Assembly: GCA_016283605.1 (NCBI GenBank)
Contig: JAEENF010000158.1
Span: forward strand, 1-34,088
Direction of reading: 5' to 3'
DNA from: Prevotella sp.
GTDB lineage: Bacteria > Bacteroidota > Bacteroidia > Bacteroidales > Bacteroidaceae
Length of the DNA stretch: 34,088 bases
The position numbers and the translations under genes were made by a program. This document shows positions 1 to 34,088 of this stretch, piece by piece. The notes under the pieces were generated by a model that saw nothing but the letters and a program-made list of their open reading frames with translations, was not told where the DNA came from and ran no database searches. Position 1 is the first letter of the stretch. Every line of letters starts with the position of its first letter.

Positions 1-897
1 GGGTACTACCTTGCCAACGGAATCACTCACAGTGCCCTCAAAAACCGAATCACAATGATGTTACATAAAGAATCCCCCCGCAGACGCCTGTTGAAACTGC
101 TGGCCCTGCTGCCCATCGTTGGCGTCACCCTTGCCCTCAACGCCGAGACTGTCACCGATGTCATCTATAAGAACGATAAGCCGCAGAAGCAGGTGCCCGT
201 GAAGAAGGGCAAGGCCAATGCGACCATCAGGACGGGTAACAACCAGACCATCCAGGTGGTGGCCACGGACATCCAGAAGACTGAGAAGCAGGAGGTCAAG
301 GAGGAAGCCTCCGCTAAGCCTAACGACGAGCGTGCCTTCGATGTCGTGGAAGAGATGCCTCAGTTCCCTGGCGGCATGCAGGCATTGATGGAATTCCTCT
401 CAAAAAATATCCGCTATCCGAAGGAAGCCTTCGAGGCTAACAAACAAGGCCGTGTCATTGCCAATTTCGTGATTGAGAGAGACGGCAGCATCAGCGAGGC
501 CAAGGTCGTGAAATCTGTAGATCCAGCGCTCGATGAGGAAGCAGTCCGTGTCATCAACGCAATGCCTAATTGGATGCCAGGCAGACAGAGCGGCAAGGCC
601 GTGCGCGTGAAGTACACTGTTCCGATCAATTTCCGTCTGGACGGCAGCAAACCCAAGGACAACAACGTTGCTAACGTCATGCAGGCTGCTGCTTCTGGTA
701 ATATCTTTCTAACGACAAACAATCCTGTCAAGACGCCGTTGATTATTGTCGATGGCAAGGAAGTGCCTTATGAGAACTTGAAAACTATCGTCCATGATGA
801 TGTCGAGAGTATCAATGTGCTGAAAGACAAGGCCGCCGTCACTATGTATGGTGAGAAAGGCAAAGATGGTGTTATCGTCATCACCACGAAGAAGTAA
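1..897 (+). CDS. M56/BlaR1-like membrane peptidase fused to TonB C-terminal domain (5' end outside window)
   Basis: The reading frame is open from base 1, so the gene is partial; the first ATG inside it (55) is not a real start. The visible 298 residues begin with the end of the M56 membrane region (ALKNRITMM, then RRRLLKLLALLPIVGVTLAL, a membrane segment). A charged, low-complexity periplasmic stretch follows. Next comes a TonB C-terminal domain, from about VVEEMPQFPGG through NIRYPKEA and GRVIANFVIERDGS to VPINFRL. The tail (LIIVDGKEVPYE, ESINVLKDKAAV, YGEKGKDGVIVITTKK) resembles the plug motif of SusC-type receptors, as often seen in Bacteroidota M56/TonB proteins. The family has been linked to sensing or TonB-type energy coupling; the exact role here is unknown. 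The metal-binding HEXXH would lie upstream of the window. A TPR gene follows 11 bp later. Confidence 0.85.
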   Translation, partial: GYYLANGITHSALKNRITMMLHKESPRRRLLKLLALLPIVGVTLALNAETVTDVIYKNDKPQKQVPVKKGKANATIRTGNNQTIQVVATDIQKTEKQEVKEEASAKPNDERAFDVVEEMPQFPGGMQALMEFLSKNIRYPKEAFEANKQGRVIANFVIERDGSISEAKVVKSVDPALDEEAVRVINAMPNWMPGRQSGKAVRVKYTVPINFRLDGSKPKDNNVANVMQAAASGNIFLTTNNPVKTPLIIVDGKEVPYENLKTIVHDDVESINVLKDKAAVTMYGEKGKDGVIVITTKK

Positions 898-908
898 TAA
901 ATCCTCTT

Positions 909-2021
909 ATGAACAGAATCATAATATTCTTAGGCCTCGCCTTTCTGACGACTCTCTCCGTCAGGGGCGAGGTCTTTGCGAAAAAGAAGGTGGTGGAACC
1001 CATTGCCACGGATTCCCTCACCCTTCTGATAGAAGCTGGTGACAGCTGTATGAAGCAGTCCAACACCTTCGAGGCACTCCAATATTTCCAGCAGGCCTAT
1101 GCCCATTGCGACAGCAGTCTCACACGCATCAAACTCGCAGACTGCTACTACAAACGGGGAAACTACTATCAGACCGCCAATCTGCTGAAAAATGTCCCAG
1201 GCGGACAATTCACCCACGAAGCCCTGCGACAGCTCGCCTTCAGCTATCAGAAACAGAATGATATCGACTCCTACCTCTTTTGGGCTGGGCAATTGGTGGC
1301 CCACTATCCCATGGACGGTGAGATGATCGCGGGTCTCACGGTGGGCTATGCCAGGAAAGACCAAGCCTGGAAGGGCGTCAGTTATGGCGAAGGTTACTTC
1401 AAGGAAGACTCCACGAACATCCTCGTAAACCGTGCCCTCGCCGATGCCTATTTCATGGACCGTAAGTTCGACAAGTCGGCAGCGATGTACGAACGTCTGC
1501 TGCAGCAAGGGGATTCCACCTTCAACACGCTCTACTCCGCAGGCATGTGCTACTCACAGTTAGACAGCCTAGAACTGGCCTATGAGCATCTTCGCAATGC
1601 CCTCTTCCTATCACAGATGCAACACGCCAATTGTGCCTATCGGTTAGGAGTTGTTTGCGTGGATACCCACCGATTGGACGAGGGAATCGGCTATCTGGAT
1701 CTCGCCACAGAGCTTCTGAAGCCCGATACCACCGTCATGAAAGCTATCACCCTCGCAAAAGGCGAAGCCTACTATCTGTCATTTCACCATGCCAAAGCTG
1801 TGGAAGCCTGGAAGGAACACTTGAAATATAATCCCAATTCCATCGCCACCTATTATAATATCGCCAATGCCACCTATTATTACCTTCCAGACAATAAACA
1901 AGCGAAGAGTTACTTTGAGAAGTTTCTCGAACTTGCCCGCAAGGAAGAGACCCCCAATGCCCAGCTGAAGGAGATGATGGAGAAGGCAGAGACATTGCTC
2001 AAAAAGTCTAAAGTACGTTAA
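909..2021 (+). CDS. Exported tetratricopeptide-repeat protein
   Basis: 370 residues. An N-terminal signal peptide is visible (MNRIIIFLGLAFLTTLSV, cleaved near residue 19-24). The rest is almost entirely helical TPR-like units: for example FEALQYFQQAYAHCDSSLTRIKLADCYY, then a unit near 180 (ADAYFMDRKFDKSAAMYERLL), then SAGMCYSQLDSLELAYEHLRNAL near 205, and IATYYNIANATYYYLPDNKQAKSYFEKFLELA close to the C-terminus. TPR proteins act as protein-binding scaffolds, so the partner cannot be read from sequence. It starts 11 bp after the M56/TonB gene on the same strand, so co-transcription and a role in the same envelope system are likely (inference). No catalytic motif was seen. Confidence 0.8.
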   Translation: MNRIIIFLGLAFLTTLSVRGEVFAKKKVVEPIATDSLTLLIEAGDSCMKQSNTFEALQYFQQAYAHCDSSLTRIKLADCYYKRGNYYQTANLLKNVPGGQFTHEALRQLAFSYQKQNDIDSYLFWAGQLVAHYPMDGEMIAGLTVGYARKDQAWKGVSYGEGYFKEDSTNILVNRALADAYFMDRKFDKSAAMYERLLQQGDSTFNTLYSAGMCYSQLDSLELAYEHLRNALFLSQMQHANCAYRLGVVCVDTHRLDEGIGYLDLATELLKPDTTVMKAITLAKGEAYYLSFHHAKAVEAWKEHLKYNPNSIATYYNIANATYYYLPDNKQAKSYFEKFLELARKEETPNAQLKEMMEKAETLLKKSKVR

Positions 2022-2036
2022 GTTTTTTACGTTTCG

Positions 2037-2068
2037 TTGCATAGTTCCGATTTTTTCTGTATTTTTGC
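2037..2068 (+). promoter_or_regulatory. Bacteroidota-type promoter for the rpoN cluster
   Basis: A TTG at 2037-2039 and TATTTTTGC at 2060-2068 match the Bacteroidota -33 (TTTG) and -7 (TAnnTTTGC) elements with a 20-bp spacer. Transcription would start a few bases downstream, giving a short leader before the ATG at 2087. It sits in the only real gap (65 bp) before the hypothetical-rpoN-PAP2-purE-ispG cluster, so it probably drives the whole cluster. Confidence 0.6.
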
Positions 2069-2086
2069 AGAAAAAATAGAGAGACT

Positions 2087-2734
2087 ATGGCAAGAAACGC
2101 GAAATGGTCGGAAGACTACTGGCTGCTGCTGATGCAGATCTACCTCCAAAAACCCGTGGGTGTCAAGCCCATGTACAGCCGGAAGATGGTGGATCTAAGC
2201 CTTGAATTGCACATCGCGCCCAACATACTGTTTACAAAGATGTGTCAGATTGCCAATCTGGAAACTCCCCGTGTCGAACATATCTGGGAGACTTACGGCA
2301 ATAACCCCCGTAAACTGACTCGTGCCATCAAACTGTGGCATGAGATGCGTGGTTATGGTCATGCAGATGAGTTTTATGATGGCGTGGAGGTGAACGAAAC
2401 CTTTGAGAAGGACTTCAAACCTGTATCCGACAGCAACATGACCCCCGCGATGCTCATCCTGATCCTGGACCTGTACTTTCGTCTCACCCCCATCACGATG
2501 GTCAGCGAGACTCCAGAGATCCAACAACTGGCCAGACTTCTCAAGGTAAAGCCACAAGAGGTCGTTGAGGTGATGGAGGTCTTCCAACACTGCGATCCTT
2601 ACCTAAATAAGAAGGACGTCATGATCAGTCCATTGCTCTTGCCCTGTAATGACATCTGGCGACGTTTCGGCAATTCAGACACAGAACAGTTGGCATCGTT
2701 CGCAGAACAACTCTCAGAATACTTTAAGGGATGA
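2087..2734 (+). CDS. Conserved protein of unknown function preceding rpoN
   Basis: 215 residues, soluble, with no signal peptide or membrane segment. It looks mostly helical: WSEDYWLLLMQIYLQKP at the start, a middle section TPAMLILILDLYFRLTP, and LARLLKVKPQEVVEVMEVF near residue 165, which could form a small helix-turn-helix-like bundle. I do not recognise a named family. Its last codon overlaps the rpoN start (ATGA, 2731-2734), so translation is probably coupled. My recollection is that Bacteroidota often carry a gene of this kind beside rpoN, which would suggest a conserved partner in the same process, but I cannot verify this here. Confidence 0.8.
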   Translation: MARNAKWSEDYWLLLMQIYLQKPVGVKPMYSRKMVDLSLELHIAPNILFTKMCQIANLETPRVEHIWETYGNNPRKLTRAIKLWHEMRGYGHADEFYDGVEVNETFEKDFKPVSDSNMTPAMLILILDLYFRLTPITMVSETPEIQQLARLLKVKPQEVVEVMEVFQHCDPYLNKKDVMISPLLLPCNDIWRRFGNSDTEQLASFAEQLSEYFKG

Positions 2735-4233
2735 GTGTGAAAAGCGGTCAGATTCAGGAACAGAGACTGACGGAGAGTCAGAAACTGGCTCAGAGCATCT
2801 CACACCAGCAGCTGCTACAGGCGTCGTTGGTAGAGTTGCCCGTTACCCAACTCGTAGACCGTATCAACACAGAGATGAACGATAATCCTGCTTTGGACAT
2901 AGACTATGATGCACAGGAGGCTCCAGACTATCCGGACTATACCGATGACAACGAAGCTACAGACTACGAGATGAACAATGAGCGCGAAGAACGACAGTCC
3001 GCTCTCGATGAGGCCCTCGCAGGTATCGGCCGCGACGATGAGGACCTGCCTGTATATCATGGTGGCATCGATGTGGCGGAAGAGCGCGAAGAGATGGTCT
3101 ATGGCGAAACCACATCCTTCTATGATCAACTGAAAGAACAGGTAGGCGAGACGAATCTCACGGAGCGCCAGCGCGACATCATCGAATATCTCATCGGCTC
3201 ACTCGACGACGATGGATTACTGAGAAAATCCCTCGACGTCATCAGCGACGAACTGGCCATCTATCACAATCTCGACACCACCCCTCAAGAAATCGAGGAG
3301 GTGCTCACCATCCTGAAGGACTTCGACCCTGCGGGCATTGGTGCACAATCGCTACAGGAATGCCTGCTGATACAGATCTCGCGGCGCGAGAAATCGATAG
3401 TAAAAACGCTGATGAAAAAGGTCATCGCCGACTATTTTGAGGAATTCACAAAAAAACACTGGGACAAGATACAACAGGCTCTGGATTTGACGGATATGCA
3501 GGCTAAAGCCCTCTTTGACGAACTCCGCAAGCTGAATCCACGTCCAGGAGCCTCGATGGGCGAGACGGTGGGTAGAAGTCTGCAACAGATAACCCCAGAT
3601 TTCATCGTAGATACACAAGACGACGGCACCATCACCTTTACCCTGAACAACGGTGAGATACCTGAATTGAAGGTGTCGCAATCGTTTGTAGACTCCATGA
3701 AAGAATATCAGGAGAACAAAGACCACTTAAGCCGACAGACGAAGGAGGCACTGTTGTATATCAAGAAAAAGGTGGATGCCGCACAGGGATTCATCGAAGC
3801 AATCAAAGCGCGACGACATACCCTCGCAGTAACCATGCAGGCCATCATCACACTGCAACGACAGTTCTTTCTCGATGGCGACGAAGCCTCATTACGTCCT
3901 ATGATATTAAAGGATGTGGCAGAATATACGGGACTGGATCTCAGCACCATCTCACGTGTCAGCAATTCAAAATACGCCCAGACCCGTTGGGGCACTTTTC
4001 CCCTGCGACATTTCTTCAGCGACAGCTATGTGACGGAGAGTGGTGAGGAACTGTCTACACGACAGATCAAGGCTGCCCTGCGTGACATCATCGAAGCTGA
4101 AGACCCCAAGAGTCCACTCAGCGACGATGCTCTCCGCGAGGAACTCACTAAGAAGGGTTTTCCTATAGCCCGACGGACGGTTGCTAAATATCGTGAGCAA
4201 CTAGGTATCCCCATAGCAAGACTAAGAAGGTAA
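2731..4233 (+). CDS. rpoN: RNA polymerase sigma-54 factor
   Basis: 500 residues. Region I is glutamine-rich (QRLTESQKLAQSISHQQLLQ, about residues 10-30) and binds core polymerase and activators. Region II is strongly acidic (about 50-90, DIDYDAQEAPDYPDYTDD). The core-binding domain covers roughly 120-310. The DNA-binding part includes the helix-turn-helix segment STISRVSNSKYAQTRWG and ends with the RpoN box ARRTVAKYRE at about 480-489, which reads the -24 element. Sigma-54 needs an AAA+ enhancer-binding protein for open complex formation; none is in this window. The start overlaps the previous stop by 4 bp. The stop is followed at once by a heptamer repeat (4235-4255) that contains the next gene's start. 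Confidence 0.97.
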   Translation: MSVKSGQIQEQRLTESQKLAQSISHQQLLQASLVELPVTQLVDRINTEMNDNPALDIDYDAQEAPDYPDYTDDNEATDYEMNNEREERQSALDEALAGIGRDDEDLPVYHGGIDVAEEREEMVYGETTSFYDQLKEQVGETNLTERQRDIIEYLIGSLDDDGLLRKSLDVISDELAIYHNLDTTPQEIEEVLTILKDFDPAGIGAQSLQECLLIQISRREKSIVKTLMKKVIADYFEEFTKKHWDKIQQALDLTDMQAKALFDELRKLNPRPGASMGETVGRSLQQITPDFIVDTQDDGTITFTLNNGEIPELKVSQSFVDSMKEYQENKDHLSRQTKEALLYIKKKVDAAQGFIEAIKARRHTLAVTMQAIITLQRQFFLDGDEASLRPMILKDVAEYTGLDLSTISRVSNSKYAQTRWGTFPLRHFFSDSYVTESGEELSTRQIKAALRDIIEAEDPKSPLSDDALREELTKKGFPIARRTVAKYREQLGIPIARLRR

Positions 4234-4234
4234 A

Positions 4235-4255
4235 AGTGAATAGTGAATAGTGAAA
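4235..4255 (+). repeat. Degenerate heptamer tandem repeat (unit agtgaat) at rpoN/PAP2 junction
   Basis: Three 7-bp units lie at 4235-4241, 4242-4248 and 4249-4255 (agtgaat, agtgaat, agtgaaa). The array begins one base after the rpoN stop codon and supplies the GTG start codon (4250) of the next gene. Same repeat type as at 4870-4897. Confidence 0.8.
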
Positions 4256-4870
4256 AGGGAGAAGACAATCATATTGACGGCTAGGGTGATGAGTATGGTA
4301 TTCACGCCCTTCTATCTGCCAATCGTAGGACTGGCGGCATTGTTTACGTTGAGCTATCTCAGTCAGATGCCGACGCCTTACAAACTGCAGGTGCTCACGA
4401 TGGTCTACTTGTTTACCATCCTTCTACCTACGGTGCTGATTCATTTATACCGCAAGCATCAGGGATGGACACTTATACAATTAGGCAACCGCGAACGGCG
4501 TATGGTGCCTTATATGATCAGTATCCTTTGTTACTTCTGCTGTGTCTACTGGATGGACTATCTACACATTCCCCACTTCATGAGCAATATCGTTTCAGTG
4601 GCGCTGTTTATTCAGATTGTATGTGCACTGATCAACGTGTGGTGGAAGATCTCAACACATACCGCCGCCATCGGAGGAGTGGCTGGAGCACTCTTCGTCT
4701 TCGGCGAACTCTTCGGCTTTAATCCCGTGTGGTGGCTCTGCCTGGTGTTTATCCTGGCTGGTATCCTTGGAACAAGTCGTATGATCCTGCGTCAGCACTC
4801 GTTGTTACAAGTCGTAGCAGGATTTGTCATCGGCGTCATTTGCGCCTGCATCGGACTGGTGTATTTTTAA
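4250..4870 (+). CDS. PAP2-like polytopic membrane protein
   Basis: 206 residues starting at GTG 4250 inside a heptamer repeat; no better ATG precedes the first membrane segment, the next in-frame ATG being at MSMVFTPF. About five or six hydrophobic segments cover most of the protein. Three weak matches to the PAP2 phosphatase signature occur in order: NRERRMVPY near 80-88, STHTAAIGG near 135 (in place of PSGH), and SRMILRQHSLLQ near 175-186 (SRxxxxxH, with Gln where Asp is usual). PAP2 proteins remove phosphate from lipid phosphates such as undecaprenyl or phosphatidyl-glycerol phosphates at the membrane. The changed second and third motifs make activity uncertain. It sits between rpoN and purE and ends just before a repeat holding the purE start. 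Confidence 0.7.
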   Translation: MKREKTIILTARVMSMVFTPFYLPIVGLAALFTLSYLSQMPTPYKLQVLTMVYLFTILLPTVLIHLYRKHQGWTLIQLGNRERRMVPYMISILCYFCCVYWMDYLHIPHFMSNIVSVALFIQIVCALINVWWKISTHTAAIGGVAGALFVFGELFGFNPVWWLCLVFILAGILGTSRMILRQHSLLQVVAGFVIGVICACIGLVYF

Positions 4871-4897
4871 GTGAATAGTTATTAGTGAATAGTGATA
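4870..4897 (+). repeat. Degenerate heptamer tandem repeat at PAP2/purE junction
   Basis: Four units lie at 4870-4876 (agtgaat), 4877-4883 (agttatt), 4884-4890 (agtgaat) and 4891-4897 (agtgata). The array starts at the last base of the PAP2-like stop codon and ends on the A of the purE ATG, so it makes up the whole intergenic spacer. Confidence 0.75.
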
Positions 4898-5403
4898 TGA
4901 AACCGTTAGTAAGTATTATCATGGGTAGCACGAGCGACCTGCCCATTATGGAAAAAGCCTGTAAGTTGCTGAATGAGATGCAAGTGCCCTTTGAAGTGAA
5001 TGCATTGTCAGCACACCGTACTCCCGATGCTGTGGAGGAATTTGCACGCACGGCCAAGAGTCGTGGTATCAAGGTTATCATTGCAGGTGCCGGAATGGCT
5101 GCTGCTTTACCTGGTGTCATCGCTGCCTCGACGACACTGCCCGTTATTGGCGTACCCATCAAAGGGATGCTCGACGGTCTTGACGCCATGCTCTCCATCA
5201 TCCAAATGCCTCCAGGCATCCCCGTAGCGACAGTGGGTGTGAATGGTGCCCAGAATGCAGCCCTTCTGGCTGTAGAGATGATGGCCCTCAGCGATGAGAT
5301 GCTGGCACAGCGTCTCGCCGTATATAAAGGTAACCTGCGGATTAAGATTGAAAAAGCCAATGAGGAATTAGCCCAAATCAAATATGAGTATAAGACGAAT
5401 TAG
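4897..5403 (+). CDS. purE: N5-carboxyaminoimidazole ribonucleotide mutase (PurE class I)
   Basis: 168 residues. It converts N5-CAIR to CAIR in de novo purine synthesis. The family signature is clear: SIIMGSTSDLP (about 6-16) binds the phosphate, and SAHRTPD (38-44) carries the catalytic His40; AGAGMAAALPGV and GVPIKG follow. The length matches class I bacterial PurE. I chose ATG 4897 rather than GTG 4885, because the extra residues MNSD would come from the upstream repeat and the family normally starts just before the first strand. The C-terminal codons overlap the ispG start by 20 bp. The purK partner is not in this window. Confidence 0.97.
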   Translation: MKPLVSIIMGSTSDLPIMEKACKLLNEMQVPFEVNALSAHRTPDAVEEFARTAKSRGIKVIIAGAGMAAALPGVIAASTTLPVIGVPIKGMLDGLDAMLSIIQMPPGIPVATVGVNGAQNAALLAVEMMALSDEMLAQRLAVYKGNLRIKIEKANEELAQIKYEYKTN

Positions 5404-6772
5404 TAGTGAAACCCGTGTGGGCGGTATCGGCATCGGAGGTGCAAACCCCATCCGTATCCAGTCGATGGCAACTGTAGACACCAACGACACAGAAGGCTGT
5501 GTGGCTCAGGCCAAGCGTATCATCGATGCAGGTGGTGAGTTGGTACGTTTTACCACACAAGGCACCCGTGAGGCTGAGAACATGAAGAACATCTCTGCCC
5601 GTTTGAAGGCCGACGGTTACGAGACTCCCCTCGTAGCCGATGTGCACTTTACGGCACATACGGCCGATGTCGCAGCCCTCTACTGCGAGAAGGTGCGTAT
5701 CAACCCTGGTAACTATGTGGATCCAGGACGTACCTTTAAGCACCTGGAATATACCGATGAGGAATATGCTGCAGAGCTGCAGAAGATAGGACACCAGTTG
5801 GTGCCTTTCCTGAATATCTGTAAGGAGCACCATACGGCAGTGCGTATAGGTGTGAATCACGGTTCTCTCAGCGACCGTATCATGTCACGTTATGGTGACA
5901 CGCCAGAGGGTATCGTAGAGAGTTGTATGGAATTCCTACGCATATGTCGTCGTGAAAACTTCAACGATGTGGTTATCTCCATCAAGGCCTCGAACACCGT
6001 AGTGATGGTGACCACCGTTCGTCTGTTAGTGAAAACGATGGATCAGGAAGACATGCATTATCCCCTGCATCTGGGCGTCACTGAGGCTGGCGAAGGTGAG
6101 GACGGACGTATTAAGAGTGCTGTCGGTATCGGTGCGCTGTTGACAGAAGGCATCGGCGACACTATCCGTGTGTCTCTCTCTGAAGAACCTGAGTGCGAAA
6201 TCCCCGTGGCCCGCAAGCTCGTGGATATGATTGAGGAATGTGCTGCGCTGCGTGCTCAAGCTGAAGCCAGCATTCAAGATGACACCATCACGCTGACCCT
6301 CGATGCCCCAGATTGGGAAACTCTACAACTGAAAGCTGCAATGTCTGTCGGCGCCCTCCTCATCGATCACAAGGCCCATCAACTTGTCATCCGTCTTAAC
6401 AGCGGTAGCAAACTCTCAACTCTCAGTTCTCAACTCTCCACTCTCTCCGATGCCATTCTCCAGGCCGCCCGTATTAAGTTTACGAAGACCGAATACATCT
6501 CCTGTCCAGGCTGCGGACGTACGCTCTATAACCTTCAGGAGACCATCGCAAAGATTAAGGCGGCAACGAAGGACCTCGTGGGACTGAAGATAGGTATCAT
6601 GGGATGTATCGTCAACGGTCCTGGCGAGATGGCTGATGCTGATTACGGTTATGTAGGTGCCGGCCGTGGGAAGATCAGTCTCTATAAGGCTAAGGAATGT
6701 GTGGAGAAGAACATTCCTGAGGAAGAGGCTGTAGAGAAACTACTCGAACTCATCCGTAACGACAGAAAATAA
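5384..6772 (+). CDS. ispG: 4-hydroxy-3-methylbut-2-enyl-diphosphate synthase, short-insert form
   Basis: 462 residues. It reduces methylerythritol cyclodiphosphate to HMBPP, the sixth step of the MEP isoprenoid pathway, using a [4Fe-4S] cluster. The TIM-barrel part is residues 1-285 (NPIRIQSM, VADVHF, KVRINPGNY, GVTEAGEGEDGRIKSA). Cluster ligands are Cys374, Cys377, Cys408 and Glu415 in the C-terminal domain (SCPGCGRT, GIMGCIVNGPGEMADADYG). Bacteroidota enzymes usually carry a large extra domain between these parts and run to about 600 residues; here only about 85 residues (285-370) join them, including a repeat-coded linker SKLSTLSSQLSTL. The start overlaps purE by 20 bp. It is the last gene before a palindromic terminator. 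Confidence 0.96.
   Translation: MSIRRISSETRVGGIGIGGANPIRIQSMATVDTNDTEGCVAQAKRIIDAGGELVRFTTQGTREAENMKNISARLKADGYETPLVADVHFTAHTADVAALYCEKVRINPGNYVDPGRTFKHLEYTDEEYAAELQKIGHQLVPFLNICKEHHTAVRIGVNHGSLSDRIMSRYGDTPEGIVESCMEFLRICRRENFNDVVISIKASNTVVMVTTVRLLVKTMDQEDMHYPLHLGVTEAGEGEDGRIKSAVGIGALLTEGIGDTIRVSLSEEPECEIPVARKLVDMIEECAALRAQAEASIQDDTITLTLDAPDWETLQLKAAMSVGALLIDHKAHQLVIRLNSGSKLSTLSSQLSTLSDAILQAARIKFTKTEYISCPGCGRTLYNLQETIAKIKAATKDLVGLKIGIMGCIVNGPGEMADADYGYVGAGRGKISLYKAKECVEKNIPEEEAVEKLLELIRNDRK
6411..6445 (+). repeat. Heptamer tandem repeat inside ispG (unit aactctc)
   Basis: Five 7-bp units lie at 6411, 6418, 6425, 6432 and 6439 (aactctc, aactctc, agttctc, aactctc, cactctc). They are read in frame as SKLSTLSSQLSTL, residues about 342-354 of IspG, in the loop that precedes the iron-sulfur domain. 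Confidence 0.85.
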
Positions 6773-6775
6773 AGA

Positions 6776-6795
6776 ATCCCGCCAGCTGGCGGGAT
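6776..6795. terminator. Bidirectional terminator between ispG and the kinase-like gene
   Basis: A perfect 20-bp palindrome (10-bp arms, atcccgccag) flanked by A-rich sequence on the left and T-rich on the right (aaagaa / tttcttt). It lies just past the ispG stop and just beyond the stop of the convergent gene at 6800, so it can end transcription from both strands. Confidence 0.85.
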
Positions 6796-6799
6796 TTCT

Positions 6800-8302
6800 T
6801 TATGTATGCAAGTTCAACACGAACCGCGTTCCTTTAGTGAAAGCTGGATCGATGTCTAGGTCGCCGTTCATCTTCAGCGCCATCTGACGACAGATTGGCA
6901 GTCCGAGACCATCGCCAGTGGTAAGATCCTTCACCTCGAGGAAAGGCTTGAACACATCCTCACGCTTCTCTTCAGGAATACCCTCACCTGTGTCTGATAC
7001 TAGGAACTGCTGGGCATGGGCACCACGTTTCTTGAACTCAAGACAGATCGTGCCACCCGCAGGTGTATATTCTGCGGCATTCTCCAACAGATGGCTCAAG
7101 ATATGAGAGACATATTCCTTGTGGATGGGTGCACTCATATTAGGAGCGTTCACCGTCAGCGTCACACTGCTTTTCACCTTGTCGCGGATCTGGTCCATCA
7201 GCGTCTCACAGAACTTTGGAATCTGAGTATCTTCCAGTTCCACAGGCTCCGTAGAGTTCTCCAATTCAGACAGCGTCTGGATATGTTCTGAAAATTCCAT
7301 CAGCGCCTTCACCTCAGGCTGGCTGTTATCGAGTTTCTGCAAAGTCGGATCCAGCTGAGCAGAGATGTTACTGATAAACTTTGCTTTCAGGGCGTTGTTC
7401 TCATTGGCTATGCGAATGGTCTTCTTCTGCTTACGCGTCAAGAGGATAAAACGCATCAGTACGACACCCCCAATTACCAGTGCTGCGGCGAGTGCTGCGG
7501 CGAGGATACAGAGTCCGATGATGATGGCCTGACGTGTGGTCAGCGAACTGTCTTTCTCTGAGATGGAGGCCTCGTTGTCGGCTATCTGCTTCTTCAAGGC
7601 ACCAATCTCATCAGCATGCTTCAAAGCATCGGTAGAGTCCTTCCAGGCGAGATAGTTGCTATACGACTGTGCCACCATATTGGCATTATTGCTCCTGCGG
7701 GCATTAGCGATGAGCGTCTTGTATACCTCGTCCACCTTGCCGTACTCCTTCTGTGCCGTCAGCTTGCTGGCCATCTCCTTGAAGACAGCATTACCCTGGG
7801 CATTCTGGCCGAAGGAGTAGTAATAGACGGCCTTGTTGTAGAGCAGGTCGTTCTTTACACTCTCATCGCCTGAGGTATTGGCCTGACTCTCCATGATGTC
7901 TAACTGTTCCTTCACACTCGAGGGCCTATGCAGTTTCATATACATCTGCATACGTTCCTTCGTCACTAGATAGTGCAGCGCAGCCTTTTTGACAGCACTC
8001 TTCTCGTTGGCGATGATAGTCTGGTCGATGCGACGCAACAAATCGAAGGCCTCCTTGTAATAGTTCTCCTTGTAATACAGCGCCGTAGCCTTGACACCAC
8101 ACTCTACACCCTGTTTAATTTGCCCCTTGTTGGCATAGTCCTCAAAAGCACGGATAAAGTTAAAACGGGCACTGGCAACTTTGCCTTTCTCAATGTCGGC
8201 TTCTGCATGTTGTTGAAGCTCGCTCTTCTTCACCTCCTGCGCACCAACCATGCCACAGCAGAAGAATACACTCAGAAGTAATACAAAAACTTTCTTGTTC
8301 AT
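6800..8302 (-). CDS. TPR sensor-kinase-like protein with degenerate phosphoacceptor site
   Basis: 500 residues. Signal peptide at 1-20; a periplasmic helical region with TPR-like units at about 25-235; a coiled-coil lead-in; one membrane segment at about 259-284; a cytoplasmic dimerisation helix at 295-350; an ATPase domain at 390-500. The ATPase motifs are intact: N box HLLENAAEYTP (Asn408), G1 DTGEGIP (437-443), F box FKPFLE and G2 GDGLGLPICR (463-). The H box, however, reads SNISAQLDPTLQKL, with Ala315 where the usual SHEL/SHEI motif has the phosphorylated His. It may therefore be a non-autophosphorylating sensor (inference). No response regulator lies beside it. It follows the U32 gene by 12 bp and probably shares its transcript. 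Confidence 0.88.
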   Translation of the reverse strand: MNKKVFVLLLSVFFCCGMVGAQEVKKSELQQHAEADIEKGKVASARFNFIRAFEDYANKGQIKQGVECGVKATALYYKENYYKEAFDLLRRIDQTIIANEKSAVKKAALHYLVTKERMQMYMKLHRPSSVKEQLDIMESQANTSGDESVKNDLLYNKAVYYYSFGQNAQGNAVFKEMASKLTAQKEYGKVDEVYKTLIANARRSNNANMVAQSYSNYLAWKDSTDALKHADEIGALKKQIADNEASISEKDSSLTTRQAIIIGLCILAAALAAALVIGGVVLMRFILLTRKQKKTIRIANENNALKAKFISNISAQLDPTLQKLDNSQPEVKALMEFSEHIQTLSELENSTEPVELEDTQIPKFCETLMDQIRDKVKSSVTLTVNAPNMSAPIHKEYVSHILSHLLENAAEYTPAGGTICLEFKKRGAHAQQFLVSDTGEGIPEEKREDVFKPFLEVKDLTTGDGLGLPICRQMALKMNGDLDIDPAFTKGTRFVLNLHT

Positions 8303-8314
8303 AATTACAACATT

Positions 8315-9562
8315 TTATTCACTGTTTACTAACTTAAAAAGCTTATCACTGGGGCGTACTTTGTCCGTGACAGCGATGGATACACGAGTACCTTGTTCCG
8401 CTACCTCCACAGGTCCATGATCACCATGTATCTCATCGGCAGTGACATACATCACCCCTGTCGTGGGGCCTGTGATCAGCATCTTGTCACCCACCTTGAA
8501 GGTATTCGCCTCGACGGTAAACTCTGCCACACCTAGTTTCGAAAAGTACTTCACACCCTTGCCGATATACACCTTGCGCTCTGTGGCGTTCGAACCGTAG
8601 TTCTTGTTCCATTCTCCCATCAGTTGTCCCTGATAGTATCCATCCCAGAAACCACGGTTGAAGACAGTGGCAAGACGTTCGTCCCACTCGTCTTTCTTCT
8701 CCTCCGTAAACGTGCCATCGAGCACAGCCTGAATGGCTTCTTTGTAACACTTCACGACGGTATACACGTATTCTGGACCGCGCGCACGTCCTTCAATCTT
8801 AAACACCCTCACGCCACTTTTCATCATACGGTCGATGAAACGGACGGTCTTCAGGTCCTTCGGGCTCATGATATATTTGTTGTCGATGTCCAACTGATAG
8901 CCCGTCTCGTTGTCCGTAGCGGTATAGCTGCGGCGACACACCTGGATACATTCACCACGATTCGCCGAACGATTGGCTGCATGGAGACTCATGTAACACT
9001 TGCCGCTAATGGCCATACAGAGGGCACCGTGACAGAACATCTCGATACGGATCTGTTCACCAGAGGGACCGCAGATATGCTCTTCTTCCACCTGACGGAA
9101 AATCTCTGCCACCTGGTCCATATTCAACTCTCGCGCCAGCACCACAACATCGGCAAACTGTGCGTAGAAACGCAGGGCCTCGATGTTCGAGATGTTCAGC
9201 TGCGTAGAAAGATGCACCTCCTGTCCCACTTTGTTACAATAGGTCATCACCGCCACGTCGCTAGCGATGACGGCAGAGATGCCTGCCGCCTTCGCGGCAT
9301 CGATGATCTCATGCATCAGAGGGATATCCTCACCGTAGATGATGGTGTTCACTGTCAGATAGCTCTTGATACCATGCTCACTACAGGTTTGTGCCATCTC
9401 CTTCAGGTCGTCGATAGTAAACGCCGAGGCAGAATGCGCCCGCATGTTCAGCTTTTCGATGCCAAAGTAGATGCTGTCGGCTCCTGCCTGTATGGCTGCA
9501 GTGAGTGACTCGCGTGAGCCTACCGGCGCCATGATCTCGAACTCTTCACTTTTCACTTTCAC
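8315..9562 (-). CDS. U32 family protein (TrhP/YegQ-like, probable tRNA hydroxylation factor)
   Basis: 415 residues from GTG 9562. The U32 hallmark region is present: EMFCHGALCMAISGKCY (about 174-190), then NRSANRGECIQVCRRSY (197-213). Cys177, Cys182, Cys189, Cys205 and Cys209 are candidate iron-sulfur ligands. U32 proteins were first called collagenases, but YegQ/TrhP members take part in prephenate-dependent 5-hydroxylation of tRNA uridine, and UbiU/V and RlhA are relatives; TrhP is the likeliest role here, not proven. The N-terminal strand EEFEIMAPVGS supports a start upstream of the internal ATG at 9532; its first codons (MKVKSEE) are made of a heptamer-like repeat. It begins 7 bp after the patatin gene stop. 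Confidence 0.88.
   Translation of the reverse strand: MKVKSEEFEIMAPVGSRESLTAAIQAGADSIYFGIEKLNMRAHSASAFTIDDLKEMAQTCSEHGIKSYLTVNTIIYGEDIPLMHEIIDAAKAAGISAVIASDVAVMTYCNKVGQEVHLSTQLNISNIEALRFYAQFADVVVLARELNMDQVAEIFRQVEEEHICGPSGEQIRIEMFCHGALCMAISGKCYMSLHAANRSANRGECIQVCRRSYTATDNETGYQLDIDNKYIMSPKDLKTVRFIDRMMKSGVRVFKIEGRARGPEYVYTVVKCYKEAIQAVLDGTFTEEKKDEWDERLATVFNRGFWDGYYQGQLMGEWNKNYGSNATERKVYIGKGVKYFSKLGVAEFTVEANTFKVGDKMLITGPTTGVMYVTADEIHGDHGPVEVAEQGTRVSIAVTDKVRPSDKLFKLVNSE
8317..8330 (-). repeat. Two heptamer units at the 3' end of the U32 gene
   Basis: attcact (8317-8323) and gtttact (8324-8330) on the plus strand overlap the U32 stop codon and encode its last residues (VNSE). This is a short example and would be weak by itself; it counts because the same unit recurs at other junctions. 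Confidence 0.45.
9541..9561 (-). repeat. Degenerate heptamer repeat at the U32 start
   Basis: Plus-strand units actcttc (9541-9547), acttttc (9548-9554) and actttca (9555-9561), with an attcact-like remnant after them, span the U32 start and run up to the patatin stop. They encode the non-conserved N-terminal residues of the U32 protein. Confidence 0.65.
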
Positions 9563-9569
9563 AATTCAC

Positions 9570-11792
9570 TTAAAAAACGTAGCCTAAATTGATATAAAAG
9601 TACGGACTCTTTGTGCGATTGGCATAACCCAGCGTCGCCCCCAGAGGTCCGAACATCGTCTTGTAATAATAAGCCCCCTGCACACCTATCAGCGTCTTGG
9701 TCTTCATGATGTCGGCGATATGCTCAGCATGCTGGGCTACTGACGTCCGCAGCAATACATAATGGTTACTCCCCAACCGCTGCTGTGCCTGCAGTCTCAC
9801 GGCCAGATAGTGTCGCTCGGCATACTCCAAATGTCCCAGACCGGCAAAGGGCACCTGTTGTTCTACGTAGTGTCCGAAGGTGTCGCCACCCATGATATTG
9901 CCGAAGATATGCGGCAACTCCGGGCCGAAAATTAGACGTCCGTACAGCATTGTCTGCAGCGTGAAGCGCGAGTTCATCGATAGTGACTTGCGCCAGTGGG
10001 CGTTCACATCCGTCAGGCCTGCCTTACCTTTCATCTTTGCCAGATTATCAGTGATAAAAGCATATCCTGCATGGAAACGGGCACCACGGGAGGGAAAGTA
10101 CCAGTCGTCCTCAGAATTAAAGTCCAACTGCGCCCGATAACTGAAATAGTGGTCATTCTCAAACTCCACCGTTCGCGACTGATTCGACTGCAGCTTATTG
10201 CTGAAGTGGAAATAGTCCCAGCGCACACCCATCCTCAGGTCGAAGTTATGCACACTCAGGTTCACGGGCTCAAGGTTCAGCTGATGGTGGTTGTAGAGCA
10301 CACTGTACTCACGCTCGCCTTCCAAATAGACGTCCATGTCGTTATGACGGTAAAAATAAGAAATTGCTGGACGTGTGAAATGCAGCGTCTTGGGGTGTAA
10401 GATTAATTCTCCTCCTACCATCAGACGTTTTCCTAGCCTCAGGGTAATATCCGAACTCACGAGCAACGTCTTGTTCAACGGCAGACTAACATTCGTCTGC
10501 AGCGCCACGATCTCTTCGGTATCAAAACGGAAGCCCACATTCACCTGACTGGTCTTCCTGCTTCCTCCCGTAAGGATGAGGCGATAGCCGTCGCCCTCCT
10601 CAATGAGTCGAGAGGTGGCAATACGATAAAACAAGTCCATACGCATGGCCGTGGTCAGCAATGCCTCTTCACGGGGACTGATACTGTCCAGACGGTTCAG
10701 ATGGAACTTGTCTGTTAGGAACTTCTCGTCGCTGGCGGTCATATTCTCGAATACAACGCCCTTCAACCGGACCTTCTCTGTCAGCACAGACAGCCGCCGT
10801 GAAGGGTTTTGAGAGTGTAGAGTTGAGAGTTTAGAGTTTGCTACTGCTCCCAACTCTCCACCAATCTTCGTCAACTCTTCCCAGTGCTTCATCGCCTCTT
10901 CCTCACCCCATCGCAGTAGCGTGTCTACGGCGGCCTTGTTAAAGCTGGCAGCACTGTAGCTCTTAGGATCCACACAGATATGAACGTCCGTCATAGCGAT
11001 GTTATCGTCGAGCTTATTCATACAGTTCACATCTACCAGCTGCTGGACGATGGCAACGGTATTCGACAATTTCTCTGCCGACCTTGGAGGTTCCGTCACA
11101 GTGACGCCGATAATAATGTCGGCTCCCATCTCGCGGGCCACGTCGGCAGGATAGTTGTTGCGGAGACCACCATCCACGAGCACCATGTCGCCCATGCGCA
11201 CAGGCGAAAAGACTGCAGGGATGGCCATCGAGGCGCGCAACGCCTGGGGCAGGCGACCAGAGTGGAAGTCGTATTCCGTATAAGTCACCAGATCTGTCGC
11301 CACACAGGCAAAGGGTATCGGCAGACGGTTGAAATCTATCGAATCCGTATAGCCCGTACAGAGTTTCTGGAGCAGCATGTCGATGTTCTTGCCCTTGACG
11401 AAGCCACCGGTCATCTCGACGGTCTTACCCAACGTCAAACCTGTAGAGAGCATATAGGTATTCTGTTTCTTTCTGTCCACCAGACTCTGTCTACTCATAT
11501 TCTCACGGTCTGAGAGCAGATAGCTCCAGTCCTGTGCACGCACCAGCGAGTCAAGGGTGTTCGCATCGTAACCGATAGCATACAGACCACCTACCAGACT
11601 ACCCATCGATGTTCCTGTGATGATATCCACAGGAATCCCCGCACGCTCCAACACCTTCAGAGCACCGATATGGGCCATACCCTTGGCACCGCCGCCACTC
11701 AATACGACGGCAACCTTTTTGCGTCCTGTCGTCTCTGCCGAGACACCCAAGACAACCATTATGGCCAAAAGAAAACATACAATCTTTCTCAT
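9570..11792 (-). CDS. Patatin-like phospholipase with POTRA and outer-membrane beta-barrel (type Vd-like)
   Basis: 740 residues from ATG 11792; the longer open frame would need a TTG inside the promoter. Signal peptide at 1-19. The patatin domain (about 26-235) has the oxyanion loop GGGAKG (33-38), nucleophile Ser62 in GTSMG, and the catalytic Asp207 in DGG; it should hydrolyse phospholipid ester bonds. A POTRA-like unit follows (about 335-420, VRLKGVVFENMTASDEKFL), and the rest is a predicted 16-strand-type barrel with aromatic strand ends, ending in YINLGYVF, the terminal-Phe signature of Omp85-type barrels. This is the layout of PlpD-type (type Vd) autotransporters. A repeat-coded linker SKLSTLHSQ (320-328) joins patatin and POTRA. 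It is first in an operon with U32 and the kinase-like gene. Confidence 0.93.
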   Translation of the reverse strand: MRKIVCFLLAIMVVLGVSAETTGRKKVAVVLSGGGAKGMAHIGALKVLERAGIPVDIITGTSMGSLVGGLYAIGYDANTLDSLVRAQDWSYLLSDRENMSRQSLVDRKKQNTYMLSTGLTLGKTVEMTGGFVKGKNIDMLLQKLCTGYTDSIDFNRLPIPFACVATDLVTYTEYDFHSGRLPQALRASMAIPAVFSPVRMGDMVLVDGGLRNNYPADVAREMGADIIIGVTVTEPPRSAEKLSNTVAIVQQLVDVNCMNKLDDNIAMTDVHICVDPKSYSAASFNKAAVDTLLRWGEEEAMKHWEELTKIGGELGAVANSKLSTLHSQNPSRRLSVLTEKVRLKGVVFENMTASDEKFLTDKFHLNRLDSISPREEALLTTAMRMDLFYRIATSRLIEEGDGYRLILTGGSRKTSQVNVGFRFDTEEIVALQTNVSLPLNKTLLVSSDITLRLGKRLMVGGELILHPKTLHFTRPAISYFYRHNDMDVYLEGEREYSVLYNHHQLNLEPVNLSVHNFDLRMGVRWDYFHFSNKLQSNQSRTVEFENDHYFSYRAQLDFNSEDDWYFPSRGARFHAGYAFITDNLAKMKGKAGLTDVNAHWRKSLSMNSRFTLQTMLYGRLIFGPELPHIFGNIMGGDTFGHYVEQQVPFAGLGHLEYAERHYLAVRLQAQQRLGSNHYVLLRTSVAQHAEHIADIMKTKTLIGVQGAYYYKTMFGPLGATLGYANRTKSPYFYINLGYVF
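10811..10838 (-). repeat. Heptamer tandem repeat inside the patatin gene
   Basis: Plus-strand units gagagtg (10811), tagagtt (10818), gagagtt (10825) and tagagtt (10832). Read on the minus strand these are aactcta/aactctc units, the same family as in ispG, and they encode the same peptide, SKLSTL, in the patatin-POTRA linker. A further caactctc lies at 10851. Confidence 0.8.
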
Positions 11793-11800
11793 ATCCAACT

Positions 11801-11809
11801 GCAAAGGTA
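11801..11809 (-). promoter_or_regulatory. -7 promoter element of the patatin operon
   Basis: Read on the minus strand the bases are TACCTTTGC, an exact TAnnTTTGC match, ending 8 bp before the ATG at 11792. A convincing -33 TTTG at the usual distance was not found. The short gap implies a very short leader. Confidence 0.55.
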
Positions 11810-11852
11810 GTATTTTTTTTAGAAACTAAAGACAAATAGGCTATTTTTTAAC

Positions 11853-11924
11853 GACAACTTGGACAACTCTGACAACATTCGACCTTTTGCCAGTTAAAAA
11901 AATGTCCAAGTTGTCCAAGTTGTC
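11853..11924. repeat. Opposed 9-bp tandem repeats forming a 16-bp inverted repeat in a divergent promoter region
   Basis: Left array: gacaacttg (11853), gacaactct (11862), gacaacatt (11871). Right array: gtccaagtt (11904), gtccaagtt (11913), then gtc. The 16 bases at 11853-11868 are the exact reverse complement of 11909-11924, with a 40-bp spacer. It lies between the divergent patatin and C1-protease genes, so it may act as a regulatory or structural element (inference) or be a folded member of a tandem-repeat family. Confidence 0.8.
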
Positions 11925-11936
11925 ATAAATAAATAG

Positions 11937-11945
11937 TACTTTTGC
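11937..11945 (+). promoter_or_regulatory. -7 promoter element of the C1 protease gene
   Basis: TACTTTTGC fits TAnnTTTGC and ends only 4 bp before the ATG at 11950, so the transcript would be nearly leaderless. No -33 TTTG sits at exactly the right distance; the nearest TTGs come from the repeat at 11904-11924. Confidence 0.5.
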
Positions 11946-11949
11946 AGCG

Positions 11950-12717
11950 ATGAAACGAATTATTTATTTGATTATGGTATTTCTGATGGCCAGTTGCGCG
12001 AAGCAGCCCCCACAGCACTTCACCCACGACCTGCTCAATCGCATGACGCCCATTAAGGACCAGGGCAACAGCGAAACCTGCTGGATCTACGCCATGCTCG
12101 CCGCCATCGAAACCGAGCACCTCAGCTGGGGCGACTCCGTCAACCTCTCACCTTACTATATCGAGAAGATGATCGAGCAGGAGCCTCAGTGTCCAGCCAG
12201 CCGTCGTGGCATGGGCGCCACACTCATCCGACTCATCCACAAATACGGCATCGTGGGGTACAATGCCATGAGCTCTGTCGACACCCCCGCACCGCGTTTC
12301 GTGTTTATGTTGGGGGCTGAATACACACCTCAAGAGTTTGCCCGCAGCGTCTGTGCCCGCGACGAATATGTAGCCTTAACCTCCACATCGCAAGAACCTT
12401 ATTATAAAGAGACGGTTCTCAATGTGCCCGACAACTGGCTACATGACCGTTTTCTGAATCTCCCGATGGACTCTTTGCTGGCTACCACCCTACGTGCCGT
12501 GCGCCAGCATCACGGGGTCTGCTGGGAGAGTCGCGGTCATGCAATGGCCATCGTGGGCATTGCTCACAACGATCGGAACGAACCTTATTTCATCATGAAG
12601 AACTCCTGGGGCACCGACGGTCCCTACAAAGGTCTCGACTATCTGTCCTTTGATGACTTCAAAACTCAGACACTCGCCGTAGAACTCCCCCGTTTTGTCG
12701 TGTCTGCTTCGAACTAG
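11950..12717 (+). CDS. C1 (papain-family) cysteine protease lipoprotein
   Basis: 255 residues. A lipoprotein signal with lipobox LMASC (Cys16) predicts membrane anchoring. The papain-fold catalytic set is complete: Gln38 in KDQGNSETCW (oxyanion hole), nucleophile Cys44, His197 in GHAMAIVG, and Asn218 in MKNSWGT. It has no propeptide of normal length; the mature domain starts almost at once (RMTPIKDQGN), so it may be made active or be inhibited by a separate protein. It lies just upstream of a SusC/SusD pair on the same strand (102 bp gap with a separate promoter). The context suggests cell-surface proteolysis feeding peptide uptake, by analogy with RagAB (inference). Confidence 0.9.
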   Translation: MKRIIYLIMVFLMASCAKQPPQHFTHDLLNRMTPIKDQGNSETCWIYAMLAAIETEHLSWGDSVNLSPYYIEKMIEQEPQCPASRRGMGATLIRLIHKYGIVGYNAMSSVDTPAPRFVFMLGAEYTPQEFARSVCARDEYVALTSTSQEPYYKETVLNVPDNWLHDRFLNLPMDSLLATTLRAVRQHHGVCWESRGHAMAIVGIAHNDRNEPYFIMKNSWGTDGPYKGLDYLSFDDFKTQTLAVELPRFVVSASN

Positions 12718-12763
12718 GCACATTGAATTTTTCTGTATTTAATTGTCTTTTTTCTGCTTTTTC

Positions 12764-12795
12764 TTTGCGCTTTGCATTTTTATATCTATCTTTGC
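12764..12795 (+). promoter_or_regulatory. Bacteroidota-type promoter of the susC/susD pair
   Basis: TTTG at 12764-12767 and TATCTTTGC at 12787-12795 match both consensus elements with a 19-bp spacer, the best promoter in the window. The ATG at 12820 follows after 24 bp. Confidence 0.75.
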
Positions 12796-12819
12796 AGCAA
12801 GAAGAAAAGATGAATTGTT

Positions 12820-15489
12820 ATGAGAACATGGGTGATGATACTGGCGATGGGGGTGGTGATGACTGCCTGGGCACAGGAGGCCAGTGTGGATTCGACGGCG
12901 CAAGGTGTGAAGATTGGATACTCTCGGGCAGACTGGAAGACGCTGTCGGGTGCCATTGACAAGGTGACAGAGGAACGCATGAATAAAGGACTGGTGATTT
13001 CGTCACTCGATGCCCTAAGTGGACAATCAGCAGGTGTGACGGTGGCCACCGGTGGTAATCAGGAGGCGATGGTGAGTGCCGTGCGCGTGAGAGGTACGAC
13101 CTCGTTGACGGGTGGCAACGACCCGCTAGTGATTATCGATGGTGTGACGGCAGACCTGGCAACGCTATCGACCATCTACCCCTCGGACATTGAGAGTTTC
13201 ACCATTCTGAAAGATGCCTCGGAAACGGCACAGTATGGTTCGAGAGGTGCAGCGGGTGTGATAGAGGTGGCCACGAAGAAGGGAAAGAGTCAGAAGTTTC
13301 AGATATCATACGACGGTAACTTCGGTTTTGAGCAGGTGTACAAACGGCTGGAGATGACCGATGCCACAGGATTCCGGCTGGCGGCCCAGCAACTGGGCGT
13401 GAACTATATAGACAAAGGCTATGACACCGACTTTAACAAGGCCATTGAACGCACGGGACTAGTGCAGAGTCATCACATCGCCTTCGGTGGAGGTACGGAG
13501 ACGGCTAACTACCGTGCCTCAGTGGCGGTGACCGACCATAAGACGGTGATCAAGACGCAGGGCTACCGTAATTTCATTGCCAAACTCGACATCTCGCAAC
13601 AGGCCTTCGACAACCATCTGGCAGTGGATCTGGGTATGGTGGGATCGACACAAAAGGTGGACTTTCTGCCCTCGCAACAGCAGCTGCTCTACTCGTCGGC
13701 CACGTTTATCCCTACCCTCTCGGACAAGAGAAATCCCGACGGTACGTATGACCAGGTGACGGAGGCCCTTTGGATCAGTAACCCGATGTCGTTGCTGGAC
13801 AAGAAACAGAAGGAGGACAACAGCCACTTCAACCTGCACATGAAAGCGAAGGTGACACTGGCCAAGGACTTATACCTGAGAGCATTCGGTTCGTATTCGT
13901 TTAACAACGTGAGCAATGCCCATTACTACCCCACTACGGTGTGGAACCGCGGAGAGGCCTTCAGAGGCCACGAGAAGAACGAGGAGATACTGGCAAACGT
14001 CTCGCTGAGTTACCTATTGAAGACGGGCAATTCGGAACTGAGTCTGATGGCTCTGGCGGAGGAGAATACGCACAAGAGCAGGGAATTCCACACCACCGTG
14101 ACGGGATTCACCAGCGATGCCTATGGCTATGAGGAACTGACGGCAGGTTCTGCACGTCCCTGGGACGGTACAGACTCGCACTATACAGAGACACACATGC
14201 AGTCGGTGCTGCTGCGTGCACAGTATACCTTCGATGAGAAATATACGCTGACGGTAAATGCCCGCGGCGATGCCTCATCGAAGTTTGGTAAGAACCACCG
14301 CTGGGGTTTCTTCCCCTCTGCCAGCGGTGCGTGGATTATCAGCAAGGAGAAATGGATGAAGCCACTGACCTTCATCACCAATGCAAAGCTACGCGCAGGT
14401 TACGGACTATCGGGAAACCAAGCGGGTATTGACTCGTACAACTCGATGGAACTAATACAGCCTAATGGTATCGTGCCGGTGAACGGGGCGCCAACGGTGA
14501 CGCTGGGTATCATCCGTAATGCCAATCCCGACCTGAAATGGGAGATCAAACGCACATTTAACGTAGGTCTCGACCTCGCCCTGTGGCAGAGCCGTATCGT
14601 GATGAGTCTGGACTACTACCGTTCGAAAACCACCGATTTACTCTATGTGTATGACGTGCCGGTGCCACCATTCACCTACGATAAGCTGTTGGCAAACCTC
14701 GGATCAATGCGCAACAGCGGTCTGGAGATAGGATTCGGTATCACCCCCTTGCGTACGGAAGAGATGGAACTGACAGTGAACATGAACTGGACCTTCGAGC
14801 GTAACAAGCTGCTCTCACTGGACGGCGACTACAACGGTCAGCACCTAACGGCTCCCAGCGTGAAGTGCATCTCTGAACTCTACGGTGCAGGTTTCCACGG
14901 CTCGAGCGATGTGGTGATGCAGATGGTGGGAGAACCCTTGGGTGTATTCCTGCTGCCCCACTGCAACGGACTGGTGACCATAGAAGACGGTTCGAAATAC
15001 TACGACGTGTCGGAAGAGAAATACATCTGCGGACAGGCCATGCCGAAGGCCACGATGGGTGCGAACGTCGCTTTTAGGTATCGGCAGTGGGACGTGACGA
15101 TGCACATGAACGGTGCTTTTGGACATCATATCTACAACGGTACCGCCCTTACCTGTATGAACATGCTGATGCTGCCCAACTATAACATCATGAAAGGTGC
15201 GGAGAAGGAGAACATACAGGATCAGACCATCAGCGACTACTGGCTGGAGCGGGGCGACTACGTGAACATCGACTACTTGACGCTGGGCTGGAACGTGCCC
15301 ATCCGCTCGAAATATTGTCAGGGACTGCGACTCTCGGTATCGGTAAACAACCTGGTTACCATCACGGGTTACAGCGGTGTGACGCCAATGATCAATTCGA
15401 ACGTGATCAACGGTTCGCTCGGTATCGATGACAAGAACACAATGCCGGTGTATCGGAGCTATACCATGGGAGTAAGCGTCAAATTCTAA
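12820..15489 (+). CDS. SusC/RagA-family TonB-dependent outer-membrane transporter, compact form
   Basis: 889 residues. Signal peptide at 1-18 (ending AWAQ). The TonB plug follows soon after: SSLDALSGQSAGV, VRVRGTTSL, PLVIIDGV, SDIESFTILKDASETAQYGSRGAAGVIEV (about 60-150). A 22-strand-type barrel then runs to a C-terminal Phe (GVSVKF). Most SusC proteins carry an N-terminal carboxypeptidase-regulatory-like domain of about 80 residues before the plug and are near 1000 residues; that domain is absent here. The protein should form the barrel under the SusD lid and import oligosaccharides or peptides with TonB energy. The substrate is not evident. The susD gene follows after 23 bp. Confidence 0.95.
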   Translation: MRTWVMILAMGVVMTAWAQEASVDSTAQGVKIGYSRADWKTLSGAIDKVTEERMNKGLVISSLDALSGQSAGVTVATGGNQEAMVSAVRVRGTTSLTGGNDPLVIIDGVTADLATLSTIYPSDIESFTILKDASETAQYGSRGAAGVIEVATKKGKSQKFQISYDGNFGFEQVYKRLEMTDATGFRLAAQQLGVNYIDKGYDTDFNKAIERTGLVQSHHIAFGGGTETANYRASVAVTDHKTVIKTQGYRNFIAKLDISQQAFDNHLAVDLGMVGSTQKVDFLPSQQQLLYSSATFIPTLSDKRNPDGTYDQVTEALWISNPMSLLDKKQKEDNSHFNLHMKAKVTLAKDLYLRAFGSYSFNNVSNAHYYPTTVWNRGEAFRGHEKNEEILANVSLSYLLKTGNSELSLMALAEENTHKSREFHTTVTGFTSDAYGYEELTAGSARPWDGTDSHYTETHMQSVLLRAQYTFDEKYTLTVNARGDASSKFGKNHRWGFFPSASGAWIISKEKWMKPLTFITNAKLRAGYGLSGNQAGIDSYNSMELIQPNGIVPVNGAPTVTLGIIRNANPDLKWEIKRTFNVGLDLALWQSRIVMSLDYYRSKTTDLLYVYDVPVPPFTYDKLLANLGSMRNSGLEIGFGITPLRTEEMELTVNMNWTFERNKLLSLDGDYNGQHLTAPSVKCISELYGAGFHGSSDVVMQMVGEPLGVFLLPHCNGLVTIEDGSKYYDVSEEKYICGQAMPKATMGANVAFRYRQWDVTMHMNGAFGHHIYNGTALTCMNMLMLPNYNIMKGAEKENIQDQTISDYWLERGDYVNIDYLTLGWNVPIRSKYCQGLRLSVSVNNLVTITGYSGVTPMINSNVINGSLGIDDKNTMPVYRSYTMGVSVKF

Positions 15490-15512
15490 TTAATATTTTA
15501 GGATTAATAATT

Positions 15513-17180
15513 ATGATTACCTGGACAAACAAGATAAGGCGCATGGTGAATGGTGTAATACTATTCACTATTCACTGTTCACTATTCACTGTACTTTCTT
15601 CCTGTTCTCTCGACGAGAATCCGAAGGACCAAATTCCGGAGGAAGAGGCTTATGCCGATGCCGGGGCGTTGTACCGCAATACCGTAGCGACGCTCTATAA
15701 CTATATCGGTGGGGCAACAGACGGACAAGGATTACAAGGCACCTGTCGCGGCATCTATGACCTGCAAACGTTCGGCTCTGACGAGGCGATGATTCCCACA
15801 CGCGGCACAGACTGGTATGACGGTGGCATCTGGCAAGAGCTGTACCGTCACGACTGGACACCGGGACACCCGATGCTCGGTAATGCATGGTCGTATCTCT
15901 ATAAGGTGATCACCCTCTGCAACCGTTCACTGGAACTGTTGGAGTCGCATCAGCACCTGTTGGACGAAACAGACTATCTGGACTATACCGCTGAGGTACG
16001 CGCCCTGAGAGCTATCTATTACTGGTATCTGATGGACCTCTTCGGACGGGTGCCGATTATCACCACCACCAAGACGTCACTGAGTCAGTTGGAACAGATG
16101 CCCCGCAGCCAGGTGTTCAAATTCGTGGCCAGCGAACTGCAACAGGTAGTATCCCAACTCCCACAAAGGAGAAGTACGAGACAAGACGACTTCTACGGCA
16201 GAGTATCCAATGCCGTTGCCTGTTTTGTGCTGGCAAAGTTGATGCTGAATGCGGAGGTCTATACCGATGATGACTGGACAGACGGAGATCGTCCTGACGG
16301 CAGCACAATAAGGTTTTCTGTGGAAGGTGAGACGATGAACGCCTGGGAAGCCACCATCTTCTACTGCGAGAAGTTGAAGGATGCGGGTTACAAGTTAGAG
16401 CCAATCTATACCAATAATTTCGAGGTACACAACGAGAATTCCAGCGAGAATATCTGGACCATCCCAATGGATAAGGACCTTTATTACAACGAGATGCAGT
16501 ACCACTTCCGCTCCTGGCACTATCGTCATGCAGCAGCCTTCGGATTCACGGGTGAGAACGGTGCCTGCGCCACCAAGCACACACTTCAGATCTTCGGCTA
16601 TGACACCGATGAAGAGGACAAGCGCTTCCTTTTTAATTACTACGAAGGCGTCGTCACCGATAATAACAGTCATCTCGTACTCGACCGCAACGGCAATATA
16701 TTAGAATATAAGCCGTGGGAGGTAGAACTCGACCTGAGCGGCAGTCCTTACTTGGAAACAGCCGGTGCCCGTATGGGCAAATACATAGTGGACAAAAACG
16801 CCACGAAGGATGGTAAACTTATGGACAACGATATCGTGCTCTTCCGATATTCTGACGTGCTGCTGATGCAGGCAGAGGCCTTGTTGCGTAATGGACAGGC
16901 AGCGGAAGGACAGGCATATTTCGATGCCGTGCGTGATCGTGTGGATGCACCAGATCGTCCCCTCACCCTGCAAAACCTGCTGGATGAGCGTCTGCTGGAG
17001 CTGTGCTGGGAGGGTTGGCGACGACAGGACCTGATCCGTTTCGGACAATATGAGAGTCTCTTCATGGGTGACCAGTGGGATGCAAAGGTGGATGAGAGCG
17101 ATGGGCACACCACCGTATTCCCCATTCCCGGAGGAATGATAGACTTCAATCCCAATCTGACACAGAACGAGGGATACTGA
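15513..17180 (+). CDS. SusD/RagB-family substrate-binding lipoprotein
   Basis: 555 residues. The lipobox is LSSC (Cys31), followed by SLDENP. Starts at 15513 (with K/R residues in the n-region) or 15543 are possible; I prefer 15513. The hydrophobic core of the signal peptide (ILFTIHCSLFTVL) is encoded by a heptamer tandem repeat. SusD hallmarks are present: RALRAIYYWYLMDLFGRVPII near 160-180, and a C-terminal helical region RYSDVLLMQAEALLR, LLDERLLELCWEGWRRQDLIRFG (about 445-520). SusD forms the lid of the SusC barrel on the cell surface. No glycoside hydrolase, surface glycan-binding protein or regulator is adjacent, so this pair is an orphan as regards polysaccharide loci. A hairpin at the stop overlaps the end of cysS. 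Confidence 0.95.
   Translation: MITWTNKIRRMVNGVILFTIHCSLFTVLSSCSLDENPKDQIPEEEAYADAGALYRNTVATLYNYIGGATDGQGLQGTCRGIYDLQTFGSDEAMIPTRGTDWYDGGIWQELYRHDWTPGHPMLGNAWSYLYKVITLCNRSLELLESHQHLLDETDYLDYTAEVRALRAIYYWYLMDLFGRVPIITTTKTSLSQLEQMPRSQVFKFVASELQQVVSQLPQRRSTRQDDFYGRVSNAVACFVLAKLMLNAEVYTDDDWTDGDRPDGSTIRFSVEGETMNAWEATIFYCEKLKDAGYKLEPIYTNNFEVHNENSSENIWTIPMDKDLYYNEMQYHFRSWHYRHAAAFGFTGENGACATKHTLQIFGYDTDEEDKRFLFNYYEGVVTDNNSHLVLDRNGNILEYKPWEVELDLSGSPYLETAGARMGKYIVDKNATKDGKLMDNDIVLFRYSDVLLMQAEALLRNGQAAEGQAYFDAVRDRVDAPDRPLTLQNLLDERLLELCWEGWRRQDLIRFGQYESLFMGDQWDAKVDESDGHTTVFPIPGGMIDFNPNLTQNEGY
15561..15595 (+). repeat. Heptamer tandem repeat coding the SusD signal peptide (unit ctattca)
   Basis: Units ctattca (15561, 15568), ctgttca (15575), ctattca (15582), ctgtact (15589). 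They are read in frame as the hydrophobic stretch FTIHCSLFTV. Just upstream, 15544-15557 holds two related units (tggtgaa, tggtgta) coding MVNGV. Confidence 0.85.
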
Positions 17181-17198
17181 TTAGTATTTCACTAATCA
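17178..17198. terminator. Hairpin shared by the susD and cysS stop codons
   Basis: Arms tgattagt (17178-17185) and actaatca (17191-17198) are perfect complements with a 5-base loop. The left arm starts at the susD TGA and the right arm ends at the cysS stop (17196-17198, minus). It is AT-rich and lacks a long T-tract, so it is a weak candidate for a bidirectional terminator. Confidence 0.45.
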
Positions 17199-18704
17199 CT
17201 TATTCAGTTTCCAGGTGACGCCGTCCTTGGTGTCCTTGACCTCAAAGCCTGCGGCGGCAAGTTCGTCACGGATCTTGTCGCTGGTGGCCCAGTCCTTATC
17301 GGCTTTAGCCTTTGCACGGAGCTCAAGCACCATGTCTACAACCTTTCCGAAAGCCTCCTCGCGAGTGTTTCCTCCATTGACCATTGAACATTGACCATTA
17401 GTCATCGAGAGGCCGAGGATGTCGAATGCGAAGAGGTGCATCGTCTCGGAGAGTTCCTTCAGGCAGTCGGCACAGATGGTGGCCTTGTGGTCTACGAGCT
17501 TATTGATGACGGTGCAGGCCTCGAAGAGGTGACTGATGACCTGCGGTGTGGCGAGGTCGTCGTTCATGGCGTCGTAACACTTCTGGCGCAGATCCTTCAC
17601 CACCTTTTCGGTCTCGGCATCGCACTTGTCACTTACCTGGATACGCTCAAGGTCGCTGATGGCGTTCATCAGTTTCTCCAGTCCACGCTCAGCGGCTACG
17701 AGGGCTTCATTGGAGAAGTCAACGGTACCACGATAGTGTGCACTCAAAACAAAGAAACGGATGGTCATGGGTGAATAAGCTTTCTCCAATAGCGGATGAT
17801 TGCCTGTAAAGAACTGCTCGAGGGTAATGAAATTATTATACGACTTACCCATCTTCTGACCATTGATGGTAAGCATATTGTTGTGCATCCAGTATTTCAC
17901 GGCAGGATGCCCCATAGATGCCTGCGCCTGCGCAATCTCACACTCATGATGTGGGAACACGAGGTCGAGGCCGCCACCGTGGATATCGAATTCCTCACCC
18001 AGATACTTGCGTCCCATAGCTGTACACTCGCAGTGCCAGCCAGGGAATCCGTCACTCCAAGGTGATGGCCATCGCATGATGTGCTCGGGCTGTGCCTTCT
18101 TCCAAAGGGCAAAGTCTGCCTGATTTTTCTTCTCGCCAACACCGTCGAGGTTTTCGCGCGAAGCATCCTTGATATTCTCCAACGAGCGTCCGCTGAGGAT
18201 GCCGTACTTGAATTTCTTATTGTAGGCCTCGATATCGAAATAGATGCTGCCATTGCTCTCATAGGCAAAACCGTTATCCAGGATTTGCTGTACCAACTGC
18301 TGCTGTTCGATAATATGACCTGAAGCATGGGGTTCGATAGAAGGGCGCAACACGTTCAACGCATCCATATACTGATGGTAACGGTTAGTGTAGTACTGGG
18401 CAATCTCCATGGGTTCCAACTGCTCCACACGCGCTTTCTTGGCAATCTTATCCTCACCCTCATCGGCATCGTGCTCCAGATGGCCTACATCGGTGATGTT
18501 ACGGACGTAACGCACCTTATAGCCCAAGTGTTTCAGATAACGGAACACCAGGTCGAAGGTAATGGCAGGACGTGCGTGACCCAGATGGGGATCACCGTAT
18601 ACTGTAGGTCCACAGACATACATGCCCACATTGGGGGCGTGAAGTGGCTCGAAACGCTCTTTCTGACGCGTCAGCGTATTGTAAATAACCAGTTTTGAAT
18701 CCAT
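17196..18704 (-). CDS. cysS: Cysteinyl-tRNA synthetase
   Basis: 502 residues. It charges tRNA-Cys with cysteine. The class I motifs are HLGH (40-43, in [10 protein letters not shown]) and KMGKS (284-288). Zinc-site residues are Cys31 ([10 protein letters not shown]), Cys225 ([10 protein letters not shown]) and the PHHE region at 251-254. The anticodon-binding helical domain occupies the C-terminal third. Residues about 434-445 ([12 protein letters not shown]) are not typical of the family and are encoded by a heptamer tandem repeat, in the segment just before the final helices. The gene has its own promoter (18725-18757) and is convergent with susD. Confidence 0.97.
17374..17401 (-). repeat. 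Heptamer tandem repeat inside cysS (unit ccattga)
   Basis: Plus-strand units ccattga (17374, 17381), acattga (17388) and ccattag (17395). Translated on the minus strand they give [11 protein letters not shown], a non-conserved linker. This is a third sequence family, but with the same 7-bp period. Confidence 0.85.
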
Positions 18705-18724
18705 AATCTAATCAGTTTTTGGGC

Positions 18725-18757
18725 ACAAAGGTACAGCAAATCGCTCAAACCACCAAA
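18725..18757 (-). promoter_or_regulatory. Bacteroidota-type promoter of cysS
   Basis: On the minus strand TTTG (18754-18757) and TACCTTTGT (18725-18733) are separated by 20 bp and lie 20 bp upstream of the cysS ATG (18704). Confidence 0.7.
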
Positions 18758-18795
18758 TTTTCCTTAAATTTCTTTTAAGTTTCGATGAAATGTCG

Positions 18796-18804
18796 TATCT
18801 TTGC
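18796..18804 (+). promoter_or_regulatory. -7 promoter element of the DUF3857 gene
   Basis: TATCTTTGC is an exact TAnnTTTGC match 26 bp before the ATG at 18831. A clear -33 TTTG is not visible at the right distance (only T-rich sequence near 18773). Confidence 0.55.
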
Positions 18805-18830
18805 ATCGACTATCAACAAAGTGTAACAAA

Positions 18831-20810
18831 ATGAAACTTAACGTATTAAAACTATTCCTTTTTATGACGATGATGTGCCAAGTGGCTATGGCACAGGACA
18901 ACGTCAATCTGAAATTCGGCAAACCCACCAAGGAAGAAATGCAGATGACGATTTACGAGGCTGAGCCTGACGCTGAGGCCGTAGTATTGTGTCGTCTGAC
19001 GGATGTGGAATATACCGTGCAGACCACCAGCTTTTTGGTGGACTATCGTGAGAAGTGCCGCATCAAGGTGCTGAAACCTAGTGGCGCCCGCTTTGCGAAG
19101 GTTGTCGTACCTTTCCAGAAGAACATGTCAGCATATAACATCGGTGGCTCGAAAATCACAGCCATGTCACTTCCAAAACCTGGAGGTAGTTCCGACTCCT
19201 ATTTCGAGGGAGAGGGCGTCTCTATGACTGAACAAATCTTTGACGCCAGTGCTGATGAGATGGTGGAGAGTATCAAGGCCACGGCCTTCAACCAGGAAGG
19301 TGGCAAGGTGGTGAAGACATCGCTGAAGAAAAGTGACATCGTAACGACAAAGATTGACGAACAGAACTATCAAGTGGAGTTTACCGTTCCTAACGTAAAA
19401 GAGGGTACGGTGATCGAATACGAGTACAATATCCACAGTCAGTTATTCTGGACATTGCGCGACTGGTATGCCCAAGGCGAGATACCCGTGGTCTATGCAA
19501 AACTGGATATGAATATTCCTAACTACCTGATTTTTAATATCGAGGATCACGGCATCCAGCGTCTGACATATACCTGTACGATGGGAAGTCTGAAATTCAA
19601 GGTGGTCAGCGACCCACTGGCTAATCCTATGACTGTAAACACCAACCATTACGTCTATACCGGCCGCAACCTGAAAGGTATGCCGAAGGACGACTATGTG
19701 TGGAATATTCAAGACCACTGTGCAGGCATCACAGCCGAACTGAAGACCTACCGTCTGCCAGGCATGAACCAGATGGACTATGCCAAGACTTGGGAACAGA
19801 TTGACGAAATGTTGCTCGACGATGATGACTTTGGCAAACAGACAGCCAACCACAGTCCGCTGCGCGAGACTCTGGAGACTGCTAAAGTAAAAGACATCAC
19901 CAACGAACAAGAACGGGCGGCAGAGGTTTGTCGTCAGGTCTTGAACCACGTAAAATGGAACGGAAAATACGAAATACATCCTGAGAACACCAGTGAAACA
20001 CTAAAGAAAGGCGAGGGCACCAATGCCGATATCAACATGCTACTGATCCAGTCGCTTTGCGATGCGGGGTTGCAGGCCTATCCCGTTGTGCTCCGTGAGC
20101 GCAACAAGGGACTGCTACCCTATAACTTCCCCTCGCTCAGCAAGTTGTCGACCTATGTGGTGGGCATCAAATACAGCAATGGGGCATTGGCCTATATCGA
20201 TGCCTCATCGAAGGCCGGACACCTGAATGCGCTGCCAGAGGTGCTACAGGTGGAGAAAGCACGTCTGATTGCCAAGGGCAAGGGTAGCACATGGGTGAAC
20301 CTCCAAAAGATATCACGTGCACAGACGGCTACTACTATCGTTGCCGTGCTCGATGCCGATGGGAAGCTCACGGGGACACAGACCACTCTCAACAAGACTT
20401 TAGATACCAAAGAGGAGGTGGCATTCACCAAACAAGGCGAAGTGAAGGACGACAAGATCTATATCAACCCCTTCTACACCGCTCCGATAGAGAAGAACCC
20501 GTTTACTGCCGAGACGAGAATCATGCCCGTAGAGTTCCCATCAGAGCTCTCTGAGCAGATGACAATCGACATCACCCTGCCCGAGGGTTACGTGTTGGAG
20601 AGTGAACCTTGGAAGATCGTTGCCACGACGCCTGATAAAGGCATCGAAGGCCGACTGGTCACCACCACTTCTGAAAAGATGACCCGTGTAAGATATCTGT
20701 TTAACATCAATAAGGTGTCACATTCTGAAAAGAACTATGACACCTTACGAGGAATCTTCGATCTGATATCGAAACGCAGCGCGGAACCGCTGATCTTTAA
20801 GAAGAATTAG
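18831..20810 (+). CDS. Exported DUF3857/transglutaminase-like protein, catalytic cysteine not evident
   Basis: 659 residues from ATG 18831. Signal peptide at 1-22 (MKLNVLKLFLFMTMMCQVAMA). Residues about 40-260 fit DUF3857 (VEYTVQTTSFLVDYREKCRIKVL, VPNVKEGTVIEYEYNI). A transglutaminase-like core follows at about 365-465 (AAEVCRQVLNHVKWNGKY, EGTNADINMLLIQSLCDAGLQAYPVVL, AYIDASSKAGHL). Where active members have GDCKD with the nucleophile Cys, this one has GEGTNADI, so it is probably not a working transglutaminase. The C-terminal third is beta-rich and unassigned. Bacteroidota carry many such proteins, with no firm role known to me. The gene stands alone and its stop overlaps that of the convergent 20807 gene. 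Confidence 0.85.
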   Translation: MKLNVLKLFLFMTMMCQVAMAQDNVNLKFGKPTKEEMQMTIYEAEPDAEAVVLCRLTDVEYTVQTTSFLVDYREKCRIKVLKPSGARFAKVVVPFQKNMSAYNIGGSKITAMSLPKPGGSSDSYFEGEGVSMTEQIFDASADEMVESIKATAFNQEGGKVVKTSLKKSDIVTTKIDEQNYQVEFTVPNVKEGTVIEYEYNIHSQLFWTLRDWYAQGEIPVVYAKLDMNIPNYLIFNIEDHGIQRLTYTCTMGSLKFKVVSDPLANPMTVNTNHYVYTGRNLKGMPKDDYVWNIQDHCAGITAELKTYRLPGMNQMDYAKTWEQIDEMLLDDDDFGKQTANHSPLRETLETAKVKDITNEQERAAEVCRQVLNHVKWNGKYEIHPENTSETLKKGEGTNADINMLLIQSLCDAGLQAYPVVLRERNKGLLPYNFPSLSKLSTYVVGIKYSNGALAYIDASSKAGHLNALPEVLQVEKARLIAKGKGSTWVNLQKISRAQTATTIVAVLDADGKLTGTQTTLNKTLDTKEEVAFTKQGEVKDDKIYINPFYTAPIEKNPFTAETRIMPVEFPSELSEQMTIDITLPEGYVLESEPWKIVATTPDKGIEGRLVTTTSEKMTRVRYLFNINKVSHSEKNYDTLRGIFDLISKRSAEPLIFKKN

Positions 20811-22708
20811 TATTCCAGTCCAATGTAGCTGTGGGCGGGGAGCTTGAGGGCGAAGACAGTAGCGCCATGGTGGCTGAAATAGCGGCCACGAAAGTAACGG
20901 TTCGGGGCGGACTGTTCCTCCTGGGGTTGGAGGGTCTCGCCGGTGAGGAGGTTGCGCAGCGACGACACCTTCGCGTTGATGATGACATTCACCGAGACGG
21001 CCTCATCGTTGAAGTTCTCGACGACGAGCGTGCGGTTGTCGTAGGGGAAGAGGGCTACCTTCGAGGGACCTTCGATATAAGCCCCGGCATCGAGACTCAT
21101 GGTACGGCGGATGACGTTGAGGGCCTGTGCGGGATAGTCGTAGAGGTTGCCGAAGTCGTCGGGGATGGTGAGCACGAAGAGGGTGCCCTTGGAGTAGGTG
21201 TTACGCAGCAGGATGGGATAGCCGGAGACACCACCATTGAGCGGACGGCCTGCGGAGACCACCTCCCAGGCATCGTTGGTGAAGTACTTCACCTGCGGGA
21301 TGATAAACTCACGCTCGGACTTGCCCTGCCAGCCGAAGTCGTTGACGATGGCCTTCAGGTCGCCACAGTAGAGTTCGCAGACATCAGCGAGCTCCTCGCG
21401 AATGGCTTTCAGAAGTCCGGTGGTGACGATGACATCGCCACCCTTACGGAGCTGGGCCTTGATCTTCTCCACAATCTGCGGGTCTTTCGCGGCCTGCTCG
21501 GTGAGGAGAATCTGCTGACGGTCGGTGAGGAACTGGGGGTACATGTCCATCGGCAGTCCGATCATACCGAGGTAGTTCTGCAGGAAGTCCTCGCCGGAGG
21601 AGTGCCAGGGTTTGTAACTGGCGATTCCGACGGGACGGCCGAGCTTACCTACAAGGGCATCGGTCTGCTGGAGGGTGACACTGGCGAAACGGGCCATCGT
21701 CGTGGGCGTGACGCTCTTGCCGTTCTTCGTGAAGGGTGCCACCATCTCGTCGTAACGGAAACTGTTGCCGCCGGCATCCTGCCACGCCCTACGCATCATC
21801 TCAGGCTGAATCTTCACGTCGTGGAGCTGCATGTAGTTCCAGAGGATGATCTCGGGGGTCTTCGCCAGCATCGTCAGATGAAGCTGTTCGGCGTAACGGT
21901 CCATGCTCATGTTGATGCCGCCGGCATCCACCCAGCCACCGCCATTTTTGCCAGGTGCGATATTGTCGAAGTAGCGGATGATGTTATAGCTGAGATAGTT
22001 CTGCAAGTGCTGCGCCGAGCCTGGGTCACGGGTCTCGGTACCTGTCCAGATGCCGTCAAAATAGAGGGGTTCTTCCTCGAGGTTGAAGCCGAGACCGTGG
22101 AAGTGGTCATACCAATTAGGATACTTGATGATGACCTTCACTTTCGGGTTGACTTTCTTCGCTGGTTCCACGACGAGTTCGCGACCGGCATCGGCCATGA
22201 GGCGCAGACGGTATTCCGTCCAGCTTTTCGTGCCCTTGGCGGCAATCTCATCATCGTTCTTCAAGTCGATGAAGAAGAAGTCGTCGAGGATGAAATCGTC
22301 GAAGAGTTTCGCGGTGAACTCTGCAACTTCTTTCACAGTCTGGCGCTCGTTGGCGCGGGCATAGCTGTAGGTTTCGAAGTCCTTAGGCTCCGAGCGGGTG
22401 TAGGTAATACCACCGCCCACCTCAAGGCCTTTCGACAGGAAGAACTTCTTCACTTTCTGCATGGTCTTCTCATCGACGGTGAACGCGTCACGGTGGGTCT
22501 CGAGGTAGATCTTATCGAGGTCTACCTGTGAGCTCACGGTCTCCCACGTCGCATTGAGGAACTTTTCATCTGCCATCCGCGCCACATCCTGCGCACGGAT
22601 ATACGATGACACCTTGAAATTCTGATACTTGCCTTTTCCCATAACAGGCATTGTGGCCAAAACGGCTGCTCCTACTAAAAGCATTCTGCTCATCATTTTA
22701 CTTATCAT
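20807..22708 (-). CDS. Exported putative glycoside hydrolase with GH42-like layout, family not recognised
   Basis: 633 residues with a signal peptide (1-24). Residues about 30-345 look like a TIM barrel: VGGGITYT near 97-104, DDFILDDFFFIDL at 137-149, VIIKYPNWYDHFHGLG near 192-207, YFDGIWTGTETRD near 216-228, and PEIILWNY near 285-292. Acidic residues at strand ends (DDFFF, GTETRD) are possible catalytic groups, but I cannot assign them. Residues about 350-500 resemble a GATase-like trimerisation domain as in GH42 (LRKGGDVIVTTGLLKAI). A C-terminal beta-sandwich follows (VALFPYDNRTLVVENFN). I cannot name the family. It is last in the minus-strand carbohydrate block, separated from GH3 by an AraC remnant, and its stop overlaps the convergent DUF3857 stop. 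Confidence 0.75.
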   Translation of the reverse strand: MISKMMSRMLLVGAAVLATMPVMGKGKYQNFKVSSYIRAQDVARMADEKFLNATWETVSSQVDLDKIYLETHRDAFTVDEKTMQKVKKFFLSKGLEVGGGITYTRSEPKDFETYSYARANERQTVKEVAEFTAKLFDDFILDDFFFIDLKNDDEIAAKGTKSWTEYRLRLMADAGRELVVEPAKKVNPKVKVIIKYPNWYDHFHGLGFNLEEEPLYFDGIWTGTETRDPGSAQHLQNYLSYNIIRYFDNIAPGKNGGGWVDAGGINMSMDRYAEQLHLTMLAKTPEIILWNYMQLHDVKIQPEMMRRAWQDAGGNSFRYDEMVAPFTKNGKSVTPTTMARFASVTLQQTDALVGKLGRPVGIASYKPWHSSGEDFLQNYLGMIGLPMDMYPQFLTDRQQILLTEQAAKDPQIVEKIKAQLRKGGDVIVTTGLLKAIREELADVCELYCGDLKAIVNDFGWQGKSEREFIIPQVKYFTNDAWEVVSAGRPLNGGVSGYPILLRNTYSKGTLFVLTIPDDFGNLYDYPAQALNVIRRTMSLDAGAYIEGPSKVALFPYDNRTLVVENFNDEAVSVNVIINAKVSSLRNLLTGETLQPQEEQSAPNRYFRGRYFSHHGATVFALKLPAHSYIGLEY

Positions 22709-22730
22709 ATCTGTTTGTTTTAAAATATTA

Positions 22731-22847
22731 TTACTTCTTCAGATAGTCTGTTGGCGTGCTATTGTATAGCATCTTAAAGTAGTGTGAAAACTGTTTAGGC
22801 GAGAGTCCAACCATCTGGGTCCTCTTTATTATCCGTCTTATAAATTC
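22731..22847 (-). pseudogene. C-terminal remnant of an AraC-family transcriptional regulator
   Basis: Read on the minus strand, 38 codons stay open from an in-frame TGA (22848-22850) to a TAA (22731-22733). They include VGLSPKQFSHYFK and NSTPTDYLKK, which match the second helix-turn-helix of the AraC/XylS family (VGFSSPSYFSRVFKK...G.TPSEYR). There is no start codon and no sensor or first HTH, so this is the last piece of a decayed or deleted regulator. It ends 22 bp upstream of the 20807-22708 gene and is too short to have been found as an ORF. It suggests that this gene was once next to its own regulator. Confidence 0.8.
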
Positions 22848-22854
22848 TCAACAT

Positions 22855-22866
22855 CCGAGGCTTCAG
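22855..22866. repeat. Small inverted repeat after the GH3 stop
   Basis: aggct-tc-agcct forms a 5-bp stem with a 2-base loop, too tight for a standard hairpin, shortly downstream of the GH3 stop codon on the minus strand. There is no T-tract, so it is not a convincing terminator. Confidence 0.25.
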
Positions 22867-22873
22867 CCTACAA

Positions 22874-25135
22874 TTATTTGATAGTTGTTGTCTGACTTAA
22901 TGGCAATTGTGCTGACGAGCCGCCGACGTGGACGGTCAGCTCTCCGGGCTCTAACTTCCAGGACTGACTGGACTCCTCCCAATGGCAGAGGTCAGAGCAC
23001 CGTAGAGGAATCGTCACGGCCTTGTGCTCACCGCGCTTCAGAGCTATGCGCTTAAAGCCTTTCAGTTCCTTCACAGGACGTTCGATACTTGATGCGGGGC
23101 GCGAGACATAGATCTGTGCCACCTCTTCGGCCTCGAACTGGGAGTTATTGGCTAACGTGAAACTGACATCGAGACCGTCGGCCGTGGGCGAAACTCTCAG
23201 GTCGCTATATTCGAAAGTCGCATAAGAAAGCCCGTGACCGAAAGGATAGGCCGGAGTTACACCCTTACTGTCATACCAACGGTAACCCACGAGATCCTGC
23301 TCGGCATAGTCGGCGACGAGTTGCTGACGGCGGTCATTACTGCGGTTACGGATGATATCGACGAAAATATCGCCCTGATTATTGTTAGCGACATTCTGCG
23401 GATAGGTACCTGTAGCATAAGCGGGCACATCCTCGAGTTTCTTCGGCCACGTCATCGGCAACTTACCGGAGGGCGTAGTATTTCCCGCAAGCACTTCAGC
23501 TAACGCCAGACCGCCCATCGAACCATTGAACCATGAGACGATAAGGACGGGAGAAACGGCGCTGACCGTGCTGACATCCACGGGGCCTCCGGCGACGATG
23601 ACCGTCACCAGACGAGGATTCGCTTTTGCAAGGGCTTGGGCCAGTTCGTCCTGTCCTGAGGGCAGGGTAATGCTCTTGCGGTCGGAGCCTTCGGTCTCGA
23701 CCTCACGGTTGTCACCAGCAAAGAAGATCACAAGATCGGCCTCCTGAGCCACCTTTACGGCCTCAGCCATGAGGGCAGGGTCACCAGGCTGCTGCGGACT
23801 CTGACGCTTGTTACGGCTATCTCTGTCGAAACTCTTGTAGCCTGGCGCGTAGGTGATTATCTTCCCACCACCGAGTACGGCCTGCAACCCCTCGAGAGGC
23901 GTAATCTCTTTGCGGGTCTTGACACCGGCACCCACTCCACCGAGCGCCATCTTCGTCATAGCATTCTCACCAATGACGGCAATACGCTTTACAGATGTCA
24001 GGTTGATGGGTAGCAAGGGCCAGGGTTGGTTCTTCGCCGCCTTCAGGGCATGCTTCCCGACAATGGGCTCGTTCTTCAGCAGCACAATGCTGCGCCGTGC
24101 CACCTGCAGGGCCGTCAGCATCTCATCGTCATTACCCACAGGCTTCTTGTTGGCTTCCTCTCTTGCGACGGGTTTCACCGTCAGACGCACTCGCAGAATC
24201 TCACGTACACGCTGGTTGATGACGTCCTCGCTCACCTTTCCTGCTTTCACAGAGTCGAGCAGCGCCTGACCGAAGAAACGATTTCCCGGCATTTCGACAT
24301 TCATTCCTGCGGTTACGGCATCCACCGTGGAGTGGACACCGCCCCAGTCACTGATGACCATGCCTGGAAATCCCCACTGCCGACGCAGAATGGTGGTGAG
24401 CAGCGGTTCATTCTCGGAACACCAACGCCCATTGACCTTATTATACGCTGCCATCACTCCCCAGGCATCTGCCTCGCGGACAGCCATCTCGAAGGGTCGC
24501 AAATAGATCTCATGCATGGCACGGTCAGAGATGTGTACATCGACAAAACCACGATAGTCTTCCTGATTGTTCAGTGCATAATGTTTCAGACAGACAGCCG
24601 TACCATCCTCCTGTGCGCCCTTCGTATAAGCCACCGACAGCATGCCACTCAACAAGGGGTCTTCACTCAGATACTCATAGGTGCGACCACCTGTGGGGAT
24701 GCGCTGAATATTGATAGCAGGGCCGAGAATCATGTCCTTACCCCTCAGCCGCGCCTCACGGCTCATACCCCGCCCGTATGCGTAAGCCCACTCCATACTC
24801 CATGTAGCAGCCAACGCCGAACCCGTGGGGAAGAATGTGGCCGAGTCCGTCGTCAGATGGGCGGAGTTCCAGGAATGAGGCTCCATCTCCTCACGGATGC
24901 CGAAGGGACCGTCGGCATACTCCATATCGGCGATACCCTGACGAGGAATACCCGCCGAAGAGAACATATTCTTACCATGAAGCATGTCGATCTTCTCTTC
25001 GAGCGTCATACTCCTGATGATATTATCTATCTGCTGCTCATGTTCCAGCAACTTTGTCGGGTACAGTTGTCCCTGAACTCCAATGCTGAATACCATCGCA
25101 ACGCCCACTAACACTATTCTTCTGCGCTTCTTCAT
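22874..25135 (-). CDS. Glycoside hydrolase family 3, probable exported beta-glucosidase
   Basis: 753 residues from ATG 25135; the longer frame needs a TTG in the repeat. Signal sequence at 1-22. The N-terminal TIM-like domain has DGPFG (75-79), GPAINIQRIPTGGRTYEYLSEDP near 138-160, KHY (184-186) and nucleophile Asp263 in VISDWGG. The second domain has the expected acid/base region REVETEGSDR. A fibronectin-type III-like C-terminal domain (SFTLANNSQFEAEEVAQIYV, LKGFKRIALKRGE) completes the usual GH3 plan. It should release glucose from non-reducing ends of beta-glucans or cello-oligosaccharides in the periplasm; beta-xylosidase activity cannot be ruled out. It is cotranscribed with the Gfo/Idh gene 24 bp upstream. 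Confidence 0.93.
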   Translation of the reverse strand: MKKRRRIVLVGVAMVFSIGVQGQLYPTKLLEHEQQIDNIIRSMTLEEKIDMLHGKNMFSSAGIPRQGIADMEYADGPFGIREEMEPHSWNSAHLTTDSATFFPTGSALAATWSMEWAYAYGRGMSREARLRGKDMILGPAINIQRIPTGGRTYEYLSEDPLLSGMLSVAYTKGAQEDGTAVCLKHYALNNQEDYRGFVDVHISDRAMHEIYLRPFEMAVREADAWGVMAAYNKVNGRWCSENEPLLTTILRRQWGFPGMVISDWGGVHSTVDAVTAGMNVEMPGNRFFGQALLDSVKAGKVSEDVINQRVREILRVRLTVKPVAREEANKKPVGNDDEMLTALQVARRSIVLLKNEPIVGKHALKAAKNQPWPLLPINLTSVKRIAVIGENAMTKMALGGVGAGVKTRKEITPLEGLQAVLGGGKIITYAPGYKSFDRDSRNKRQSPQQPGDPALMAEAVKVAQEADLVIFFAGDNREVETEGSDRKSITLPSGQDELAQALAKANPRLVTVIVAGGPVDVSTVSAVSPVLIVSWFNGSMGGLALAEVLAGNTTPSGKLPMTWPKKLEDVPAYATGTYPQNVANNNQGDIFVDIIRNRSNDRRQQLVADYAEQDLVGYRWYDSKGVTPAYPFGHGLSYATFEYSDLRVSPTADGLDVSFTLANNSQFEAEEVAQIYVSRPASSIERPVKELKGFKRIALKRGEHKAVTIPLRCSDLCHWEESSQSWKLEPGELTVHVGGSSAQLPLSQTTTIK

Positions 25136-25140
25136 ATCAT

Positions 25141-25168
25141 AACTCTTAACTGTCAACTCTCAACTATC
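25141..25168 (-). repeat. Heptamer tandem repeat at the Gfo/GH3 junction
   Basis: Plus-strand units aactctt (25141), aactgtc (25148), aactctc (25155) and aactatc (25162), the same family as in ispG and patatin. They include the Gfo/Idh stop codon and its last Ser codon and fill the spacer to the GH3 ATG. Confidence 0.8.
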
Positions 25169-26131
25169 CATCGGATACCTTACGCCCCACTTCTGACGCA
25201 GCCCGTCCATGAGCTGCATGATATAGAGCGTCTCGGCATGCGGCATCTCACGAGGCTCCTGCAATCCCTCTGCAAGGGCCTCACGACAGGCGAGGAACTG
25301 GTATTCGTAACCCGTGATCTGCTGCGGCACGCGGATGGTTTCTACATAGGTACGATCCGGACCATTCACAGTAATCGTCTGCGGATTGTTGATATTGTCG
25401 ATGATGAGGTTACCCTCGGTACCTGCGATGACACCGATATTGTCACCTACACACTGCGCCGAGCTCTGCACATTAGCGAGGATACCATCTTTCAAAATAA
25501 TGGTAATGGCATTGGTAAGATCCATACCCGTATCAGATTTCACACAATGACCGTCGATGCTGACAATATCGCTATCCGTAAACATACGCACGAAATTCAG
25601 TGCATAGACACCGAGGTCGAGCAAGGCACCACCGCAGAGGTCGGGACGCATGATACGGGGTTTATTACCCATCGAATAGCCTAGCGTGGCAGTGATCAGG
25701 TGCGGCGTTCCTATACGGCCGTCGGCAATAAGCTGTCGCATGGTAGCAACGACAGGCTGGTAACGTGTCCAGATGGCCTCAGCAATAAAGACTTTCTTCT
25801 CATGGGCAAGGTCGAGGATCTCCTTCGTCTGTCGGGCATTAGCCATAAAGGCTTTCTCCACGAGACAGGGCTTACCTGCGAGAATCGCCTCGCGTGTCAC
25901 ATCGTAATGATGGGAATGAGGTGTGCCCACATACACCAAGTCGACGTCAGGGTCGGCCAGCAGTTCATTGTATGAGCCATAGGCCTTCGGGATGTTCCAT
26001 TTCGCCGCGAAGGCTTCGGCCGTCTCTTTCTTCCGCGAGCCCACAGCGTAGGCTTCGCAGGTGTCTAATCCGTTTAAGGTGATGGCCGCCTTCTCGGCAA
26101 TCCATCCCGTTCCTATGATTCCAACTCGCAT
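25160..26131 (-). CDS. Gfo/Idh/MocA-family NAD(P)-dependent oxidoreductase
   Basis: 323 residues, cytoplasmic. Rossmann motif GIIGTGWIA (4-12), and the family signature EKAF at 92-95 with the catalytic-type Lys93. The alpha/beta C-terminal part begins near 120 (EAIWTRYQPVV), with GGALLDLGVYALNFV near 165-180. The Tyr-containing GVY version and the short length resemble the dihydrodiol dehydrogenase/glucose-fructose oxidoreductase-like subgroup, whose members oxidise sugars or related polyols. The substrate is unknown; the position between an alcohol dehydrogenase and a GH3 suggests a sugar. It starts 1 bp after the dehydrogenase stop, so translation is coupled. Confidence 0.9.
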   Translation of the reverse strand: MRVGIIGTGWIAEKAAITLNGLDTCEAYAVGSRKKETAEAFAAKWNIPKAYGSYNELLADPDVDLVYVGTPHSHHYDVTREAILAGKPCLVEKAFMANARQTKEILDLAHEKKVFIAEAIWTRYQPVVATMRQLIADGRIGTPHLITATLGYSMGNKPRIMRPDLCGGALLDLGVYALNFVRMFTDSDIVSIDGHCVKSDTGMDLTNAITIILKDGILANVQSSAQCVGDNIGVIAGTEGNLIIDNINNPQTITVNGPDRTYVETIRVPQQITGYEYQFLACREALAEGLQEPREMPHAETLYIMQLMDGLRQKWGVRYPMDS

Positions 26132-26132
26132 T

Positions 26133-27317
26133 TTACCCTCTTGCCATTTTATAGATGGATTCCATATCTTCGGCCTTCAACACTTTCAGACAGCCACAGG
26201 TCGAGGTGTAGTCACGGCTGCACTTACGGGTCATTTCCTTGATCTCCTCATCAGAAATATCCTTACCGATGAGTTCCTTGATGTTGATGGGCATACCTAT
26301 AGCGTGGTAGAAACGCTCCATGGCCTCAATACCCTTCAGGGCAGTGCCCTCGGGATCCGTGAAGTCATTGGGCACACCCATCACATTGACAGCGAAGCGC
26401 ACGAAGCGACACAGATTCTCATGCATCACATAACGTGCCCACGATGGCCAGATAGCAGCAAGTCCTGCACCATGAGTGACATCAAACATACCACTCAGTT
26501 CATGTTCCAACTGGTGCGTGGCCCAGTCATCAGCGACACCACAGCCCGTAAGTCCGTTGTGCATCAGACTGCCACCCCACATGATCTGTGCACGGTAGCG
26601 ATAGTCCTCAGGATTCTTCAATACGGCAAATACGGCATCCTTGATTGAGCGCAGCATAGCTTCAGCGATGTCGGTCGTGAATTCCATATCGTCATCCTTG
26701 GTGAAATAACGCTCCATGGTATGCATCATCATGTCGGTCACACCGGCTGCCGTCTGATAAGGAGGCAATGTAAAGGTGCGACGGGGATTCATAATGGCGA
26801 ACTTAGGACGGGAGAGGTTATTCGAGTAGCCAAGCTTTACATCGCCCTCCTCGTTAGTGATTACCGATGCCTCACTCATCTCACTGCCGGCAGCGGGAAT
26901 CGTAAGCACACAGGCTACAGGCAACATCTTCTCAGGTTGAGCCTTACCCAGATAGAAGTCCCAGACATCACCCTCATAGGGTACGCCATAAGCAATACAT
27001 TTCGACGAATCAATGACACTACCGCCACCCACAGCGAGGATAAAGTCGACACCCTCCTGACGACAGAGTTCGATACCTTTCTGCGCCAACGATAGACGGG
27101 GATTAGGCACGACACCACCGAGGGTAACAAACTCGACACCGCCTTCTTTCAGCAATCCGCAGACCTTATCGAGCAATCCCGACTTGACAGCACTCTTTCC
27201 ACCATAATGTACCAGCACTTTCGTGCCACCATATTTCTTCACGAGGACAGCTACCTGCTCCTCACTCTTTTCACCGAACACCACTTCCGTCGGTGCATAG
27301 TAATTAAAATCCTTCAT
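26133..27317 (-). CDS. Iron-type (group III) alcohol dehydrogenase, BDH/YqhD-like
   Basis: 394 residues, cytoplasmic. The nucleotide-binding loop is GGGSVIDS (97-104). Metal ligands line up with those of YqhD: Asp195 and His199 in GVTDMMMHTMERYF, His268 in THQLEHEL, and His282 in FDVTHGAG. Such enzymes reduce aldehydes to alcohols with NAD(P)H. Bacteroidota genomes often annotate this type as butanol dehydrogenase, but a role in clearing sugar-derived or reactive aldehydes is equally possible. It lies within the GH9-GH9-ADH-Gfo-GH3 block, 26 bp after the second GH9 and 1 bp before the Gfo/Idh gene. Confidence 0.92.
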   Translation of the reverse strand: MKDFNYYAPTEVVFGEKSEEQVAVLVKKYGGTKVLVHYGGKSAVKSGLLDKVCGLLKEGGVEFVTLGGVVPNPRLSLAQKGIELCRQEGVDFILAVGGGSVIDSSKCIAYGVPYEGDVWDFYLGKAQPEKMLPVACVLTIPAAGSEMSEASVITNEEGDVKLGYSNNLSRPKFAIMNPRRTFTLPPYQTAAGVTDMMMHTMERYFTKDDDMEFTTDIAEAMLRSIKDAVFAVLKNPEDYRYRAQIMWGGSLMHNGLTGCGVADDWATHQLEHELSGMFDVTHGAGLAAIWPSWARYVMHENLCRFVRFAVNVMGVPNDFTDPEGTALKGIEAMERFYHAIGMPINIKELIGKDISDEEIKEMTRKCSRDYTSTCGCLKVLKAEDMESIYKMARG

Positions 27318-27320
27318 ATT

Positions 27321-27344
27321 TTTACTTCTTTACCTTTTTACCTT
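27321..27344 (-). repeat. Octamer tandem repeat at the GH9/ADH junction
   Basis: Plus-strand units tttacttc (27321), tttacctt (27329) and tttacctt (27337). They fill the spacer between the GH9 stop (27344-27346) and the ADH ATG (27317). Period 8, otherwise the same placement as the heptamers. Confidence 0.65.
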
Positions 27345-29890
27345 TAAATATTTTTTGCTGCTAAAACGAGGAACATATAGTGCGACGATCCGCCACCGAG
27401 CACATACTCCGTCTGCTGCCATAGGAAGGGGAAGGTGAGCAGTTCAGGGAAGTCTGGACGAATCAGCGCCGTACCAGAGACCACGCCACCAGGGATATAC
27501 GACCAATCCGCACGATTCAGACCGTATGCCACCGTAGCCGACTTAGCCCCCACACCCGAAGCAAAGGAAGCGGTATTGCTGCCTGGATGACAACCTAACA
27601 CGAAGTTCAAGGCATTATAAACGGTCTCCTTCGGGAAAATGTCGGGATAAGCTGCCGCAAGGAAATAATACTCAAATCCAAAGCGCTGGATGTCCCAGCC
27701 TGCACCCCAGATACTCGGACGATAGGGTACACCGTAAGGTGTCTCTGCCGCCTGCTGATCAAGCTGAGTCTTATAGCCCATGAGGGCATTGCGATAGGCG
27801 GCAACAAACTGACGACTGCGTTTGTCTTTCTTGGTTTCCAGTTCCTTGGCAACACGGGCGATAAACCAGGCCGAACGGCCTACGCTCCTTACGATCTGCT
27901 CCTGCTGACTCAGCACGACATCGAGATACTCTGCCTCGCCCGTCGTCAGATACAGTTCTACGGCAGCCTGAAGCTTCATGCCCGCCATCATCCCTGACAC
28001 TTCCGTCTGATGATAGATATCAGCAGCAATCTGCTGACACTCATAGCTCAGTTCGTCGTTGAATCCCCGAAGTACACGGGCGGCACCTGCCAACTGTGCC
28101 GCTGTAGAGAGGGCACGCATGGGATTATCCTCGGTAAAGATCCAACGGTCGTCGTCATTGCCGATGATACCGTCGGTCATTGCTGCCGCGTCACCAAGCA
28201 TGGCATACTGGCGCAACGAGTTACAGATGATACCACGATACAGCCGACCAAGCGCCTGATAACTGCGTACAACGGTCAGTGCACCGTTCTCCACCTGTTG
28301 CAGGATGTCGTTCTTACCGTCGGGCTCATGGATCTCCACACGATGCCGCTGCTGGTCGATAGCCGTCGCATCAATTTCCGGATGGAACTGCTCATAGGCC
28401 AGTGCGAGGATATAGGCCTCCCCGGCCTGCGACTCCACACGAAGGTCGAAGTCGCCGGCATCGTGCCAACCGCCGACATTCACACCCGGCACCTTTTCTC
28501 CCTCTGCATATTTCGAGAGACCGGGCTGCTGGTCGTAGCCGTCAATATGGTTTCCCACATGCGCCATCAGGGCATCATCCATGTGACAGGCATCATGCCA
28601 GATGCGATACTTCTCCGAAACCCTCATGTGACACATCTGCACAGGCAGGAAATACTCGATGACAGGCTGCCACACGCCACGCTCATAGACATCATCGGCA
28701 ATACGGAAGACACTCGAGACACTCTGCCCATACTTCACCTGATAGAGCCCCGGCTCAGTGACTTCACTAAAGTCGGCCGTCAGATAGCGGTAGCGCAGGA
28801 ACTGTCCCCAGACCTTAGGCTCCACACGACAGACGGACTGCTCACCGTTGGCATCGATACGTACCAGATCGGCGTGTCCCACAGCCGTGTCACGTGGGTC
28901 AGTCTCGATGACCACCGTCTTAGGCTGTCTCGTCGTATAACCGATCTGCGAAGTCTGGATGACGGCAGGATAACGCCAGTCCTTATCTACCTCGGGCGTA
29001 ATCAGCCAGCGCACGGCACCCTTCGTGGCACCTTTCGCAATCTCACTGCGCAGCACAAACCAGCCGTTATTGTGGTTCATACGTCCGTCGTAGAGTTTCA
29101 GGTCGCCCGTGAACGACTCCACCCTCAGCTTCTGTGAGGGGGCATCGGGACGGGAGATGAAGATACGACCCACGGCGTAAGGCTCGGCGATGATATCATC
29201 GGCACGCAACGGACTATAGCCCTCACCGTCGAGCTGTGCAAGGTTTGCCTTCTGCTTAGGTGCAGACGGGAATCCGCCACGCGAGGGTGCGGCCTGCGAG
29301 GTGAAGTAATCGCCGTCGTGACCGCGGTTCGTCGCCACCTGCAACAACGGCCCGTTAGGCTGCTGAGGATAGATGCCTCCCGTCTGGTCCATCACCCACG
29401 GTTTGCCAAACAGCTCGCCAGGGAAGAACTCCAGGTTGAAGCCTGCCTTTCCGAGCAGGAAGTCGGGCACAGGCTTGTCGAGATCGACGGTGACCAGTAT
29501 ACCATTGCCCTGAGGCTCTACGTTGACGGTGTAATTCACGTGATAGTCAGGATAGACCATCGGATTGAAACCCGTCATGTGACGCGACGAGTCGGGGTAG
29601 CAGAGCGTCGTCGTGATACGCCCGTTCTCCACCTTCCGACTTAACTGTTTAGGTACGGGCTGCCACTGTCCAGGTGTCGCCTCCATACGGATATCACCGT
29701 TGGTAGCGATACGCTTGCCGTTCATAATGACACACACACCTCCCTGATGACCCTCTGGATAGAAATCACTGAAAGCCATCACGTCAGTACCTCCTGCATT
29801 GAAATAGCCAGCCTCATTCAGCTTAAACGTCTGTGCCGTCGCCATCTCCGCCGTCACCAACGCCATCATCAAAATAACAACCTTTCTCAT
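27344..29890 (-). CDS. Glycoside hydrolase family 9, exported (second of a tandem pair)
   Basis: 848 residues. Signal peptide at 1-19. An N-terminal beta-rich region of about 275 residues, shared with the neighbouring GH9 (LDKPVP, AGFNLEFFP, LYDGRM.NNGWFVLRS), comes first. A CelD-like Ig domain at about 310-400 follows (QTSQIGYTTRQPKTVVI, EPGLYQVKYG), and then the (alpha/alpha)6 catalytic domain with the catalytic base pair in GGWHDAGDFD (Asp477, Asp480) and the acid Glu828 near the end (WQQTEYVLGGG). The usual GH9 HHR motif is replaced by NRADWSYIPGG, so this belongs to a divergent branch. Expected role: endo- or exo-hydrolysis of beta-glucan or a related beta-linked polysaccharide. It is cotranscribed with the GH9 gene 43 bp upstream. 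Confidence 0.9.
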   Translation of the reverse strand: MRKVVILMMALVTAEMATAQTFKLNEAGYFNAGGTDVMAFSDFYPEGHQGGVCVIMNGKRIATNGDIRMEATPGQWQPVPKQLSRKVENGRITTTLCYPDSSRHMTGFNPMVYPDYHVNYTVNVEPQGNGILVTVDLDKPVPDFLLGKAGFNLEFFPGELFGKPWVMDQTGGIYPQQPNGPLLQVATNRGHDGDYFTSQAAPSRGGFPSAPKQKANLAQLDGEGYSPLRADDIIAEPYAVGRIFISRPDAPSQKLRVESFTGDLKLYDGRMNHNNGWFVLRSEIAKGATKGAVRWLITPEVDKDWRYPAVIQTSQIGYTTRQPKTVVIETDPRDTAVGHADLVRIDANGEQSVCRVEPKVWGQFLRYRYLTADFSEVTEPGLYQVKYGQSVSSVFRIADDVYERGVWQPVIEYFLPVQMCHMRVSEKYRIWHDACHMDDALMAHVGNHIDGYDQQPGLSKYAEGEKVPGVNVGGWHDAGDFDLRVESQAGEAYILALAYEQFHPEIDATAIDQQRHRVEIHEPDGKNDILQQVENGALTVVRSYQALGRLYRGIICNSLRQYAMLGDAAAMTDGIIGNDDDRWIFTEDNPMRALSTAAQLAGAARVLRGFNDELSYECQQIAADIYHQTEVSGMMAGMKLQAAVELYLTTGEAEYLDVVLSQQEQIVRSVGRSAWFIARVAKELETKKDKRSRQFVAAYRNALMGYKTQLDQQAAETPYGVPYRPSIWGAGWDIQRFGFEYYFLAAAYPDIFPKETVYNALNFVLGCHPGSNTASFASGVGAKSATVAYGLNRADWSYIPGGVVSGTALIRPDFPELLTFPFLWQQTEYVLGGGSSHYMFLVLAAKNI

Positions 29891-29932
29891 ATATTTACTC
29901 TTATTTTCTGCCTAACAATGTCATCAACATAC

Positions 29933-29946
29933 CTCATTTCTCATTT
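29933..29946 (-). repeat. Two ctcattt heptamers at the GH9 3' end
   Basis: Units at 29933-29939 and 29940-29946 are identical and include the stop codon of the first GH9 gene. Too short to stand alone, but placed like the other junction repeats. Confidence 0.4.
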
Positions 29947-32402
29947 ACTATATTTTTCAGCGCAGAGCCAAAGATGATGTACTGAGTATTTCCAGCAATC
30001 GTTCCCTCGTTCTGACCCCAGAGGAAGGGCCAGTCATCATAGTTCTCGAAATGATCAGGCTTACGGAACAGCAGACCTGGTGCCACATTACCAGGAATGG
30101 CCGAGAAGTCTGCACGGTTATTACCATAGAACACCTGCTTCGGTCGCGTGGCACCCACAACGGCCACAAACGAATAATTATGGTAAGGATGACAACCGTA
30201 GAGCCAATTTGCCACACGATAGACCTCATCCTTCTTCACAATATCGGGGAAATAGATATGGGCATAGTTTACGGTGATGCCGAAGTTCAGCACCGCATTC
30301 ACACCCGCCCAGTTACCCAGACCGATGGGTACGCCGTAAGGATTCTGGGTGTCGAAGCTACGGATGTAGTCAGCATACTGCTGAACGGCAGGCCGGAGCC
30401 CCTCTTTGTAGGCAGCGTCTTTCATGGGTATGCTGTCAAGCATAGTCTGCAGATTACGGGCTACATTGCGGTAGTTACCGTCGCCAGTACCGGTAAGCCA
30501 GTCGTAATCGGCTTCAGCCTGGGCATTCCTGCGACCACGACGCTGCGCCATCAGGGATTCAGCTTCCTTACGCAGACGATCAGCCTGCTTCTGTGCGCGC
30601 TCGGCCAATTCATCGTTGTAGCCTTTCAGGACACGGGCAGCAGAGGTGAATACACCTGCAGCCTGAAGGTCAAGGCTCGGATTGCGATTGGTGAAGGCCC
30701 ACATATCGTCAGGCGTACCCGATCGCTTACCGTCGGCACTAACCTCGTAAGGCTTCAGCGAAGGATCGTAATGCAGACCGTCCGTGATGCTCGCAGCATC
30801 ACCGAGATGGTGATAGTTATCCAGGATACTGTTCGAGAGCGTCGAAGCCATGTGCCCGATCTGCTCAGCCTGAGCCACAAGGTTTAGCACGCCATGTTCG
30901 ATAAACTGCAAAATATCAGGCACGCCGTCGGGTCGGTGCAGATCCACATAACGCTGCTGTTGCGAAACAAAGGTCTCATCGCGTTGTGGCTTAAACAACT
31001 CCCAAGCACGGATAAGGTTCTGTACAACGTTGATGTTCGATCCTGTCTCGATGTCGAAGTCGCCGGCATCGAAGAAACCACCCACATTCAAACCCGGAAT
31101 CAGTTCCAGCGGTTTGTACTTCGTATCTGTCGACGGGCCCTGACGATGCAAATCGAAGTGGTCACTCTCAGGCGCCTGCAGATAACCCTCCTTGAAGGGT
31201 TCTCCATGCCAAGTGCGATAGCCCTCGGTCACATACATGTGGTTCATATGGATCGGCACCCACACATCCGTCGTCGCATCGGTGATCTTATCATAGACGT
31301 GCGCATCGATAAGGAAGTCGTTCGTCTTCGTATTGCCGTACTGGATATAATAGACACCGGGCTCCTTCACCGCCGAGAAGTCGAACTTCACATAATTATA
31401 TTTAAAATAAGGCCCCCACGCCTTCACATCACCTTTGAAAGCTTCTGTCGTCGAACCGTCGGTATTAATACGCATCAGCGAGGCCGTAGATAACATGCGG
31501 TCTTTCTTGTCCAATTCAATCACGGCCACCTTCGGTTGCTCAGGGATATATCCGATCTGCGAGAAACCTATATTCGGCTCACGAATCCAGTTCTCGATGG
31601 CATTGGGCTCCACGGTCCAGGTCACCACCTTGCCAGTCTTGCCCTTCGGTAACACACTCCGCAGCACAAACCAACCGTTCTGCGCCAGCATCCTCCCGTC
31701 GAAGAGTTTCAGTTCGGCATCCTCACTCGTGATCCTGATCATGCGCGAAGGGTCATCCGTAGCCACAATCATCTGATGTCCCGTCTCCAAAGGCAGCGGA
31801 TCAACGAAACGGTCAGTACCACGATCATCGTAGGTCTTGAAGCCCTTGAACTGTCTGGGCTTCTCGCTGTTCGGTCGCGTGATGGTCTGACTGGTTGCAT
31901 AGCGTGGGAAACGATTCAGGCGTCCGTCCATCAGGAAGGTCTTCAGCCAATACTGCGATGGCAGGAACTCGATGTTGAAACCAGCCTCACCGGCAAGCTT
32001 CTCAGGCACGGGCTTATCCAGGTAGACGGCTATCTCCACAGCCTTGCCTTTCGCCGTGACCACCACACGACTATCGAAGTCGTAGTCATCGTAGCGCAAA
32101 CCCACTTCGATACTGCCGTTCTCACGGTCCACCCTGCGGTTCGTCATCTTAGGCACAAGATCCCACTGCTCCGGTGTGTTATTCAACCGGACAGCACCGC
32201 CTTGTACGGTTCTGACACCATGATGAATGATTTCGATACCTGAGTTCTTCTCGTCATTGAACCCGCCGTTAAAGCTGTTGCTGAACACTAATACGTTCAC
32301 ACCCTGCCGCTCAAAATAATCGAGGTCATTGAGTTGCAAATCCTGCGCCTGGCTGACAGAAGTCGCCAACATTCCTGTAAGGACAAATAATAGTCTCTTC
32401 AT
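29934..32402 (-). CDS. Glycoside hydrolase family 9, exported (first of a tandem pair)
   Basis: 822 residues from ATG 32402; an in-frame ATG at 32411 would add three residues before the signal peptide. Signal peptide MKRLLFVLTGMLATSVSQAQ. The layout is the same as the downstream GH9: an N-terminal extension (about 20-270, LDKPVP, AGFNIEFLP, LFDGRM..NGWFVLRS), an Ig-like domain (GFSQIGYIPEQPKVAVI, EPGVYYIQYG), and a catalytic domain with GGFFDAGDFD (Asp445, Asp448) and the acid Glu799 (WGQNEGTIAG). A charged stretch at about 600-630 (ADRLRKEAESLMAQRRGRR) is not present in the other copy. The last residues VNEK are encoded by two ctcattt heptamers. It opens the block; an inverted repeat lies about 40 bp upstream. 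Confidence 0.9.
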   Translation of the reverse strand: MKRLLFVLTGMLATSVSQAQDLQLNDLDYFERQGVNVLVFSNSFNGGFNDEKNSGIEIIHHGVRTVQGGAVRLNNTPEQWDLVPKMTNRRVDRENGSIEVGLRYDDYDFDSRVVVTAKGKAVEIAVYLDKPVPEKLAGEAGFNIEFLPSQYWLKTFLMDGRLNRFPRYATSQTITRPNSEKPRQFKGFKTYDDRGTDRFVDPLPLETGHQMIVATDDPSRMIRITSEDAELKLFDGRMLAQNGWFVLRSVLPKGKTGKVVTWTVEPNAIENWIREPNIGFSQIGYIPEQPKVAVIELDKKDRMLSTASLMRINTDGSTTEAFKGDVKAWGPYFKYNYVKFDFSAVKEPGVYYIQYGNTKTNDFLIDAHVYDKITDATTDVWVPIHMNHMYVTEGYRTWHGEPFKEGYLQAPESDHFDLHRQGPSTDTKYKPLELIPGLNVGGFFDAGDFDIETGSNINVVQNLIRAWELFKPQRDETFVSQQQRYVDLHRPDGVPDILQFIEHGVLNLVAQAEQIGHMASTLSNSILDNYHHLGDAASITDGLHYDPSLKPYEVSADGKRSGTPDDMWAFTNRNPSLDLQAAGVFTSAARVLKGYNDELAERAQKQADRLRKEAESLMAQRRGRRNAQAEADYDWLTGTGDGNYRNVARNLQTMLDSIPMKDAAYKEGLRPAVQQYADYIRSFDTQNPYGVPIGLGNWAGVNAVLNFGITVNYAHIYFPDIVKKDEVYRVANWLYGCHPYHNYSFVAVVGATRPKQVFYGNNRADFSAIPGNVAPGLLFRKPDHFENYDDWPFLWGQNEGTIAGNTQYIIFGSALKNIVNEK

Positions 32403-32443
32403 CTCTAGCATTTTGTTTTATAGTTTTTGTAGGTATAAATTTG

Positions 32444-32464
32444 ACGTTTTACTAGGTAAAACGT
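32444..32464. promoter_or_regulatory. Perfect inverted repeat upstream of the GH9 operon
   Basis: Arms acgttttac (32444-32452) and gtaaaacgt (32456-32464) flank tag. It lies 41 bp upstream of the GH9 ATG. No TAnnTTTGC element is visible in this gap. It could be an operator for the operon or part of the end of the upstream transcript; a symmetric site of this size fits a dimeric regulator (inference). Confidence 0.5.
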
Positions 32465-32501
32465 AAAAAAGGCTATCTCATAATTATAAAACATTAACAC
32501 A

Positions 32502-32537
32502 AAATAGCCACTATCCTTTTCGAGATAGTGGCTATTT
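32502..32537 (-). terminator. Hairpin terminator of the CoA-transferase gene
   Basis: 14-bp perfectly paired arms (32502-32515 and 32524-32537, aaatagccactatc and its complement) with an 8-base loop. Read on the minus strand it is followed by TTTTGTGTTAATGTTTT, a broken T-tract, and it lies about 70 bp past the stop at 32604. The strongest hairpin in the window by length. Confidence 0.75.
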
Positions 32538-32603
32538 AAAGGCTTTTCACGCTACGCATCGCGTTGCATAAAAAGCAGATTATTGTTTGCGCTTTATGAT
32601 GCT

Positions 32604-34088
32604 TTAGTGCATAATATATTCAGAAAAATCAGTCAACTTCATGTCGCCCTTGCGCGCCAGCGTGTCGTGCATGGCGAAGGCGGCAGGCAGGTTGTGACGC
32701 GTCTGTCCCATCTTCGAGATCTTCAGGTAGTCCCACAACAACTGCTTGTAGTCGGGATGTGCGCAGTTCTCGATGATAATCTCCGCACGCTGTGCAGGCG
32801 ACTTGCCACGCAGATCGGCTACACCCTGCTCTGTGACGATGATGTTCACATCGTGCTCTGAAGAATCCTGATGGCTCACGAAGGGTACGATCGAAGAGAT
32901 CACGCCACCCTTGGCCACACTGGGACATGTAAATATAGATAGGTACGCGTTACGTATGAAGTCACCAGAACCGCCGATACCGTTCATCATCTTCGTGCCG
33001 CTGATATGCGTAGAGTTCACGTTGCCGTAGAGGTCGGCCTCGATAGCGGTATTGATGGCGATGACACCTAAGCGACGGATGATCTCAGGTGAATTAGAGA
33101 TCTCACTCTGACGCAGGGTCAGGTGCTGCTTCATATAGTCCATGTTGTCGTAGACATCCATCAGGCACTCGTTGCTGACGGTCAGCGAACAGGCTGAAGC
33201 ATCCTTCACACGACCGTTGAGCATCATCTCAATCACGGAGTTCTGGATGACCTCCGTATAGATATTGAAGTCGGGCACGTGCTTGTCCTCGCCCAGTGCA
33301 CCAAGGATGGCGTTGGCCGTTGAACCCACACCACTCTGCAGGGGCAGGAACTCCTTGGGGATACGACCCTTGTGCATCTCCTCTACGAGGAACTCAGCCG
33401 TCAGGAATCCGATCTTATCGGTCACAGGGTCGCTGTCCTTGAAGGCACGGGCCTCGTCAGGGATGTTACACTCCACGACACCCACCACCTTCTCTTTGGG
33501 AATGCTCACGTAGGGCTTACCGATACGGTCGCCGACATGCTCGATGGGGATAGCCTTGCGGTAAGGAGGATCCAGGGGCTCATACACATCGTGGATGAAC
33601 TTCGCATTGGGATTGTGGAAGCTGTTAAGCTCCAGGATGACGTGCTTAGCCAGACGGGCAGCCGTCGGAGAGATACCACCGGCAGCGGTCAGATAGACGT
33701 GATAGTCGTTGCCCACCTCTTCGATGTCACACACCTCAAGGATAGCCCAGTCGACATCACCATAGAAGCCATAGCGCAACTCCTGTGCCATGTGACTCAG
33801 GTGCAAGTCGTTGTAGGGAATCTCACCAAGGTTCACGTGTTTGCGGAAGTCGGGATTCGTGGTGTAGGGGGCACGGTAGAGGATAGCCTGTGCATTGGCC
33901 AGGTCACCATCGGTCGACTGTCCCGTGGAGGCACCTGTAAAGATGGCCACTTTGAACTCACGGCCGGCCTCATGTTCAGCCACAGCGATTTTTGCTAACT
34001 CTTTGGTTGTTGCCTTGGCCACACCGGCTGGTGTGAAGCCACTCATGGCGATGTGATCGCCATTCTTAATCAGTGCCGCAGCCTCTGC
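32604..34088 (-). CDS. Acetyl-CoA hydrolase/succinyl-CoA:acetate CoA-transferase (N-terminus outside window)
   Basis: The minus-strand frame is open to the window edge: 14 more codons precede the ATG at 34046 (AEAAALIKNGDHIA), which fits the family N-terminus ALIKDGD..GFSGFTPAG. So 494 residues are visible and only a few are missing. The family glutamate that forms the CoA thioester lies in FNIYTEVIQ; also typical are GFTPAG, LPLQSGVGSTANA and NSTHISGTKMMNGIGGSGDF. These proteins move CoA between succinate, acetate or propionate, or hydrolyse acetyl-CoA, in anaerobic fermentation. Reaction direction and acyl preference cannot be read here. A strong hairpin follows the stop. Confidence 0.93.
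   Translation of the reverse strand, partial: AEAAALIKNGDHIAMSGFTPAGVAKATTKELAKIAVAEHEAGREFKVAIFTGASTGQSTDGDLANAQAILYRAPYTTNPDFRKHVNLGEIPYNDLHLSHMAQELRYGFYGDVDWAILEVCDIEEVGNDYHVYLTAAGGISPTAARLAKHVILELNSFHNPNAKFIHDVYEPLDPPYRKAIPIEHVGDRIGKPYVSIPKEKVVGVVECNIPDEARAFKDSDPVTDKIGFLTAEFLVEEMHKGRIPKEFLPLQSGVGSTANAILGALGEDKHVPDFNIYTEVIQNSVIEMMLNGRVKDASACSLTVSNECLMDVYDNMDYMKQHLTLRQSEISNSPEIIRRLGVIAINTAIEADLYGNVNSTHISGTKMMNGIGGSGDFIRNAYLSIFTCPSVAKGGVISSIVPFVSHQDSSEHDVNIIVTEQGVADLRGKSPAQRAEIIIENCAHPDYKQLLWDYLKISKMGQTRHNLPAAFAMHDTLARKGDMKLTDFSEYIMH

Follow-up and report, generated by a model that had tools for sequence, protein, structure and literature searches.

The window, a 34,088-nucleotide stretch of a contig from a rumen-type Prevotella sp. 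analysed as a whole, carries two genes for secreted GH9-like proteins, GH9B (29934-32411, minus strand) and GH9A (27344-29890, minus strand). They adjoin each other with a gap of 43 bp, and both reading frames are intact and lie where the original prediction placed them. For GH9B, either position 32411 (MLEMKRL...) or the following ATG (32402) may be the translation start. BLASTP aligned the two proteins over their full length at 33% identity (E 8e-145), the N-terminal ~250 residues included, and the shared and unannotated region previously proposed for both proteins was borne out. On inspection of the sequences by eye, each protein begins with a signal peptide that lacks a lipobox, and both are therefore probably periplasmic or secreted. 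The features of the locus are as follows.

29934..32411, minus strand: GH9B, secreted GH9-like protein of 825 aa with signal peptide, N-terminal supersandwich, Ig-like domain and divergent GH9 domain
31584..32348, minus strand: GH9B N-terminal extension, residues 22-276, with a predicted galactose-mutarotase-like beta-supersandwich fold (AlphaFold2, Foldseek against the PDB)
31329..31580, minus strand: GH9B Ig-like CelD_N domain, residues 278-361 (Pfam PF02927, E 1e-8)
29937..31328, minus strand: GH9B divergent GH9 catalytic domain, (alpha/alpha)6 (Foldseek, invariant columns)
31053-31070, 30108-30119 and 30006-30026, minus strand: GH9B motifs DAGDFD, NRAD and the segment containing Glu802
27344..29890, minus strand: GH9A, secreted GH9-like protein of 848 aa with the same architecture as GH9B
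28967..29833, minus strand: GH9A N-terminal extension, residues 20-308, a homologue of the GH9B extension (alignment)
28724..28966, minus strand: GH9A Ig-like CelD_N domain, residues 309-389 (Pfam, E 3e-6)
27347..28723, minus strand: GH9A GH9 catalytic domain (Pfam PF00759, E 1e-14)
28445-28462, 27506-27517 and 27407-27427, minus strand: GH9A motifs DAGDFD, NRAD and the segment containing Glu828
26133..27317, minus strand: iron-containing alcohol dehydrogenase (FeADH), YqhD-like, 26 bp downstream of GH9A (Pfam/NCBIfam)
25160..26131, minus strand: Gfo/Idh/MocA oxidoreductase, recurrent in about 26 related loci (Pfam/NCBIfam)
22874..25156, minus strand: secreted GH3 enzyme, recurrent in several loci related to GH9B and GH9A (Pfam/NCBIfam)
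20807..22708, minus strand: secreted 633-aa protein without a family assignment, a recurrent GH9A partner
11802-11836, 12764-12794, 18726-18757 and 32412-32443: matches to a promoter pattern, the last in the wrong direction for GH9B

The FeADH gene likely shares an operon with GH9A, and the gene order as a whole (GH9B, GH9A, FeADH, Gfo/Idh/MocA oxidoreductase, GH3 and the 633-aa protein) likely represents a hemicellulose-processing operon. The 633-aa protein had no match in Pfam, NCBIfam or a PDB profile search; it is highly conserved and occurs near GH9A relatives in four loci (L132, L171, L209 and L211). Parts of its sequence give the impression of a GH-A-like barrel with a GATase-like region after it. 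The Bacteroidota-type promoter pattern TTTG-N17-23-TANNTTTG had four exact matches in the window against 0.34 expected, with no minus-strand match to TTTG-N-TANNTTTG upstream of GH9B.

GH9 membership and catalytic residues

GH9 is a well-known family and is taught as a cellulase family. Pfam detected the CelD_N domain in both proteins and Glyco_hydro_9 in GH9A alone (E 1e-14); GH9B matched no GH9 model of Pfam or NCBIfam, and NCBIfam recognised neither protein. A joint profile of 40 family members matched GH9 chains in the PDB at E 1e-23, including CelD, BoGH9A, J30, a xanthanase and a cellobiohydrolase. Similarly, when a full-length model of GH9B (pLDDT 81.8, pTM 0.84) was compared with solved structures using Foldseek, the top 18 matches were all GH9 (E 1e-16 to 1e-8), the best being BoGH9A (6dht, E 1.4e-16) and others being a xanthanase, CelD, CbhA and exo-glucosaminidases, so that the (alpha/alpha)6 fold expected of GH9 was found by comparison with solved GH9 enzymes. 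Based on the profile and the modelled structure, GH9B is placed in GH9. In the Foldseek structure alignments, the catalytic domains share only about 12-18% identity with GH9 enzymes of known structure.

The catalytic residues were conserved as predicted. An Asp pair and a Glu (D448/D451 and E802 in GH9B numbering, D477/D480 and E828 in GH9A numbering) are invariant across 40 relatives. Both proteins are most likely inverting beta-glycosidases that use Asp as base and Glu as acid, as is usual for GH9. The HHR motif matters for the -1 subsite of classical GH9 enzymes. It is absent from all 40 aligned members, which have xNRAD with an invariant Arg at that place, confirming for both proteins the replacement that had been read from the sequence. 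The xNRAD Arg may stand in for the HHR Arg; profile alignments with HHR-type proteins stop just short of xNRAD, and the loop has a pLDDT below 50 in the GH9B model. HHR is usual rather than universal in GH9, since six other GH9-like proteins that we compared also lack it.

The closest solved structure, BoGH9A (BACOVA_02649), is an endo-xyloglucanase of Bacteroidota. Like GH9A and GH9B it has an Ig-like CelD_N domain, an (alpha/alpha)6 GH9 barrel and the catalytic Asp and Glu residues, but it is only 17% identical over the aligned part and has no N-terminal supersandwich, and the BoGH9A-type proteins of related loci keep HHR, unlike GH9A and GH9B. The GH9 exo-beta-glucosaminidases and glucosidases (PBPRA0520, 5dgq; VC0615, 6gdt; 3h7l) also join an Ig-like domain to a divergent GH9 domain and provide an exo-acting precedent; however, they are from Vibrionaceae, lack the supersandwich and are 12-14% identical in structure alignment. 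The Paenibacillus xanthanase 6fhj has the same Ig-like and GH9 folds and is a precedent for action on a decorated beta-1,4 backbone, but it has other accessory modules, and the match, at 16-17% identity, spans the Ig-like and GH9 parts only.

The N-terminal extension

The extension ranges from about 255 residues in GH9B to 290 in GH9A. It had no consistent Pfam match in 40 relatives, no match to a known carbohydrate-binding module (CBM) family of Pfam among the same members, and no match to the PDB by sequence even at E=10, so a known module was ruled out by both searches. No named module corresponds to it and, to our knowledge, there is neither a characterised clade that holds GH9A or GH9B nor a member with measured activity. 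Our AlphaFold2 model of the isolated GH9B extension, built with 40 relatives, is nearly all beta (pLDDT 91.5, pTM 0.90). Its best Foldseek matches in the PDB were mostly supersandwich structures, namely those of a GH38 mannosidase, PL33, PL17, GH101, GH97, rhamnogalacturonan lyases, xanthan lyases and free-standing aldose 1-epimerases. Many of these supersandwich structures matched with a Foldseek probability of 0.9-1.0 at TM-scores of 0.32-0.50, which therefore denote likeness of fold class and not membership of the matched families. The extension is thus predicted to be a galactose-mutarotase-like beta-supersandwich.

We surveyed Bacteroidota in three partly overlapping samples of 396, 295 and 295 genomes, about 50 genomes of which carry the extension. 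Leaving aside truncated pieces at the edges of contigs and a single tiny match, every frame with the extension was at least 811 aa long and also contained the GH9 part, and no other catalytic partner was found in these samples. By this distribution, which is confined to fusions with this GH9 type, the extension looks integral to the enzyme, with no sign of a detachable CBM. The proposal that it has a carbohydrate-binding fold holds only loosely: it resembles domains of many carbohydrate enzymes at the low TM-scores given above, and in these samples it never stands apart from this GH9.

GH94 and GH15 are among the families that combine a supersandwich with an (alpha/alpha)6 barrel. GH65 is another, with an N-terminal beta-sandwich, a beta-supersandwich, joined to the (alpha/alpha)6 barrel (PMC8626586), but it differs from GH9A and GH9B in having no intervening Ig-like domain, other catalytic residues, another family and no sequence similarity.

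Phylogeny of the pair

The relatives form two clades, GH9A and GH9B, each found across several families of Bacteroidota and separated with a support of 100 in a tree of 40 members. GH9B relatives were found in 567 stretches across genome contigs, the best 80 of the 567 being nearly all from rumen Prevotella. GH9B is present in Prevotella sp. khp7 and P6B1. Forcing all copies of the genus together cost 545 log-likelihood units (p-AU 1.4e-47), and tandem duplication within the genus was ruled out by the tree and this test. The original prediction that the pair arose by local tandem duplication and then diverged was accordingly overturned, the clades being phylum-wide. A recent duplication in this lineage with rapid divergence afterwards, as the adjoining genes, common strand and common architecture might suggest, is extremely improbable given the AU test, the presence of both clades in many Bacteroidota families, a same-family genome (G238) with two members of clade A and one of clade B, and the location of both copies on different contigs in about 17 other genomes of a genus sample of 200. 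Because the tree splits the clades and the copies usually lie on different contigs, we concluded that the adjacency of GH9A and GH9B is secondary and rare, with old relatives placed side by side. The two also lie close together in L012 and L014, with a GH10-CE1 protein between them. Our literature search found no papers on this architecture or these two clades; GH9 itself is already known, and what is new here is the unnamed two-branch subfamily.

Gene company and proposed function

Outside the genus, we compared the neighbours of 29 GH9B loci with those of 32 GH9A loci, taking five genes on each side, filtering counts by domain length and using statistics that ignore kinship between loci. Neighbours of the cellobiose 2-epimerase type (AGE) were found at 10/32 GH9A loci and 0/29 GH9B loci (p 9e-4, kinship ignored), and one of these proteins matched solved cellobiose 2-epimerases at E 3e-98. 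Conversely, GH10 or CE1 neighbours were found at 9/29 GH9B loci and 0/32 GH9A loci (p 6e-4, kinship ignored), CE1 alone giving 6/29 against 0/32 (p 0.009), with GH10 and CE1 counts that overlap through GH10-CE1 fusions. GH9A loci outside the genus also had GH26 (three times) and GH130 (twice), a natural GH9A-AGE fusion of 1281 aa (L185:5532-9374, minus strand) and an AGE-GH26 fusion that adjoins a GH9A relative (L167:13415-15781, minus strand). The Pfam tallies for GH9B loci comprised GH10, GH43, CE1, BD-FAE, GH31 and GH8 in the first sample and GH43, CE1, GH115 and GH67 in the second; those for GH9A loci comprised GlcNAc_2-epimerase, GH26, GH130, GH5 and GH88 in the first and GH3, GH5 and GH127 in the second, where the mannan signal is weak.

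The distinct company of each clade makes a difference in specificity between the two copies plausible, as had been suggested, with the duplication part of that suggestion removed. Within the genus the split in company blurs, because GH9B and GH9A flank a GH10-CE1 protein in L012 and L014 and a similar protein adjoins GH9A in L133. As a separate observation, a 1011-aa protein (L213:10654-13686, minus strand) joins AGE to a C-terminal part of ~600 aa without a Pfam match, which has a 65% identical counterpart in L082.

From this evidence we propose, at roughly even confidence, that GH9A and GH9B are two branches of one GH9 subfamily acting on hemicellulose with an integral supersandwich, GH9B on xylan and GH9A on glucomannan or cello- and manno-oligosaccharides. 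In this Bacteroidota subfamily, the architecture runs from signal peptide through the predicted beta-supersandwich and Ig-like domain to an (alpha/alpha)6 GH9 domain, and both enzymes would act in the periplasm on hemicellulose fragments by an inverting mechanism with Asp as base and Glu as acid. The supersandwich may pack on the barrel and close off the cleft to leave a pocket for an oligosaccharide or a chain end, in a manner likened to enzymes of the GH65/GH94 type. GH9B would act on feruloylated or arabino-xylan fragments, after or together with CE1 and GH10 enzymes, and GH9A on glucomannan or cello- and manno-oligosaccharides, the disaccharides passing to a cellobiose 2-epimerase and then to GH130. 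Such an epimerase-then-GH130 pathway, with other hydrolases, is used by Segatella copri on glucomannan (PMC12704710).

We infer the cellular location, the exo or oligosaccharide mode and the substrates of both enzymes. Cleft closure is likewise tentative: the xNRAD loop is among the weakest of the full-length GH9B model, and because its pLDDT is below 50 the pocket shape and exo mode stay at the level of inference. The most specific form of the proposal, with two dedicated hemicellulase branches (one for xylan, one for mannan or glucomannan), an active site completed by the supersandwich, and periplasmic hydrolysis and epimerisation by GH9A together with a cellobiose 2-epimerase, is in our judgement doubtful as a whole. 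We know of no dedicated xylan- or mannan-degrading GH9 enzymes.

Alternatively, the two proteins may be ordinary secreted GH9 beta-1,4-glucanases or xyloglucanases with an accessory domain, their company reflecting the general clustering of hemicellulases in plant-degrading Bacteroidota, which we regard as a serious but minority possibility. It would fit the nearest fold, that of an endo-xyloglucanase, the GH5 endoglucanase-like (CelC-like) and GH3 genes near GH9A relatives, and the fosmids of human-gut Bacteroides uniformis that carry two distant GH9s of 842/844 aa and a BoGH9A-like GH9 and degrade CMC, beta-glucan and xylan and not xyloglucan (PMC5238381). The 842/844-aa proteins may belong to the GH9A/GH9B subfamily. 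In the text consulted the activity is not ascribed to a particular GH9 gene, and the low identity of the catalytic domain to solved GH9 enzymes, the absence of HHR from the aligned members and the significant difference in company between the clades all argue against ordinary glucanases.

Loss of catalysis with HHR, leaving secreted glycan-binding proteins, is unlikely. Dead CAZyme paralogues do occur in PULs, for example GH26B of Segatella copri (PMC12704710), but across 40 diverse members the Asp pair, the Glu and the Arg of xNRAD never vary, which would be unexpected in dead enzymes and disfavours this reading. We assign a similarly low probability to an operon for small plant glycosides instead of polysaccharides, with aglycone release, aldehyde reduction by the YqhD-like FeADH, and Gfo/Idh and SDR enzymes. 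FeADH (about 27 related loci), Gfo/Idh and SDR do recur with GH9B, in 23-27 related loci each and in shuffled order; however, these redox genes are a genus-level feature, and the recurrent partners outside the genus are xylan or mannan enzymes. The GH9B clusters of the genus contain, besides these, an outer-membrane beta-barrel protein, LacI regulators, GH3, a canonical HHR-type GH9, CE1-like esterases and the 633-aa protein. Across the GH9B loci L003-L082, one gene set (FeADH, Gfo/Idh, SDR, the outer-membrane barrel protein and GH3) recurs in shuffled order on either the upstream or the downstream side, an atypical arrangement for an operon.

Because no Pfam or NCBIfam GH9 model scores GH9B, automated CAZyme counts may miss it. 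The fusion of GH9A to a cellobiose 2-epimerase-type domain offers a concrete reaction pair, and if the division between xylan and mannan is true, GH9 would gain hemicellulose branches with clear and cheap test substrates.
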